64,000 nt of DNA from Streptococcus pyogenes (GTDB taxonomy: Bacteria; Bacillota; Bacilli; Lactobacillales; Streptococcaceae). The translations under genes were made by a program, and so were the position numbers. The first letter of the stretch is position 1. Each line of letters begins with the position of its first letter. Below, one piece after another: positions 1 through 64,000 of this stretch. The stretch covers positions 868,001-932,000 of the forward strand of contig NZ_LN831034.1 of the NCBI RefSeq assembly GCF_002055535.1, in the 5' to 3' direction. Below the pieces are notes generated by a model that saw nothing but the letters and a program-made list of their open reading frames with translations, was not told where the DNA came from and searched no databases.

Positions 1-578
1 TGCTACAACCAGCTTTAAAAGGCAAAATTGCTTTTGCTGATCCCAACAGTTCATCAAGTGCCTTCTCACAGCTGACTAATATATTGTTAGCTAAGGGGGG
101 GTACACAAACGCTGACGCTTGGGCTTACATGAAGCGCTTGTTGGTCAATATGAATTCTATTAGGGCTACGAGTTCTTCAGAAGTCTATCAATCTGTCGCT
201 GAGGGTAAGATGATTGTTGGGCTAACCTACGAAGATCCTTGTATCAACCTGCAAAAAAGTGGTGCCAATGTTTCCATTGTTTATCCAAAAGAAGGAACGG
301 TGTTTGTGCCCTCCTCTGTTGCTATTATCAAACATGCGCCAAACATGACAGAGGCTAAGCTCTTTATTAATTTTATGTTATCACGTGATGTGCAAAATGC
401 CTTTGGCCAATCAACCAGTAACCGACCCATTCGTCAAGATGCCCAAACCAGTCACGACATGAAAGCCTTAGAAACGATAGCTACTTTGAAAGAGGATTAT
501 GCTTATGTTACCAAGCACAAGAAAAAAATAGTGGCTACGTACAACCAGTTGCGCCAACGGTTGGAAAAAGCTAAGTAG
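1..578 (+). CDS. Extracellular solute-binding protein of an iron-type ABC transporter (5' end outside window)
   Basis: An open frame runs from the window edge (first full codon at base 3) to TAG at 578, giving 191 residues of a C-terminal part. The visible sequence has the alternating helix/strand make-up of family 1/6 periplasmic-type binding proteins. It ends in the usual helical lid region, including SRDVQNAFGQ and SNRPIR, motifs common in AfuA/FbpA-like ferric-binding proteins. Such a protein would be exported and hand substrate to a membrane permease. The signal peptide and partner genes lie outside the window. The substrate (ferric iron versus another ligand) is inferred from family resemblance only. 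Confidence 0.7.
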   Translation, partial: LQPALKGKIAFADPNSSSSAFSQLTNILLAKGGYTNADAWAYMKRLLVNMNSIRATSSSEVYQSVAEGKMIVGLTYEDPCINLQKSGANVSIVYPKEGTVFVPSSVAIIKHAPNMTEAKLFINFMLSRDVQNAFGQSTSNRPIRQDAQTSHDMKALETIATLKEDYAYVTKHKKKIVATYNQLRQRLEKAK

Positions 579-605
579 GAGTTAAAAGTATGGTATTGTC
601 AACTT

Positions 606-629
606 GAAAAAGGTCCTAAGGCCTTTTTT
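606..629 (+). terminator. Rho-independent terminator after solute-binding protein gene
   Basis: An A-rich arm at 607-613 pairs with 622-628 around an inner CCT/AGG pair, followed by T residues. It lies 29 bp after the stop codon of the upstream gene and before the next start. Confidence 0.7.
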
Positions 630-674
630 CTATGTTATAATTAAGAATCATCTTCAGTTGAGAAAGTAAGGATT

Positions 675-1185
675 ATGCCACCAAAAACTATTGATATTGA
701 AAAGTACCACCAGCTTGCTTGGCAAAGGCAGGCTGAACACCGAAAGTTTTTAGCGACTTTAAAGAAAAAACCACCTAAACATCTAGACAAAATTGTCCAG
801 GACATTCATCAGGAGGTTTTTCAAGAGATTGATTGCACGTCCTGTGCTAATTGTTGCAAAGACCTTGGACCTGATTTGACAGAGACCGATATTGTCAAAA
901 TCGCTAAACTATTCCGAATGAAATTAGCGACTTTTGAAAAGACTTACTTGCGCGTGGATGAGGATGATGATAAGGTTTTCCGGTTCATGCCCTGTCCTTT
1001 TTTAGGAGGGGATAACCTTTGAAGCACTTATGATGTAAGGCCTAAAGCTTGCCGAGAATTCCCTCACACAGACCGTAAAAAAATCTACCAGATTAATCAC
1101 CTCACTTCAAGAACACCTTGATTTGTCCAGCCACCTACGAGTTTGTGGAGCGGTTAAGCAAACGTTTGACCCGTTCTTAGGCTAG
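675..1185 (+). pseudogene. Broken YkgJ-family cysteine-cluster (zinc/iron-chelating) protein
   Basis: The frame opens at ATG 675 and reads through a CxxCxxCC cluster (CTSCANCC, about residues 55-62) typical of YkgJ/UPF0153 proteins. It hits TGA at 1020-1022, exactly where the family has another conserved cysteine (GDNLC), so TGT/TGC to TGA is the likely lesion. The same frame then continues as YDVRPKACREFPH and HTDRKKIYQINHLT. A first frameshift near 1115-1120 leads into NTLICPATYEFVERL, and a second near 1155-1160 into QTFDPFLG ending at TAG 1185. One nonsense mutation plus two frameshifts make this a decayed gene. A 115-residue N-terminal fragment could still be translated. Confidence 0.85.
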
Positions 1186-1266
1186 AAAAAGGTGTTCTTG
1201 TAGTAGAAAGTGTATTTATTATCACTTTTGACAAAAAATCTCTTTCCCTAATTGTTCTAAAGAGGC

Positions 1267-1323
1267 GACAATCCTTAATCACTGTTAACAAACAGTTAAC
1301 CGATAAGTGGATTAAGGTTTGTC
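1267..1323. repeat. Long imperfect inverted repeat upstream of the acetyltransferase gene
   Basis: Arm 1267-1289 (GACAATCCTTAATC..GTTAAC) is complementary to 1295-1323 (GTTAAC..GATTAAGG.TTGTC), with a five-base loop and a small internal bulge. It lies about 30 bp before the start codon of the next gene. No T-run follows, so it is not a standard terminator. It may be a leader hairpin or an operator. Confidence 0.6.
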
Positions 1324-1356
1324 ATCTCAAATAAAATACCCTCAAAAGGAGACCTT

Positions 1357-1923
1357 ATGACCACAGAATTTGACAAAATGACTAGAGGCGAATGGTATGA
1401 TGCTAATTTTGATTCGGAACTGATTCAAAAACGCATGATGGCACAAGACCTCTGTTTCGATTTAAACCAATTAAAGCCTAGTCGAGAAGAAGAACGCTCT
1501 GCCGTTTTAAACCAACTTTTTGGACAATCTTTTGAGGGCTTGGTCCTGCTCAGCCCTTTCATCTGTGACTATGGTAAGAACATTACTTTTGGGAAGAATT
1601 GCTTTATTAACAGCAATTGTTATTTCATGGATGGGGCGAAGATTGCCTTGGGCGATAATGTCTTTGTAGGTCCTTCGACAGGTTTTTACACGGCAAATCA
1701 CCCTCTAGATTATAAACGCCGCAATGAGGGGCTTGAAAAAGCTTTACCAATTACCATAGGAGATAATGTCTGGTTTGGTGCCAATGTCAATGTTATGCCC
1801 GGCGTTACTATTGGCAGTGGTTGTGTGATTGCGTCAGGATCAGTTGTTACCCATGATATTCCAGTCAATTCCCTTGCGGCAGGTGTTCCTTGCCAAGTTG
1901 TACGGAAAATTGAGCAGGAGTAG
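1357..1923 (+). CDS. maa: Sugar O-acetyltransferase (maltose/galactoside acetyltransferase family)
   Basis: The 188-residue protein is a full-length member of the hexapeptide-repeat (left-handed beta-helix) acetyltransferases. An N-terminal helical Mac domain (residues 5-60, from MTRGEWYDANFDSEL) precedes coils of (I/V)-G-x-x-x repeats from about 65 to 175. The catalytic histidine lies in TANHPLD (His115). The enzyme would transfer acetyl from acetyl-CoA to a sugar hydroxyl in the cytoplasm. A clear AAAGGAG ribosome site at 1347 supports the ATG. The HAD gene follows by 3 bp, so the two are probably cotranscribed. The exact sugar acceptor cannot be read from sequence. Confidence 0.88.
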   Translation: MTTEFDKMTRGEWYDANFDSELIQKRMMAQDLCFDLNQLKPSREEERSAVLNQLFGQSFEGLVLLSPFICDYGKNITFGKNCFINSNCYFMDGAKIALGDNVFVGPSTGFYTANHPLDYKRRNEGLEKALPITIGDNVWFGANVNVMPGVTIGSGCVIASGSVVTHDIPVNSLAAGVPCQVVRKIEQE

Positions 1924-1926
1924 AAA

Positions 1927-2628
1927 GTGAGGCAAAAAGTGCATTACAACTTTCTTTTTTTCGACCTTGACCATACCCTACTTGATTTTGATGCGGCAGA
2001 AGAGGTTGCTTTGACCAAGTTGCTAGAAGAGTACCAGGTTATTGATATTAAGGCTTACAAGGACTACTATAAGCCGATGAATCAGAACTTATGGAAACAG
2101 TTAGAAGGTGGGGATATTAGTAAAGCTGATTTGGTTAACTCTCGCTTTGCTCTGCTATTTGCTCATTTTGGAGTGACGGTTGATGGCAGGCAGTTAGCAG
2201 AAGGTTATCAAAAGCATTTAAAAGATCAAGGGCAAGTTTATGCTGGTGCTAAGGAGCTGTTAGCGGACTTAACTGCCCAAGGCTATAATCTTTATGCGGC
2301 AACTAATGGCATCGCAACGATTCAACAAGGCCGATTGCAAGCGTCTGGTTTGGCACCTTACTTCAAAGCCATTTTCATTTCGGAACAGTCGGGTAGTCAA
2401 AAACCTAAAAAAGCTTTCTATGATTGGATGACCCAGCAGGTTTCCAATTACCAACCTGATCAAGCTTTGATGATTGGTGATAGTTTATCGGCTGATGTTC
2501 AAGGTGGAATTAATGCTGGCATGGATACCTTATGGTACAACCCAAAGCATCTCCTGAATAACAGCCCTGTTCATCCTACCTATGAGGTGTCAGATTATCA
2601 AGCTCTGCTGAATTGTATTGCGGAGTAA
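1927..2628 (+). CDS. HAD-family hydrolase, YjjG type (noncanonical pyrimidine nucleotidase)
   Basis: The 233-residue protein has all four haloacid dehalogenase motifs: DLDHT near residue 13 (nucleophile and general acid), the Thr of AATNG, Lys in SGSQKPKKAF, and IGDSLSADVQGG. The C1 cap is the helical type of YjjG/YfnB, whose members hydrolyse nucleoside monophosphates and protect against noncanonical pyrimidines. The start is GTG: 1927 has AGGAG 6 nt upstream, and an alternative GTG lies at 1939. It follows the acetyltransferase by 3 bp, so it is probably translated from the same mRNA. The substrate is inferred from the family. Confidence 0.82.
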   Translation: MRQKVHYNFLFFDLDHTLLDFDAAEEVALTKLLEEYQVIDIKAYKDYYKPMNQNLWKQLEGGDISKADLVNSRFALLFAHFGVTVDGRQLAEGYQKHLKDQGQVYAGAKELLADLTAQGYNLYAATNGIATIQQGRLQASGLAPYFKAIFISEQSGSQKPKKAFYDWMTQQVSNYQPDQALMIGDSLSADVQGGINAGMDTLWYNPKHLLNNSPVHPTYEVSDYQALLNCIAE

Positions 2629-2663
2629 CAGACAATAGCCTTTAAAAATAGCGTAGTCATTTT

Positions 2664-2692
2664 TTGAAATCGATTTCATAATCTGGTAGACT
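2664..2692 (+). promoter_or_regulatory. gabD promoter overlapped by a catabolite response element (cre)
   Basis: TTGAAA (2664-2669) and TAGACT (2687-2692) are 17 bp apart. Bases 2665-2678 read TGAAATCGATTTCA, a perfect 14-bp palindrome matching the CcpA consensus TGWAANCGNTNWCA at every fixed position. It covers the -35 box, so CcpA binding should repress the dehydrogenase gene when glucose is plentiful. Confidence 0.8.
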
Positions 2693-2722
2693 AAGGTTAT
2701 CACGAAAAGGAGGCTATATGTG

Positions 2723-4120
2723 ATGGCTTATCAAACTATTTACCCTTATACAAATGAAGTCCTTCATACATTTGATAATATGACCGATCAAGGTTTGGCA
2801 GATGTCCTTGAAAGAGCTCACCTTCTCTATAAAAAATGGCGCAAGGAAGATCATTTAGAAGAACGTAAAGCCCAGCTTCATCAAGTGGCTAATATTCTTC
2901 GTCGTGACCGCGATAAATACGCTGAAATCATGACCAAAGACATGGGAAAACTGTTCACAGAAGCCCAAGGTGAAGTAAATCTTTGTGCCGATATTGCTGA
3001 TTACTACGCTGATAAGGCAGATGAATTTTTGATGTCTACGCCACTAGAAACGGATTCAGGTCAAGCTTACTATTTGAAACAATCAACTGGTGTTATCCTA
3101 GCTGTTGAGCCTTGGAATTTTCCTTACTATCAAATCATGCGGGTCTTTGCGCCAAACTTTATTGTTGGAAACCCAATGGTTTTAAAACACGCGTCCATTT
3201 GCCCACGCTCTGCCCAATCTTTCGAAGAATTAGTTCTTGAAGCTGGTGCTGAAGCAGGTAGTATTACCAATTTGTTTATTTCTTATGACCAAGTATCACA
3301 AGTGATTGCTGATAAACGTGTGGTTGGTGTCTGCTTGACAGGTTCCGAACGTGGAGGAGCTAGCATTGCAGAAGAAGCTGGTAAAAACTTGAAAAAAACA
3401 ACCCTTGAATTGGGTGGAGATGATGCCTTTATTATCCTTGATGACGCGGATTGGGATCAATTAGAGAAGGTGCTTTACTTCTCTCGTCTCTACAATGCAG
3501 GTCAAGTATGTACCTCATCGAAACGTTTTATCGTGCTTGACAAAGACTATGACCGTTTCAAAGAGTTATTAACAAAAGTCTTCAAAACAGCTAAATGGGG
3601 TGACCCAATGGATCCCGAAACGACGTTGGCGCCATTATCATCAGCTCAAGCTAAAGCAGATGTTCTTGACCAAATTAAGTTGGCCTTGGATCATGGTGCG
3701 GAGTTGGTTTATGGTGGTGAAGCGATTGATCATCCAGGTCATTTTGTCATGCCAACCATTATTGCTGGCCTCACAAAAGACAACCCTATTTACTATCAAG
3801 AAATCTTTGGCCCAGTCGGTGAAATCTACAAAGTGTCTTCTGAAGAAGAAGCGATTGAAGTGGCGAATGATTCTAACTATGGCCTTGGAGGTACTATCTT
3901 TAGTAGCAATCAAGAACATGCGAAAGCCGTAGCTGCTAAAATTGAAACTGGTATGTCTTTTATCAACTCAGGCTGGACAAGTCTTCCGGAACTCCCATTT
4001 GGTGGGATTAAACATTCAGGCTATGGTCGTGAATTGAGTGAGCTTGGCTTTACATCTTTTGTGAATGAACACCTTATCTATATTCCGAATAAAACGAATA
4101 ATGGCAATACTAAAGTTTGA
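2723..4120 (+). CDS. gabD: NAD(P)-dependent succinate-semialdehyde dehydrogenase
   Basis: The 465-residue protein is a complete aldehyde dehydrogenase superfamily member. It shows PWNFPYYQ (cofactor-binding loop, about residue 130), LTGSERGG, LELGGDDAF with the general-base Glu, and the nucleophilic Cys in NAGQVCTSS. The C-terminal oligomerisation strand is PFGGIKHSGYGRE. It most resembles streptococcal GabD-type enzymes that oxidise succinate semialdehyde to succinate. A GTG at 2720 and an ATG at 2723 are adjacent, and AAGGAGG at 2707-2713 places the ATG at the better spacing. It is transcribed alone from a promoter carrying a cre site, so it should be under carbon catabolite repression. Confidence 0.88.
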   Translation: MAYQTIYPYTNEVLHTFDNMTDQGLADVLERAHLLYKKWRKEDHLEERKAQLHQVANILRRDRDKYAEIMTKDMGKLFTEAQGEVNLCADIADYYADKADEFLMSTPLETDSGQAYYLKQSTGVILAVEPWNFPYYQIMRVFAPNFIVGNPMVLKHASICPRSAQSFEELVLEAGAEAGSITNLFISYDQVSQVIADKRVVGVCLTGSERGGASIAEEAGKNLKKTTLELGGDDAFIILDDADWDQLEKVLYFSRLYNAGQVCTSSKRFIVLDKDYDRFKELLTKVFKTAKWGDPMDPETTLAPLSSAQAKADVLDQIKLALDHGAELVYGGEAIDHPGHFVMPTIIAGLTKDNPIYYQEIFGPVGEIYKVSSEEEAIEVANDSNYGLGGTIFSSNQEHAKAVAAKIETGMSFINSGWTSLPELPFGGIKHSGYGRELSELGFTSFVNEHLIYIPNKTNNGNTKV

Positions 4121-4145
4121 TCTAGATTGTTAAAGGAGATCTGCT

Positions 4146-4187
4146 CGCCTTAATAAACAATCAAGGCGTTACACTCTTCTTTTTTAA
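4146..4187 (+). terminator. Probable terminator after gabD
   Basis: CGCCTT (4146-4151) pairs with AAGGCG (4163-4168), and a T-rich stretch follows about ten bases later. The distance to the T-run makes this a weaker call. Confidence 0.45.
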
Positions 4188-4221
4188 AGTCAAAATTTTA
4201 AAAATTTGATAAACTAGTAAC

Positions 4222-6018
4222 ATGAACGAACTGATTAAACATAAACTAGAACTCTTACCAGACAGCCCTGGCTGTTACTTACATAAAGATAAAGAAGGAA
4301 CTATTATCTATGTCGGTAAGGCCAAGAATTTGAAAAAACGCGTCCGGTCCTATTTTCGTGGGAGCCATGATACCAAAACAGAGTTACTAGTATCTGAGAT
4401 TGTAGATTTCGAATATATTGTAACAGAGTCAGATACCGAAGCGCTTTTGTTGGAAATTAACTTGATTCAAAAAAATATGCCTAAGTACAACATCAAGTTA
4501 AAAGATGATAAATCTTATCCCTTTCTCAAAATCACAAATGAGTCTTTTCCTCGGTTAGTGATTACAAGATATATTAAGAAAAATGATGGATTGTACTTTG
4601 GGCCCTACCCAGATTCTTACACTGCTAATGAAGTTAAAAAGTTATTAGATAGGATTTTTCCATTTAAAAAGTGTAAAAATCCTATCAATAAGGTCTGTTT
4701 TTATTACCATTTAGGCCAGTGCTGTGCTCATACCATTTGTCATACAGACAAGGCCTATTGGGATCGTTTAATTGATGATGTTAAGCACTTTTTAAATGGT
4801 AAAGATGACAAAATTATTGAAGATCTTCGTTCTAAGATGTTAGCAGCTTCTAAAGAAATGGCATTTGAACGTGCCGCTGAATATCGAGATTTGATTTCAG
4901 GTATTGCCACCATGCGCACCAAGCAGCGGGTGATGAGCAAGGATTTGCAAGATAGAGATATCTTTGGCTATTATGTTGATAAGGGATGGATGTGTGTCCA
5001 AGTTTTCTTTGTGCGTCAAGGGAAATTAATTCAGCGTGATGTTAACCTTTTTCCCTATTATACCGATGCAGAAGAAGATTTCTTAACTTATATGGGGCAA
5101 TTTTACCAAGATAAACAGCATTTCATCCCTAAAGAAGTCTTTATTCCAGAAGCTATTGATGAAGAACTGGTAGCCGCTATTGTGCCAACCAAAATCATCA
5201 AACCCAAACGCGGTGAAAAAAAACAACTGGTAGCTTTGGCTACTAAGAATGCTCGTGTTAGTCTGCAACAAAAATTTGATTTATTAGAAAAAGATATCAA
5301 AAAAACGAGTGGTGCTATCGAAAATTTAGGTCAGTTACTTAGGATTGACAAGCCTGTGCGCATTGAAGCCTTTGATAATTCTAACATTCAAGGGACAAGT
5401 CCAGTTGCGGCTATGGTTGTTTTTGTTGATGGCAAACCTAGTAAGAAAGATTATCGTAAATTTAAGATTAAAACAGTGGTGGGACCAGATGATTATGCCA
5501 GTATGAGAGAAGTGCTTTTTCGAAGGTACAGTCGGGTGAAAAAGGAGGGACTGCAAGCTCCTAACTTGATTATTGTTGATGGAGGCGTTGGACAAGTCAA
5601 TGTGGCCAAAGATGTGATAGAAAAACAACTTGGACTCACTATTCCTGTTGCGGGACTTCAAAAAAACGATAAGCACCAGACCCATGATTTGCTTTTTGGA
5701 AACCCACTTGAAGTTGTACCGTTGCCGCGCCGTTCTGAAGAGTTTTTCTTACTGCATCGGATTCAAGACGAAGTGCATCGCTTTGCAGTTACATTTCATA
5801 GACAAGTGCGACGTAAAAATTCTTTTTCATCAACATTAGATCATATTTCAGGGCTTGGCCCAAAGCGAAAACAGTTATTACTAAGACACTTTAAAACCAT
5901 AACAGCGATTGCATCAGCTACCTCTGAGGAGATTCAAGCTTTAGGTATACCTAAAACAGTAGTTGAAGCAATACAGCAACAGATAACAGACAATAAAAAT
6001 GATAGATCGTCCCCTTAA
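4222..6018 (+). CDS. uvrC: Excinuclease ABC subunit C
   Basis: The 598-residue protein is full length for UvrC. The N-terminal GIY-YIG nuclease domain (residues 12-95, with [13 protein letters not shown]) makes the 3' incision. A Cys-rich segment follows (residues about 150-175), then a UVR domain that binds UvrB (near residues 200-235, [13 protein letters not shown]). Next are the RNase H-like endonuclease domain making the 5' incision ([17 protein letters not shown]) and a C-terminal helix-hairpin-helix pair ([10 protein letters not shown]). It acts in cytoplasmic nucleotide excision repair. It is transcribed alone, and the ribosome site before ATG 4222 is weak. Confidence 0.97.
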
Positions 6019-6202
6019 ATAAGTGTTATGTTTTCAGTACTGATGAGGTAAAAAGGCGCTACTTGTTACGCACGACATTTCAGTTCGTTATTTTGAAACT
6101 TTCAGAAGGTTGCGAAGTGTAGTGAGTTTATGATTTTAAAAACTATTTTATGGTAAAATAAAATGGTATTAAAAAAAACAGATTTAGATAGGAAGTTTTG
6201 AA

Positions 6203-6805
6203 ATGAAATTTCTAGAGTTAAACAAAAAACGCCATGCCATTAAGACCTTTAATGACCAGCCAGTTGACTACGAGGATTTGCGAACAGCCATTGAGATTGC
6301 AACCTTAGCACCTAGTGCCAATAACATTCAACCTTGGAAATTTGTAGTCGTTCAAGAGAAAAAAGCTGAGTTAGCAAAAGGGTTACCTCTAGCAAATAAA
6401 GTGCAGGTTGAACAGGCTCAATATGTAGTGGCGCTATTTTCAGACACTGATTTAGCTTTACGTTCTCGTAAAATTGCCCGTATCGGTGTCAAATCATTAC
6501 CAGACGACTTAATTGGTTATTATATGGAGACTTTGCCACCACGTTTTGCTGCTTTTAATGAGGTTCAAACCGGTGAGTACTTAGCTATTAATGCAGGCAT
6601 TGTGGCTATGAACTTGGTGTTATCCTTGACGGATCAAAAGATTGCTTCCAATATTATCCTTGGTTTTGATAAGTCAACGACCAATGAGATTTTAGACATC
6701 GATCCGCGTTTTCGTCCAGAATTATTGATTACTGTTGGCTATAGTGACGAGAAACCAGAACCAAGTTATCGTTTGCCTGTTGATGAAGTCATCGAAAGAA
6801 GATAG
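6203..6805 (+). CDS. Nitroreductase family FMN-dependent oxidoreductase
   Basis: The 200-residue protein carries the nitroreductase FMN phosphate site near the N-terminus (KKRHAIKTF). APSANNIQPWKF (about residues 35-46) is the loop that contacts the flavin. The length and fold pattern fit the homodimeric NfsB/YfkO-type enzymes that use NAD(P)H to reduce nitro compounds or quinones. AGGAAG precedes ATG 6203. The physiological substrate cannot be told from the sequence. It lies upstream of pepV on the same strand with a 124-bp gap and may be cotranscribed. Confidence 0.85.
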   Translation: MKFLELNKKRHAIKTFNDQPVDYEDLRTAIEIATLAPSANNIQPWKFVVVQEKKAELAKGLPLANKVQVEQAQYVVALFSDTDLALRSRKIARIGVKSLPDDLIGYYMETLPPRFAAFNEVQTGEYLAINAGIVAMNLVLSLTDQKIASNIILGFDKSTTNEILDIDPRFRPELLITVGYSDEKPEPSYRLPVDEVIERR

Positions 6806-6929
6806 AGTCAGGACAATTAGTTAAATGTAATGTCCAGATGCGCTACTGAGCGACCACTATTGTTAGACTGATACTATTTTGGCTTATTTTAAGTTAAACA
6901 TTATCCCTAAAACGAATAAGGAGAGTATA

Positions 6930-8339
6930 ATGACAACCATTGATTTTAAAGCAGAAGTTGACAAACGTAAAAAAGCTATGCTAGCAGATTTAGTTGACCT
7001 ATTACGCATTAATTCAGAACGCGATGACCAATTAGCTGATGATAAACACCCATTTGGCCCAGGTCCAGTTAAGGCCTTGGAGCATTTCCTCGCAATGGCT
7101 GAGCGTGATGGCTACAAAACGCGTAATATTGATAACTATGCAGGTGACTTTGAATTTGGTCAAGGTGATGAAGTACTAGGAATCTTTGGTCACCTTGATG
7201 TTGTGCCAGCTGGTAGCGGTTGGGATACAGACCCTTATGAGCCAGTGATTAAAGACGATCGCATCTATGCGCGTGGGTCTTCGGATGATAAAGGACCAAC
7301 CATGGCGTGTTACTACGCTCTGAAAATCATTAAAGAACTGGGTCTTCCTGTGTCTAAAAAAGTTCGTTTCATTGTTGGTACCGATGAAGAATCTGGCTGG
7401 GGGGATATGGATTATTACTTTGCTCATAATGGCTTGAAAAATCCAGATTTTGGTTTCTCACCAGATGCTGAATTTCCAATTATCAATGGTGAGAAAGGAA
7501 ATATCACTGAATACCTCCATTTCGCTGGTGACAACAAGGGCGCTTTTGTGCTTCATCGCTTCCAAGGTGGGTTGCGTGAAAACATGGTACCAGAATCTGC
7601 CACAGCTGTCATTACGGCACCGCATGACCTTGATGTGCTAGAAGCAGCTTTGGAGCAATTTTTATCAGAACATGGTGTTAAAGGTTCTATGAAGGCTACT
7701 GATGGTAAAATTGAAGTAACTATTATTGGTAAGTCTGCTCACGGGTCGACTCCAGAAGCGGGTGTTAATGGTGCTACCTTGTTGGCTAAATTCCTGAATC
7801 AATTTACCTTTGAAGGGGCTGCTAAGGATTATTTACATGTGGCAGGTGAGGTGCTTCATGAAGACTTTGCGGCAGAAAAACTAGGCCTTGCTTATACTGA
7901 TGACCGTATGGGAGCCCTGAGCATGAACGCAGGTGTCTTCACCTTTGATAGTCAATCAGCTGACAATACCATCGCCTTGAATTTCCGCTATCCCAAAGGA
8001 ACTGATGCGGCAACCTTAAAAGCAGGATTGGAAAAATTACCAGGATTAACTAAGGTAAGCCTTTCTGAGCATGAACATACACCTCATTATGTGCCAATGG
8101 ATGATGAATTAGTAGCTACCTTACTTGCTGTTTACGAAAAACAAACAGGTCTTAAAGGCTACGAACAAGTTATCGGCGGAGGAACCTTTGGGCGCTTGCT
8201 AGAACGTGGTGTGGCCTTTGGAGCGATGTTCCCAGGTGATGAAAACACTATGCACCAAGCTAATGAGTATATGCCTTTAGAAAATATTTATCGCTCAGCA
8301 GCTATTTATGCTGAAGCAATCTACGAATTAATTAAATAA
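6930..8339 (+). CDS. pepV: Dipeptidase PepV (M20 metallopeptidase)
   Basis: The 469-residue zinc aminopeptidase belongs to the M20 family. Metal ligands and catalytic residues lie in GHLDVVPAGSGW, ARGSSDDKGP, TDEESGWGDMDYY and, near the C-terminus, TMHQANEYMP. The lid domain (about residues 185-380) is intact. PepV enzymes cleave a wide range of dipeptides in the cytoplasm during peptide nutrition. An upstream in-frame ATG exists at 6879, but AAGGAG at 6918-6923 sits correctly for ATG 6930, and the protein then starts as in the family (MTTIDFKAEV). A strong hairpin terminator follows. Confidence 0.93.
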   Translation: MTTIDFKAEVDKRKKAMLADLVDLLRINSERDDQLADDKHPFGPGPVKALEHFLAMAERDGYKTRNIDNYAGDFEFGQGDEVLGIFGHLDVVPAGSGWDTDPYEPVIKDDRIYARGSSDDKGPTMACYYALKIIKELGLPVSKKVRFIVGTDEESGWGDMDYYFAHNGLKNPDFGFSPDAEFPIINGEKGNITEYLHFAGDNKGAFVLHRFQGGLRENMVPESATAVITAPHDLDVLEAALEQFLSEHGVKGSMKATDGKIEVTIIGKSAHGSTPEAGVNGATLLAKFLNQFTFEGAAKDYLHVAGEVLHEDFAAEKLGLAYTDDRMGALSMNAGVFTFDSQSADNTIALNFRYPKGTDAATLKAGLEKLPGLTKVSLSEHEHTPHYVPMDDELVATLLAVYEKQTGLKGYEQVIGGGTFGRLLERGVAFGAMFPGDENTMHQANEYMPLENIYRSAAIYAEAIYELIK

Positions 8340-8354
8340 GATGCTTATGACAGC

Positions 8355-8386
8355 AAAAAGAGCTGGAACACTGTTCCAGCTCTTTT
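8355..8386. terminator. Bidirectional terminator between pepV and mnmE
   Basis: AAAAGAGCTGGAACA (8356-8370) is perfectly complementary to 8372-8386. A-rich and T-rich ends on the two sides allow it to stop both the rightward pepV and the leftward mnmE transcripts. Confidence 0.88.
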
Positions 8387-8406
8387 GTGATGATTAGAGA
8401 CTGTTG

Positions 8407-9783
8407 TTATTTACCAAGACAGAATTGACTAAAGAGTTGGGTAATGAGTTCATCAGGAGCAGCATCCCCTGTGATTTCTCCGAGAATTTCCCAAGTTCTG
8501 GTTAAATCAACCTGTAGTAAATCAACTGGCATGCCAAGCGCCAAACCGTCATTGACAGCTTCTAAACTCTGGACTGCCTTTTCAATCAAAGAAATGTGGC
8601 GGGCATTTGACAGGTAAGTGGCATCTTGCTCTACCAAACCAGCGTTGTCAAAGAAAAGCTGGTTGATACGATCTTCGATTAGATTAATGTTCTGGTTGGT
8701 TAAAACGGAAATGGGAATGTAGTCATCTGGTAATTGCTCTAATTCAATCTTCTGTTCCAAATCCGTTTTATTCAACAATATAATACGGTTACTGTCCTGA
8801 CTGAGATTTAACAAAGCCCGGTCTTGGTCAGTCAGTTTTTCAGAAGCATTCAGCACAAGAAGAACAAGGTCAGCTTCTTGAAGAGCTTTTTTAGACCGTT
8901 CAACTCCGATTTGTTCGACCAGATCATCTGTCTCACGAATACCGGCCGTATCGACAAGTTTTAGAGGAACTCCCTTGATATTAACGTATTCTTCAATGAC
9001 ATCTCGGGTGGTTCCTGCAATATCAGTCACAATAGCCTTGTCTTCTCGCAACAAATTATTAAGTAAGCTTGACTTACCGACGTTTGGACGACCAATAATA
9101 GCTGTTGATAAGCCCTCACGCAGAATTTTACCGCGTTTAGCTGTTCGAAGGAGACTTTCCAAAAGGCTTTGGAATTCTTGTGTTTTCTCACGTAGCAGAG
9201 CAGTGGTCATTTCTTCCACATCGTCGTATTCAGGGTAGTCAATATTGACTTCGACTTGAGCTAAGGTGTTGAGAATTTCCTGACGGGTGTCATTGATAAG
9301 CTGGGAAAGGGAGCCATCCAGTTGCTTGACTGCAATCGTCATAGCCTTGTCTGTTTTGGCACGAATAATGTCCATGACAGCCTCAGCTTGAGTCAAATCA
9401 ACTCGCCCATTTAAGAAGGCACGTTTGGTGAATTCGCCAGGCTCTGCCATTCTAGCGCCTTGGCGAATCAATAGTTGCAAGATTTCATTTGTCACAGCAA
9501 TACCACCGTGCGTATTGATTTCAACCACATTTTCACGGGTAAAGGTTTTGGGGGCTAGCATGACTGACACCATAACTTCATCGATAATAGTTCCTGTCTT
9601 AGGATTAATGATATGGCCATAGTTAATGGTGTGTGAGGCGACTTGCTCTAAGTTCTTTCCCTTAAAAACAGATTGTGCAATGGCAAGCGCATCTGTCCCT
9701 GATAAACGAACAATGCCAATAGCTCCTTCACCAAGAGGGGTTGAAATGGCGGTAATTGTATCAAATTCTTTAGTTATACTCAT
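8407..9783 (-). CDS. mnmE: tRNA modification GTPase MnmE (TrmE)
   Basis: The 458-residue protein is complete. The N-terminal tetrahydrofolate-binding domain (about 1-118) precedes a helical domain split around a Ras-like G domain with GRPNVGKSS (P-loop, about residue 230), [10 protein letters not shown] (G3) and NKTDL (G4). The C-terminal CLGK carries the invariant cysteine. With MnmG it installs the 5-carboxymethylaminomethyl group on the wobble uridine of several tRNAs, using GTP hydrolysis and a folate one-carbon unit. It is divergent from rplJ. Confidence 0.97.
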
Positions 9784-9916
9784 GCCCTCTATTTTAAATC
9801 AAGTCCTAGTAGAAAGCAAGGTGTTATTTGTATAGAAAATAGGACTAGCACCATTTTGAGTTTAGCTAATACTAAAAAAATAAATGTAAAAAAATCATTT
9901 TTTAATAGTTTTTATT

Positions 9917-9945
9917 GACAATAGTATTATAAAAGAATATAATGA
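9917..9945 (+). promoter_or_regulatory. Consensus promoter of the rplJ-rplL operon
   Basis: TTGACA (9917-9922) and TATAAT (9940-9945) are both exact consensus and separated by 17 bp, as expected for a highly expressed ribosomal protein operon. The predicted transcript start near 9952 gives a leader of about 160 nt. Confidence 0.92.
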
Positions 9946-9964
9946 TATAGGTTTTGATAAAAAA

Positions 9965-10100
9965 CTGACCTAAGACAGCAGGGGAGCATGCTCATAATAT
10001 TCCTGCCGAGGCACAAAACGTGATTAAAGAAAATAACGTATTTGTACTTTCGTGTCTAGGTTTAGGTGCGATTTTTTTTGTACCTAGCCCAAAAATAAAA
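9965..10100 (+). ncRNA. Ribosomal protein L10 leader (autoregulatory mRNA leader)
   Basis: This stretch between the promoter and rplJ carries the conserved L10-leader segments: CTAAGACAGCAGGGGAG, then CCTGCCGAGGC about 25 nt later. After them comes a second hairpin region (CTAGGT..ACCTAG, 10053-10087) with a T-run. In low-GC Gram-positives this RNA binds the L10-L12 complex and lowers expression of its own operon. It explains most of the 332-bp gap between mnmE and rplJ. The boundaries are approximate. Confidence 0.8.
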
Positions 10101-10115
10101 ACGGAGGTAAAACTA

Positions 10116-10616
10116 ATGAGTGAAGCAATTATTGCTAAAAAAGCTGAACAAGTCGAACTTATTGCTGAGAAAATGAAAGCAGCAGCAAGTATCGTTATTG
10201 TTGATTCACGTGGTCTTACAGTTGATCAAGATACTGTTCTTCGTCGTTCACTTCGTGAAAGTGGCGTTGAGTTCAAAGTTATCAAAAACTCAATTTTGAC
10301 TCGTGCAGCTGAAAAAGCAGGTCTTGATGAGTTGAAAGATGTATTCGTAGGACCATCTGCAGTAGCATTTTCTAACGAAGATGTTATCGCACCAGCTAAA
10401 GTTATCAACGACTTTACTAAAACTGCTGACGCACTTGAAATCAAAGGTGGTGCAATCGAAGGCGCTGTTTCTTCAAAAGAAGAAATCCAAGCACTTGCAA
10501 CATTGCCAAACCGCGAAGGAATGCTTTCTATGCTTCTTTCTGTACTTCAAGCTCCAGTCCGTAACGTTGCATACGCTGTCAAAGCTGTTGCAGAAAACAA
10601 AGAAGGCGCTGCTTAA
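10116..10616 (+). CDS. rplJ: 50S ribosomal protein L10
   Basis: The 166-residue protein has the normal length for L10. The N-terminal RNA-binding domain (residues 5-130, with [13 protein letters not shown] and [17 protein letters not shown]) anchors the stalk to 23S rRNA. A C-terminal helix binds L7/L12 dimers. GGAGGT at 10103-10108 precedes ATG 10116. A longer reading from 10020 would run through the leader and is not supported. It is cotranscribed with rplL 64 bp downstream and likely autoregulated by the leader. Confidence 0.97.
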
Positions 10617-10680
10617 GTCGTCTCAGAGTAGCTTAAGGCTACGCTTAACATTTTAAATTAATTATTTGGAGGAAATCACA

Positions 10681-11046
10681 ATGGCATTGAACATTGAAAA
10701 CATTATTGCTGAAATTAAAGAAGCTTCAATCCTTGAGCTTAACGATCTTGTAAAAGCTATCGAAGAAGAATTTGGTGTAACTGCAGCTGCTCCTGTAGCT
10801 GCTGCAGCTGCTGGTGGTGCTGAAGAAGCTGCTAAAGATTCATTCGACGTTGAATTGACATCTGCTGGCGACAAAAAAGTTGGCGTTATCAAAGCTGTTC
10901 GTGAAATCACAGGTCTTGGTCTTAAAGAAGCTAAAGGTCTTGTTGATGGAGCACCTGCTAACGTTAAAGAAGGCGTTGCTGCTGCAGAAGCTGAAGAAAT
11001 CAAAGCTAAACTTGAAGAAGCTGGAGCAACAATCACTCTTAAATAA
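10681..11046 (+). CDS. rplL: 50S ribosomal protein L7/L12
   Basis: The 121-residue protein has the N-terminal dimerisation domain (residues 1-35) and an Ala-rich flexible hinge (about 38-55, with runs of alanine and AAGGAEEAA). The C-terminal domain binds translation factors ([22 protein letters not shown]). It is the mobile stalk protein that recruits GTPase factors. GGAGGA at 10668-10673 fits ATG 10681. The 3' end of rplL is a known integration target of streptococcal ICEs of the ICESa2603 type, and here decayed element genes begin about 200 bp downstream. Confidence 0.98.
11031..11046 (+). other. Putative ICE attachment site at the 3' end of rplL
   Basis: The last codons and stop of rplL contain CTCTTAAATAA (11036-11046), the core of the rplL target used by ICESa2603-type elements. 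No matching right-end copy was found near 21.4 kb, so the call depends on known target choice and the adjacent element genes. Confidence 0.35.
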
Positions 11047-11143
11047 GAAGCAGATAGCAATTTGAGAGCGAAATCCCGATTTATCAGTCTTTTAGAGTTT
11101 ATAGCGATTTGAAGAAACTGATAAATTGATTTGGTTTCTTGCC

Positions 11144-11183
11144 AAAAATCCTGCCCAAAAAATCTTTGGCAGGATTTTTATTT
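11144..11183 (+). terminator. Terminator of the rplJ-rplL operon
   Basis: AAAAATCCTGCC (11144-11155) pairs with GGCAGGATTTTT (11168-11179) and is followed by more T residues. It lies about 100 bp after the rplL stop. Confidence 0.88.
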
Positions 11184-11255
11184 TCTATAAAAATTAAGCT
11201 GAGTAGAGTGGTTATTCTATCTATATGTGTCTAGTAATAATTTTTTTATGTGAAC

Positions 11256-11288
11256 GAGAACATTTTAATAAGTGTTCTCATTTTTTTA
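11256..11288 (+). terminator. Hairpin with T-run before the repA remnant
   Basis: GAGAACA (11256-11262) pairs with TGTTCTC (11273-11279) and is followed by ATTTTTTT. It sits about 20 bp upstream of the repA start codon, so it could be an attenuator in the repA leader of the element. Confidence 0.65.
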
Positions 11289-11305
11289 TTTTCAGGAGGA
11301 AAATC

Positions 11306-11944
11306 ATGCAAATGAATGAACAGTCATCACGACAAATGGTGATTGCCATCTATCTCATTTATTCCAACTCAAAATGACAGTACTCCTTGGCTGTTCCAAG
11401 TCGAAATTGTTAGCGATTAAGAAAACCTACGAGACTATGGTTTGATCGATGAAGTCCAACAGTCTCCCAGTGAAAAAGGGCGTTTGGCTAATAAGATTTA
11501 TTTAGGAAAGTTGGAACATGATTTCACCCCAGTCTTCAGTTCAGACGGGGCCAGTCTCAAAAACAGACCAGCCCCGTGTTAAATTCAGCCCCTAATGAGA
11601 CTGAAAAGAGTGAAACTGAAGGTAGTGAAACTAAAGAGAGTAATTTAGTGATTGAGGACGAGGAGGAAAGAAAGGAGTGCACTAGTGTGAAAAAGACTGA
11701 GGGTCACTTTACCCGTCAAGTTGATCAGGTCACCAAATATGACAAAGATTATATTTGGAGTTTGGTTCATTCCCAATTACGTGAAGGTGGTTTATCACAA
11801 GCTGCTAGTGACTTAGTCATGAGCTATTTTGAAGAACGCTATGCTTATGCGCTGGAACACATACGGTTCGCAAGAACAGCTGAAGCTATTGCGGAATATG
11901 TCTTTAATGGTGTCTTATCCGAATGGACCAAGCAACTAAGGTGA
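11306..11944 (+). pseudogene. RepA-type replication initiator of an integrated element (degenerate)
   Basis: A good ribosome site (AGGAGG, 11294-11299) precedes ATG 11306, which begins MQMNEQSSRQMV, the usual start of RepA_N-like initiators of streptococcal ICEs. Most of the winged-helix domain is deleted. LIYSNSK is followed out of frame by LLGCSKSKLLAIKK, LIDEVQQS and EKGRLANKIYLGKLEHD, the recognisable DNA-binding region, broken by several frameshifts. From about 11576 the frame is open to TGA 11944 and encodes an intact C-terminal domain (residues like KYDKDYIWSLVHSQLREGG and YVFNGVLSEWTKQLR). The protein cannot be functional as a whole. Confidence 0.8.
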
Positions 11945-11964
11945 CAAGAAGCGAAGTGAGTAAG

Positions 11965-12060
11965 ATGTTTTGGTGGCTATTATTAGGTGTTTGGGGACTA
12001 AGGACAATTTGGTTGATTATTGAAGTTATCACTGCACCAGAAATGGAAGATTATAGTTGA
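11965..12060 (+). CDS. Small hydrophobic protein of the decayed element
   Basis: A 31-residue frame starts at ATG 11965 (in-frame GTGs at 11941 and 11956). It encodes one probable membrane segment, MFWWLLLGVWGLRTIWLII, followed by an acidic tail. It follows the repA remnant immediately and the GTG at 11941 overlaps its stop. It is the kind of small membrane gene often found after repA in ICEs. I recognise no named family. It may be a leftover without function. Confidence 0.45.
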   Translation: MFWWLLLGVWGLRTIWLIIEVITAPEMEDYS

Positions 12061-12062
12061 GT

Positions 12063-12098
12063 AAGGACGTTACATAAGCAGTAAGGTCCTTTTATTTT
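12063..12098 (+). terminator. Hairpin terminator between the repA block and methyltransferase remnant
   Basis: AAGGAC (12063-12068) pairs with GTCCTT (12086-12091), followed by a T-rich stretch. It sits three bases after the small frame and just before the methyltransferase start. Confidence 0.55.
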
Positions 12099-12118
12099 GT
12101 CAGAAAGGAATGAGAGAT

Positions 12119-12463
12119 ATGAAGTTTTTAGATTTGTTTGCAGGAATTGGAGGCTTTCGATTGGGTTTAATTAATCAGTGCCATGAGTGTATTGGCTTTT
12201 GTGAGATTGATAAGTTTGCGAGGCAATCTTACAAAGCCATCTATGAGACCGAAGGAGAAATAGAATTTCATGACATTAGACAAGTCACAGACCAAGACTT
12301 TAGACAACTTAGAGGGCAAGTGGATATCATCTGCGGTGGTTTTTCCCTTGTCAAGCATTTTCACTCGCAGGCAGACGACTGGGATTTGAGGGCACTAGGA
12401 GAACTCTCTTCTTTGAGATTACTCGAGCGACCAAACAGATAAAAATCATACCCATAATCACAT
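12119..12463 (+). pseudogene. DNA (cytosine-5)-methyltransferase, truncated and frameshifted
   Basis: The N-terminus is a textbook C5-methyltransferase start: LDLFAGIGGFRLGL is motif I (S-adenosylmethionine binding) and FCEIDKFARQSY is motif II. The frame fails exactly at motif IV. The expected GGFPCQ becomes GGF followed by SLVKHFH because of a two-base insertion (or one-base loss) near 12341-12347. The shifted frame still reads CQAFSLAGRRLGFEGTRRTLFFEI as far as about 12450, so the lesion is recent relative to overall decay. The target-recognition and C-terminal domains are deleted, and the gene is joined directly to relaxase sequence. ATG 12119 has AAAGGA upstream at 12104. Confidence 0.85.
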
Positions 12464-13927
12464 CCAATCAACGCCATTGACCGTAATTCAGATAAAAAAT
12501 TGATATGGAATTATGCCTTGGAACGAAACCTCCGTATGATTTCAGACCGTATTTCAAAAATGACTGGAGCAAAAATTATCGAGAAGCGTTATTCCTACCG
12601 TGACTATCAAAAATATAGGTAGTCTAGTCATAAATTTGAATTGAAACAACGTCTTTATTTTTTGATGCAGCAGTCAAAGTTCTTTGATGATTTTTTAGAA
12701 AAAGCAGAGTAATTACATGTTCATATTGATTTTAGTCAGAAGCATAGCAGATTCATGATGACGGATCGAGTAATGAAAAAACCAATTCGAGGCCGTCAAC
12801 TCAGTAAACGAGATTTATATGATGAAGAATTTTTTCGTACACATTTTGCCAAGATAGAAATTGAAAGTCGATTAGAATTTTTGTTGAACCGTGCCAATTC
12901 ATTAGAGGAGCTACTATTAAAAGCAAAAGAAGTGAATCTAACCATTGACTTAAAACAAAAAATGTAACTTTTATCCTAGAAGAAGATACTCAAAAGATAA
13001 GTTTAGGTCATAAAAAAATAAGCGATAAGAAATTATATGATGTCAATTTTTTCAAGATTACTTTAAAAATAAGGAAGTCGGTGTTTCAGATCGATTAGAA
13101 AGTCTACAGAAACAGTACATGCTTTTCAAGAAGAACGAGATAAAGAGGAGGTATCCACTGAAGAGAGTAAGGAAGTCTTCAAGAAATACAAGGGGCAACG
13201 AGATGCCATCCATGAGTTTGAAGTTGAACTTGTGGAACATCAAATTGAGAGGTTAATTGCTGAGGACATTTATATCAAGGTGTCTTTTAGTGTAAAGCAG
13301 AGTGGTCTTATTTTCATTCCTAACTATCAATTGGATATTAGGAAAGAAGAAAATCATAAAAAATATAAAGTCTATATTCGTGAGACCGCACAATTCTTCA
13401 TTTACAACAAGGAGGCGTCTGAACTTAATCGCTATATGCGAGGGCATGAGCTCATTTGCCAGTTAACCAATGATAGCAAGAGTATTCCAAAAAGAAGACG
13501 ACAAACCATTGATACACTTAAGAAAAAGATTGAAGAAATAAGTCTCCTCATTGAGTTAGATACGGAGAATAAGCCTTATCAAGATATTAAAGATGACATT
13601 GTTAAAGATATGGCTCAATTAGATTTGACCATTACAGAGTTGCAGGACCATATTGCTCATCTCAATAAGGTTGCGGAGGTCTTGCTTAATCTGAACAACA
13701 ACGATATAGAGAACCGCCGTTTGGCCAGATATGACTATGCCAAGATGAACTTGACTGCAGCTATAAAAATAGAAGAAGTTGAGAAAGAGATTGAAACTTC
13801 TCAAAATGAACTTAATATATCCATAGATGAGTATGAATATCTAGTAAGAAGGTTGGAAAAGTTTGGAGAGATCTTGAGTGATAGCAAAATTATCGATACT
13901 TCTCGAAATGAAATACAATGGGAGTAA
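12464..13927 (+). pseudogene. Conjugative relaxase of a streptococcal ICE (N-terminus deleted, several stops)
   Basis: Fragments in changing frames match the C-terminal two-thirds of the large relaxase found next to rplL-type streptococcal ICEs. They are INAIDRNSDKKLIWNYA and RISKMTGAKIIEKRY, stop, KFELKQRLYFLMQ, stop, HVHIDFSQKHSRFMMTDRV and YDEEFFRTHFAKIEIESRL. A frameshift in an A-run near 12958 follows, then VTFILEEDTQKISLGHKK, a further frameshift, and an open 231-residue tail from 13232 to TAA 13927 that is rich in coiled coil. The first two stops fit CAG or CAA changed to TAG or TAA. The catalytic tyrosine and metal-histidine domain is missing, so DNA transfer is lost. Confidence 0.75.
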
Positions 13928-14077
13928 TTATGATATAATTTGGGTGGTAGCAATTTTTATATCAGATATTAAAATCTAGTTGATGTTTCGTAAATAACTA
14001 TATTAAAGAAATGATTCCTGCCGCTTACATTAAGAATAGTTTATTTGTAAGTATTTCATTATTTAAAAGGGGTAATA

Positions 14078-14764
14078 ATGTATAAGATTTTAGCCATAGA
14101 TGATGATAAAGAAATTCTGAAGCTTATGAAGACTGCTTTGGAGATTGAAAATTATCATGTTATAACCTGTCAAGAGATAGAATTACCAATAGTTTTTGAT
14201 GATTTTAAAGGATATGATTTGATCTTATTGGATATCATGATGCCTAATATAAGTGGAACTGAGTTTTGTTATAAAATTCGGGAAGAAGTTCATTCTCCAA
14301 TTATTTTTGTTAGCGCTTTAGATGGCGATAATGAAATTGTCCAAGCTTTAAATATAGGGGGAGACGATTTTATTGTGAAACCATTTAGCTTAAAACAATT
14401 CGTAGCTAAAGTTAACTCTCATTTGAAGAGAGAAGAGAGAGCAAAGATAAAGAATGAGGCTGAGGAGAGAGTGAAGCGTAGTTTTCCACCTATAGAAATC
14501 TATCTAGAGGAACGTATGTTATATATTGATAAACAGCCGTTATTCCTGACTTATAGAGAGTACGAAATTTTAGAATTACTGTCACGTCATCCGTATAAAG
14601 TTTTCACAAAAGAAGAGATATATGAACAAGTATATAGCGATGAAGCTTCAGCATTGTTTCATTCTATTTCAGAATATATCTATCAGATTAGAATGAAATT
14701 TTCAAGTTTTGGAATTAATCCAATAAAAACTATTCGCGGGATTGGTTATAAATGGGATGTTTAA
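14078..14764 (+). CDS. srtR: Streptin locus response regulator (OmpR/NisR type)
   Basis: The 228-residue protein has a receiver domain (residues 1-118; acidic pocket IDDDK, phosphoacceptor Asp in LILLDIMMPN, Lys in IVKPFSLKQF). The C-terminal winged helix is of the OmpR class (TYREYEILELLSRHP, TIRGIGYKW). It is the regulator partner of SrtK, and by analogy with NisRK/SalKR it should activate the prepeptide and immunity promoters when the lantibiotic is sensed. RBS AAAAGGGG precedes ATG 14078, and the 3' end overlaps srtK by 8 bp. The DNA is noticeably more AT-rich than the housekeeping genes around it, in line with acquisition by transfer. Confidence 0.9.
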   Translation: MYKILAIDDDKEILKLMKTALEIENYHVITCQEIELPIVFDDFKGYDLILLDIMMPNISGTEFCYKIREEVHSPIIFVSALDGDNEIVQALNIGGDDFIVKPFSLKQFVAKVNSHLKREERAKIKNEAEERVKRSFPPIEIYLEERMLYIDKQPLFLTYREYEILELLSRHPYKVFTKEEIYEQVYSDEASALFHSISEYIYQIRMKFSSFGINPIKTIRGIGYKWDV

Positions 14765-16103
14765 AAAATATTCAATAAAAAATCGTGTTTGGCGCGCCGT
14801 CGTTGAAATTGTCTTTGGAGTTTGTATCACTGTTTTAATGATTGCGATAATATCGCTTTCTTTTTCAAAGTTAAATATAGTGACATCTCATAATGTGGGA
14901 GAAGAATTTTATATTAAAGATAAACAGTCAATCAAACAGTTGAACAATTATATGAAGACATTGGGATTAGATTATGTTGTTTTTGATAGAAAAACAGATA
15001 AAGCTATGGAAGGAAAATATTTATCTAAAGAATTTTCTTTATTTAACGAAGTTGCAGAAGAAAAAAATAATCTGACTTTTAATTCTGTACATTATGATTT
15101 ATATACTAATATCAATTATAATATTGTTATAAGATATAATGAGATACCGGAGTTCTCTAACCATTACCTTAGAAATGTTTCATATAACATGTTGACATTT
15201 TATATTCTGGGAATAGGAACGAGTATCAGCATTGTAGTTGCTTTAACACGGTTTGTAAAAGAAATTTCTTTGAATTTCAAGGAAATCAAGAAGTTAGCAA
15301 ATAAAATGGGGATAGAAGTCCTTTCTGAAAATGAAAATTATTCTAAAATAATCGAGTTTGATGATATACTTAGAACTTTACATATTAAAGGTGATAATTT
15401 GAAAAGTTTGATTGAGCGAGAAATATTGGAAAAGCAAGATCTATCCTTTCAAATTGCAGCACTTTCGCATGATATAAAAACACCTTTAACGGTTTTAAAA
15501 GGAAATCTTGAGTTATTAGAATTGACTACTTTAAATAAAAATCAGGAAGGTTATATTGTATCTATGAACAATAGTATTTCTGTTTTTGAAGGCTATTTCA
15601 ATTCTTTAATATCTTATACACGCATGCTTTCAGAGGATAGATCAGTGAAACTAATTTTAGTTGAGGAGCTATTAAGTGAGTTACATTTTGAAGTCGATGA
15701 CTTATTGAATATCAATAATATTGAATTTTCTATTTGTAATAGACTTATTATCACTTCTTTTTATGGAGATGAGGAAAATCTGATAAGAGCTCTTTCTAAC
15801 CTTTTAGTTAATGCAATAAGATTTATGCCCGTATTAGATAAAAAAATCGAAGTTATACTGTCTGAGTCAGGAGAGCAAATTCATTTTGAAATATGGAATA
15901 ATGGTGAGCGTTTCAGTGATAGTACACTGAAAAAGGGAGATAAATTATTTTACACGGAAGATTATAGCAGAGGTAACAAACATTATGGAATCGGTTTGGC
16001 ATTTGTTAAAGGCGTTGCTATCAAACACGGTGGGAATCTTCAATTGAATAATCCAGCTAGAGGAGGTGCTAGCGCCATAATCTCGATAAAAAAGAAAATT
16101 TAA
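14757..16103 (+). CDS. srtK: Streptin locus sensor histidine kinase
   Basis: The 448-residue membrane kinase has a first transmembrane segment at about residues 15-40, an extracellular sensing loop (about 41-140) and a second segment at about 147-170. The HisKA region carries the phosphorylated His in ALSHDIKTPLT. The ATPase domain has NLLVNAIRFMP (N box) and HYGIGLAFVKG (G box). It is the presumed sensor of extracellular streptin. ATG 14757 overlaps the srtR stop. An earlier TTG (14742) would also be in frame but lacks support. The gene appears intact although the biosynthetic genes downstream are lost. Confidence 0.9.
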   Translation: MFKKYSIKNRVWRAVVEIVFGVCITVLMIAIISLSFSKLNIVTSHNVGEEFYIKDKQSIKQLNNYMKTLGLDYVVFDRKTDKAMEGKYLSKEFSLFNEVAEEKNNLTFNSVHYDLYTNINYNIVIRYNEIPEFSNHYLRNVSYNMLTFYILGIGTSISIVVALTRFVKEISLNFKEIKKLANKMGIEVLSENENYSKIIEFDDILRTLHIKGDNLKSLIEREILEKQDLSFQIAALSHDIKTPLTVLKGNLELLELTTLNKNQEGYIVSMNNSISVFEGYFNSLISYTRMLSEDRSVKLILVEELLSELHFEVDDLLNINNIEFSICNRLIITSFYGDEENLIRALSNLLVNAIRFMPVLDKKIEVILSESGEQIHFEIWNNGERFSDSTLKKGDKLFYTEDYSRGNKHYGIGLAFVKGVAIKHGGNLQLNNPARGGASAIISIKKKI

Positions 16104-16168
16104 TAGATTTGATTGAAACTGGAGTATTTCAGGCAAAAAATCGTAAATTTTTGGCTAAAATACTTTTT

Positions 16169-16202
16169 TTCTGAACAAATTCTGAACTTGGGGTGTCATA
16201 AT
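16169..16202 (+). promoter_or_regulatory. srtA promoter with SrtR-type direct repeats
   Basis: TTCTGAAC occurs twice (16169-16176 and 16180-16187), 11 bp apart, that is one helical turn. CATAAT at 16197-16202 is a suitable -10. Lantibiotic promoters controlled by NisR/SalR-like regulators carry TCTGA-type repeats at this place, so this is a probable SrtR operator. Confidence 0.65.
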
Positions 16203-16250
16203 AATCATGTAAATATATCGGATGCAAAAACGTAAGAGAGGAACTAGAAA

Positions 16251-16391
16251 ATGAATAACACAATTAAAGACTTTGATCTCGATTTGAAAACAAATAAAAA
16301 AGACACTGCTACACCTTATGTTGGTAGCCGTTACCTATGTACCCCTGGTTCTTGTTGGAAATTAGTTTGCTTTACAACAACTGTTAAATAA
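16251..16391 (+). CDS. srtA: Streptin lantibiotic prepeptide
   Basis: The 46-codon gene has a leader with the class I FDLDL box (residues 8-12), recognised by the dehydratase. The core begins VGSRYLCTPGSCW and continues KLVCFTTTVK. The three Cys and several Ser/Thr are the precursors of lanthionine rings. The core is the known streptin peptide of S. pyogenes; two natural forms differ by an N-terminal TPY. GAGAGGAAC precedes ATG 16251. The gene is intact, but the dehydratase, cyclase and exporter needed to mature it are deleted here, so the product should remain an unmodified peptide. Confidence 0.93.
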   Translation: MNNTIKDFDLDLKTNKKDTATPYVGSRYLCTPGSCWKLVCFTTTVK

Positions 16392-16451
16392 TAAAGTTAT
16401 CATTATCATAAACATTATAATTTCAAATAATTTTATATATTTATAAATTTA

Positions 16452-16484
16452 GGGGAGTAGACTGATTTTAGTTTGCTCCTTTAT
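16452..16484 (+). terminator. Hairpin after srtA
   Basis: GGAG (16454-16457) with inner ACT pairs with AGT and CTCC (16476-16479), followed by TTTATT. Such a hairpin after a lantibiotic structural gene commonly limits read-through so that the prepeptide is made in excess. Confidence 0.6.
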
Positions 16485-16505
16485 TAGTAGATAAGGAAGT
16501 TATAC

Positions 16506-17200
16506 ATGATTAAAGCTCAGCTAAAGAATCTAATAAAAACAATTCATCTCGTAAAAGAGGCTGGTTTCTCCCTAAATGGTTCATTGTACATGGAGTTATT
16601 GCATGATTTTACGCATGATGAGTTAGTACATAACCCTATAATCGAAAGTACGGTTGATACAATTCAGTCAGTTGAATTTGAAAGGGTTTCTTTTTCATAT
16701 AATGGTAAGGATAATGTAATAAACGATATAAGTTTTTCAATTAAAGCAGGAGAGAGGTTAGCAATTGTTGGTGGAAATGGTTCTGGAAAAAGTACGATTT
16801 TCAAATTAGCCTGCGGTCTTTACGATAATTATGAAGGCAATATATATATAAATGGTATTAATCTTTGTTCAATACAGAAAAAGTCATACTACAAGAGAAT
16901 ATCCGCATTGTTCCAAGATTTTTTAAAGTATGAATTGACACTGCGTGAAAATGTTGGATTGGGTGAATTATCAAAGTTATATAGTGATGAGTCTTATAAT
17001 ACTTCATTTTTTACCACATCATGGGATTCAGAGAATGAACTGCGATTGGAGGATATTTATATAAGATATAGTGATGGTAAGTTTCATTTTACAACTATCG
17101 ATGAATCGATTAAACGGGATTGATAGAGAGTTTGAAGAGAAAGTGTATTGTTTTGCTTACTATACACTAAACGCTCAGCAATATATAGAATGGGAGTAAC
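16506..17200 (+). pseudogene. Chimeric deletion remnant of streptin exporter (srtT) and dehydratase (srtB)
   Basis: The frame from ATG 16506 begins in the middle of a LanT-type ABC exporter. It lacks the transmembrane helices but keeps the start of the ATPase domain: VEFERVSFSYNG, Walker A GGNGSGKST, and a Q-loop region LFQDFLKYELTLRENVGLG. After about residue 162 it changes into unrelated sequence, SWDSENELRLEDIYIRY, that resembles the middle of a LanB dehydratase. The frame stops at 17123. In another frame 17101-17200 reads MNRLNGIDREFEEKV and ends QYIEWE, like the LanB C-terminus. The signature motif and Walker B are gone, and no LanC cyclase remains. This is a collapsed biosynthetic block, not a working exporter. 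Confidence 0.75.
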
Positions 17201-17204
17201 TAAT

Positions 17205-17894
17205 ATGTTGAAAATACAAAATCTAAAAAAATCTTATGGTAAGAGAACCATATTGAATAATGTCAATATGAATATTCCTAAGGGAAAAGTGTATGCTTTA
17301 ATCGGTCCAAATGGTGCTGGAAAATCAACTATTATGAAAATTTTGACAGGCTTAGTTAGTAAGACAAGTGGTTCTATTATTTTTGAAGGTAGAGAATGGT
17401 CACGTCGGGATCTGCGAAAAATCGGGAGTATTATTGAAGAACCACCACTTTATAAAAATTTGAGTGCTTACGATAATATGAAGGTAGTTACAACAATGCT
17501 TGGTGTTTCAGAAAGCACTATACTTCCATTATTAAATAAAGTTGGTCTAGGAAATATTGACAAGAGACCAGTAAAACAATTTTCTCTTGGAATGAAGCAA
17601 CGGTTAGGTATAGCTATCTCTTTAATAAATTCACCTAAACTACTTATATTAGACGAACCTACTAATGGCTTGGACCCAATTGGAATTCAAGAATTAAGGG
17701 AAATTATAGAGTCATTTAAATCAGAAGGAATGACAATTATGATTTCAAGCCATATACTGTCAGAAGTTGAACATCTAGCTGATTTTATTGGATTTATCTA
17801 TGAAGGAAAGATTATTCTGGAAAAAGAATATGACGGCTCTGAGAATCTTGAAGAGTTATTCAATAATCAAATTTTATTTGAAAAGAGGAGGTAG
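17205..17894 (+). CDS. srtF: Lantibiotic immunity ABC transporter ATP-binding protein
   Basis: The 229-residue ATPase is complete: Walker A GPNGAGKST (about residue 35), signature FSLGMKQRL and Walker B LLILDEPTNGLDP. In place of the usual Q-loop it has SIIEEPPLYKN, the E-loop variant typical of LanF immunity ATPases. With SrtE and SrtG it would expel streptin from the membrane and protect the cell. ATG 17205 follows GGGAG, and longer readings start inside the upstream remnant. It is followed at 5 bp by srtE. Confidence 0.92.
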   Translation: MLKIQNLKKSYGKRTILNNVNMNIPKGKVYALIGPNGAGKSTIMKILTGLVSKTSGSIIFEGREWSRRDLRKIGSIIEEPPLYKNLSAYDNMKVVTTMLGVSESTILPLLNKVGLGNIDKRPVKQFSLGMKQRLGIAISLINSPKLLILDEPTNGLDPIGIQELREIIESFKSEGMTIMISSHILSEVEHLADFIGFIYEGKIILEKEYDGSENLEELFNNQILFEKRR

Positions 17895-17899
17895 GGGCT

Positions 17900-18649
17900 A
17901 TGGTACAAATTTTTTTATCAAATTTATTAAAAATAAAAAATACGAGTATTAGCAAGTTGATTCTTATTTTCCCTATTATTTGTGTGATGTTATCTTTATT
18001 GTTTTCAGCATTAGGTGGTGAAAATATCCTACGTTTAACTGCGGAAACAACAGTAAATCAGTGGGGAGTTATTTGGATTAATGTTATTATTGCTGTAAAT
18101 TCTGGTTTGTTAAATAAATTAGAATTAGATTCTAATAAGTATTCTGTTTTTTTATCAAGGGATGTTGATTTAAAAAAGGTAGAATATGCCAGAGTTCTAT
18201 TGATAGCTCTTATAAATCTAATAATTAGTATGATTTTAAGCTTAATGCTTATTGTAATTAGTTTTGTCCTACCTACTCCAAGTCTTATTAGTATAGGTAG
18301 GATACTATTAACTATCTTGTTAATTTGGTTGACTACACTATGGCAAATCCCGTTTATTTTATGGCTATCAAGAAAAATTAATGTGTATTTTGCTATGATT
18401 ATTAATATTATATCTCCACTAATTATTGGTACAAGTTTTTCTCTCTTAAATAAATGGTATTTGTTCCCTTATGATTGGTCGTTGAAGTTGCTTGAGCCAA
18501 TGACAAGAATGAGAATAAATAGTATACCTTTTGGAGCGGAGTTTGTTCCAGACTACTCACAGATTTTTATATCATTGTTCCTAGGAATTGCTTTTTTCAT
18601 CTTACTGACCAATCTATTTGCTATCTCTTTCAAAAAACAGGTGAAATAG
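17900..18649 (+). CDS. srtE: Lantibiotic immunity ABC transporter permease SrtE
   Basis: The 249-residue protein is strongly hydrophobic, with about six membrane segments (for example around residues 18-40, 55-75, 98-125, 137-160, 170-190 and 220-242). The pattern is that of LanE permeases of NisFEG-type systems. It lies between srtF and srtG with gaps of 5 and 2 bp, so the three form one translation unit. It works with SrtG as the membrane half of the immunity transporter. The gene appears undamaged, unlike the biosynthetic genes. Confidence 0.88.
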   Translation: MVQIFLSNLLKIKNTSISKLILIFPIICVMLSLLFSALGGENILRLTAETTVNQWGVIWINVIIAVNSGLLNKLELDSNKYSVFLSRDVDLKKVEYARVLLIALINLIISMILSLMLIVISFVLPTPSLISIGRILLTILLIWLTTLWQIPFILWLSRKINVYFAMIINIISPLIIGTSFSLLNKWYLFPYDWSLKLLEPMTRMRINSIPFGAEFVPDYSQIFISLFLGIAFFILLTNLFAISFKKQVK

Positions 18650-18651
18650 TC

Positions 18652-19374
18652 ATGAAATCATATTTATGTTCTAATTTTTTAAAAATCAAAAATACTTCAT
18701 ATTTACTAATACATATTTTAGCTGCACTATTATTTCCCTTACTTCTATTTTTCTATTGGAGTCAACGTGGAGGTTTACAAAGCAGGACTGTATTATTCTC
18801 CTACTTTCAAATAGTAGGTGTACTTCTTCCTTTTGTTGCAAGTATTGTGTGCATTCAACTAAAAAATTTGGAAGAATCATCTGGAAAATATAAATATTTA
18901 TTGGGTTACTCACAGTCGAATTATAAGCCATTTATTGTAGAATTAGTATTTCTATGGTTATGCTATTGTATAGTATTAATTATTTCAATTACTATATTTA
19001 TTCTTTTATTGAAAACTATTGGTATAAATGTATCTCTCAGACTACTTATTTTGAATAGTTTAATTTATATCATTTTTGCCTATGTAACCTATCTGATCAA
19101 TCATATTATTAGCTATATATTTAGTACAGGTGTGGCATTAGGTATTTCAATGGTAGGTGTTATTGCTGCAGCATTTTGTGAAACGAGCCTTGGTGATAAG
19201 GTATGGTTTCTTATTCCATGGGCATGGCTTTTAAGAATATCAGATACTCTATATAACCAACAGAAAATGGCAATTGTTCCACTTATTGTTATATTTTTTG
19301 TTTCATGCACAGTAGCTTTACTTCATATACGAATATTTAAAAGGTGGAATCAAGACTGTTTGACAAGTAGTTAA
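18652..19374 (+). CDS. srtG: Lantibiotic immunity ABC transporter permease SrtG
   Basis: The 240-residue membrane protein has about six hydrophobic helices and a short basic C-terminus. It is a LanG-type partner of SrtE. The start at ATG 18652 is two bases after the srtE stop. Its beginning, SNFLKIKNTSYL, mirrors that of SrtE (SNLLKIKNTSIS), suggesting that the two permeases arose by duplication. It is the last gene of the streptin block. No clear T-run terminator was seen directly after it. Confidence 0.86.
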   Translation: MKSYLCSNFLKIKNTSYLLIHILAALLFPLLLFFYWSQRGGLQSRTVLFSYFQIVGVLLPFVASIVCIQLKNLEESSGKYKYLLGYSQSNYKPFIVELVFLWLCYCIVLIISITIFILLLKTIGINVSLRLLILNSLIYIIFAYVTYLINHIISYIFSTGVALGISMVGVIAAAFCETSLGDKVWFLIPWAWLLRISDTLYNQQKMAIVPLIVIFFVSCTVALLHIRIFKRWNQDCLTSS

Positions 19375-19497
19375 ATACATCTATTTTGTTTACCTAGCAA
19401 TAAATATGATTTTTTAAGTTATAAATACTATCTAACTTGTTTAACTAAAAAATGACTATAAAATTTCAATGGATTACTAGCTTATATTTAATAGTCT

Positions 19498-19514
19498 TGT
19501 CCAAATAGGACAAT
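19498..19514. promoter_or_regulatory. Palindromic operator upstream of the XRE regulator
   Basis: TTGTCC (19498-19503) and GGACAA (19509-19514) form a perfect inverted repeat around AAATA. A -10-like TATACT is at 19542-19547 and the regulator starts at 19566. The position suits an operator, perhaps for the adjacent regulator itself. Confidence 0.5.
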
Positions 19515-19565
19515 TAAACATTTTTTAATCAAATCTCCTTTATACTGATATTAGGAGAATGTTAG

Positions 19566-19784
19566 ATGTATCCGCGTATTAGGAATTTGAGAGAAGATAA
19601 CGATTTCACTCAAAAGTTTGTTGCAAATTTACTTTCCTTCTCTCATGCAAATTATGCAAAAATTGAGAGAGGAGAGGTTGCCTTAATGGCAGATGTTCTT
19701 GTGCAGTTTTATAAACTCTATAACGTCAGTATTGATTATTTATTAGGGCAAACAGATTATCCGTATCGTTTTCATAATAAATAA
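19566..19784 (+). CDS. XRE-family (Cro/CI-like) transcriptional regulator
   Basis: The 72-residue protein is almost entirely one helix-turn-helix domain. It starts MYPRIRNLREDNDFTQKFVA and carries the typical YAKIERGEV recognition-helix end and DYLLGQTDY at the C-terminus. Such small repressors sit at the integrase end of many ICEs and control excision genes. AGGAGA lies 8 nt before ATG 19566. The frame is intact. It lies between the streptin genes and the DUF3173/integrase remnants. A GC-poor hairpin (AAGTCTCGCCT with AGGTGGGACTT, about 19786-19836) follows and may end its transcript. Confidence 0.85.
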   Translation: MYPRIRNLREDNDFTQKFVANLLSFSHANYAKIERGEVALMADVLVQFYKLYNVSIDYLLGQTDYPYRFHNK

Positions 19785-19981
19785 AAGTCTCGCCTTGATT
19801 TGTTCATTGACAACTGAATAAACCGAGGTGGGACTTTCTTGTTTGTCGAGCAATTTAGTGAGATACGCCGTGATAGGAGCGATAATTATTAGCTATAAAA
19901 TAGAGTGGTTCTCTATCTGCCATGACCACAAATAGGGACAATGATACTTCTGAACGTTCAGGCTGCCAGCGTAAAAGGCCA

Positions 19982-20023
19982 GTGGGTGAGATTCCCATGA
20001 GTGATTTAACCAGTCATACCCAC
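19982..20023 (+). other. Nested hairpin in the leader of the DUF3173-integrase block
   Basis: GTGGGT (19982-19987) pairs with ACCCAC (20018-20023). Inside, after a nine-base bulge, ATGA (19997-20000) pairs with TCAT (20014-20017) and TG pairs with CA. A T-run begins 11 nt further on. The 272-bp gap between the regulator and the DUF3173 remnant otherwise holds only an unconvincing frame from 19922. It could be an attenuator or a structured regulatory RNA of the element. Confidence 0.45.
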
Positions 20024-20056
20024 GGAGGTTGTAATTTTTTTGAAAGGAGTGGAGGT

Positions 20057-20272
20057 GTGAAAATAGTAACATATAAAAAGCTTGATGAATATTGGTTTTC
20101 TCGAACATACTGCAAGAAATATTATTAGAGAAGCAAAAAGAATAGCTATAAAAAAGTTGAAGAAGCTCGCGAACTTGAACAAAATGCGGTACAATTAAGT
20201 AAATCGCCCTTTGACAATAGAAGACTTGGTATTGCTCCTAAAGATGAAGAAAGTTTAGAAAGTGAGAATTAA
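20057..20272 (+). pseudogene. DUF3173-type small protein (recombination accessory), frameshifted
   Basis: GTG 20057 after GGAGG opens a frame that begins VKIVTYKKLDEYWFS. The expected continuation, EHTARNIIREAKRIAIKK, is present but in another frame. The original frame then resumes with VEEARELEQNAVQLSKSPF and NRRLGIAPKDEE, ending at TAA 20272. That means two compensating indels, plus an in-frame TAG in the unshifted reading. The pattern (short basic helix, then a RRLG.P tail) matches DUF3173 proteins, which sit just upstream of ICE integrases and are thought to assist excision. The stop is 2 bp before the integrase start. Confidence 0.65.
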
Positions 20273-20274
20273 AG

Positions 20275-21462
20275 ATGACTATAAAAAATCAAAAAAAGTA
20301 CAAAGGTGTTTATTGTGATAAGAATGGGAAGATATTTTATCAAGCTGATCTTGGTGTAGATCCAGTAACAGGTAAACGAGTTCAAAAGAAAGCCAGAAAG
20401 AATTAGTATGGAAAGCCATTTGGTACAATGAAAGAAGCGTATGATGAACTGGTTCGGATTAGGTATGGGTTTAGTAATAATCTTAGTATTGAAAATGACA
20501 ATATATCGTTTGAAAACTATATGAATACTATTTACCTAAGAGCATATAAGCAAAAGGTTCAGGCTGTAACTTATGAAATAGCCTTACCACATCATAAGTT
20601 ATTTATTCAGTATTTTGATTCTAAACTTTTAAAGGGAATAACAGCTTGAGATTGTGAATCTTTTAGTTTACATATTATTGAAAATTATGCAAAGAATTTA
20701 TGGTCGCGATTCAAAGATTGCATGGGGTATGCTGAAAGGTTAGACTATATTTCAAAAGTGCCATGTAAGGCTTTGGATAATCCTAAAGGGAAACATCCCG
20801 ACACTCCATTTTGGACTTATATTGAGTTTCAGAATTTTATAAAATCGTTTGATTTGCAAGATTATGAAGAGCTACAAAGATTTACAACTATTTGGCTATA
20901 TTATATGACAGGTGTTCGTGTAAGTGAAGGTTTATCATTATGATGGGAAAATATCGATTTCGAACAAAAATTCTTGAAAGTTCATACAACCTTGGAAAAG
21001 GATGAAAATGGAAATTGGTATCGTAAAGACCAAACAAAAACGCCAGCAGGAGAACGTCTTATTGAGTTAGATGATGTGACAATAGTAGTATTGGAAAATT
21101 GGAGAAGAAATCAAGTAGTCAATACTGACACAGATTTCATTATTTCACGGTTTGGTGAACCATTTTGTAAATCAACGATTTGTCGAGTTATTAAGCACAA
21201 AGCTCAAAGTATTGGAGTTCCCGTAATAACTGGAAAAGGATTGCGACATAGTTATGCTTCCTATCTTATTAATGTTTTGAAAAAAGACATTCTGTACGTT
21301 GCAAAGTGTATGGGACATGCTGATAAGTCTACAACTTTGAATACATATAGTCACTGATTTAATGCATTAGATAAAACAGTATCTGAAGAAATAACCCAAA
21401 ATGTAATAAGTTCAGGATTAGATTCCATTTTATACCAAAATTCCTGCCAAATAACTAATTGA
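20275..21462 (+). pseudogene. Tyrosine recombinase/integrase of the element, four in-frame stops
   Basis: A single frame of 395 codons runs from ATG 20275 to TGA 21462 with internal stops at 20404 (TAG), 20647, 20941 and 21355 (all TGA). It begins with an Arm-DNA-binding region (YKGVYCDKNGKIFYQADLG), then a SAM-like core (WTYIEFQNFIKSFD). The catalytic domain has TGVRVSEGLSL (Arg I), GKGLRHSYASYL (HxxR), GHADKSTTLNTYSH and then the stop where the family usually has a residue before FNALDKT. There are no frameshifts. Each stop can be explained by one C-to-T or G-to-A change. No copy can be made whole, so the element is immobile by itself. Confidence 0.88.
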
Positions 21463-21607
21463 TATAACGAAGCTTATTATATCGCCCATATAACAGGATG
21501 TGTTATTGTTACAGGGTACTTGCTTTATGAGCTTGTTTAAGCTACTAAAGGTGTGTGCCACTATACTTCCTTCCAAATTTCTGAGAATTTTTGTTATAAT
21601 AGTAACT

Positions 21608-22855
21608 ATGAAAGATATAATGATAAAAAGGTGGGTTATCCTTTTTTTTATGGTATTAACTTGTTCAGGGTTTGGTAAAACAGTTCTCGCAGCTGATTTT
21701 CAAGTGGGAGCAGAACATGCGATTGTCGTAGAGGCAGACTCTGGGAGAGTTCTGTATGAGAAAGACGCTAAGACGCCAGATGCTATTGCCTCTTTGACCA
21801 AATTGGTGACGGCTTATCTGGTTTTAGATAAGGTTAAATCAGGCCAGCTGCAATTATCAGATCAAGTTAATCTCTCAGATTATGCCTTCGAGTTAACAAA
21901 AGATAGGTCTTTAAGTAATGTACCTTTTGACAAAAAAACTTATTCAGTTCAAGACCTGTTGACAGCTACTTTGGTAGCAAGCTCAAATAGCGCTGCTATT
22001 GCGTTAGCCGAAAAAGTGGCGGGCTCAGAGCTTCATTTTGTAAATCAAATGAGAGAACAGCTATCTCATTGGGGGATTACTTCTGGTAAAATCCTCAACG
22101 CTTCAGGACTGCCGAATGAGGTGCTAAAGGACCATCGTTATCCTGGTTCTGCGTTGGAAGAAGAGAATATGTTGAGTGCTCAGGATGTTGCCATTGTGAC
22201 GATGCATTTACTGGAAGATTTTCCTGAGATTTTAGAGATCACTAAACAAACAGAAGTTGATTTTGCTGGTAATTCTATTAAAAGTTTTAATCAACTCTTA
22301 CCAGGTATGGCTAAGGGTAGAGCAGGAGTGGATGGGCTAAAGACAGGAACGACAGATTTGGCAGGTCATTGCCTTGTGGTAACTTCTATTGAAAATGGTA
22401 TGAGGCTGATTACCGTTATTCTAAATGCTGATGGATCTGATAAAAACCAAAACACGCGGTTTGAGCAAGCAAATCGCTTGTTGGACTATGTGGCTAGAAC
22501 TTATTGTCGTCGTAAGATTCTTAAAAAAGGAAGTCTTGTCTCGGAGCGATCGCTCCCTATTCAAGATGGCCAAGTAAAAGAACTACCGATATCTGTTGCC
22601 GAAGATGTAACCATCATTTTGCAACAGGGTGAACAAGTTCCCAAACCTAAACAATTTATGATATCAGAGACTTCTTTATTAGCACCGATTACTAAAGGTG
22701 AAGTGGTTGCTTATTTGACGTCTCCAAGAATAACAGATCAGTCAGTGAGGTATTTAAAGGAACCTAAGCGTATTCCTCTTAAAGCTAGCCAATCTCTAAA
22801 AAAAGCCTCTGACTTACAGCTGTGGTGGCGAGATTTTCTTGAAAAAAGACGTTAA
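21608..22855 (+). CDS. dacA: D-alanyl-D-alanine carboxypeptidase (low-molecular-mass PBP, DacA type)
   Basis: The 415-residue protein has a signal peptide ending in VLAADF. The penicillin-binding catalytic triad follows: SLTK (active-site Ser, about residue 65), SSNSA and LKTGTTD. A beta-rich C-terminal domain and an amphipathic tail (DLQLWWRDFLEKRR) would anchor it to the outer membrane face. It trims the terminal D-Ala from peptidoglycan stem peptides. The start is uncertain. TATAAT at 21595-21600 lies just before ATG 21608, so ATG 21620 with a short leader is also plausible. It is the first chromosomal gene after the decayed element. Confidence 0.88.
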   Translation: MKDIMIKRWVILFFMVLTCSGFGKTVLAADFQVGAEHAIVVEADSGRVLYEKDAKTPDAIASLTKLVTAYLVLDKVKSGQLQLSDQVNLSDYAFELTKDRSLSNVPFDKKTYSVQDLLTATLVASSNSAAIALAEKVAGSELHFVNQMREQLSHWGITSGKILNASGLPNEVLKDHRYPGSALEEENMLSAQDVAIVTMHLLEDFPEILEITKQTEVDFAGNSIKSFNQLLPGMAKGRAGVDGLKTGTTDLAGHCLVVTSIENGMRLITVILNADGSDKNQNTRFEQANRLLDYVARTYCRRKILKKGSLVSERSLPIQDGQVKELPISVAEDVTIILQQGEQVPKPKQFMISETSLLAPITKGEVVAYLTSPRITDQSVRYLKEPKRIPLKASQSLKKASDLQLWWRDFLEKRR

Positions 22856-22885
22856 AGATAAGAATAAAATAATTTTAAAACAATC

Positions 22886-22929
22886 AAAAAAAGACAGTTA
22901 TGAAAGAATTTTTTCATAACTGTCTTTTT
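22886..22929. terminator. Bidirectional terminator between dacA and the deacetylase gene
   Basis: AAAAAGACAGTTATGAAA pairs perfectly with TTTCATAACTGTCTTTTT around a short loop. A- and T-runs on either side serve both converging genes. Confidence 0.9.
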
Positions 22930-22971
22930 AGTTTACAGTGAGTATGATTTGGAATGATAAAAAAATTGATG

Positions 22972-23934
22972 TTATGGTTCCATTGTTTGTAAAAGATTTT
23001 CAGGACTCATGTTTGGGAGGATACGAATCCGGTTAAGAGAAAGAAGTCCATTAGCCGCGCTAGCTATTCCTTCGTTAGTGGTAACACCTAATTTATAGTT
23101 AAGTCTAGCTGCAATTTGTAAGGTAGTGTCATTATATCTACCAGATGGATAAGCAATGGCAATAGTGTTTTGGTTTAATTGCTTATCAAGATAGTCCTTT
23201 GAATCTTTCATTTCAGTTGTTTGAACATCAGGACTAGCCTGCTCTAGATCAGGATGATTCACTGTATGATCTTGGAAAGACATACCGACTTGTTTCATTT
23301 CTTTCATCTGCTTAAGAGTCAGATTGGCAGCGCTTCCCATTTCGGTTAGTCCTGTAATAACATTATTGGTGGCTTTAGCATCATATTTTTTTAAGATTGG
23401 GTAAGCAACATTGTAGAAATCAATCATACTGTCATCAAATGTTAGCCATACAACTTTTTTAGCAGGCAATTCATTATTTGAAAGAGCGCGGTAGACCTCT
23501 TCAGGACTCAAAAAATAGTAGCCCTCGTCTTTCATTTTTTGAAGTTGTTGATCAAAGAGATCTGGGTTGACAATCAAATTAGCATTAGCCGTCTCTTCAG
23601 GGGACATTACATGAATAGCATGATACATTAAAATTGGGATCTTGACAGGTGTTTCTTGCTTGGTCCAAGTCAATTTAGAATGGGCCTTTTTTTGAGATTT
23701 TGAGGAATCGAAATGAGTCTTCTTAAGTTTTGTCGTTTCTTTTTTTGCCGTCTTTTTGTGATGAAAAAGACTTATTTTAGGTACAAATCGAGAGACATCT
23801 GACAAGCCGAATTTGTTAGACCCTTGATATAAATAGAAAATGAGGGTCAAACCAAGAATGCAGGCAAATAATAGTATAAGGTTAATGAGAGTGAAGGCTT
23901 TTCTTTTTTGGCGCCGTTTATGTCTATTGTTCAT
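22972..23934 (-). CDS. Membrane-anchored polysaccharide deacetylase (NodB domain)
   Basis: The 320-residue protein has a basic N-terminus and one membrane anchor (about residues 15-36), then a Lys/Ser-rich linker and a NodB homology domain. WLTFDDSMIDFYNVAY holds the catalytic Asp and metal Asp, QDHTVNHPD provides the two metal His, and AYPSGRYND is the third motif. The order resembles the IcaB/PgaB branch more than classic PgdA. It would act outside the membrane on N-acetylated cell-wall or capsule-like polysaccharide. The exact polymer is unknown. Its minus-strand RBS is AAAGGAG just before the ATG at 23934. Confidence 0.87.
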   Translation of the reverse strand: MNNRHKRRQKRKAFTLINLILLFACILGLTLIFYLYQGSNKFGLSDVSRFVPKISLFHHKKTAKKETTKLKKTHFDSSKSQKKAHSKLTWTKQETPVKIPILMYHAIHVMSPEETANANLIVNPDLFDQQLQKMKDEGYYFLSPEEVYRALSNNELPAKKVVWLTFDDSMIDFYNVAYPILKKYDAKATNNVITGLTEMGSAANLTLKQMKEMKQVGMSFQDHTVNHPDLEQASPDVQTTEMKDSKDYLDKQLNQNTIAIAYPSGRYNDTTLQIAARLNYKLGVTTNEGIASAANGLLSLNRIRILPNMSPENLLQTMEP

Positions 23935-23990
23935 TACTTGCTCCTTTTTTTGATATAAGTACCTCTATTGTAACATTTTTTAGAGAAAAG

Positions 23991-24014
23991 AAGGCTTGAA
24001 GTCAGCCTTTTTTC
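23991..24014 (+). terminator. Orphan hairpin terminator in the deacetylase-folC gap
   Basis: AAGGCT (23991-23996) pairs with AGCCTT (24004-24009), followed by TTTTTC. No plus-strand gene precedes it, so it may block read-through from antisense transcription of the deacetylase gene. Confidence 0.55.
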
Positions 24015-24090
24015 TTGTTTTTTGGAAGAACGTGTATTAAGGAGTAAAAAAATTATTGTCACAGATAACACTTTAGGAGGTAGCAAAGAC

Positions 24091-24177
24091 TATGTGGGGC
24101 TGGTATTCTTATCACGTAAAAAAAGCAATGAAGATAAAAGTGTAGTGTACTTTAGAACTTATTTGAGTGTTTGGTGA
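24091..24177 (+). CDS. Possible 28-residue Trp/Tyr-rich small protein
   Basis: A short frame from ATG 24091 to TGA 24177 follows AGGAGG (24074-24079; the spacing of 11 nt is slightly long). The peptide starts MWGWYSYHVKKSNEDKSV and ends YLSVW, unusually rich in aromatic residues with a charged centre. No family was recognised, and the codon evidence is too short to prove coding. It sits upstream of the folC promoter. It could be a small membrane-associated protein or chance. Confidence 0.3.
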   Translation, partial: YVGLVFLSRKKSNEDKSVVYFRTYLSVW

Positions 24178-24214
24178 GGATAATAAAAAAAAGGGTACTA
24201 CTCTAGGTTATCTG

Positions 24215-24243
24215 CTGTCACTTTTTTTTATATATGGTATACT
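24215..24243 (+). promoter_or_regulatory. Promoter of the folate operon
   Basis: CTGTCA (24215-24220) and TATACT (24238-24243) are 17 bp apart. The predicted start lies about 17 nt before ATG 24266, giving a short leader. Confidence 0.65.
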
Positions 24244-24265
24244 AAAGATAGATGTGAGGTATGAA

Positions 24266-25543
24266 ATGACTTATGAAGAGACTCTAGAATGGATTCATGA
24301 TCACTTAGTTTTCGGCATCAAGCCAGGCTTAAAACGTATGCTTTGGGTTCTTGGACAGTTAGGAAATCCCCAAAAAAATGTCAAGGGAGTGCATATCGTT
24401 GGAACTAACGGAAAAGGTTCCACGGTCAATCATTTACAACACATCTTTACGACAGCTGGTTATGAAGTGGGGACCTTTACCTCTCCTTATATTATGGATT
24501 TCAAAGAACGTATTAGCATAAATGGTCGAATGATTTCAGAAAAAGATTTGGTTATTGCTGCTAATCGTATTCGTCCTTTGACAGAGCGTCTAGTTCAAGA
24601 GACTGATTTTGGAGAGGTAACTGAATTTGAAGTGATTACTTTGATCATGTTCCTCTATTTTGGTGACATGCATCCTGTAGATATTGCTATTATTGAAGCA
24701 GGCCTTGGCGGTCTTTATGATTCGACCAATGTTTTTCAAGCAATGGTTGTGGTCTGTCCCTCAATTGGTTTAGATCACCAAGCTATTTTGGGCGAGACTT
24801 ACGCTAATATTGCCGCCCAAAAAGCTGGTGTTTTAGAAGGGGGCGAGACCCTTGTTTTTGCCGTTGAAAACCCGTCAGCTCGAGAGGTTTTTTTAACAAA
24901 AGCTGAGCAGGTTGGTGCTTCAATCTGGGAATGGCAAGAGCAGTTTCAAATGGCTGAGAACGCATCTGGCTATCGTTTTACTAGTCCTTTAGGAGTTATT
25001 TCAGATATTCACATCGCTATGCCAGGACACCACCAAGTGTCTAATGCAGCTTTAGCTATTATGACTTGCTTAACCTTGCAAGACCGCTATCCTAGGCTAA
25101 CTCCAGATCATATAAGGGAAGGTCTAGCAAATAGTTTGTGGCTAGGCCGTACCGAATTATTAGCACCAAATCTAATGATTGATGGGGCTCATAACAATGA
25201 AAGCGTTGCTGCTTTGGTAGCCGTCTTAAAAAATAACTACAATGATAAAAAGCTTCATATTTTGTTTGGTGCGATCGACACCAAGCCTATTGCAGATATG
25301 TTGGTTGCTCTTGAGCAAATAGGTGACTTGCAGGTTACTAGCTTTCATTACCCTAACGCCTATCCATTGGAAAAATACCCAGAACGTTTTGGTAGGGTTG
25401 CTGATTTCAAAGATTTCTTGGCCTTGCGTAAGCATGCTAAAGCAGATGACTTTTTCGTGATTACAGGGTCACTATATTTTATTTCAGAAATTAGACAGTA
25501 TTGGGAAAAACATATTGAAAAAAGCGTTCTTTTAACCCATTAA
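24266..25543 (+). CDS. folC: Folylpolyglutamate synthase / dihydrofolate synthase
   Basis: The 425-residue Mur-ligase-fold protein has the P-loop GTNGKGSTV (about residue 48) and the folate-loop [12 protein letters not shown]. The Mg-binding region is [12 protein letters not shown], and the C-terminal domain has [11 protein letters not shown]. It adds glutamates to folates and may also join dihydropteroate with glutamate. The ATG at 24266 has a GAGG site and matches the family N-terminus ([12 protein letters not shown]). A reading from 24167 would cover the promoter. It is the first gene of folC-folE-folP-folB-folK. Confidence 0.93.
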
Positions 25544-25571
25544 AAAAGAGAAAATGAAAAGGAAAAAACTA

Positions 25572-26156
25572 ATGAAAAGGGAAAGACTAATGTCTATTAA
25601 TAAGGAAAAAGCAGAAGCAGCCATTTATCAGTTTTTAGAGGCTATTGGTGAAAATCCAAATCGGGAAGGTCTTCTTGACACGCCTAAACGGGTTGCTAAA
25701 ATGTATGCGGAGATGTTTTTGGGACTGGGAAAAGATCCTAAAGAGGAGTTTACGGCTGTCTTTAAAGAACAACATGAGGATGTGGTGATTGTCAAAGACA
25801 TTAGTTTTTATTCTATATGTGAACACCACTTAGTTCCTTTTTATGGCAAGGCTCATATCGCTTACTTGCCAAGTGATGGTCGAGTAACAGGTTTGAGTAA
25901 ATTAGCGCGAGCAGTTGAAGTAGCTAGTAAACGACCTCAACTCCAAGAGCGTTTGACCTCTCAAATAGCGGATGCTTTAGTTGAAGCCCTCAATCCTAAA
26001 GGGACTTTAGTTATGGTAGAAGCAGAGCACATGTGCATGACCATGCGAGGCATCAAAAAGCCAGGTAGTAAAACCATTACCACCACTGCCAGAGGCTTAT
26101 ATAAGGAAAGTCGTGCTGAGAGGCAAGAAGTTATTTCTCTAATGACAAAAGATTAG
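25572..26156 (+). CDS. folE: GTP cyclohydrolase I
   Basis: The 194-residue protein carries the zinc and active-site motifs [10 protein letters not shown] (about residues 75-84) and [10 protein letters not shown] (about 155-164), with [11 protein letters not shown] between. It converts GTP to 7,8-dihydroneopterin triphosphate, the first step of folate synthesis, as a decamer in the cytoplasm. Three in-frame ATGs occur at 25554, 25572 and 25590. The middle one is preceded by AAAAGGA and gives the usual streptococcal length. The first 36 bases of the region are a tandem duplication of an 18-base unit, which multiplies the start signals. Confidence 0.94.
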
Positions 26157-26164
26157 GAGAACTT

Positions 26165-26965
26165 ATGAAAATTGGAAAGTTTGTGATTGAGGGCAATGCG
26201 GCTATCATGGGGATTTTAAATGTGACTCCAGATTCTTTTTCAGATGGGGGGTCTTACACTACTGTGCAAAAAGCATTAGATCACGTTGAGCAAATGATTG
26301 CTGATGGGGCTAAAATCATCGACGTTGGTGGAGAATCAACACGTCCAGGTTGCCAATTTGTAAGCGCTACCGATGAAATTGACCGGGTGGTTCCTGTGAT
26401 CAAGGCCATCAAAGAAAACTATGATATTCTAATCAGCATTGATACCTATAAAACCGAAACAGCTAGAGCAGCTTTAGAGGCGGGTGCCGATATTCTCAAT
26501 GATGTTTGGGCAGGTTTGTACGACGGTCAAATGTTTGCCTTAGCAGCCGAGTACGATGCGCCTATCATCTTGATGCATAACCAAGACGAAGAAGTTTATC
26601 AAGAGGTAACACAAGACGTTTGTGATTTTCTAGGCAATAGAGCACAAGCAGCTCTTGATGCTGGCGTGCCAAAAAACAATATTTGGGTTGATCCAGGATT
26701 TGGATTTGCCAAATCTGTTCAACAGAATACGGAGTTATTAAAAGGATTGGACCGCGTCTGTCAGTTGGGCTATCCTGTCTTGTTTGGTATTTCGAGAAAG
26801 CGTGTCGTAGATGCCTTGTTAGGCGGCAACACCAAAGCTAAAGAGCGAGACGGAGCGACAGCAGCCTTGTCTGCTTATGCCCTTGGAAAAGGCTGTCAGA
26901 TTGTACGCGTACACGATGTCAAGGCTAATCAAGACATTGTGGCTGTGTTGAGCCAGTTGATGTGA
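26165..26965 (+). CDS. folP: Dihydropteroate synthase
   Basis: The 266-residue TIM-barrel enzyme has the two signature motifs ILNVTPDSFSDGG (about residues 18-30) and DVGGESTRPG (about 55-64), plus the C-terminal SRKRV and RVHDVK. It condenses 6-hydroxymethyl-7,8-dihydropterin pyrophosphate with p-aminobenzoate and is the sulfonamide target. GGAGAAC precedes ATG 26165, 8 bp after folE. Whether resistance substitutions are present cannot be judged without a reference alignment. Confidence 0.96.
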   Translation: MKIGKFVIEGNAAIMGILNVTPDSFSDGGSYTTVQKALDHVEQMIADGAKIIDVGGESTRPGCQFVSATDEIDRVVPVIKAIKENYDILISIDTYKTETARAALEAGADILNDVWAGLYDGQMFALAAEYDAPIILMHNQDEEVYQEVTQDVCDFLGNRAQAALDAGVPKNNIWVDPGFGFAKSVQQNTELLKGLDRVCQLGYPVLFGISRKRVVDALLGGNTKAKERDGATAALSAYALGKGCQIVRVHDVKANQDIVAVLSQLM

Positions 26966-26971
26966 GGACTT

Positions 26972-27828
<857 letters not shown>

Positions 27829-27918
27829 ACTCTGTTTTCGGAGTAATGCCTGCTATAAGCCAATCCATAAAGTTTTGCCAAATTCATCGTTATTTTTTCT
27901 AAAATTTGATATAATAGT

Positions 27919-27941
27919 ATCGGCTTTATGCCGATTTTTTT
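27919..27941 (+). terminator. Terminator after folK, next to a -10 box for murB
   Basis: ATCGGC (27919-27924) pairs with GCCGAT (27930-27935), followed by seven T residues. TATAAT lies at 27910-27915, so the murB promoter and the folate-operon terminator overlap in a few bases. Confidence 0.75.
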
Positions 27942-27977
27942 ACGTGTATAAGAAGTGATAAAAGAAAGAAGATAACT

Positions 27978-28865
27978 ATGATAACTGAACTTCATGGGAT
28001 TGATATTCGAGAGAATGAACCCCTAAAACATTACACTTACACTAAGGTAGGTGGCCCAGCAGATTTCTTGGCTTTTCCTAGAAATCACTACGAGCTATCA
28101 CGCATCGTTGCTTATGCCAACAAAGAAAATATGCCTTGGCTTGTTTTGGGAAATGCCAGCAATCTCATTGTGCGAGATGGTGGTATTCGTGGCTTTGTCA
28201 TCATGTTTGATAAGCTAAATGCAGTGCACTTAAATGGTTATACCTTAGAAGCCGAAGCTGGTGCCAATCTGATTGAAACAACGAAGATTGCCAAATTCCA
28301 TAGTTTAACAGGGTTTGAATTTGCATGTGGCATTCCTGGAAGCATTGGGGGTGCTGTTTTTATGAATGCGGGTGCTTATGGTGGGGAAATATCACATATT
28401 TTCTTATCCGCTAAGGTGCTTACCCCAAGTGGAGAGATCAAAACCATTTCAGCTAGGGATATGGCTTTTGGTTACCGTCACTCTGCCATTCAAGAAACAG
28501 GTGACATTGTCATTTCTGCTAAGTTTGCTCTTAAACCGGGTAATTATGATACGATCAGCCAAGAAATGAATCGGTTAAATCACCTTCGCCAACTAAAACA
28601 ACCTTTAGAATTTCCATCTTGTGGATCTGTGTTTAAGCGCCCGCCAGGACACTTTGCAGGTCAATTAATCATGGAAGCAAATCTTAAAGGGCATCGGATT
28701 GGTGGTGTGGAAGTTTCCGAAAAACACACTGGTTTTATGATTAATGTGGCAGATGGCACAGCTAAAGATTATGAAGATTTGATTGCTTATGTCATTGAGA
28801 CAGTTGAAAACCATTCTGGTGTCAGGCTTGAACCAGAAGTTCGGATTATTGGGGAAAACCTGTAA
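27978..28865 (+). CDS. murB: UDP-N-acetylenolpyruvoylglucosamine reductase
   Basis: The 295-residue flavoprotein has the FAD-binding segments [13 protein letters not shown] and [19 protein letters not shown]. The proton-donor Ser lies in [12 protein letters not shown] and the C-terminal Glu in LEPEVRIIG. It reduces the enolpyruvyl group to UDP-N-acetylmuramate for peptidoglycan synthesis. It is a type IIa-like MurB, usual for Gram-positive cocci. RBS AAAGAAAG precedes ATG 27978. The potABCD operon begins 45 bp after its stop, the arrangement found in other streptococci, so cotranscription is likely. Confidence 0.95.
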
Positions 28866-28910
28866 CCATTATTGATAATTAAAGAAAGTACCGTGGAGGA
28901 TTTATGACAA

Positions 28911-30065
28911 TTGACTAAGCCAATTATCACATTTAACAATGTTTCAAAAACATTTGAGGACAGTGGAACACAGGTTCTAAAGAACATTAACTTTGACCTT
29001 GAAGAAGGAAAATTTTACACCCTGCTTGGAGCTTCTGGCTCTGGAAAATCAACTATTTTAAATATTATGGCGGGCCTACTAGATGCCAGCAGCGGAGACA
29101 TTTATTTAGATGGGGAACGTATTAATGATTTGCCGATTAATAAACGTGACATTCATACCGTTTTCCAAAATTATGCCCTCTTCCCTCATATGACTGTTTT
29201 TGAGAATGTTGCCTTTGCTTTGAAGCTGAAGAAAGTGGACAAGAAAGAGATTGCTAAGCGCGTGAAAGAAACCTTGAAAATGGTTCAATTAGAAGGGTTT
29301 GAAAATCGTTCTATCCAGAAGTTGTCTGGTGGTCAACGTCAACGTGTTGCCATTGCGCGTGCGATTATCAATCAACCGCGTGTGGTCTTACTTGACGAAC
29401 CACTCTCAGCCCTTGATTTGAAATTAAGAACAGAGATGCAATATGAATTACGTGAATTGCAACAACGTCTAGGCATTACCTTTGTTTTTGTTACTCACGA
29501 TCAAGAAGAAGCCTTGGCCATGAGTGATTGGATTTTTGTCATGAATGAAGGTGAAATTGTTCAGTCGGGAACACCAGTGGATATTTACGATGAGCCAATT
29601 AATCATTTTGTTGCTAATTTTATTGGAGAATCTAATATTATTAACGGTACCATGATTGAAGACTATCTTGTCTCCTTTAACGGGAAAGAATTTGAATCTG
29701 TGGACGGTGGAATGCGCCCTAATGAGCCTGTTGAAGTGGTTATTCGTCCTGAAGATCTTCAAATTACTTTGCCAGAAGAAGGGAAATTACAAGTTAAGGT
29801 TGATACCCAATTATTCCGCGGGGTTCACTACGAAATTATTGCCTATGATGAATTGGGTAATGAATGGATGATTCATTCTACCCGCAAAGCTATCGAAGGA
29901 GAAGTTATCGGATTAGATTTTACCCCTGAAGATCTTCATATCATGCGTCTTAATGAGACTGAAGAGGAATTTGATGCCCGTATTGAAGAATATGTGGAAA
30001 TGGATGAGCCTGAAGATGGATTGATTAATGCCATTGAGGAGGAGCGTAATGAAGAAAACCTCTAG
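28911..30065 (+). CDS. potA: Spermidine/putrescine ABC transporter ATP-binding protein
   Basis: The 384-residue ATPase has Walker [10 protein letters not shown] (about residue 37), signature [14 protein letters not shown] and Walker [13 protein letters not shown], followed by a C-terminal TOBE/OB regulatory domain. It drives polyamine uptake with PotB, PotC and PotD. The start is an unusual TTG at 28911, ten bases after GGAGGA. An ATG at 28904 is nearer to that site but opens a four-codon frame that stops at once. The known streptococcal N-terminus ([10 protein letters not shown]) begins at the TTG. Its 3' end overlaps potB by 17 bp. Confidence 0.95.
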
Positions 30066-30843
30066 TCTTTTTTCGATTCCTTACTTCTTATGGATTCTCT
30101 TTTTTGTTGTGGCACCAGTCACTCTCTTGTTTTACAAGTCCTTTTTTGACATAGAAGGGCGCGTGACCTTAGCCAATTATGAAACCTTTTTTAGCTCTTG
30201 GACTTATTTGAGGATGAGTGTGAATTCTATTTTATACGCTGGTATTATCACACTCGTCACGCTCTTGATTTCATATCCTACGGCTCTCTTTTTAACGCGC
30301 CTAAAGCACAAGCAGTTGTGGCTTATGCTCATTATCTTGCCAACCTGGGTAAATTTATTGCTAAAGGCCTATGCCTTTATGGGAATCTTTGGTCAACAAG
30401 GAGGGATTAACAGCTTTTTAACCTTTATGGGGATTGGCCCGCAGCAAATCCTTTTCACAGATTTCTCCTTCATTTTTGTAGCCTCTTACATTGAGCTCCC
30501 TTTTATGATGTTACCGATTTTTAACGCTTTGGATGATATTGACCATAATGTCATCAATGCCAGTCGCGACCTAGGAGCTAGTGAATTTCAGGCCTTCTCA
30601 AAAGTTATTTTTCCCCTTTCTTTAAATGGGGTTAGGGCAGGTGTTCAGTCTGTCTTTATCCCAAGTTTGAGTCTCTTTATGTTAACCCGTTTGATTGGTG
30701 GAAACCGGGTGATTACACTTGGTACAGCCATTGAACAACATTTTTTGACCACCCAAAACTGGGGAATGGGATCAACCATTGGTGTCGTCTTGATTTTGAC
30801 CATGGTTGCTATTATGTGGCTCACAAAGGAGAAAAGTAAATGA
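30049..30843 (+). CDS. potB: Spermidine/putrescine ABC transporter permease PotB
   Basis: The 264-residue protein has six predicted membrane helices starting at residues about 8-30. The cytoplasmic EAA-like loop ([22 protein letters not shown] split over residues about 170-192) contacts the ATPase. ATG 30049 follows GAGGAG and lies inside the end of potA. The stop overlaps the potC start (ATGA). It forms the translocation pore with PotC. Confidence 0.93.
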
Positions 30844-31616
30844 AAAAATTTGCCAATCTTTATTTAGCGAGTGTCTTTGTTTTACTCTACATTCCTATTT
30901 TTTATTTGATTTTCTATTCTTTCAACAAAGGTGGGGATATGAATGGTTTTACAGGATTTACCCTTGAGCATTACCAAACCATGTTTGAGGATAGTCGTCT
31001 CATGACAATCTTACTGCAAACCTTTGTTCTTGCTTTTAGTAGCGCTCTACTAGCAACGATTATTGGGATCTTTGGAGCTATCTTTATCCACCATGTTAGA
31101 GGTAAGTACCAAAATGCCATGCTATCAGCCAATAATGTCTTGATGGTATCACCAGATGTCATGATTGGGGCTTCCTTTTTAATTCTTTTTACATCATTGA
31201 AGTTTCAGCTGGGCATGTCTTCAGTTTTATTAAGTCATATTGCTTTTTCGATTCCTATTGTGGTTTTGATGGTATTGCCGCGCTTGAAAGAGATGAATCA
31301 GGACATGGTCAACGCCGCTTATGATTTGGGAGCTAATTATTTCCAAATGCTCAAAGAAGTCATGCTGCCATACTTAACACCAGGGATTATTGCAGGTTAT
31401 TTTATGGCCTTTACCTATTCCTTAGATGATTTTGCAGTGACTTTCTTTTTGACTGGAAATGGTTTTACTACTTTATCTGTTGAGATTTATTCGCGGGCTC
31501 GTCAGGGAATTTCCTTGGATATCAATGCTTTGTCAACCATCGTTTTCTTTTTCTCCATCCTCTTAGTGATCGGTTATTATTATATGTCACAGGACAAGGA
31601 GGAAAAACATGCGTAA
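30840..31616 (+). CDS. potC: Spermidine/putrescine ABC transporter permease PotC
   Basis: The 258-residue permease has six hydrophobic helices and an EAA loop (NAAYDLGANYFQMLKEV). It pairs with PotB in the membrane. The start overlaps potB by 4 bp and its stop lies within the start of potD (8-bp overlap), so the operon is tightly coupled. Confidence 0.93.
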   Translation: MKKFANLYLASVFVLLYIPIFYLIFYSFNKGGDMNGFTGFTLEHYQTMFEDSRLMTILLQTFVLAFSSALLATIIGIFGAIFIHHVRGKYQNAMLSANNVLMVSPDVMIGASFLILFTSLKFQLGMSSVLLSHIAFSIPIVVLMVLPRLKEMNQDMVNAAYDLGANYFQMLKEVMLPYLTPGIIAGYFMAFTYSLDDFAVTFFLTGNGFTTLSVEIYSRARQGISLDINALSTIVFFFSILLVIGYYYMSQDKEEKHA

Positions 31617-32682
31617 ACTTTATTCCTTTCTAGCAGGAGTTTTGGGTGTTATTGTTATTTTAACAAGTCTTTCTTTCATCTTGCAGAAAAAATCGGGTTC
31701 TGGTAGTCAATCGGATAAATTAGTTATTTATAACTGGGGAGATTACATTGATCCAGCTTTGCTCAAAAAATTCACCAAAGAAACGGGCATTGAAGTGCAG
31801 TATGAAACTTTCGATTCCAATGAAGCCATGTACACTAAAATCAAGCAGGGCGGAACCACTTACGACATTGCTGTTCCTAGTGATTACACCATTGATAAAA
31901 TGATCAAAGAAAACCTACTCAATAAGCTTGATAAGTCAAAATTAGTTGGCATGGATAATATCGGGAAAGAATTTTTAGGGAAAAGCTTTGACCCACAAAA
32001 CGACTATTCTTTGCCTTATTTCTGGGGAACCGTTGGGATTGTTTATAATGATCAATTAGTTGATAAGGCGCCTATGCACTGGGAAGATCTGTGGCGTCCA
32101 GAATATAAAAATAGTATTATGCTGATTGATGGAGCGCGTGAAATGCTAGGGGTTGGTTTAACAACTTTTGGTTATAGTGTGAATTCTAAAAATCTAGAGC
32201 AGTTGCAGGCAGCCGAGAGAAAACTGCAGCAGTTGACGCCGAATGTTAAAGCCATTGTAGCAGATGAGATGAAAGGCTACATGATTCAAGGTGACGCTGC
32301 TATTGGAATTACCTTTTCTGGTGAAGCCAGTGAGATGTTAGATAGTAACGAACACCTTCACTACATCGTGCCTTCAGAAGGGTCTAACCTTTGGTTTGAT
32401 AATTTGGTACTACCAAAAACCATGAAACACGAAAAAGAAGCTTATGCTTTTTTGAACTTTATCAATCGTCCTGAAAATGCTGCGCAAAATGCTGCATATA
32501 TTGGTTATGCGACACCAAATAAAAAAGCCAAGGCCTTACTTCCAGATGAGATAAAAAATGATCCTGCTTTTTATCCAACAGATGACATTATCAAAAAATT
32601 GGAAGTTTATGACAATTTAGGGTCAAGATGGTTGGGGATTTATAATGATTTATACCTCCAATTTAAAATGTATCGCAAATAA
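31609..32682 (+). CDS. potD: Spermidine/putrescine-binding protein
   Basis: The 357-residue extracellular binding protein has an N-terminal hydrophobic segment (residues 5-26). The mature part opens with LVIYNWGDYIDPALL and FDSNEAMYTKIKQGG, the usual PotD start. No lipobox cysteine follows the hydrophobic stretch, so it may be anchored by an uncleaved signal or released, unlike many Gram-positive binding lipoproteins. It captures polyamines for PotABC. RBS GGAGGA lies upstream of ATG 31609. The operon ends at a strong terminator 7 bp after the stop. Confidence 0.94.
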   Translation: MRKLYSFLAGVLGVIVILTSLSFILQKKSGSGSQSDKLVIYNWGDYIDPALLKKFTKETGIEVQYETFDSNEAMYTKIKQGGTTYDIAVPSDYTIDKMIKENLLNKLDKSKLVGMDNIGKEFLGKSFDPQNDYSLPYFWGTVGIVYNDQLVDKAPMHWEDLWRPEYKNSIMLIDGAREMLGVGLTTFGYSVNSKNLEQLQAAERKLQQLTPNVKAIVADEMKGYMIQGDAAIGITFSGEASEMLDSNEHLHYIVPSEGSNLWFDNLVLPKTMKHEKEAYAFLNFINRPENAAQNAAYIGYATPNKKAKALLPDEIKNDPAFYPTDDIIKKLEVYDNLGSRWLGIYNDLYLQFKMYRK

Positions 32683-32688
32683 GCACTC

Positions 32689-32717
32689 AAAAAGGCTGGT
32701 ATTTCTCCAGCCTTTTT
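32689..32717. terminator. Bidirectional terminator between potD and maeR
   Basis: AAAAAGGCTGG (32689-32699) pairs with CCAGCCTTTTT (32707-32717). It can end both potABCD and the converging maeKR transcript. Confidence 0.9.
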
Positions 32718-32736
32718 AATGTATCGACAGATGACG

Positions 32737-33402
32737 TCACCAGTACACGCGATAGGGGCGGCCAACCTTTGTAAAAATTTGTTGGCTGTTCAGTTGCTTA
32801 TTTTCTTCTAAATAAGCAATGTATTTACGGACAGAGACATGGGATAAGTGACAAGCGGAAGCTAATTCTTGGATAGTAAAAGGTTGATCAAAGACTTTGA
32901 TATTTTCCATAATCCACTGGAAAGTGGATTCAGATAAGCCTTTTTCTAACAATTGTTTGTTTTTAGTGTCTTTTTTGCTAGTCAAACATTTCAGTTGGTC
33001 AATTTGGGCCTGCTCTAGTTGCTGATTGGCCAAATGTTCTCGATGTGTAACAAACTGTTGGATGCTTTCTTGAAAGCGTTCAAAGGTAAAGGGCTTGATG
33101 AGGTAGTCGATAATTCCTAAATGAAAACCATCTCGGATAATATTCCCATCATTTGCGGCTGAAATAATAATGACTTCGCAAGGAATATGCTGAGTACGCC
33201 ATTTCTCCAAAAATTGAATCCCATTGCCATCTGTAATATGAATATCCAGTAAAATGAGGTCAATTGCGTAATCAGTAAGTATGCTTTGAACAGCTTTCAT
33301 AGAGTCGCTGGATATAATGCGATCAAAAAGATTTAGTTTTTCGAGGTAATTGCGATGGATAAAATCCACCATAGGATCATCTTCAATGATTAAAACGTTC
33401 AT
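32737..33402 (-). CDS. maeR: Malate-responsive response regulator (CitB/DcuR family)
   Basis: The 221-residue regulator has a receiver domain with IIEDDPM at the acidic pocket, the phosphoacceptor Asp in LILLDIHIT and Lys in LIKPFTFERF. A C-terminal winged-helix domain (HLSHVSVRKYIAYLE) follows. It overlaps maeK by 20 bp and is the partner of that kinase. In S. pyogenes and Lactobacillus casei this system activates malate uptake and the malic enzyme in response to malate. The divergent maePE genes are its expected targets. Confidence 0.92.
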   Translation of the reverse strand: MNVLIIEDDPMVDFIHRNYLEKLNLFDRIISSDSMKAVQSILTDYAIDLILLDIHITDGNGIQFLEKWRTQHIPCEVIIISAANDGNIIRDGFHLGIIDYLIKPFTFERFQESIQQFVTHREHLANQQLEQAQIDQLKCLTSKKDTKNKQLLEKGLSESTFQWIMENIKVFDQPFTIQELASACHLSHVSVRKYIAYLEENKQLNSQQIFTKVGRPYRVYW

Positions 33403-34924
33403 GTTGCCCTCCTACATAAGGTGTTGTCACTGAGAACTGTAACTCGGTTACGGTTTGATGTTGATGGAATTGGGAATTTGTATCGGTCAAGAGCTGTTGA
33501 AAATAAGGTAAGTCAAAAATAGGCTGTACCCGCTCCAAATCAATCCAATTGTCTGTCAAGGTGTAATGGCTGATTAAATGATTCTGGTCATGTTGAATAC
33601 TCAAAACGAGTGATTTGGGTCTCAGTGTGGTTAGAAGATTAGTATGGATAAAGCGGTAAATCATCAAACCATTATTAAGTTGATTCTTGGTGGCAGAATG
33701 AGGAATCTCGCTTAAAACATCAATCTTGAGATGGACATTTAATTCTTGGTATTTCTCTTGCTCTCCAATGAGAAAACTAGCTAGAAGAGGCTCCTTAACA
33801 AGGACAGATAAGCTAGTGAGAATTTCATTTTCGGGTTCCAAAATACTGTCTAAATAAATTTTCAATTGGTCATAATAAGCAATATCCACTAAGCCATAAA
33901 TAACATGCAATTGATTCATGAATTTATGAGTTTGGGCTTGTAGAGCAGAAGCATAGGCAGTGGTATAGGCTAGCTGATCCAAGGTATCAATAGCCTTAAC
34001 TGCTTCTCGCATGAAAATAATATGGCCTCGGTGATCGTTTTTGACACAGATGGGTGAAATGGCTAACAAGTAGTCTTCCTCACCATACCGAAAGAGTTGT
34101 TCATGCCCCTCTTGCAAACTAAGTTTTGGAAAATCAGGAAAGAGGTAATTGAAACTGTTGCCAGTAGGTTTTCCCAACTGGCATTTCCGAGCAATTAATT
34201 TTTGTCCAGCCTGATTGCAGAGCTGTAAGATACCAGCTTTATCTACCACAAATACGGCGGCTTCGATTTGATCCAACATGGCATTACGCTCTTCAAAGAG
34301 CTGATAAATTTCACTTGGTTCTAACTGGTGCAGTTGACGCTTGAGTCGAAAAGAAATAAAACTGGTGACCAGTAAACTAATAAGAAGACAAAGGAGTAAA
34401 GACAGGGTATAATTGCGTTTTGACGTTAAAGCCACATCATTTAGGGTAGTTAGTTTAATGCCAACCGCAATAGCACCAATCTGTTTGTCACCGTCAAACA
34501 CAGGTACTAGATAGCGAAGTGACTTTCCTAAAGTGCCCTTGGCGGTAGAGATAACCTTTTTTCCTGCTAGAACAGCCTCCTCATCACCTCCTTGAAAAGG
34601 TTTTCCGATATTTTTCGGGTTAGGATGGGTGAGTCGAATCCCTTTCATGTTCATCACGACCACATAATCAAGGTTATAGATGGAGGCAATGGAGTTGGTA
34701 TAGGCTGTTGTTTTAGCATTTGGTTGGTTGTTTAGGAGTAATTCTTTAATCGCTTGATGACTTGCTAACATTTTTCCAGTTGACGTTAGCAAATGGGTTT
34801 CCTGATTTTTGATGGATTGGTGCGTATCATGTAGCATAATCCCGTAAAATAGAGAGGTTGTGACAACAATCATAGATACCAAAATCAACGATAAACTGGC
34901 CCATAAACGTAGTGGTTTTTTCAT
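33383..34924 (-). CDS. maeK: Malate sensor histidine kinase (CitA/DcuS family)
   Basis: The 513-residue kinase has a first membrane helix (about residues 9-32) and an extracytoplasmic Cache/PAS sensor with RLTHPNPKNIGKPFQGG, characteristic of CitA/DcuS. A second helix (about 172-195) precedes a cytoplasmic PAS domain (FVVDKAGILQLCNQAG). The HisKA-like SPOB helix has the phosphorylated His in AQTHKFMNQLHVI. The ATPase domain is somewhat degenerate, as usual in this family. It senses external malate. It is divergent from maeP, with a 160-bp shared control region. Confidence 0.92.
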   Translation of the reverse strand: MKKPLRLWASLSLILVSMIVVTTSLFYGIMLHDTHQSIKNQETHLLTSTGKMLASHQAIKELLLNNQPNAKTTAYTNSIASIYNLDYVVVMNMKGIRLTHPNPKNIGKPFQGGDEEAVLAGKKVISTAKGTLGKSLRYLVPVFDGDKQIGAIAVGIKLTTLNDVALTSKRNYTLSLLLCLLISLLVTSFISFRLKRQLHQLEPSEIYQLFEERNAMLDQIEAAVFVVDKAGILQLCNQAGQKLIARKCQLGKPTGNSFNYLFPDFPKLSLQEGHEQLFRYGEEDYLLAISPICVKNDHRGHIIFMREAVKAIDTLDQLAYTTAYASALQAQTHKFMNQLHVIYGLVDIAYYDQLKIYLDSILEPENEILTSLSVLVKEPLLASFLIGEQEKYQELNVHLKIDVLSEIPHSATKNQLNNGLMIYRFIHTNLLTTLRPKSLVLSIQHDQNHLISHYTLTDNWIDLERVQPIFDLPYFQQLLTDTNSQFHQHQTVTELQFSVTTPYVGGQHERFNH

Positions 34925-34982
34925 AAGGTCTCCTCTTTATTGAGTATAACACGATAAGAAATGACCTGCTAGCTTAAATTAA

Positions 34983-35057
34983 TTAAATAACTTGAAAAAA
35001 TTAAAGTAGTTAAACAACTTAAATAAACTATGCTTTTGACATGTTCTCTTTTATACT
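34983..35057 (+). promoter_or_regulatory. maeP control region: two MaeR-type boxes and a -10
   Basis: TTAAATAA occurs at 34983-34990 and 35019-35026. Its complement TTATTTAA fits the MaeR box TTATT(A/T)AA described in Lactobacillus casei. TATACT at 35052-35057 is a suitable -10, while no good -35 is present, as expected for an activator-dependent promoter. Confidence 0.6.
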
Positions 35058-35084
35058 AGCCTTATCACTAAAGGAGGTTGTTTC

Positions 35085-36416
35085 ATGGAAACAATAAGCA
35101 AGAAAATGCCTCAAAAAGACTTGTCTGAGCATTCAAAAGCATGGCAAAATAGGCGAATAGGCTCCGTTCCCTTGCCTGTTTATCTGGTTTTAGCTACCTT
35201 AATTTTAGTCACAGGCTGGCTCCAACAATTGCCTGTTAATATGCTGGGTGGCTTTGCTGTTATTTTAACCCTTGGTTGGCTACTAGGAACCATTGGAGCG
35301 ACCATTCCAGGCCTCAAACATTTTGGTGGCCCAGCTATTTTATCACTCTTAGTCCCTTCGATTTTGGTTTTTTTTAATCTCCTCAATCCCAATGTCTTAG
35401 AAGCGACGAATGTCTTGATGAAGCAAGCCAATTTTCTTTATTTTTATATTGCCTGCCTGGTCTGCGGTAGTATTTTAGGCATGAATCGAAAAATCTTGAT
35501 TCAAGGTCTTTTTCGGATGATTATTCCCATGTTACTTGGAATGGTTTGTGCAATGGGTGTAGGGACTTTGGTTGGCGTCATTTTAGGATTAGACTGGCAA
35601 CATACCCTCTTTTATGTTGTGACGCCAGTCCTTGCTGGAGGAATTGGTGAAGGTATTTTACCCTTATCTCTTGGTTACAGTGCCATTACAGGAGTCGGAA
35701 GTGAGCAATTAGTGGCTCAACTGATTCCAGCCACCATTATTGGGAATTTCTTTGCTATCTTGTGCACGGCTTTGCTCAATCGTTTTGGAGAGAAGCACCC
35801 AAGTTATTCTGGTCAAGGGCAACTGGTTAAAATTGGTCACAGCGAAGACATGTCTGATGCCCTAAAAGACAATTCTGGAGCCCTAGATGTTAAATTAATG
35901 GGGGCAGGCGTTTTAACAGCTTGTTCACTTTTTATTGCTGGTGGCTTGTTACAGCATTTAACAGATTTTCCAGGACCGGTGTTGATGATTATTCTGGCAG
36001 CCTTCTTGAAATACCTGAATGTTATTCCCCAAGAAACCCAAAATGGTGCCAAGCAACTTTATAAATTCATTTCCAGCAACTTTACTTTTCCGTTAATGGC
36101 AGGGCTTGGTCTACTTTATATCCCCTTAAAAGAGGTTGTGGCAACCCTTAGCTGGCAATATTTTATTGTGGTGATTAGTGTGGTGTTAACGGTTGTCAGT
36201 GTCGGTTTTTTTGTCTCTCGTTTCCTTAACATGAGCCCAGTGGAAGCAGCTATTATTTCAGCTTGTCAAAGTGGTATGGGTGGAACCGGTGATGTGGCTA
36301 TTTTGAGTACGGCTGACCGCATGAATCTAATGCCGTTTGCCCAAGTCGCTACCCGTTTAGGTGGGGCTATTACCGTTATCACTATGACAGCTATTTTAAG
36401 AATTATTTTTAGTTAA
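35085..36416 (+). CDS. maeP: Malate:Na+ symporter (2-hydroxycarboxylate transporter family)
   Basis: The 443-residue membrane protein has about eleven helices and the two GGxG-type re-entrant loops of the 2-hydroxycarboxylate transporter family (LAGGIGEGILPLSLGY and SACQSGMGGTGDVAIL). It imports malate with sodium for decarboxylation by the adjacent malic enzyme. RBS AAAGGAGG precedes ATG 35085. maeE follows at 30 bp. Confidence 0.93.
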   Translation: METISKKMPQKDLSEHSKAWQNRRIGSVPLPVYLVLATLILVTGWLQQLPVNMLGGFAVILTLGWLLGTIGATIPGLKHFGGPAILSLLVPSILVFFNLLNPNVLEATNVLMKQANFLYFYIACLVCGSILGMNRKILIQGLFRMIIPMLLGMVCAMGVGTLVGVILGLDWQHTLFYVVTPVLAGGIGEGILPLSLGYSAITGVGSEQLVAQLIPATIIGNFFAILCTALLNRFGEKHPSYSGQGQLVKIGHSEDMSDALKDNSGALDVKLMGAGVLTACSLFIAGGLLQHLTDFPGPVLMIILAAFLKYLNVIPQETQNGAKQLYKFISSNFTFPLMAGLGLLYIPLKEVVATLSWQYFIVVISVVLTVVSVGFFVSRFLNMSPVEAAIISACQSGMGGTGDVAILSTADRMNLMPFAQVATRLGGAITVITMTAILRIIFS

Positions 36417-36446
36417 TCCAAACCAATAAAAAGAGAGGTATTTCCT

Positions 36447-37613
36447 ATGAAAAATCAATTAGGTCAACTTGCCCTTGAACAAGCCAAAACGTTCGGCGGT
36501 AAATTGGAAGTTCAACCAAAAGTTGACATTAAAACTAAACATGATTTGAGTATTGCCTACACACCAGGTGTAGCGAGTGTGTCATCTGCCATCGCAAAAG
36601 ATAAAACATTAGCATATGACTTAACCACCAAGAAAAATACAGTAGCCGTTATCAGTGATGGTACTGCGGTTCTTGGTCTGGGGGATATTGGCCCTGAAGC
36701 AGCCATGCCAGTTATGGAAGGAAAAGCAGCCCTTTTTAAAGCATTTGCGGGTGTTGATGCTATTCCGATTGTATTAGATACCAAAGATACTGAAGAAATT
36801 ATTAGTATTGTCAAGGCGCTTGCACCAACCTTTGGTGGTATTAATTTAGAGGATATTAGTGCGCCCCGCTGTTTTGAAATTGAGCAGCGCTTGATTAAGG
36901 AATGTCATATTCCTGTTTTCCATGACGATCAGCATGGAACAGCTATTGTGGTGTTAGCAGCCATCTTCAATAGTTTGAAACTTCTTAAAAAATCCCTTGA
37001 TGAGGTATCCATTGTGGTGAATGGTGGTGGATCTGCTGGATTATCCATTACCCGTAAATTATTAGCAGCAGGTGCTACGAAAGTGACAGTAGTGGATAAA
37101 TTTGGCATTATCAATGAACAAGAAGCCGCTCAATTAGCGCCACATCATTTGGATATAGCGAAAGTCACTAATCGTGAGTTTAAATCAGGTACCTTAGAAG
37201 ATGCTCTTGAAGGAGCAGATATCTTCATTGGCGTATCAGCACCAGGAGTCTTAAAAGCAGAGTGGATTAGTAAAATGGCAGCGCGCCCAGTAATTTTTGC
37301 CATGGCCAACCCTATTCCAGAGATTTACCCTGATGAAGCCCTTGAAGCGGGGGCTTACATTGTAGGTACTGGCCGCAGTGATTTTCCTAACCAGATTAAT
37401 AATGTCCTTGCCTTTCCAGGTATTTTTAGGGGAGCATTAGATGCACGGGCAAAAACCATTACTGTTGAGATGCAAATTGCTGCCGCAAAAGGTATTGCCA
37501 GTCTTGTCCCAGATGACGCTTTGAGCACTACTAATATTATTCCAGATGCCTTTAAAGAAGGAGTCGCTGAGATTGTCGCTAAAAGCGTCAGGTCGGTAGT
37601 CCTTAAATCATAG
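36447..37613 (+). CDS. maeE: NAD-dependent malic enzyme
   Basis: The 388-residue enzyme has the small-subunit malic enzyme pattern: AYTPGVASV near residue 36, catalytic Lys in VMEGKAALFKAF, metal ligands in INLEDI and FHDDQHGTA, and the NAD loop NGGGSAGLS. It decarboxylates malate to pyruvate and CO2 with reduction of NAD+. It lies in an operon with maeP under MaeKR control and probably supplies carbon and pH homeostasis when sugar is limiting. Confidence 0.95.
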   Translation: MKNQLGQLALEQAKTFGGKLEVQPKVDIKTKHDLSIAYTPGVASVSSAIAKDKTLAYDLTTKKNTVAVISDGTAVLGLGDIGPEAAMPVMEGKAALFKAFAGVDAIPIVLDTKDTEEIISIVKALAPTFGGINLEDISAPRCFEIEQRLIKECHIPVFHDDQHGTAIVVLAAIFNSLKLLKKSLDEVSIVVNGGGSAGLSITRKLLAAGATKVTVVDKFGIINEQEAAQLAPHHLDIAKVTNREFKSGTLEDALEGADIFIGVSAPGVLKAEWISKMAARPVIFAMANPIPEIYPDEALEAGAYIVGTGRSDFPNQINNVLAFPGIFRGALDARAKTITVEMQIAAAKGIASLVPDDALSTTNIIPDAFKEGVAEIVAKSVRSVVLKS

Positions 37614-37646
37614 AATATATGAAAAAAAAGAGAAAGTTATACTTTA

Positions 37647-37697
37647 AATCACAAAATAAGTAGAAGCATATTTCTAGCTTCTACTTATTTTGTGATT
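37647..37697. terminator. Bidirectional terminator between maeE and the alcohol dehydrogenase gene
   Basis: A 21-bp arm starting AATCACAAAATAAG is perfectly repeated in inverted order at 37677-37697 around a nine-base loop. The right arm runs into the stop codon of the converging dehydrogenase gene. Confidence 0.82.
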
Positions 37698-38745
37698 AGC
37701 TAATATCATTATCAATAATAACTTTCAAGGCGTTATTTGCACCAGCATGTTTAAAGGTTTCATAAGCTTTTTCAACTTCTGAAAGTTTAAAATGATGTGT
37801 AATAAGTCTTGTTGCGTCAATCTTTCCAGTTTTCAAGACATTTAGTAGCATTTCAGTTGTATTGGCATTAACAAGTCCAGTGTTTAAGGTGATATTTTTA
37901 ATCCATAATTCATCCAGGTTGAAATCAACTGGTTTCCCATGAACCCCAACGTTAGCAATATGCCCACCTACTGATATAATTTTTTGACAAATATCAAATG
38001 TCGCGGGATAACCAACACACTCCATGGAAATATCGACACCACGTCCATTGGTTATATCGTCAATGATAGCCTTGACTTCTTCACTACTTCCTGAACAAAT
38101 CGTGTGTGTGGCTCCAAATGTTTTAGCTGCTTCAAGGCGATTTTGAGATAAGTCGACCATAATAATATTGGCTGGAGAGAAAAATTGAACGGTTAGTAGG
38201 GCTGCGAGTCCTACTGGACCGGCACCAACAATACAAACATTATCTCCAGGCTTGACATGTGATGGCAAGACACCAATTTCATATGAAGTTGGTAAAATAT
38301 CAGAAAGCATGACAAGTGCCTCATCATCAATCGTATCAGGAGCATGATAGAGACTACCATCTGCATGTGGGATATGGACATATTCTGCTTGTGTTCCATT
38401 AATTAAATGGCCAAGAATCCAACCGCCATCTTGACAATGTGACGAAAGGCCTCGTTTACAATAATAACAGGTATGACATGATGTGACGCAAGAAATAATC
38501 ACTTTATCTCCGATTTTAAAGTTAGTAACCGCATCACCGACCTCCTTAACAATTCCAATTCCTTCATGACCAAGGATTGTTCCTTCTTTACATGCGGGAA
38601 CATCCCCACCTAAGATATGCAAATCAGTTCCACAAATAGTGGTTTTTACCAACTGGACGATAGCATCTGTAGGCTTTATAATGACTGGTTTTGGTTTGTC
38701 TATGAGCTGTAGATTTCCGGTTGAAAGGTAAGTTGCTGCTTTCAT
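37696..38745 (-). CDS. Zinc-dependent alcohol dehydrogenase
   Basis: The 349-residue medium-chain dehydrogenase has catalytic zinc ligands in CGTDLH and GHEGIG. Four Cys for structural zinc lie in CVTSCHTCYYCKRG and SSHC. The NAD site is VGAGPVGLAA. The start at 38745 (MKAATYLSTG) matches the family. An upstream in-frame ATG at 38787 would add 14 unlikely residues. The enzyme probably interconverts an alcohol and an aldehyde or ketone with NAD(H). The natural substrate is not evident. It stands alone, convergent with maeE and divergent from the acid phosphatase gene. Confidence 0.9.
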   Translation of the reverse strand: MKAATYLSTGNLQLIDKPKPVIIKPTDAIVQLVKTTICGTDLHILGGDVPACKEGTILGHEGIGIVKEVGDAVTNFKIGDKVIISCVTSCHTCYYCKRGLSSHCQDGGWILGHLINGTQAEYVHIPHADGSLYHAPDTIDDEALVMLSDILPTSYEIGVLPSHVKPGDNVCIVGAGPVGLAALLTVQFFSPANIIMVDLSQNRLEAAKTFGATHTICSGSSEEVKAIIDDITNGRGVDISMECVGYPATFDICQKIISVGGHIANVGVHGKPVDFNLDELWIKNITLNTGLVNANTTEMLLNVLKTGKIDATRLITHHFKLSEVEKAYETFKHAGANNALKVIIDNDIS

Positions 38746-38921
38746 ATTTAACTTCTTATAAGGTTGAGAGGTAATCAACCAATTCATTTTTACACAGATA
38801 TTATAATATTTTAAGAAAGGGTTTTCAATATTTTTTAAATCGATTATGATAATTTTTTAGATCATCTTTGTTGAATAACTTCATCCTTATTCAGAACTTA
38901 AAGGGTACTATTATAAGAATT

Positions 38922-38959
38922 TGAAACCGCTTTACTTAAACCGTGTATTTTTGTACAAT
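38922..38959 (+). promoter_or_regulatory. Promoter of the acid phosphatase gene with a cre-like sequence
   Basis: TTTACT (38931-38936) and TACAAT (38954-38959) are 17 bp apart. TGAAACCGCTTTAC at 38922-38935 matches the CcpA consensus except for its last two bases and overlaps the -35 box. Confidence 0.6.
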
Positions 38960-38980
38960 AATGATTAAGGAGGTTTTTAG

Positions 38981-39712
38981 ATGAAAAAAGAATTTACCAG
39001 TATCCTGTTTACAGTTAGTTTTTGTGGAATCATAGCATTGCCTGTCGAAGCTAGTGGCCCTAAAGTTCCTTATACACAAGAAGGTATAACGGCCATTTCA
39101 AATCAGGCAACAGTAAAATTGATTTCTATTGCTGATATCGCGAGCAGTTTAGAAGGACAAAAACCTATAACGGTTAGTTTTGATATCGATGATACTTTGT
39201 TATTTACTAGCCAATATTTTCAGTACGGCAAAGAATATATAACTCCAGGCTCATTTGATTTTTTGCATAAGCAAAAATTTTGGGACTTGGTCGCTAAACG
39301 GGGAGATCAGGATTCTATTCCAAAAGAGTATGCAAAGCAACTAATCGCAATGCATCAAAAACGAGGAGATAAAATTGTCTTTATTACTGGCCGAACTCGA
39401 GGATCGATGTATAAAAAAGGTGAGATTGATAAAACAGCTAAGTCACTGGCTAAAGATTTTAAGTTAGACAAGCCAATAGCTATCAATTATACAGGAGATA
39501 AAGCTGTGAAGCCGTATCAGTATGATAAAACATATTATATAAAGAAAAACGGCTCACAAATTCATTACGGAGATAGTGATGAAGATATAAATGCTGCCAA
39601 AGAGGCAGGTGCAAGACCTATTCGCATTTTAAGAGCTCCTAATTCAACCAATCTTCCTTTGCCAAAAGCTGGAGGATACGGAGAAGAGGTTTTAGAAAAT
39701 TCGGCTTATTAG
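38981..39712 (+). CDS. aphA: Class B acid phosphatase (AphA type)
   Basis: The 243-residue protein has a signal peptide (residues 1-24, ending VEASG) and the HAD-type class B motifs: FDIDDTLLF (nucleophile Asp), FITGRTRG, Lys in PIAINYTGDK, and HYGDSDEDI. The C-terminal RPIRILRAPNST and GGYGEEVL match enterobacterial AphA closely. It would be secreted and hydrolyse organic phosphomonoesters such as nucleotides outside the cell. It lacks a lipobox, so it is not the class C lipoprotein LppC. RBS AAGGAGG precedes ATG 38981. Confidence 0.9.
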   Translation: MKKEFTSILFTVSFCGIIALPVEASGPKVPYTQEGITAISNQATVKLISIADIASSLEGQKPITVSFDIDDTLLFTSQYFQYGKEYITPGSFDFLHKQKFWDLVAKRGDQDSIPKEYAKQLIAMHQKRGDKIVFITGRTRGSMYKKGEIDKTAKSLAKDFKLDKPIAINYTGDKAVKPYQYDKTYYIKKNGSQIHYGDSDEDINAAKEAGARPIRILRAPNSTNLPLPKAGGYGEEVLENSAY

Positions 39713-39759
39713 TCAAATATTTGTGTAAGAAAGGAAGTAACAGTAATTTCTTTCATCAC

Positions 39760-39793
39760 CCCACTGAGTAACCAATAGCCCAGTGGGTTTTTT
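39760..39793 (+). terminator. Terminator after aphA
   Basis: CCCACTG (39760-39766) pairs with CAGTGGG (39781-39787), followed by six T residues. Confidence 0.85.
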
Positions 39794-39889
39794 GGGTTAC
39801 AGAAATCAGTTCTAAAAAAGAATCACTGGTAACTTAAGGTTGTCTTTGATACAATGGTAACAGTGTATTTAAAAGAAAGAGAGGACAAC

Positions 39890-41422
39890 ATGGAAAACCA
39901 TAAAAATGAATTCACCTTTTCCAACAAATCAATTATTGCCTATGTTTGGCGTGGTGTTGTGGTTGGTATTATTGCTGGTGTTATTGTTAGTTTATTCCGG
40001 TTGTTAATTGAAGTGACAGCTGACTGGGTGATTGAATGGTACCGATACGCTCATATCAATTCGCTGTTGCTACTTCCTATACTAAGTGTCAGTTTGTTAG
40101 CTGTTCTTTTTGTAGGTTTTTTAGTAAAGTCTGATTCTGATATAAAAGGATCAGGGATCCCCCATGTCGAAGGAGAACTAAAGGGGCTAATGTCCCCAGA
40201 TTGGTGGAGTGTCCTTTGGAAAAAATTTTTAGGAGGAATCATGGCTATTTCTATGGGATTTATGCTCGGTCGTGAGGGTCCTTCGATTCAGTTAGGTGCT
40301 ATGTCAGCCAAAGGATTAGCTAAGTTTTTAAAATCGAGTCGTTTGGAAAAGCGAGTGCTAATTGCCAGCGGAGCAGCAGCAGGGCTATCAGCAGCTTTTA
40401 ATGCTCCAATAGCAGGCCTCTTGTTTGTTGTTGAAGAAATTTACCATCATTTTTCGCGTTTAATTTGGATTACAGCGCTAGTGGCTAGCTTAGTGGCTAA
40501 TTTTATTTCTCTGAATATTTTTGGATTGAAACCAGTCTTAGCAATGTCAGAGGCGATGCCTTTTTTAGGACTCAATCAATATTGGTTGTTGCTTTTACTT
40601 GGATTATTTCTAGGCTGCTTAGGCTATTTATATGAGATAGTTATCCTTAATTTTAATAAACTTTATGTTATTTTAGGGAGTTGGTTACATCTGCCAGATT
40701 ATTTTTACGGTATTATTATGGTTTTTCTAATTTTACCGATTGGCTATTATTTACCACAGTTACTTGGAGGAGGACATGGTTTAATACTTTCTTTATCCAA
40801 TCAACAATTGCCTTTGATGACTATCTTCTTTTATTTTATTATTCGATTTATTGTTAGTATGTTTAGTTATGGAAGTGGCTTACCTGGAGGTATTTTTTTA
40901 CCTATTTTAACTTTAGGTGCTTTGGCAGGCCTATTATTTGGGCAAATAGCTTCTCAATTAGGTTTATTGAACCAATCTTTTCTTTCTCTTTTTTTGATAT
41001 TAGGGATGGCAGGGTATTTTGCGGCAATTTCAAAAGCACCACTGACAGGCATGATTTTGGTAACTGAAATGGTAGGTGATTTGAAACCCTTAATGGCCAT
41101 AGCTGTAGTTACTTTTGTCTCCTATTTAGTGATGGATTTGTTAAATGGACAGCCAATTTACGAAGCTATGCTAGATAAGATGGCAATGAAGCATCCAACT
41201 AATCTTGTTGAACCAACATTAATTGAATTGACTGTTGGTGATAAGATTGCAGGGAAATATGTTAAAGAGTTAAAGCTTCCAGAAAATGTCTTAATTACAA
41301 CCCAAATTCACCATCAAAAATCTCAAGTTGTGTCAGGTAACACGCGCCTTTTATCAGGAGCAACTATCTTTTTGGTCGTTAATGAAGCTGATACAGGTTT
41401 TGTCCGTGAGGTATTGATGTAG
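39890..41422 (+). CDS. clcA: ClC family chloride channel/transporter with TrkA_C domain
   Basis: The 510-residue membrane protein has the ClC selectivity-filter motifs GSGIPH (about residue 87), GREGPS (about 127) and GSGLPGGIFLP (about 333). A C-terminal TrkA_C-like regulatory domain (about 440-510) follows. The gating Glu is kept in GREGP, while the second (proton) glutamate cannot be assigned by eye. It moves Cl- (or F-) across the membrane. ATG 39890 has AGAGAGGA upstream; an earlier ATG at 39854 lacks a ribosome site. It is a single-gene unit. Confidence 0.9.
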   Translation: MENHKNEFTFSNKSIIAYVWRGVVVGIIAGVIVSLFRLLIEVTADWVIEWYRYAHINSLLLLPILSVSLLAVLFVGFLVKSDSDIKGSGIPHVEGELKGLMSPDWWSVLWKKFLGGIMAISMGFMLGREGPSIQLGAMSAKGLAKFLKSSRLEKRVLIASGAAAGLSAAFNAPIAGLLFVVEEIYHHFSRLIWITALVASLVANFISLNIFGLKPVLAMSEAMPFLGLNQYWLLLLLGLFLGCLGYLYEIVILNFNKLYVILGSWLHLPDYFYGIIMVFLILPIGYYLPQLLGGGHGLILSLSNQQLPLMTIFFYFIIRFIVSMFSYGSGLPGGIFLPILTLGALAGLLFGQIASQLGLLNQSFLSLFLILGMAGYFAAISKAPLTGMILVTEMVGDLKPLMAIAVVTFVSYLVMDLLNGQPIYEAMLDKMAMKHPTNLVEPTLIELTVGDKIAGKYVKELKLPENVLITTQIHHQKSQVVSGNTRLLSGATIFLVVNEADTGFVREVLM

Positions 41423-41584
41423 GTATTAATTTATCACAATTCGGAAAGTTCGAGCTTGTCTTTTAGACTAAGTCTTCGAACGTTTTACTGCTAGAGTTTC
41501 ATCTGAACCAAAGTGAAACGCTTTTGATGAAGTCAAGTAGGCTTTTTGTTATACTAACAATAAAGATAAGCTAAGGAGGCTGAG

Positions 41585-42199
41585 ATGTTAGAAATTGTTT
41601 CAGAAGAGCTACGTCACTATCAAGAACAAAAATTGATTGAGTACCGTAACAAAAATCAGTTAGCCCCAAAAGGAGGCATTGTATTTGCAGGTGATTCTCT
41701 CATTGAATTTTTTCCTTTAAAAAAAGCTTTTGGTTCATGTTTGCCTATTATTAATCGAGGTATTGCTGGGATAGATAGTCAGTGGTTATTGCGCCATTTT
41801 TCTGTCCAAATTACTGATTTAGAGCCTAAACATATTTTTTTATTAATTGGTTGTAATGATATCGGGCTTGGATATGATAAATGTCATATTGTCAAGACTA
41901 TTGTAGAGCTTATTAGCCAGATTCGTAGTCATTGTGTCTATAGTCAGATTTATCTCTTATCTTTATTACCAGTTTCCAACAATCCCCGATATCAGAAGAC
42001 TGTCAAAATAAGAACAAATGCTATGATTGATGCTATTAATAAAGATTTAGCAATGATTCCAACTGTAGAATTTATTAATCTTAATACTTGTCTTAAAGAC
42101 GAAAAAGGTGGTTTATCAGATGAGAATACTCTAGATGGTTTACATCTTAATTTTCCAGCTTATGCTAAACTAGCTGAAATTATTAAATCTTATATCTAG
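41585..42199 (+). CDS. SGNH/GDSL hydrolase family protein
   Basis: The 204-residue cytoplasmic protein has the SGNH blocks: FAGDSLIEF (Ser nucleophile, about residue 34), the Gly of NRGIAG, Asn in IGCNDIG, and the Asp-His pair in LDGLHLN near the C-terminus. The layout resembles platelet-activating factor acetylhydrolase beta/gamma-like esterases. It is a likely lipase, esterase or acetylhydrolase of unknown substrate. AAGGAGG precedes ATG 41585. Confidence 0.85.
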   Translation: MLEIVSEELRHYQEQKLIEYRNKNQLAPKGGIVFAGDSLIEFFPLKKAFGSCLPIINRGIAGIDSQWLLRHFSVQITDLEPKHIFLLIGCNDIGLGYDKCHIVKTIVELISQIRSHCVYSQIYLLSLLPVSNNPRYQKTVKIRTNAMIDAINKDLAMIPTVEFINLNTCLKDEKGGLSDENTLDGLHLNFPAYAKLAEIIKSYI

Positions 42200-42378
42200 C
42201 AAATAAATGTACTAATAGCGATGAGGCAAGAAGTCAGATAGCAGATGGTTCATCAATCAATTAAGAAAAAAGTTATCAAGATACCATTAAAAATAGTTGC
42301 TCAAAGTTCTTTCAAATCAAAAGATTATGATATCGCTATGTTGAGTTTTAGTGTATAATGATAATTAAAGGAGTTACC

Positions 42379-43506
42379 ATGAAATTTGAAAAAAAACAAG
42401 TCTTCTATTTAGTCCTTACGTTTATCTTATGCTATGGGATCCTAGCAAACTGGCGAAATGGAACGGCTATCGTCACGACTATTTACAAAACAAGCCTTCC
42501 TTTTTTTTATGGAGCAGCAGGTGCCTATATTGTTAATATTGTAATGAGCGCTTACGAAAAGGTATATGTTTATATCTTTAAAGACTGGTCACATGTCTTA
42601 AAAGTAAAACGGGGTATTTGTTTACTGTTAGCGTATTTGACATTTTTTATTTTAATTACTTGGATTATTTCCATTGTCATTCCAGACTTAATTACAAGTA
42701 TTAGTACTCTAACAAAATTTGATACTATAACGATACAAGAAGTTGTTAACAATCTTGAGCACAATAAACTGTTAGCACGTACTATTCAGTATATTGGTGG
42801 CGATGGCAAACTTACAGAGACGATTGCTAACTATAGTCAACAGTTATTAAAGCAATTTCTTACTGTTTTGACAAATATTTTAACATCTGTCACGGTTATT
42901 GCTTCTGCAATTATTAATCTTTTTATTAGTTTTGTTTTTTCGTTATACGTTTTAGCAAGTAAAGAAGATCTTTGTCGTCAGGGAAATACTTTAGTAGATA
43001 CTTATACTGGTAAGTACGCTAAACGCATTCATTACTTGTTAGAGTTGTTGCATCAGCGTTTTCACGGATTTTTTGTTAGTCAGACCTTAGAAGCTATGAT
43101 TTTAGGTTCGCTGACTGCTAGTGGCATGTTTATATTAAGATTACCATTTGCAGGGACTATTGGCGTTTTAGTAGCTTTTACAGCATTGATTCCAGTTATA
43201 GGTGCTTCAATTGGAGCAGCTATTGGATTTATTTTAATTATGACTCAGTCCATGTCACAGGCCATTATTTTTATCATTTTTTTAATTATTTTGCAGCAGA
43301 TTGAAGGCAATTTTATTTATCCGAAAGTAGTTGGTGGATCGATTGGATTACCGGCTATGTGGGTATTAATGGCAATTACAATAGGCGCTTCTTTAAAGGG
43401 AATAGTTGGTATGATTATTGCAGTTCCTTTAGCAGCGACACTTTATCAAGTGATTAAAGATAATATTCAAAAAAGACAAGCTATTCAAAAAAAACAAGTT
43501 TCCTAA
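42379..43506 (+). CDS. AI-2E family transporter (PerM/YtvI-type permease)
   Basis: The 375-residue protein has about seven to eight membrane helices with the long central soluble loop typical of UPF0118/AI-2E transporters (TKFDTITIQEVVNNL). The conserved C-terminal parts are FTALIPVIGASIGA and EGNFIYPKVVGGSIGLP. Members are variously proposed to export AI-2 or act as Na+/H+ antiporters; the function here is not settled. AAAGGAG precedes ATG 42379. A terminator overlaps its stop codon. Confidence 0.86.
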   Translation: MKFEKKQVFYLVLTFILCYGILANWRNGTAIVTTIYKTSLPFFYGAAGAYIVNIVMSAYEKVYVYIFKDWSHVLKVKRGICLLLAYLTFFILITWIISIVIPDLITSISTLTKFDTITIQEVVNNLEHNKLLARTIQYIGGDGKLTETIANYSQQLLKQFLTVLTNILTSVTVIASAIINLFISFVFSLYVLASKEDLCRQGNTLVDTYTGKYAKRIHYLLELLHQRFHGFFVSQTLEAMILGSLTASGMFILRLPFAGTIGVLVAFTALIPVIGASIGAAIGFILIMTQSMSQAIIFIIFLIILQQIEGNFIYPKVVGGSIGLPAMWVLMAITIGASLKGIVGMIIAVPLAATLYQVIKDNIQKRQAIQKKQVS

Positions 43507-43523
43507 AAGGAACTTGTTTTTTT
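43487..43523 (+). terminator. Terminator overlapping the stop codon of the AI-2E family gene
   Basis: AAAACAAGTTTCCT pairs with AGGAACTTGTTTT (one-base bulge) and ends in seven T residues. The permease stop lies in its loop. Confidence 0.85.
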
Positions 43524-43554
43524 GTCGAATAAAAAGATGGAGGTAATATGATAA

Positions 43555-44235
43555 ATGTATTCTATAAAATGTGATGATAATAAAGCCATGCCAAGAGAAC
43601 GTTTGATGCGACTAGGAGCAGAGTCTCTAAGTAATCAAGAATTATTAGCAATTTTATTACGAACAGGTAATAAAGAAAAGCATGTCTTAGAGCTGTCATC
43701 CTATCTTTTATCGCATTTAGACAGTCTGGCAGATTTTAAAAAGATGTCTTTGCAAGAATTACAACATTTGGCAGGTATAGGAAAAGTTAAAGCGATTGAA
43801 ATTAAAGCTATGATTGAGTTGGTTTCCCGAATTTTAGCGACAGATAAGACATTAACTGATAGCGTATTAACCAGTGTTCAGGTCGCTGAAAAAATGATGG
43901 CAGCTTTAGGAGATAAAAAACAAGAGCATTTAGTCGTATTGTATTTAGATAATCAAAATCGTATTATTGAAGAAAAAACTATTTTTATTGGGACTGTCCG
44001 ACGTTCACTTGCAGAACCAAGAGAAATTTTATACTATGCCTGTAAAAATATGGCGACTAGTCTCATTGTTATTCATAATCATCCTTCAGGAAATATTGAA
44101 CCTAGTTCTAACGATTATTGCTTTACTGAAAAAATAAAACGATCATGTGAAGATTTAGGCATTATCTGTCTAGATCACATTATCGTTAGCTATAAAGATT
44201 ATTATAGTTTTCGAGAAAAATCAACCCTTTTTTAA
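43555..44235 (+). CDS. radC: RadC/JAB-domain DNA repair family protein
   Basis: The 226-residue protein has an N-terminal helix-hairpin-helix domain ([15 protein letters not shown], about 62-76). The C-terminal MPN/JAMM metal-binding motif is [14 protein letters not shown] (about 180-193). The family is called RadC, but a repair role is doubtful and the biochemical activity is unknown. ATG 43555 is 11 nt from GGAGG. A nearer ATG at 43548 opens only an eight-codon frame. Confidence 0.92.
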
Positions 44236-44236
44236 G

Positions 44237-44932
44237 TCAGAAGTCATTGACGAATAAGCGGAACAATTGTAAATCTTCATCTCGAACACCTTGGAGAAGT
44301 TCAGGATGCCACTGAACACCTAAAAAAGGAATGGCATCGTTGGTTGATATGACTGCTTCGATGGTACCATCACGTGGATCCCTAGCGATTACTTTTAAAT
44401 CCTTAGCAACAGTTTTTAAACTTTGGCGATGAAAAGAATTAATTAATGTCTTATGACCATAAATAGGATATAAGATAGAGTCTGGCTCAATAATCATTTC
44501 GTGTGATAAGAAATCAGAAGGCGCTTCTTGCCAATGTGAGTCAATGTGTTGGTTAAGATTTCCTCCTAAGGCAACATTCATTAACTGTGTACCACGACAA
44601 ATCCCTAAGATTGGTTTTTTTAATGTTATAGCCTCCTTGATGATAGCTAGCTCAAATGTGTCTCGCTCTGGTGAAAAATCATCATCAAAAGCAGCCTTCT
44701 CTTCTTGATAATATTTTGGGTCAACGTTTTGCCCACCAATTAAAATGATTTTATCAACCATAGATACATAAGTTTTAGCGGCGGCTTCATCACCAATGGG
44801 TAAAAGAAGCGGCAGCCCCCCAGATTGAGTGACTGCCTGTACAAATCCAGTAGGTGCATATGACCATGGGAGATTATCCAAAGCCATATTTAGTCTTTGA
44901 TTTGCAGTTATTCCAATAATCGGTTTGGTCAT
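44237..44932 (-). CDS. Class I glutamine amidotransferase-like hydrolase (PuuD family)
   Basis: The 231-residue protein is a stand-alone amidotransferase fold with nucleophile Cys in GICRGTQLMN (about residue 108) and the His-Glu pair in VQWHPELL. It is related to gamma-glutamyl-GABA hydrolase. It lies 9 bp downstream of rex on the minus strand, so it is probably expressed with it. Its substrate is inferred only. Confidence 0.87.
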   Translation of the reverse strand: MTKPIIGITANQRLNMALDNLPWSYAPTGFVQAVTQSGGLPLLLPIGDEAAAKTYVSMVDKIILIGGQNVDPKYYQEEKAAFDDDFSPERDTFELAIIKEAITLKKPILGICRGTQLMNVALGGNLNQHIDSHWQEAPSDFLSHEMIIEPDSILYPIYGHKTLINSFHRQSLKTVAKDLKVIARDPRDGTIEAVISTNDAIPFLGVQWHPELLQGVRDEDLQLFRLFVNDF

Positions 44933-44941
44933 TATACCTCC

Positions 44942-45586
44942 TTAATCTAGATGATTTTGATTCATAAAATAGAGTAGTGTCTGGAGCTCACTGGTCAAAT
45001 CGACAGATTGAACAATAACTCCTTTAGGAACTTGTAGGTGAACAGGAGCAAAACTCAAGATTCCTTTGATTCCTGCTTCAATAAGTTGATCAGTAACTTC
45101 TTGAGCATGAATGCTGGGAACCGTTAAGATAGCCGTTTCAATGTCAGTGTTCGCAATCCGTTCTTTGACAGATGAGATACCATGGACTGGAATATTATCA
45201 GCTGTTTTAGTACCAACAAGAGCGTTATCATCGGTATCAAAACCCATGGCAATTTGCATCTTATTACGATCATGGAAGCGGTAATGTAATAGAGCACGCC
45301 CTATATTACCGCATCCAACTAAGATAACGTTTGTTGTAGAGTGATCATTAAGCAAGTCAGCAAAAAAATTCATCAATTTGGTAACATCATAGCCAAACCC
45401 ACGACGCCCCAATTCTCCAAAATAAGAAAAGTCACGGCGTACAGTAGCAGAGTCAATTCCCATTGCATCTGCAATTTGTTTAGAACTGGCTTTTTCAACT
45501 TGGTCAGCATGGAATCGTTTAAAAATACGGTAATAAAGTGATAAGCGCTTTGCAGTCGCTTTTGGAATAGATTTGTCAATAACCAC
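44942..45586 (-). CDS. rex: Redox-sensing transcriptional repressor Rex
   Basis: The 214-residue repressor has an N-terminal winged helix ([20 protein letters not shown], about residues 40-59) and a Rossmann domain with [11 protein letters not shown] that binds NADH/NAD+. High NADH releases it from DNA, derepressing fermentation genes. The start is GTG at 45586, preceded by AAGGAG. Upstream of the gene, ATTGTGAAAAATGCAACA (about 45644-45661) resembles half of a Rex site, which would fit autoregulation. Confidence 0.95.
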
Positions 45587-45837
45587 TATTTTACTCCTTG
45601 TAGATTTCTCGTTAAATATGTCTGTCTTTATTGTAACAAAAAGATTGTGAAAAATGCAACATTTTGATTGTTTTTGTATGAGTTAAAAAAGCTAAAATTA
45701 GTTTTAGCACTATATAATAGTATTCATTAGGAAAGTAAGTTATGACAGTCAAAATGAACAACATGAATTAATAGCAATAGAAGCGAAATCATTTATTGAC
45801 ATTGTGATATGACTAAAAAAACAAAATTTAAAGTTGA

Positions 45838-46185
45838 TTAGACGACTGTTTTGCTAAAAATTTCACGTTCTACAAGGCTGTCCATCAAGAAATAAAATTT
45901 ATCTTGAAGGATTTGATTATCTTTTGTTTTAAAAATATTAACTAATCTAAGACCAGACTGATCGGTGATAGCTAATTTAAACCCTGTGAGTTCTTTATTA
46001 ATAGTGATTTTTAAAGGGAAACCATCCCCTGAATTAGGTATTTTTTCGAGTAAACGTATTAATTGGTAGTGCCCTACTTTAGTTTGACTAAATGTAGTAT
46101 CTCTTAGGGTATATTTTTTAATGTTTGGACTGATTGTATAAAGGTATTTACAGTCTTTAAGCTTAATTTCTTTTTCAAAAGCCAT
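45838..46185 (-). CDS. DUF1831 family protein
   Basis: The 115-residue protein starts [20 protein letters not shown] and is a mixed alpha/beta domain without membrane segments. It matches the DUF1831 proteins that lie after cysteine desulfurase genes in streptococci and lactobacilli. Its start overlaps the nifS end by 11 bp, which implies coupled translation and a link with sulfur transfer or tRNA thiolation. No catalytic motif can be named. Confidence 0.8.
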   Translation of the reverse strand: MAFEKEIKLKDCKYLYTISPNIKKYTLRDTTFSQTKVGHYQLIRLLEKIPNSGDGFPLKITINKELTGFKLAITDQSGLRLVNIFKTKDNQILQDKFYFLMDSLVEREIFSKTVV

Positions 46186-47302
46186 CTGTTCCTCCTAAAA
46201 TATTTTTTAATGTTTGAGCTAATTGATTAACATCTTCAATGCTATTTTGATCTGAAAAACTGATACGAATTGATTCTTTTAAACGAGAAGAGTCATCCCC
46301 ATAGTACGCAGCTAAAACATGACTTGGATTAACAGCTCCAGCAGTACAAGCAGAACCAGTTGATACTGCAATGCCTGCTAAGTCAAGTTGTGTTAGTAAA
46401 ATAGTATTTTGGTAGCCTAAAAATCCAATATTGAGAACATGAGGAAGATAATGAGTACCTTGATTAATATAGTAGGGTAGTCCTTCTAGGAGGCTAATCA
46501 AGTGATGACGTAAACTAATAATGTGATCAGTTGATTGGTCAAGACAAGTCATAGCATCAGTCAAAGCTTGTGCCATACCAATAATACCTAACATATTTTC
46601 AGTACTTGCGCGTCGCTTTCCTTCTTGATCACCCCCGTGAAGAAGAGGGTCGATTGGTTGTCCGTTACTGTATAAAAAGCCGCATCCTTTAGGACCATGA
46701 AATTTGTGAGCAGAAGCAGATAAAAAGTCAATCCCAAGTTCGCTAGGAATAATCTTGAGTTTGCCAACAGCTTGAACGGCATCAACATGAAAAGCAGCTT
46801 GATGGTCTTTGAGCAGATTCCCAATGTCCTTAATAGGTAACAGGTCACCTGTTTCGTTATTGGCATACATTATGCTTACCAAAATGGTGTCATCTCTCAA
46901 GGCTTGTTTTAAGTCAGATAAATTTATTTGTCCATTTTGACAAGGCAAATAAGTGACCTCAAAACCAAATCGCTCTTCGAGATAGGCCATGGTATGAAGC
47001 ACAGAGTGGTGCTCAATAGTAGTTGTGATGAGATGTTTGCCCTTTGCTTGATGAGCTAAAGCATAGCCTTTTATGGCCATATTATTGCTTTCAGTTCCAC
47101 CGGACGTTACTATAATTTGCTGTTCACTTGCCCCCAAGTTTCTAGCGATAGCTTGTCGGCATTCACGAAGGATTTTATTGGCTCGGCGACCGTAGAAATG
47201 AATACTAGAGGGGTTACCAAAGTTATCTTGCATAGCTGCTGTCATCGCCCTAATCACATTAGGACTAAGTGGTGTGGTGGCGGCGTTATCAAAGTAAGTC
47301 AT
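46175..47302 (-). CDS. nifS: Cysteine desulfurase (NifS/IscS-like)
   Basis: The 375-residue PLP enzyme has the cofactor Lys in [12 protein letters not shown] (about residue 201). The persulfide-forming Cys is in [15 protein letters not shown], with the short active-site loop of group I enzymes, and the PLP-phosphate site is TSGGTESNN. It removes sulfur from cysteine for tRNA thiolation or Fe-S assembly. It overlaps prs by 4 bp and DUF1831 by 11 bp in the order prs-nifS-DUF1831. Confidence 0.92.
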
Positions 47303-48279
47303 GCGTTATTTTTGCCTTTAGGTTGATAAGAAAAAAGCGGACTTAAGGGTCTTCTTTCATGGATACGAATAATAGCTTCTGCGATTAAATCACTGGCGCT
47401 AAGATAAGTAACGTTTTCTGGCACACGATTTTTAGTTTTAACAGAATCTGTAACGATAATTTCTTTGATTGGAGCTGTTTCTAATACATCAGCAGCTCCA
47501 CCAGCAAATAAGCCATGGCTAGCGACCGCGTAAGTATCAGTAGCGCCTGAGCGTTCAAGAATTTTAGCAGCTTCTGCAAAGGTTTTCCCAGTATTTAAAA
47601 TATCATCAATTAAAATGGCTTTTTTACCAGAAACATCACCAATAATATAACCTTGTTCACGTTCAGAATCATCTTGTGCATAGTCGATAATAGCAATCGG
47701 GGAATCAAGATATTCAGCCAAGCTTCTAGCACGTTTAATTCCAGAATTTTTAGGGCTAACGACAACAACATCAGAACCTGATAAGCCTAATTTACTGTAA
47801 CGTTCTGCAAAAAGAGGGACTGTAAAGAGGTTATCCACTGGAATATCAAAAAAACCTTGTACCTGAACAGCATGTAAGTCAAGCGTCACTACACGATCAA
47901 TACCAGCTTTAGTCAGCATATTAGCTACTAGTTTAGCAGTAATCGGTTCGCGGGGCTTAGCGACACGGTCTTGACGAGAGTAACCAAAGTATGGCAATAC
48001 AATATTGACGGTATTAGCACTTGCACGTTTACAAGCATCAATCATGATGAGTAATTCCCAAAGATTATCATTGACAGGAAAACTAGTGGATTGAATAATA
48101 TAGATATCATCTCCACGCACTGTTTCTTCAATATTGATCATAATTTCTCCATCGGAAAATTGACGTGAAGACATTTTTCCAAGAGGGATTCCAGCAGCTT
48201 TAGCAATTTTTTCAGCAATTGGAAGATTTGATGTGAGTGAGAACAGTTTGATTTGCTTGTCAGCATATCGTTCAGTCAT
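47299..48279 (-). CDS. prs: Ribose-phosphate pyrophosphokinase (second streptococcal type)
   Basis: The 326-residue protein has the PRPP synthetase segments [29 protein letters not shown] (ATP and ribose-5-phosphate site) and [19 protein letters not shown]. The PRPP loop is [11 protein letters not shown], where most enzymes have DDIIDTAGT, in line with the Prs2 paralogue of streptococci. It makes PRPP for nucleotide, His and Trp synthesis. A TTGGGTAA/TTACCCAA inverted repeat lies in its leader. Confidence 0.92.
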
Positions 48280-48309
48280 GATAGATTTAGCTCCTTAACT
48301 TCAATAAAA

Positions 48310-48347
48310 TTGGGTAAACTGTTTTATTAATGAGTCACATTACCCAA
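48310..48347 (-). other. Inverted repeat in the prs leader
   Basis: TTGGGTAA (48310-48317) and TTACCCAA (48340-48347) are perfectly complementary, separated by 22 bases and about 30 bp upstream of the prs start. It could form a leader hairpin. Function not known. Confidence 0.35.
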
Positions 48348-48418
48348 AAGTGTTTAATTGACATCCCTATTTTAACAGAAAAACAGAAAAATTTCAGTTT
48401 TTCTGTCGCTTTTAGCCA

Positions 48419-48997
48419 TTATTTATCGTTGAACTTTTTTAAGGTATTAATACACCGAGCTACTTTGCTTTTAGCATATTTGAAAGTAATGTGATGTTCA
48501 GATAAAAAAGAATCAAAATCAATCTTTCCTTGAAGAGCGTCACTTACTTCTAATTCTAATTCATAGTCTTTGGTATTGGCATATAGGTTATAGTCTAAGG
48601 CCAATTTACCTATCGGTATCACTGTCTCGCGACGAACGGTAGTTAAATTGCCAAAAGTTACCAGTGCAGATGGTTTGATACCTTTTGAAATAATAATATC
48701 AAGAGCAGTTGATTCAGGAAGATTCCCATGTTTAATCATATCTTTTGCTTGTTCAAGAAAAAGAGGGACATTGTACTCACGATTCCCCACTTTTTCTGGC
48801 ACTTTTAGGGTTAATTCGGCGCTATTTACAAATGTTCGAATACGTAATGACATTTTGTTAGCTTTTAAATCAAATGCTTTTGTATCAATATAGTAATTAG
48901 TTTGTGTAACAGGCGTCACATGTTTCATTTGAGATAAAAGACGGTTATACTCATTTTTTGTAAGTAGAGTTTTATATTCGATTTCTAGGTTAGTCAT
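48419..48997 (-). CDS. CYTH-domain (adenylate cyclase/thiamine triphosphatase-like) protein
   Basis: The 192-residue protein carries the CYTH signature ExExK at the N-terminus (LEIEYKTLL, Glu5/Glu7/Lys9). The basic and acidic residues lining the triphosphate tunnel follow (SLRIRTF, ELTLKVPEK, ELELEVSD). Bacterial members hydrolyse inorganic or organic triphosphates. It is divergent from relQ with an 87-bp shared region, a neighbourhood kept in many Firmicutes, which suggests a link with nucleotide alarmone metabolism. No substrate is proven. Confidence 0.85.
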   Translation of the reverse strand: MTNLEIEYKTLLTKNEYNRLLSQMKHVTPVTQTNYYIDTKAFDLKANKMSLRIRTFVNSAELTLKVPEKVGNREYNVPLFLEQAKDMIKHGNLPESTALDIIISKGIKPSALVTFGNLTTVRRETVIPIGKLALDYNLYANTKDYELELEVSDALQGKIDFDSFLSEHHITFKYAKSKVARCINTLKKFNDK

Positions 48998-49084
48998 GGG
49001 AAATTCCTTTTAATTTGTGCTATAATAAATTGTTATTTCAATTTTATATTATTATCCTGGCTTTGACAAGAAAGGAGACAATAG

Positions 49085-49756
49085 ATGACCTTAGATTGGG
49101 AAGAATTTTTAGATCCTTATATCCAAACAGTTGGTGAATTAAAAATAAAACTACGGGGTATTCGCAAGCAATATCGTAAGCAAAATCGTTATTCTCCGAT
49201 TGAATTTGTTACGGGACGTGTTAAGTCAATTGAAAGTATTAAAGAAAAAATGATTTTACGTGGTGTTATTGAAGAAAATATAGCACAAGATATTCAAGAT
49301 ATTGCTGGACTACGTATTATGGTTCAGTTTGTTGATGATGTGGAAGAAGTCTTAGCTCTATTGCGTCAACGACAAGACATGACAATTGTTTATGAACGAG
49401 ATTATATTCGCAATATGAAGTCCAGTGGCTACAGGTCTTATCATGTGGTGGTTGAGTACCCTGTTGACACCATTGAAGGTCAAAAAAAGGTCTTAGCGGA
49501 GATTCAGATTCGTACTTTGGCAATGAACTTTTGGGCGACCATTGAGCATTCTTTAAATTATAAATATGGTGGAGACTTCCCAGAAGAAATTAAAAAGCGT
49601 CTTGAAGTGACTGCTAAAATTGCTTTAGAATTAGACGAAGAAATGCGTAAGATTCGAGAAGATATTCGGGAGGCTCAATTATTGTTTGACCCCGTGACAC
49701 GAAATTTAAGTGATGGTGTAGGAAATAGTGATGACACAGATGAATTATACAGGTAA
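49085..49756 (+). CDS. relQ: Small alarmone synthetase RelQ (GTP pyrophosphokinase)
   Basis: The 223-residue protein contains only a RelA/SpoT synthetase domain: a basic G-loop region ([15 protein letters not shown]), ITGLR-like [23 protein letters not shown] and [12 protein letters not shown]. The C-terminal helix mediates tetramer formation. It lacks the hydrolase, TGS and ACT parts of long Rel. It makes (p)ppGpp from ATP and GDP/GTP in response to cell-envelope or other stress. RBS AAAGGAG precedes ATG 49085. It overlaps nadK by 26 bp. Confidence 0.92.
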
Positions 49757-50567
49757 GGTAAAACGAGTTGCTATTATTGCAAATGGTAAGTACCAAAGTA
49801 AACGCGTCGCCTCCAAACTTTTCTCCGTATTTAAAGATGATCCTGATTTCTATCTTTCAAAGAAAAATCCGGATATTGTGATTTCTATTGGCGGAGATGG
49901 GATGCTCTTATCTGCCTTTCACATGTATGAAAAAGAATTAGATAAGGTACGTTTTGTAGGAATCCACACCGGTCATCTTGGCTTTTATACCGATTATAGG
50001 GATTTTGAAGTTGATAAATTAATTGATAATTTAAGAAAAGACAAGGGAGAACAAATCTCTTATCCGATTTTAAAAGTTGCTATTACTTTAGATGATGGTC
50101 GTGTGGTTAAAGCGCGTGCTTTGAATGAAGCGACGGTTAAGCGTATTGAAAAAACGATGGTAGCAGATGTTATTATTAACCATGTCAAATTTGAAAGCTT
50201 CCGAGGTGATGGGATTTCAGTATCGACCCCGACAGGGAGCACAGCCTACAATAAATCTTTAGGTGGTGCTGTCTTGCATCCGACGATTGAAGCGCTGCAA
50301 TTGACGGAAATTTCCAGTCTTAATAACCGTGTCTTTAGAACCTTGGGCTCATCAATCATTATTCCCAAAAAAGATAAGATTGAGTTAGTGCCAAAACGAT
50401 TAGGAATTTATACCATTTCCATTGATAATAAAACCTATCAGTTAAAAAATGTGACGAAGGTGGAGTATTTTATCGACGATGAGAAAATTCATTTTGTTTC
50501 CTCTCCGAGTCATACGAGCTTTTGGGAAAGGGTCAAGGATGCCTTTATTGGAGAGATTGACTCATGA
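49731..50567 (+). CDS. nadK: NAD kinase
   Basis: The 278-residue enzyme has the GGDGM motif (about residue 52), the Asn-Glu pair in LNEATVKR, and [15 protein letters not shown] (about 142-156). It phosphorylates NAD+ to NADP+. GTG 49728 and ATG 49731 are adjacent; the ATG gives the usual streptococcal N-terminus (MTQMNYTGK). The start lies inside relQ and the stop overlaps the next gene (ATGA), so relQ-nadK-pseudouridine synthase-pta form one operon. Confidence 0.95.
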
Positions 50568-51469
50568 GATTTGAATTTGTAGCAGACAAACGAATAAAAG
50601 TAAAAACCCTTTTAAAAAGTTATGATGTCTCTAAAGGACTATTGGCTAAAATCAAATATAAGGGCGGTAATATATTAGTGAATGGTATTGAACAAAATGC
50701 CATTTATTTATTGCAAGTGGGAGATGTTGTCACCATTGACATTCCAAACGAAGAGCCCTTTGAAAAGCTTGAAGCCATCCCTTTTGATTTGGATATTGTT
50801 CACGAGGATGATCATTTTTTGGTGATTAATAAACCCATTGGCTTTGCCAGTATTCCAAGTGCCATCCACTCCAATACCATTGCTAACTTTATCAAGGCAT
50901 ATTATGTGGACAATCATTACCTAGACCAACAAGTGCATATCGTGACTCGTTTAGACAGAGATACGAGTGGCTTGATGTTATTTGCTAAGCATGGTTATGC
51001 TCATGCAAGGTTGGACAAGCAACTCCAAACTCGCTCAATAGAGAAACGTTATTTTGCTCTGGTTTCTGGAAATGGGATGTTGCCAGATGAAGGAGATATT
51101 ATTGCTCCAATTGGGCGTTCAAAAGATAGTATTATTACCAGGGCAGTTGACCCTATGGGCAAATATGCCAAGACTAGCTATAAGGTTGTGGCGCGCTATT
51201 CAGAAAATGTGCATTTAGTGGATATCAAATTGCATACAGGACGTACCCATCAAATCAGAGTTCATTTTGCCCATATTGGTTTTCCACTTTTAGGGGATGA
51301 CCTTTACGGAGGTCGTTTGGACTTAGGAATAACAAGGCAAGCTTTACATTGTCATTATTTGAATTTCAAAGATCCATTTACAGAAAGTGATTGTAGCTAT
51401 GCAATACACTTGACAGATGACTTTGATAGCGTTATCATAGGTTTACAGAAAAAAGATAGAGGTTATTAA
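50564..51469 (+). CDS. RluA-family pseudouridine synthase (RluD-like)
   Basis: The 301-residue enzyme has an N-terminal S4-like RNA-binding region ([17 protein letters not shown]), the catalytic Asp in [16 protein letters not shown] (about residue 130) and the C-terminal [11 protein letters not shown]. It isomerises uridines in 23S rRNA or tRNA; the exact site is not predictable. It is coupled by 4 bp to nadK, with pta 3 bp downstream. Confidence 0.9.
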
Positions 51470-51472
51470 AGA

Positions 51473-52468
51473 ATGAGTATTCGTAGTTTATTCGGTGGTT
51501 TAAGAGAAAAAATTCTTGGTAAAAACATGAAGATTGTTTTCCCAGAAGGTAATGATGAGCGCGTCGTCCGTGCAGCTGCTCGTTTGAAATTTGAAGGACT
51601 CTTAGAACCGATTATCCTTGGACAGTCAGAAGAGGTACGCAACCTTTTGACAAAATTAGGTTTCGCTGATCAAGACTATACTATCATTAATCCAAATGAA
51701 TATGCGGATTTTGACAAAATGAAAGAAGCTTTTGTTGAGGTCCGTAAAGGAAAAGCAACGCTTGAAGATGCAGATAAAATGCTTCGTGATGTTAATTACT
51801 TTGGTGTTATGTTGGTTAAAATGGGATTAGCAGATGGAATGGTATCAGGGGCTATTCATTCAACAGCTGACACTGTTCGTCCAGCTCTTCAAATCATCAA
51901 AACTAAACCAGGTATCTCAAGAACTTCAGGTGTCTTCTTGATGAACCGCGAAAATACGAGCGAGCGTTACGTGTTTGCTGATTGTGCTATCAATATTGAC
52001 CCAACAGCACAAGAATTGGCAGAAATCGCTGTTAACACAGCTGAAACAGCTAAAATCTTTGATATTGATCCTAAAATTGCTATGTTAAGCTTCTCAACAA
52101 AAGGTTCTGGTAAAGCGCCTCAAGTTGATAAGGTAAGAGAAGCAACAGAAATTGCTACAGGGTTGAACCCTGATTTGGCACTTGATGGCGAGTTGCAATT
52201 TGATGCAGCCTTTGTTCCTGAAACAGCGGCTATCAAAGCACCAGATTCAGCGGTTGCTGGTCAAGCTAATACTTTCGTTTTCCCTGACTTGCAGTCTGGA
52301 AATATTGGTTACAAAATTGCACAACGTTTAGGAATGTTTGATGCTATTGGACCAATCTTACAAGGATTGAACAAACCTGTTAATGATTTATCTCGTGGCT
52401 CAAGCGCTGAAGATATTTACAAACTAGCCATTATTACAGCAGCACAAGCTATTGAAAGCCAAGGGTAA
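51473..52468 (+). CDS. pta: Phosphate acetyltransferase
   Basis: The 331-residue enzyme is the short, catalytic-domain-only type: FPEGNDERVVRAA near the N-terminus, SGAIHSTADTVRPALQI, SFSTKGSGKAP and a C-terminal PVNDLSRGSS. It interconverts acetyl-CoA and acetyl phosphate, and with acetate kinase yields ATP during mixed-acid fermentation. It is the last gene of the relQ operon, 3 bp after the pseudouridine synthase. Confidence 0.95.
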   Translation: MSIRSLFGGLREKILGKNMKIVFPEGNDERVVRAAARLKFEGLLEPIILGQSEEVRNLLTKLGFADQDYTIINPNEYADFDKMKEAFVEVRKGKATLEDADKMLRDVNYFGVMLVKMGLADGMVSGAIHSTADTVRPALQIIKTKPGISRTSGVFLMNRENTSERYVFADCAINIDPTAQELAEIAVNTAETAKIFDIDPKIAMLSFSTKGSGKAPQVDKVREATEIATGLNPDLALDGELQFDAAFVPETAAIKAPDSAVAGQANTFVFPDLQSGNIGYKIAQRLGMFDAIGPILQGLNKPVNDLSRGSSAEDIYKLAIITAAQAIESQG

Positions 52469-52594
52469 CTCAAGACCCCTTGATATAGGATTCTAACTGC
52501 TAAGTGATGTGTTAGAATTTGTCCTAAGACTAATTGACATTATTAAAAACGAGTTGGCCAGACCATCTCGTTTTTTTTGAAGGTGAGGAAATGT

Positions 52595-53367
52595 ATGGGA
52601 AATATTGCCTTAGTAACAGGGGCTTCAGCCGGTTTTGGCAGAGCCATTGTCGAACACTTAATTGCAGATGGGATAAAGGTTATTGGTGCTTCTCGTCGTC
52701 TTGAGAAACTCAAGGCCTTAGAAACGAGCTTTGGGTCGGACAACTTTTACCCTTTGCAGATGGATGTCACAGATACCAAAGCGATTGATGATGCTTTGAC
52801 AAGTCTACCAAATCAGTGGCAAGATATTACTATTTTAGTGAATAATGCAGGCTTGGCATTAGGACTTGATAAGGCTTATGAAGCCGATTTTGAGAATTGG
52901 ATGACGATGATTAATACCAATATTGTTGGGTTGATTTATCTCACACGTCAATTATTACCACATATGGTCTCCAAAGATGATGGTATTATTATTAATTTAG
53001 GGTCAACCGCAGGGACAATTCCCTATCCGGGAGCTAATATTTATGGGGCTAGCAAGGCTTTTGTTAAGCAGTTCTCACTCAATTTACGAGCTGATTTAGC
53101 AGGTAGCCATATACGTGTGACCAATATTGAACCCGGTCTATGTGAAGGGACAGAATTTTCAAAGGGACAGAATTTTCAAAGGTCCGCTTTAATGGTGATG
53201 AGGAACGGGTGAAGGCCATTTATCAAGGAGCACATGCCATTCAACCTCAAAATATTGCGTCGACCGTATCATGGGTGATTCATCAGCCCCCTCATGTTAA
53301 TGTTAATCGTATTGAGCTGATGCCAGTGTCGCAAAGTTATGGACCGCAACCAGTTACTCGTGACTAG
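52595..53367 (+). pseudogene. SDR-family oxidoreductase (YdfG-like), disrupted by a 17-bp tandem duplication
   Basis: From ATG 52595 (RBS AGGTGAGGA) the frame has NAD(P) loop TGASAGFGRA, NNAG, and the catalytic Tyr-Lys in YGASKAFVKQ, a classical short-chain dehydrogenase close to serine/3-hydroxy acid dehydrogenases. At 53147-53180 the 17-base unit GGGACAGAATTTTCAAA is present twice in tandem, shifting the frame, and translation stops at 53212 after unrelated residues. With one copy removed the frame reads EGTEFSKVRFNGDEERVKA and continues to TAG 53367 with the normal C-terminus (RIELMPVSQSYG). The enzyme loses its last 60 or so residues. Confidence 0.9.
53147..53180 (+). repeat. 17-bp tandem duplication causing the SDR frameshift
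   Basis: Bases 53147-53163 and 53164-53180 are identical copies of GGGACAGAATTTTCAAA. Seventeen is not a multiple of three, so the second copy alone accounts for the frame loss. Slippage between copies could restore the gene. Confidence 0.95.
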
Positions 53368-53560
53368 CAAGGGATGAGTCCATAAGAATAATAATCTTTA
53401 GAAAAATGGTTTACTGGGATGGCTTATTCTTTATAAGTGAGACTTACCGATTCAGTCATCAAAAAAAGCAGTCAAGAAGAAGGTTTTGAGGTCTTCAAGC
53501 GTTCATGATTGCTTCTTGTGCGTTGATGATTTAGGCTGAACTCCCTATTTAAAATCAAGT

Positions 53561-54250
53561 TTAGTGATCTAAAATGGAAGGGCCTGATGTGACATCGGAC
53601 CAGCCAACAATGGCTTGTCCAGTTTCTTCTAAATACTGGTTTAATAACGGTTTAATGTCTTGAACGGTATCCAAAACTCCCACCAGCTGACCTTGAGGAT
53701 TTTTAAGAGCTTGATAATGCTGCATGTAAATATGATCCAATGAACCCGAAGGAAGTAGGAAGGTTTTACAAGGGTTATCTGATAAACGCAATTCAGCAAG
53801 AATCCAATCTTCTATTTCTTTATCAGTAGTTGGCAAAAAACTTCCATTAAAAGCATGATTATCGACTATGATGTTTCCATTTGCATCAGATAACCTTGCT
53901 TGCAAAGGAAGGTACTGTAAAAAATGTCCATCAAATTTTTGGTAAAATCCAGTGAGGTATTGGCTTAACGATAAGACTGCTGTTGCTTGATCAAAGACAC
54001 TTTCTGTCACTAAAAAGCCCTGACCATGTTGAGAAGTTTTGAAATAGAGTGTAGGCAAGTCAATGTCATGCTCATGGAAACTGAAAATTCCTTGGAAAGT
54101 CGACAATTGATTTGACTGAATGTTGGCTTTGCTAGTGAGAATAGTCACCTCAAAAAGGTGTGAGAAGTGGTGGGAAAGCTCTCTAATAAACGTCTCTTCA
54201 AGTTGGTTTTCAGGTGTTAAGAGCGCTAAAATGGAAATGGCATTTTTCAT
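53561..54250 (-). CDS. PAS-domain-containing protein of unknown function
   Basis: The 229-residue soluble protein has an unrecognised N-terminal half (MKNAISILALLTPENQ and following). The C-terminal half resembles the PAS fold at the end of DUF438 proteins: PLQARLSDANGNIIVDN, then YQALKNPQGQLVGVLDTVQDI. There is no kinase or HTH part, so a sensing or metabolite-binding role is a guess. It is a single gene with no close partner. Confidence 0.6.
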   Translation of the reverse strand: MKNAISILALLTPENQLEETFIRELSHHFSHLFEVTILTSKANIQSNQLSTFQGIFSFHEHDIDLPTLYFKTSQHGQGFLVTESVFDQATAVLSLSQYLTGFYQKFDGHFLQYLPLQARLSDANGNIIVDNHAFNGSFLPTTDKEIEDWILAELRLSDNPCKTFLLPSGSLDHIYMQHYQALKNPQGQLVGVLDTVQDIKPLLNQYLEETGQAIVGWSDVTSGPSILDH

Positions 54251-54669
54251 AATTGTATGATAGCTGTATTTTCTAGAAAAGACAATTAATCTGCTTATCT
54301 ATCATCATAGGCAAGTCTAGGATTTTTGATAAGGTAATTTTGGAGAGATAGGCTGACCCAGTGACCTGTTTTTCTATAAGGGGGTAATAGTCTCATTATT
54401 TGACTTATAGTGGGAAACTTTTTATAATGGTCAACAACAAACGACAAGAAAATAATGAGAGAAAAAGTTTTTGAGAATTGGTAGTTTCTACCTTACTGAG
54501 GATACCTAAGAGTCCCTTTAATTAGTAGATGCGTTTGTCTAAAAATGGTAGGGCATGCAGTGATTCCTTGTAGTTACTCAGAACGTTTTGAGAAAAAATG
54601 ACAGAGAGACAGGTTGAATGAACTCATCAGCTTTTATGCTGTTACTTTAACCAATGAATTGGAGAAATA
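54251..54669. other. Intergenic region with the promoter and long leader of the EgtU/Opu transporter
   Basis: The first 150 bp hold no frame or repeat of note. A strong promoter sits at 54400-54428, leaving a leader of about 235 nt before the ATPase gene. The leader has no clear terminator hairpin or known riboswitch that I can recognise. Confidence 0.5.
54400..54428 (+). promoter_or_regulatory. Promoter of the EgtU/Opu-type transporter operon
   Basis: TTGACT (54400-54405) and TATAAT (54423-54428) are 17 bp apart. The start near 54435 gives a long untranslated leader. Confidence 0.8.
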
Positions 54670-55398
54670 ATGATACGTTTTAATAATGTTTCTAAAACTT
54701 TTGGTCAGACAAAGGTTTTGCAAGAGCAGACCTTTCAAATTAATGATCGTGAATTTTTTGTGCTGGTTGGCCCCAGCGGATCGGGCAAGACCACACTTTT
54801 AAAAATGATTAATTGCCTTATTGAACCAAGCTCTGGAGATATTTTACTAAATAACGTCCCACAGACAGAGTTAGATTTACGTGAGATGAGGCTATCTATT
54901 GGATACGTATTGCAGCAAATTGCTCTGTTCCCCAATCTCACAGTAGCTGAAAATATTGCGATTATCCCTGAGATGAAGCAATGGTCAGCTGAAGAAATTA
55001 GACAAAAAACTGAAGAATTATTGGATAAGGTGGGCCTACCTGCTAAAGATTATCTTGATCGTTACCCAAGTGATTTATCGGGAGGTGAACAGCAACGTAT
55101 TGGTATTGTACGTGCTATCATTTCTCATCCTAAAATTCTATTGATGGATGAACCATTTTCAGCCTTAGATCCTATTTCACGTAAACAATTGCAAGAGTTA
55201 ATGTTGAGTCTTCACAAGGAATTTGACATGACGATTGTATTTGTGACACATGATATTGATGAGGCCATTAAATTAGGAGACCGCGTAGCTATTTTAAATG
55301 AGGGAGAAATTGTGCAACTGGATCGCCCAGAAATGATTAAGACCCACCCTGCTAATGCTTTTGTGGTCAATTTATTTGGAGGTGATGAGCATGCCTAG
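54670..55398 (+). CDS. egtUA: ABC transporter ATP-binding protein, EgtU/OpuC type (ergothioneine or osmoprotectant uptake)
   Basis: The 242-residue ATPase has Walker [10 protein letters not shown], signature [15 protein letters not shown] and Walker [14 protein letters not shown]. It lacks the C-terminal CBS domains of osmoregulated OpuA/OpuCA. That short form, together with a fused permease-binding protein next door, matches the pneumococcal EgtUA-EgtUBC system shown to import ergothioneine. Older annotations call the pair OpuAA/OpuABC (glycine betaine). Stop and start overlap by 8 bp. Confidence 0.85.
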
Positions 55399-56917
55399 TT
55401 TGTTTGTAACTTTCCAAAACCGTTTTAATGAATGGCTGGCGGCTCTGGGGGAACACCTGCAAATTTCCCTTTTATCTCTTATGATCGCCTTGCTAATAGG
55501 TGTGCCTTTAGCAGCCCTTCTCAGTCGCAGCAAACGTTGGTCAGACATTATGTTACAGGTAACAGGTGTTTTTCAAACCATTCCCTCACTGGCTTTGCTT
55601 GGTCTTTTCATCCCTTTAATGGGAATTGGAACGTTGCCTGCAGTGACAGCTTTAGTTATCTATGCGATTTTTCCGATTTTACAAAACACCATCACAGGAT
55701 TAAATGGTATTGACCCAAGTCTCGTGGAAGCAGGAATAGCTTTTGGGATGACCAAATGGGAGCGATTGAAAACATTTGAGATTCCAATTGCCATGCCTGT
55801 TATTATGTCAGGTGTGCGGACGTCAGCAGTCATGATTATCGGCACAGCTACTTTAGCTTCCTTGATAGGAGCCGGTGGACTTGGCTCTTTCATCTTATTA
55901 GGGATTGATCGTAATAATGCTAACCTGATTCTGATAGGGGCTATTTCTTCAGCTCTGCTAGCTATTATTTTCAATAGTTTGTTACAGTACCTTGAGAAAG
56001 CTTCCTTGCGACGGATTATGATTAGTTTTGGAATTACCTTACTTGCACTGCTAGCATCGTATACTCCTATGGCGCTTAGTCAGTTTTCAAAAGGAAAAGA
56101 TACAGTGGTTATTGCCGGTAAATTGGGAGCAGAGCCCGATATTCTGATTAATCTCTATAAGGAATTAATTGAAGACCAATCAGATATAAGTGTTGAGTTG
56201 AAATCTAATTTTGGGAAAACTAGCTTCTTATATGAAGCCCTTAAATCTGGAGATATTGATATGTATCCTGAATTTACAGGAACCATAACATCAAGTCTTT
56301 TACGCGACAAACCACCTTTGTCTAATGACCCTAAGCAGGTCTATGAGGATGCTAAAAAAGGCATTGCTAAGCAAGATAAACTGACCCTTCTCAAGCCATT
56401 TGCTTACCAAAATACGTATGCTGTTGCTATGCCAGAAAAATTGGCTAAGGAATATCAGATTGAAACCATTTCTGATTTAAAAGCGCATGCTGATACTTTA
56501 AAGGCCGGTTTTACTTTGGAATTTAAGGACAGAGCAGATGGCTATAAGGGAATGCAATCTCAATATGGATTACAGCTATCTGTGGCGACGATGGAGCCAG
56601 CTCTTCGTTATCAAGCAATTCAATCAGGAGATATCCAAGTAACAGATGCTTACTCTACGGATGCTGAAATTACGAAATACCATTTGAAAGTTTTAAAGGA
56701 TGATAAACAGTTGTTTCCACCTTATCAGGGAGCTCCTTTGATGAAAACTTCCTTATTAACAAAACATCCAGAATTAAAAGGCATTCTTAATCAATTAGCG
56801 GGAAAAATTACTGAAAAAGAGATGCAGGACATGAACTACGAGGTATCTGTTAAAGGAGCAGATGCTAATAAGGTCGCTCGAGATTATCTGTTGAAAACAG
56901 GCTTAATCCAGAAATAA
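55391..56917 (+). CDS. egtUBC: ABC transporter permease fused to substrate-binding domain, EgtUBC/OpuABC type
   Basis: The 508-residue fusion has an N-terminal permease domain with about five to six helices (residues 20-210; EAA loop [27 protein letters not shown]). A linking helix precedes an extracellular type II binding domain (about 235-508, from [14 protein letters not shown], with [19 protein letters not shown] and [20 protein letters not shown]). Such fusion presents the binding domain at the pore. Substrate is most likely ergothioneine by similarity to pneumococcal EgtU; a betaine or choline role is the alternative. ATG 55391 is well placed after GGAGGTGA. Confidence 0.85.
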
Positions 56918-56920
56918 ACA

Positions 56921-56951
56921 GAAATGTTGGTCCGTAGGACTGGCATTTTTT
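56921..56951 (+). terminator. Terminator after the EgtU/Opu operon
   Basis: AAATG..GTCC (56922-56933) pairs with GGAC..CATTT (with G-U pairs between), followed by T residues. Confidence 0.75.
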
Positions 56952-57025
56952 CGTCTCTTAAGTTCAAGAAGTAACAATTCATAAACACAAAAACCGAACT
57001 TTAAAATTAAAAATAGCATATAAAT

Positions 57026-57054
57026 TTGACAAAACATAAACAAATAAGTAATCT
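57026..57054 (+). promoter_or_regulatory. guaC promoter
   Basis: TTGACA (57026-57031) is followed after 17 bp by TAATCT (57049-57054). The leader to ATG 57195 is about 135 nt and holds a hairpin CCTCT/AGAGG near 57088-57104. Confidence 0.6.
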
Positions 57055-57194
57055 ATAAAATGAAAGGTAAGTTTTTACCTAAAGATACCTCTAATCATCA
57101 GAGGTCATAGGAAGATTATTTTGTATAGAGGACTTAGAGAAGAAGGTGAGAACTAACTTGTTTTTCTTAATCTATGTTAAAAGAGGAGAAACTT

Positions 57195-58178
57195 ATGTTT
57201 AATGACATCCCTGTATTTGATTATGAAGATATTCAACTGATTCCTAACAAGTGCATTATTACTAGTCGTTCACAAGCAGATACAAGTGTGACACTCGGAA
57301 AATACCAGTTCAAGCTACCAGTTATCCCAGCAAATATGCAAACCATTATTGATGAAACAATTGCTGAGCAGTTGGCAAAAGAGGGTTATTTTTATATTAT
57401 GCATCGTTTTGATGAAGATAGCCGCAAACCTTTTATCAAACGCATGCATGAACAAGGCTTGATTGCATCAATCTCTGTTGGGGTTAAAGCTTGTGAATAT
57501 GAATTTGTGACCTCTTTGAAAGAGGATGCTCCTGAGTTTATCACCATTGATATTGCTCATGGTCATGCTAACAGTGTTATTGATATGATTAAGCATATCA
57601 AGACTGAATTACCAGAAACATTTGTCATTGCTGGAAATGTTGGTACGCCAGAAGCTGTACGAGAACTCGAAAATGCAGGTGCTGATGCTACTAAAGTAGG
57701 CATCGGTCCAGGCAAAGTATGTATCACTAAAGTTAAAACCGGTTTCGGTACAGGTGGTTGGCAGCTAGCAGCACTGCGCTGGTGCGCAAAGGCAGCTCGT
57801 AAACCTATCATTGCTGATGGTGGGATTCGCACACATGGTGATATTGCTAAATCCATCCGCTTTGGAGCTAGTATGGTCATGATTGGATCGCTTTTTGCAG
57901 GACATTTTGAAAGTCCTGGAAAAACGGTAGAAGTGGATGGTGAAACGTTTAAAGAATATTATGGCTCGGCGTCAGAATATCAAAAAGGCGAGCATAAAAA
58001 TGTAGAAGGCAAAAAAATCTTATTGCCTACAAAAGGTCACTTATCAGATACCCTGACCGAAATGCAACAGGATTTGCAATCGTCCATTTCTTACGCGGGT
58101 GGTAAAGATTTAGACAGTTTGCGTCATGTTGATTATGTTATCGTCAAAAATTCTATTTGGAATGGTGATTCCATTTAA
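57195..58178 (+). CDS. guaC: GMP reductase
   Basis: The 327-residue TIM-barrel enzyme is of the GuaC2 type, without CBS domains. The catalytic Cys lies in [11 protein letters not shown] (about residue 174). [11 protein letters not shown] and [14 protein letters not shown] bind the nucleotide, and [14 protein letters not shown] is the flap. It reduces GMP to IMP with NADPH, balancing purine pools. ATG 57195 has GAGGAG upstream. An earlier ATG at 57174 lacks a site. Confidence 0.96.
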
Positions 58179-58317
58179 ATGATATGGAGTTAGCTAGGAC
58201 CAGTAAAGAATTTTTTAGCTTAATGCTGGAGATGCTTTTATCATATCTCTGTAGGTATTGAAAAAAATAAGAAACATGGTAAAATAGTAAATTATTATAA
58301 TGAATTCAATAATGACA

Positions 58318-58382
58318 TACTTATTTATGCTGTGAATTGGCGCAGCGTCTCTACAAGACACCTTAATGTCTAACAATAAGTA
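58318..58382 (+). ncRNA. Purine (guanine/xanthine) riboswitch aptamer
   Basis: P1 is an 8-bp helix between 58318-58325 and 58375-58382. P2 is GCTGTG/CGCAGC. The core has TCTCTAC (the J2/3 strand, as in TTTCTAC). P3 AGAC/GTCT encloses the loop CACCTTAATG, and the J3/1 strand contains the C expected at the specificity position (AACAATA). This is the G-box class found before xpt-pbuX in many Firmicutes. Guanine, hypoxanthine or xanthine should lower expression. Confidence 0.88.
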
Positions 58383-58412
58383 AGCTTTTAGGCTTGCTTG
58401 GTTTTTAACCTT

Positions 58413-58459
58413 GCAAAGTGAGAAACTCTTATAGTTTCTGGCTTTGCGGCAGGCTTTTT
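58413..58459 (+). terminator. Expression-platform terminator of the purine riboswitch
   Basis: GCAAAG..AGAAACT (58413-58427) pairs with AGTTTCT..CTTTGC (58433-58447), followed after seven bases by five T residues. It lies 24 bp before xpt. Confidence 0.75.
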
Positions 58460-58482
58460 CTATTTGAATCAAAAGGAGATTT

Positions 58483-59064
58483 ATGCAGTTACTTGAAGAA
58501 CGCATCTTAACAGATGGCAATATTCTAGGAGAGAATATTCTAAAGGTAGATAATTTTTTAACTCATCAAGTTGATTACCGGTTGATGAAAGCAATTGGTA
58601 AAGTGTTTGCTCAAAAATATGCTGAGGCTGGCATTACAAAAGTGGTTACAATCGAAGCTTCAGGTATTGCACCAGCCGTATACGCTGCAGAAGCAATGGA
58701 TGTTCCTATGATTTTTGCGAAAAAACATAAAAACATTACCATGACAGAAGGCATTTTGACAGCAGAAGTTTATTCTTTCACTAAACAAGTGACGAGCACG
58801 GTGTCTATCGCTGGTAAATTCCTATCTAAAGAAGACAAGGTTTTGATTATTGATGACTTTTTAGCTAATGGTCAGGCAGCCAAAGGCTTGATTGAGATTA
58901 TTGGTCAAGCAGGGGCACAAGTCGTCGGCGTTGGTATTGTGATTGAGAAATCTTTCCAAGATGGTCGTCGATTGATTGAAGATATGGGCATTGAAGTGAC
59001 CTCATTAGCCCGTATTAAAAACTTTGAAAATGGTAATCTAAACTTCTTGGAGGCTGACGCATAA
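58483..59064 (+). CDS. xpt: Xanthine phosphoribosyltransferase
   Basis: The 193-residue enzyme is of the usual length. The PRPP-binding motif is [14 protein letters not shown] (about residues 124-137) and the base-recognition region is near [13 protein letters not shown]. It converts xanthine plus PRPP to XMP in purine salvage. It follows a purine riboswitch and shares one base with the pbuX start, so salvage enzyme and permease are coexpressed. Confidence 0.96.
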
Positions 59065-60347
59065 TGACACATTCAACAAAGCAGGAACATTCTCACTCGC
59101 AATCAGCTGTCCTTGGCTTACAGCATGTGCTTTCGATGTATGCCGGATCTATTTTAGTACCAATTATGATCGCAGGTGCTTTAGGTTATTCCGCTAGAGA
59201 GTTGACCTACCTGATTTCGACAGATATTTTCATGTGTGGTGTGGCTACTTTCTTACAGTTAAAGTTAACCAAGCATACGGGAGTGGGATTACCAGTTGTT
59301 TTAGGATGTGCTTTTCAATCAGTGGCACCTCTATCCATTATTGGAGCGCAACAAGGTTCAGGTGCCATGTTTGGAGCCCTCATTGCGTCAGGAATTTATG
59401 TCATTTTAGTGGCAGGTATTTTTTCTAAGATTGCTCGTTTCTTCCCACCAATTGTTACAGGATCGGTCATTACCGTTATTGGCTTAAGTCTCGTAGGTGT
59501 TGCTATGGGGAATATGGGAGATAACGTCAAAGAGCCTACGGCACAAAGCATGATGTTATCATTGTTGACGATTGTCATTATTCTTTTAGTCCAAAAATTT
59601 ACCAAAGGTTTTGTGAAATCCATTTCCATTTTGATTGGGCTTGTAGCGGGAACTTTGGTTTCAGCTATGATGGGATTAGTAGATACAACTCCTGTTGTAG
59701 AGGCTTCTTGGATTCATGTGCCAACCCCATTTTATTTTGGCATGCCAACTTTTGAAATCACTTCTATTGTGATGATGTGTATCATCGCAACGGTTTCTAT
59801 GGTTGAATCAACAGGTGTCTACTTAGCGCTTTCAGATTTGACTAATGATCAATTAGATGAAAAACGTTTGCGCAATGGTTATCGCTCAGAAGGGATCGCA
59901 GTCTTTCTCGGTGGGTTATTTAACACCTTCCCTTACACTGGTTTTTCTCAAAACGTTGGACTTGTCCAAATCTCAGGTATTAAAACCCGTCGTCCGATTT
60001 ACTACGCAGCAGGTATCCTTGTGGTCATTGGCCTACTCCCTAAATTTGGAGCAATGGCACAAATGATTCCAAGCCCAGTTCTTGGTGGAGCCATGCTTGT
60101 TCTCTTTGGTATGGTTGCTCTTCAAGGAATGCAAATGCTTAATCGTGTTGATTTCCAAAAGAACGAGTATAATTTTATTATTGCTGCCGTTTCCATCTCA
60201 GCAGGTTTAGGCTTTAATGGCACTAATCTTTTTGCCAGCTTACCAGAGACAGCTCAAATGTTCTTAACGAATGGTATTGTGATTGCCACTTTGACATCTG
60301 TTGTCTTAAATTTAGTTTTAAATGGCAAAGACAAACAAGATGAATAA
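59064..60347 (+). CDS. pbuX: Xanthine permease (NCS2 family)
   Basis: The 427-residue membrane protein has about 12-14 helices and NCS2 motifs: GLQHVLSMYAGSI near the N-terminus, the QSVAPLSIIG segment, and GLFNTFPYTGFSQNVGLVQ (split motif around residues 287-305). It imports xanthine (or uric acid/hypoxanthine) with protons. The ATG overlaps the xpt stop by one base, and a terminator follows at once. Confidence 0.94.
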   Translation: MTHSTKQEHSHSQSAVLGLQHVLSMYAGSILVPIMIAGALGYSARELTYLISTDIFMCGVATFLQLKLTKHTGVGLPVVLGCAFQSVAPLSIIGAQQGSGAMFGALIASGIYVILVAGIFSKIARFFPPIVTGSVITVIGLSLVGVAMGNMGDNVKEPTAQSMMLSLLTIVIILLVQKFTKGFVKSISILIGLVAGTLVSAMMGLVDTTPVVEASWIHVPTPFYFGMPTFEITSIVMMCIIATVSMVESTGVYLALSDLTNDQLDEKRLRNGYRSEGIAVFLGGLFNTFPYTGFSQNVGLVQISGIKTRRPIYYAAGILVVIGLLPKFGAMAQMIPSPVLGGAMLVLFGMVALQGMQMLNRVDFQKNEYNFIIAAVSISAGLGFNGTNLFASLPETAQMFLTNGIVIATLTSVVLNLVLNGKDKQDE

Positions 60348-60349
60348 TT

Positions 60350-60376
60350 AAAAAACGGCTAATTGAGCCGTTTTTT
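60350..60376 (+). terminator. Terminator after pbuX
   Basis: AAAAAACGGCT (60350-60360) pairs with AGCCGTTTTTT (60366-60376) around AATTG. Confidence 0.92.
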
Positions 60377-60410
60377 CTGTGATCAGTTTTGAGCAAACCG
60401 TTAACCCCTT

Positions 60411-61349
60411 TTAATGATAGTATGGTTGAAAATAGTGTCTCAAACCATTTGACATAAGGACATGGTGCTTTCTTGTTACTAGAAGACCTTCAATATTATC
60501 AAAGGTATTTAAAAGTGTGATAATCATTGAGCTATCAAGACCAAATAAACGGGTAGTCCATATGTCACAATAAAAAGAAGAAGGAGCCATGATCGTTAAG
60601 CTAAGCATATCTGTTTCTATAGGGTAGCCTGTCTGACGATCTAAGATATGATGATACTGTTTCCCTTTGGATGTAAACTGCCTTTCATAAATTCCAGAAG
60701 TCACAACAGAGTGATTGTTAACCTTGATGACACCAAGATGTTGCCCACGTTTAGCATCTGGTTTTTGAATGCCAATTCGAAAAGTCTTGTCAGGGCTTTT
60801 CGGATTAGGTCCATGAACGCGTACATTTCCACCTAAATTAATAAGGGCAGAGTCAATACCATCTTCAATCAGGTAGGCCATAATCTTATCAGTAATATAA
60901 CCTTTTGCTAAGGCTCCTAAGTCTAAAGCCATTCCTACTTGTTGTAAAAAGACAGTCTGTTTTTTGTCATCTATAAGAACCTGTCTAGGATCTGTTAGAG
61001 CTAACTGTTGTGAGATAAGGTTATGACTAGGCACTCTAGCATCTTCAAATCCAATTCGCCAGGCTTGAACAAGTGGCCCAATGGCGATATTAAGATTACT
61101 TGGTGTTGACAAGCTATGAGCTTTACCAATTTGGATTAGGTTAAATAAATCAGAGTGAACGCTGACGGGTTTAACACCAGCCGCCTGATTAATAGCCATC
61201 AATTCAGAGTTTGAATCATTAGCTGAAAAACGATTTTTGTAAGTATATAATAAGTCAATGACTCTACTTAGTTGTTGGCAAGCTTTGTCAGATTCGATCT
61301 GAATATCAATAACTGTTCCCATTAGCTTTAATTGTTGCGTAACAAACAT
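60411..61349 (-). CDS. apbE: ApbE-family FAD:protein FMN transferase
   Basis: The 312-residue protein has the ApbE pattern: MGTVIDIQI near the N-terminus, ALDLGALAKGYITDK (about 136-150, FAD binding), SALINLGGNVRVHG, and SVVTSGIYERQF plus HHILDRQTGYP. It transfers FMN from FAD to a threonine of partner proteins. No signal peptide or lipobox is visible, unlike secreted ApbE proteins, so it may work in the cytoplasm. Its target is not in the window. Confidence 0.9.
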   Translation of the reverse strand: MFVTQQLKLMGTVIDIQIESDKACQQLSRVIDLLYTYKNRFSANDSNSELMAINQAAGVKPVSVHSDLFNLIQIGKAHSLSTPSNLNIAIGPLVQAWRIGFEDARVPSHNLISQQLALTDPRQVLIDDKKQTVFLQQVGMALDLGALAKGYITDKIMAYLIEDGIDSALINLGGNVRVHGPNPKSPDKTFRIGIQKPDAKRGQHLGVIKVNNHSVVTSGIYERQFTSKGKQYHHILDRQTGYPIETDMLSLTIMAPSSFYCDIWTTRLFGLDSSMIITLLNTFDNIEGLLVTRKHHVLMSNGLRHYFQPYYH

Positions 61350-61374
61350 AATTAGTCCTCTTTTTAGCAGAATA

Positions 61375-61394
61375 CCCCCACTAAGGAGTGGGGG
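61375..61394. other. GC-rich hairpin between the tautomerase and apbE genes
   Basis: CCCCCACT (61375-61382) pairs perfectly with AGTGGGGG (61387-61394). It lacks a clear T-run on either strand, so it is a stable intercistronic stem rather than a sure terminator. Confidence 0.6.
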
Positions 61395-61401
61395 AAGGTC
61401 A

Positions 61402-61587
61402 TTATGATTTTTGTTTCATTTCACCTTGAGGATAGTAAGTTCCTTCAGGCATATCGTTGATAAAAACATGGATATTTTCTTTAGGTGCTTTTGCAATGCG
61501 TGAGACTACTTCGGTAACCTCGCGAGCTAATTGATTTTTTTGTTCTTGTGAGCGTCCCTCAAACAAGTCAATTGTTACAAATGGCAT
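61402..61587 (-). CDS. 4-oxalocrotonate tautomerase family protein
   Basis: The 61-residue protein starts MPFVTIDLFEGRSQEQK. After Met removal Pro1 is the catalytic base, and the conserved Arg and INDMPEGTYYPQGE segments match 4-oxalocrotonate tautomerases (2-hydroxymuconate tautomerase, DmpI/XylH type). Streptococci lack aromatic degradation, so the real substrate is unknown. It sits upstream of apbE on the minus strand with a 52-bp gap containing the hairpin. Confidence 0.9.
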   Translation of the reverse strand: MPFVTIDLFEGRSQEQKNQLAREVTEVVSRIAKAPKENIHVFINDMPEGTYYPQGEMKQKS

Positions 61588-61724
61588 AATGTTACTCCTT
61601 TATGTTATTGGGCATCATTGTAACATAATGCTGTGAAAAAGTATACACTGTTTTCAATGGCTGGGAAAACTTCAGCCTTTGTGGTAAAATAGGTAGAATA
61701 CTATAGAAAGTAGGATTTTCCGCT

Positions 61725-62294
61725 TTGGCTCAACTCTATTATAAATATGGGACAATGAATTCTGGTAAAACCATTGAAATTTTAAAAGTTGCTCATAACT
61801 ATGAAGAACAAGGCAAACCTGTTGTCATTATGACAAGTGCTCTTGATACACGTGATGGTTTTGGCATCGTCTCAAGCCGTATTGGTATGCGACGAGAAGC
61901 TATCCCCATTTCAAATGACATGGATATTTTCACATTTATTGCCCAATTGGAGGAAAAACCTTATTGTGTCCTGATTGACGAAAGCCAATTTTTAAGCAAG
62001 CAAAATGTTTATGATTTGGCGCGTGTGGTGGATGAGCTAAATGTTCCTGTCATGGCTTTTGGTTTGAAAAATGATTTCCAAAACAATCTTTTTGAAGGTT
62101 CAAAACATTTGCTATTATTGGCCGATAAGATTGATGAAATCAAAACAATTTGCCAATACTGTAGTAAGAAAGCAACCATGGTTTTAAGGACAGAAAACGG
62201 AAAACCTGTCTATGAAGGTGATCAGATACAAATTGGTGGTAATGAAACATATATCCCAGTTTGTCGAAAACATTATTTTAATCCAGATATTTAA
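61725..62294 (+). CDS. tdk: Thymidine kinase
   Basis: The 189-residue type II kinase has the P-loop GTMNSGKT (residues 9-16) and Walker [10 protein letters not shown], with Glu as the catalytic base. The lasso region is [14 protein letters not shown]. The zinc ligands are CQYC and two further residues, one Cys near the C-terminus. It phosphorylates thymidine for salvage. The start is TTG at 61725, with AAAGTAGGA upstream; the protein length and N-terminus (MAQLYYKYG) match other streptococci only with this start. prfA follows after 34 bp. Confidence 0.94.
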
Positions 62295-62328
62295 AAGGTA
62301 ATCGGTTTTAAAGGAGATACAAAGAAAA

Positions 62329-63408
62329 ATGAATATTTATGATCAATTGCAGGCAGTTGAAGATCGTTATGAAGAGTTAGGTGAGTTACTTAGTGATCCA
62401 GATGTTGTTTCAGATACAAAGCGATTTATGGAATTATCACGTGAAGAAGCTAATACTCGAGAAACTGTCACAGCTTATAGAGAATATAAGCAAGTCATTC
62501 AAACCATTTCAGATGCTGAAGAAATGATCAAAGATGCCAGTGGTGATCCTGAATTAGAAGAAATGGCTAAAGAAGAACTTAAAGAATCAAAAGCAGCTAA
62601 AGAAGAGTATGAAGAAAAATTAAAAATCCTTCTATTACCTAAAGATCCTAACGATGATAAAAACATTATTTTAGAAATTCGTGGTGCTGCTGGTGGCGAT
62701 GAAGCAGCGCTTTTTGCTGGTGATCTTTTAACAATGTATCAAAAATATGCTGAAACTCAAGGATGGCGTTTTGAAGTTATGGAATCATCCGTTAATGGTG
62801 TTGGTGGTATTAAAGAAGTGGTTGCCATGGTTTCTGGTCAGTCAGTTTATTCTAAGCTTAAATATGAATCAGGAGCTCATCGTGTTCAACGTGTCCCAGT
62901 GACAGAGAGTCAGGGTCGTGTTCATACTTCAACTGCAACTGTTTTGGTAATGCCAGAAGTTGAAGAAGTAGAATACGACATTGATCCTAAAGACCTTCGC
63001 GTCGATATTTACCACGCGTCTGGTGCTGGTGGTCAGAATGTCAATAAAGTTGCTACTGCAGTTCGTATGGTACACATTCCTACAGGAATCAAAGTTGAAA
63101 TGCAAGAAGAGCGTACTCAGCAAAAAAACCGTGATAAAGCGATGAAAATCATTCGTGCTCGTGTTGCTGACCATTTTGCGCAAATTGCTCAAGATGAACA
63201 AGATGCTGAACGTAAATCAACAGTTGGTACTGGTGATCGTTCAGAACGTATTCGTACTTATAATTTCCCGCAAAATCGTGTAACAGATCATCGTATTGGT
63301 TTGACACTTCAAAAATTAGATACTATTTTATCTGGAAAAATGGATGAAGTTATTGATGCACTCGTTATGTATGATCAGACAAAGAAATTAGAATCTCTCA
63401 ATAACTAA
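62329..63408 (+). CDS. prfA: Peptide chain release factor 1
   Basis: The 359-residue factor has the acidic helical domain 1 (residues 1-100), a codon-recognition domain and the GGQ loop [11 protein letters not shown] (about residue 232) that triggers peptide release at UAA and UAG. It is probably cotranscribed with tdk. Its stop shares a base with the prmC start (TAATG); PrmC methylates the GGQ glutamine, so enzyme and substrate are translationally coupled. Confidence 0.97.
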
Positions 63409-64000
63409 TGAACTATGCTACATTAATCAGAACTTATGAAGATAAACTAGAACAAATAGATGAGGATCGCGAAAATCTCGCCTATGTTTTTAGAGAAATC
63501 AAAGAATGGTCAAGTCTAGATATGTTGATTCACCAAAATCAAGCTGTGACTCCTGAAGATGCTGTTCTTTTGGAACATATTTTCTGTTCTCTAAGTCAGC
63601 ATTTATCTCCTCAATATATTACAGGTAATGCTTATTTTCGTGATTTGAAGCTTGCAGTCGACAAGCGTGTATTAATTCCAAGGCCAGAAACAGAAGAATT
63701 AGTTGACATGATTTTAGCTGAAAATCTTGATGCACCGTTGAATGTTTTAGATATTGGTACAGGTAGTGGAGCGATTGCTATTTCTCTCAAAAAAGAAAGG
63801 CCTAACTGGCAAGTAACGGCATCTGATATTTCTAGAGCTGCTCTTGACTTGGCAAAAGCCAATGCTGATGCTTACCAGCTTGATATAACGTTTATTGAAT
63901 CAGATGTTTTTAGTCTCATTTCAGAAACATTTGATATTATTGTGTCAAATCCTCCCTACATATCCTACGAGGATAAGGAAGAAGTCAGTCTAAATGTTTT
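63408..64000 (+). CDS. prmC: Release factor glutamine methyltransferase (3' end outside window)
   Basis: From ATG 63408 the frame stays open to the window edge (197 codons seen of about 280). The N-terminal helical domain (residues 1-80) and GNAYFRDLKL lead into the methyltransferase domain with DIGTGSGAIAISL (S-adenosylmethionine loop, about residue 109). The catalytic NPPY motif is in VSNPPYISYED (about residue 182). It N5-methylates the GGQ glutamine of release factors 1 and 2. Confidence 0.95.
   Translation, partial: MNYATLIRTYEDKLEQIDEDRENLAYVFREIKEWSSLDMLIHQNQAVTPEDAVLLEHIFCSLSQHLSPQYITGNAYFRDLKLAVDKRVLIPRPETEELVDMILAENLDAPLNVLDIGTGSGAIAISLKKERPNWQVTASDISRAALDLAKANADAYQLDITFIESDVFSLISETFDIIVSNPPYISYEDKEEVSLNV

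What the first reader, a model, noticed from the sequence alone, without database searches (positions are those of the whole stretch)
11250..21462. Streptin locus as cargo of a decayed ICE seated behind rplL
Left of srt: repA, small membrane gene, C5-methyltransferase and relaxase remnants. Right: XRE repressor, DUF3173 and integrase remnants. This is the order expected of an ICESa2603-like element inserted at the rplL 3' end, with the lantibiotic genes between relaxase and integrase modules. It suggests streptin arrived by conjugation and was stranded when the element decayed. Known: rplL is an ICE target. Seen: the gene fragments. Inferred: that all fragments belong to one element.
Basis: partly seen in the sequence, partly recalled or inferred. 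Interest (0 to 1): 0.7.

Follow-up and report, generated by a model that had tools for sequence, protein, structure and literature searches.

The report
Decayed conjugative element carrying broken streptin
Behind a ribosomal-protein gene, this Streptococcus pyogenes chromosome keeps the worn-down ends of a known kind of conjugative element with a partly deleted streptin (antibacterial peptide) gene cluster between them; the locus is already published, but the gene called streptin's 'immunity gene' srtI looks like the tail of the element's own transfer enzyme.

Summary
The remnants belong to one ICESa2603/Tn5252-type element: at least four genomes hold rplL junction, repA, relaxase and integrase end in the same order and orientation on one contig. 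The element runs from the 15-bp att at the rplL 3' end (11032-11046) to 21512. Fuller relatives carry a second att core exactly there; here it is gone, and about 190 nt of native flank are missing too.

Streptin sits between relaxase and integrase module, a published cargo hotspot. This copy also lost 5.3 kb of srtT-srtC-srtB; srtR, K, A, F, E, G stay open.

Not found in print by my searches: srtI, cited as streptin's immunity gene, is the relaxase C-terminus. Four streptin clusters outside S. pyogenes (S. merionis chromosome, three megaplasmids; two of the four complete) have no srtI beside them. Streptin is thus not bound to ICEs; its arrival by conjugation remains inference.

The parts
10666..11046 (+). 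rplL (L7/L12); its 3' end is the insertion site
   Evidence: ORF; blocks covering rplL are 84-93% identical in G142, G174, G177 and G181
11032..11046 (+). left att site (15 bp) inside the rplL 3' end
   Evidence: only exact copy in the window, both strands; reverse complement equals the att listed for ICESdy12394-1 in PMC4735348
11038..11182 (+). element left-end noncoding segment with a terminator-like hairpin; scores as Rfam rli38
   Evidence: RF01470, 77.1 bits against cut-off 49; also in 4 of 4 rplL-junction loci scanned
11306..11944 (+). repA fragments (RepA_N type), with an internal deletion of about 307 bp
11923..12060 (+). small ORF
   Evidence: inside the block 11360-12440 that is 79-80% identical in relatives
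12110..12442 (+). C5-methyltransferase N-terminus, cut by a deletion of about 14.5 kb relative to G142
   Evidence: PF00145; seam compared with L062
12432..13927 (+). relaxase remnant (SAG1250 family), N-terminus deleted, interrupted by stops
   Evidence: NF040665, positions 135-605; 85% DNA identity to G142 over 12432-13614
13232..13927 (+). 'srtI' ORF (231 aa): C-terminal part of the relaxase; its last ~20 residues lie in the junction range and are variable among relaxases
   Evidence: PF11083 Relaxase_C 1.7e-37 and PF20874 Relaxase_M 2.3e-27; NF040665 1e-89; alignment with full-length relaxases
13866..13930 (+). left junction between ICE backbone and streptin cassette (range)
   Evidence: relaxase similarity ends at 13865 in L064, L066, L068; S. 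merionis srt upstream similarity begins about 13900
14078..14764 (+). srtR response regulator, open
14742..16103 (+). srtK histidine kinase, open
16251..16391 (+). srtA streptin precursor, open, identical to the published 46-aa sequence
   Evidence: against the table in PMC4162386
16506..17001 (+). srtT fragments
   Evidence: internal deletion of about 858 bp against L061/L083
16980..17204 (+). srtB fragments; srtC and most of srtB deleted
   Evidence: deletions of about 3176 and 1274 bp against L061/L083
17148..17894 (+). srtF immunity transporter ATPase, open
   Evidence: TIGR03740 2.5e-110
17900..18649 (+). srtE immunity permease, open
   Evidence: TIGR03732 7.5e-74
18652..19374 (+). srtG immunity permease, open
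   Evidence: TIGR03733 6.8e-74
19480..19497 (+). right junction between streptin cassette and ICE integration module (range)
   Evidence: S. merionis srt similarity ends at 19479; ICE similarity begins at 19497 in L081 and 19498 in L077
19566..19784 (+). XRE regulator, open
   Evidence: PF12844/PF01381; 77.8% to G142
19938..20000 (+). pemK RNA motif in the conserved noncoding stretch before DUF3173
   Evidence: RF02913, 48.0 bits against cut-off 34.8; in 8 of 8 right-module loci scanned
20050..20270 (+). DUF3173 gene spread over two frames
   Evidence: three-frame translation compared with L063
20275..21357 (+). tyrosine integrase in four ORF pieces
   Evidence: PF00589 on the last piece; 87-90% aa identity over 127 aa to full-length integrases in L063, L064, L067, L071
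21508..21512 (+). last element bases before the missing second att core
21513..21607 (+). shortened native intergenic flank before dacA
   Evidence: aligned with the G174 right flank, about 190 nt missing

Best explanation
An ICESa2603/Tn5252-type ICE integrated at the rplL 3' end of an S. pyogenes ancestor. It carried, or gained in its cargo slot between relaxase and XRE-DUF3173-integrase, a nine-gene streptin cassette (srtRKATCBFEG). It then decayed in place: one deletion joined methyltransferase to relaxase and removed the conjugation genes, a small deletion hit repA, stops entered relaxase and integrase, and the second att core was lost. The element can no longer excise or transfer itself. 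In this lineage three further deletions removed the peptide's modification and export genes, leaving sensor, precursor and immunity transporter: an immune non-producer. The relaxase's surviving C-terminal frame beside srtR is what has been called srtI. Shown: anatomy, collinearity, boundaries, identity of srtI, streptin clusters without srtI. Inferred: conjugative arrival, order of events, immobility, current immunity.
For: Four of 197 genomes hold all four backbone blocks in order on one contig: G142 (27 kb), G174 (61 kb), G181 (59 kb), G050 (62 kb) (the match listing was truncated, so a lower bound; XRE is matched at DNA level in G142 and G174 but not in G181 and G050). The stretch present in G142 and absent here holds a T4SS coupling protein, VirB4-like and VirB6-like proteins and a lysozyme/CHAP protein; the whole own genome has no match to the VirB4-like protein of G174 (run without a positive control). 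Block ends and the att seam. G174 has an element between the same two genes, rplL and dacA, with its second att core. Relaxase family and stops. Streptin cassette limits. The srt deletions sum to 5308-5311 bp, as the published 17.5 minus 12.2 kb (table). Cargo slot HS-1 and nisin remnants there. Lantibiotic genes in that slot in L064/L098 (S. gallinaceus), L066, L068 and L062/L063.
Against: No intact ICE with srt was found. srt lives elsewhere without ICE genes, so the cassette could have entered an already resident ICE. dS between this srtF and two outside clusters is 0.5-0.6: neither is the recent donor. The relatives are not all whole either: the relaxase of G142 is in two frames. Only one S. 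pyogenes genome could be read here; other strains are taken from papers.
Confidence: 0.9

Rival explanations
1. The streptin cassette entered S. pyogenes separately (for example by transformation or from a plasmid) and recombined into an ICE remnant already sitting at rplL; conjugation of the ICE did not bring it.
For: srt clusters occur on the S. merionis chromosome between a phosphatase-like and an alanine-dehydrogenase-like gene (gene names by eye) and on three megaplasmids, all without an ICE relaxase beside them. No srt-bearing intact ICE found.
Against: The cassette lies in the family's known cargo hotspot HS-1, where other ICEs carry other lantibiotic clusters.
Confidence: 0.3
2. Left and right remnants are from different elements that inserted next to each other.
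For: Relaxase remnant is a mosaic: 12432-13614 is nearest G142, 13313-13865 nearest L064/L066.
Against: Same order and orientation in four relatives; one att at the left and one element end at the right; no att core at either cassette junction (the only other copy of the 10-bp core in the window, both strands, is at 18444 inside srtE). A relaxase mosaic is expected from recombination between ICEs.
Confidence: 0.04
3. srtI is a real streptin immunity protein that happens to share a domain with relaxases, or a relaxase stub co-opted for immunity.
For: The 231-aa frame is open here and in a protein cluster of 162 member sequences at 99% (P0002); reviews cite srtI as immunity gene (passages).
Against: It aligns over nearly its length with the C-terminus of full relaxases, and the sequence upstream is the rest of the relaxase. 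It has no NisI/SpaI match, whereas ICE-borne nisin-type clusters have a NisI/SpaI lipoprotein. It is absent beside 4 of 4 streptin clusters outside S. pyogenes. No Shine-Dalgarno at useful distance before either likely start, by eye. dN/dS against L066 is 0.22, between the 0.12 and 0.31 of two relaxase pairs: inconclusive.
Confidence: 0.07

Closest known systems
Streptin production ICE-like region, 370-RD.1/5005-RD.1 (M1) and 10270-RD.1 etc. (Beres & Musser 2007, PMC1949102; passages read)
   Same: Same site (rplL-dacA), same order, an about 200 nt flank deletion, short M1 form by internal deletions
   Different: The passages read do not name the ICE family, the att seam, the cargo slot or the nature of srtI
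dICE at rplL in S. pyogenes (Huang et al. 2016, PMC5053989; passages read)
   Same: Classes 10270-RD.1/10750-RD.1 as defective ICE at rplL with relaxase and recombinase, no conjugation module
   Different: No streptin gene analysis in the passages read; it lists PF11083 as 'Streptin-Immun' domain of relaxases
ICESa2603 family ICEs (PMC4735348; passages read)
   Same: rplL 3' end att, SAG1250-type relaxase, int/xis end, HS-1 cargo slot, remnant nisin genes in HS-1 of some members
   Different: Here T4SS and most other core genes and the second att core are absent
Suicin-bearing Tn5252 ICEs at rplL in S. suis (PMC7168690; passages read)
   Same: Lantibiotic cluster as cargo of an rplL ICE
   Different: Those carry suicins, not streptin, on ICEs with conjugation modules
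Streptin clusters of S. merionis (G021, L061) and megaplasmids CP020439.2, NZ_MN480763.1, NZ_CP020429.2
   Same: srtRKATCBFEG order; 77-87% DNA identity for L061, L082, L083, 85% over one stretch for NZ_CP020429.2
   Different: srtT, srtC and srtB present, no srtI, no ICE relaxase beside them. Complete in L061 and CP020439.2; in NZ_MN480763.1 srtT and srtB are annotated in two pieces each, in NZ_CP020429.2 no SrtA match was found

Membership tests
ICESa2603 family ICE (functional) | insertion at rplL 3' end with the 15-bp att | tested here: met
   11032-11046 equals the ICESdy12394-1 att in reverse complement
ICESa2603 family ICE (functional) | integrase related to IntICESa2603 (>60%) | tested here: inconclusive
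   Last integrase piece 87-90% aa identical to full-length integrases beside the same att; IntICESa2603 itself was not held or compared; here the gene is in four ORF pieces
ICESa2603 family ICE (functional) | SAG1250-type relaxase | tested here: met
   NF040665 641.7 bits over positions 135-605 (cut-off 575), but N-terminus lost and 9 stops: family met, function not
ICESa2603 family ICE (functional) | syntenic core with T4SS | tested here: not met
   About 14.5 kb present in L062, with coupling protein, VirB4-like and VirB6-like genes, is absent
ICESa2603 family ICE (functional) | second att copy at the far end | tested here: not met
   Absent at 21513; best 15-mer match in 21300-21900 is 10 of 15
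defective ICE (dICE) of that family | site and partial relaxase/integrase kept, conjugation module lost | tested here: met
streptin locus | SrtA precursor | tested here: met
   identical to the sequence printed in PMC4162386
streptin locus | complete srtT, srtC, srtB | tested here: not met
LanI lantibiotic immunity protein (srtI) | NisI/SpaI-type lipoprotein | tested here: not met
   best models are relaxase models, no NisI/SpaI match; L064 and L066 LanI hit NF033433 and PF18218
LanI lantibiotic immunity protein (srtI) | confers self-protection | not testable with these tools
   needs a deletion and sensitivity assay

The most novel reading that the evidence does not exclude
srtI was never an immunity gene: it is the tail of a conjugative relaxase stranded beside srtR. 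The Pfam family once called 'Lantibiotic streptin immunity' (PF11083) carried the error onto ICE relaxases, and streptin protection rests on srtFEG alone. S. pyogenes of this type would then carry an immune non-producer locus within a dead ICE.
Probability: 0.85. Interest if true: 0.5.

Novelty: already known. Interest (0 to 1): 0.36.

Why it matters
The locus itself is a published, ordinary case of a decayed ICE with bacteriocin cargo. What it adds is a correction: reviews of 2014 and 2021 list srtI as a streptin immunity gene (passages), while sequence, domain and context evidence says it is a relaxase fragment. That changes how streptin immunity should be assayed and how relaxases bearing this domain are named. 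The seams also order the losses: the three srt deletions equal the published size difference between the M1 form and that of other serotypes, so they fit losses that came after the ICE had died.

Tried and rejected
Phage records: one record, a 222-nt match in the conserved noncoding stretch only. Viral-contig scans with SrtK and SrtB gave no locus. The integrase scan gave six loci, of which the one near relative (L108) has no srt gene; the five at 23-27% identity were not examined. Repeat listings over the region (truncated by the tool) and pattern checks showed no second att copy and nothing like paired ends around the srt cassette. A short-repeat origin of the deletions looked attractive because BLAST segments overlap by 7-22 nt at four seams, but base-level comparison, by eye, leaves only about 3-5 shared bases at most seams, so I claim no mechanism. 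dN/dS: integrase pairs with the window 0.05-0.12 against 0.03-0.06 between full-length copies, and XRE 0.18-0.30 against about 0.10, suggestive of relaxed constraint; SrtI inconclusive; srtR, K, F, E, G like the pairs between outside clusters; saturated pairs gave no ratio.
Full report
What is there. The window is bases 868001-932000 of a single-contig genome of 1,914,862 bp. It encodes the 46-aa streptin precursor exactly as printed in a review, so I take it as S. pyogenes. Between rplL (stop at 11046) and dacA lie 10.5 kb. G+C is 28-32% over srt (14.0-19.5 kb), about 32-41% over the flanking remnants and mostly 36-44% around them. In order: repA fragments, a small ORF, a methyltransferase N-terminus, a relaxase remnant, srtR, srtK, srtA, pieces of srtT and srtB, srtF, srtE, srtG, an XRE gene, DUF3173 pieces and integrase pieces.

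One element. I searched 197 Streptococcus genomes, one per species, with the right block (19540-21500) and the left block (11060-13930): 93 of 197 and 127 of 197 matched somewhere. In G142, G174, G181 and G050 the rplL junction, repA, relaxase and integrase end lie in the same order and orientation on one contig, spanning 27 to 62 kb (the listing was truncated, so four is a lower bound; XRE is matched at DNA level in G142 and G174 only). Outside rplL the blocks of G142, G174 and G181 are about 77-86% identical. Relative to G142 the window lacks about 307 bp inside repA and about 14.5 kb between methyltransferase and relaxase. In G142 that stretch encodes a T4SS coupling protein, VirB6-like and VirB4-like proteins and a lysozyme/CHAP protein; G174 has the coupling, VirB4-like and lysozyme/CHAP proteins too. 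A search of the own genome with the G174 VirB4-like protein found nothing, without a positive control in that call. The relaxase matches the NCBI model named for SAG1250, the ICESa2603 relaxase, at positions 135-605 with nine stops. Not every relative is whole: the relaxase of G142 is in two frames.

Ends. Left: the last 15 bases of rplL equal, in reverse complement, the att listed for ICESdy12394-1. Right: of 11 fetched loci with a right-block match, 8 reach the end; similarity stops at 21512 in 7 of them (L063, L064, L067, L071, L073, L075, L081) and at 21513 in L077. In all 8 the att core follows directly, with one different base in L077. In the window the core is missing and the sequence goes on with a stretch like the native flank of G174. 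A further ~190 nt of flank are absent by that alignment, which fits the ~200 nt loss reported by Beres and Musser. No other exact att copy exists in the window on either strand. That the element cannot excise is inference from this.

Streptin cassette. Against S. merionis (G021, named through its identical LanB protein P0139) the srt homology spans 13900-19479, against two megaplasmids 14068-19387/19406. Relaxase homology ends at 13865 and the right module begins at 19497. The passages of PMC4735348 place hotspot HS-1 on the integrase side of SAG1250, with regulatory gene SAG1249 in it and remnant nisin genes in four members; that the XRE gene here corresponds to SAG1249 is my inference. In related elements this slot holds other lantibiotic genes. 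L064 (taken as the same contig as L098, S. gallinaceus, by length and content) and L066 have LanR, K, F, E, a gallidermin-type precursor, LanB, LanT, LanC (in two frames in L066) and a NisI/SpaI-type gene; in L066 the ORF after the relaxase is a subtilase. L068 has a similar cluster without a precursor match. G142 has an SA-FF22-like precursor with transporter genes and no full-length LanM that I saw (by eye). Of 18 integrase loci fetched I examined the 13 near ones, within 10 kb upstream at most: 7 have the relaxase directly upstream and no lantibiotic gene between (L100-L103, L105, L106, L108), 1 the nisin-type cluster (L098), 2 LanRK-like genes (L104, L107), 3 none (L096, L097, L099). Lantibiotics in rplL ICEs are published.

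The streptin genes of this copy. Relative to L061/L083, three deletions of 858/859, 3176/3178 and 1274 bp remove most of srtT, all of srtC and most of srtB. Their sum, 5.31 kb, equals the difference between 17.5 kb (three of the other-serotype rows; a fourth says 17.6; a fifth, 9429-RD.1, prints 63.0, apparently swapped, and I left it out) and 12.2 kb (both M1 rows) in the table; the text there says ~15 and ~10 kb. So these losses are probably specific to the M1 form. srtR, K, A, F, E and G are open. The same paper says M1 strains do not give the inhibition profile of streptin producers (passage).

srtI. The published gene order starts srtI-srtR (passage). The only long + strand frame directly before srtR is 13232-13927. 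It matches Relaxase_C and Relaxase_M in Pfam and the SAG1250 relaxase in NCBIfam, and aligns with the C-termini of 627- and 626-aa relaxases; its last ~20 residues are variable among relaxases and could partly come from the cassette. PF11083 was called 'Lantibiotic streptin immunity' or 'Streptin-Immun' in two 2016 papers that found it on relaxases; the Pfam copy used here calls it a relaxase domain. A homologue named 'lantibiotic (srt) production protein' by one source and 'relaxase' by another shows the confusion (P0018). Streptin clusters outside S. pyogenes lack it: next to srtR in S. merionis lies an alanine-dehydrogenase-like gene, and that genome has no SAG1250 relaxase match. Of three plasmid records, two have no PF11083 match and one has two short pieces more than 80 kb away from srt. 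Full-text searches for srtI with streptin (2 papers) and for PF11083 (1 paper) listed no paper on srtI as a relaxase piece (I read passages of these three, not the whole texts); the 2003 paper that described streptin is not held, and the 2001 paper was not looked up.

How common is srt. SrtA was found in 2 of 284 Streptococcus species genomes, this one and G021, in 3 plasmid records of which 2 are streptococcal, and in 17 proteins of the large protein collection, the species' own included, one named S. agalactiae. P0132 is SrtA running into the last residues of SrtB, which suggests a separate loss of biosynthesis elsewhere.

Judgement. Arrival by conjugation is likely, not shown. The correction of srtI is the part worth carrying on.

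Noticed in passing
window 19785-20065 (pemK hit 19938-20000): A noncoding stretch of about 230 nt between XRE and DUF3173 is matched on its own in many of the genomes. It holds Rfam pemK RNA (RF02913) in 8 of 8 right-module loci scanned, including L066 with a serine recombinase. An alignment of 12 gives 53 predicted pairs, 6 with a two-sided change, but the window copy alone folds little better than shuffles (z -1.63). It may be a regulatory RNA of ICE excision.
   Followed up: partly
window 11038-11182: The element's left end scores as the Listeria sRNA rli38 (RF01470), starting inside the att repeat and ending in a terminator-like hairpin. It is found at 4 of 4 rplL junctions scanned and at the far att of G181. 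rli38 may be an ICE end that supplies rplL with a terminator.
   Followed up: partly
L067 3708-5339 (G177): Another rplL element with losses: methyltransferase and relaxase C-terminus fused into one 543-aa frame, with full-length integrase and att core. Its seam seems to differ from that of the window, so this kind of loss may have happened more than once.
   Followed up: no
P0132, P0147 (protein clusters): P0132 is SrtA fused to the end of SrtB; P0147 joins a Rep_trans domain to a LanB N-terminal part close to SrtB, hinting at streptin beside another kind of mobile element.
   Followed up: no
L073 8029-8185 (G181): The far att of this ICE is followed by a second copy of the rplL-side left-end sequence, as in tandem insertions or a former neighbour element.
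   Followed up: no
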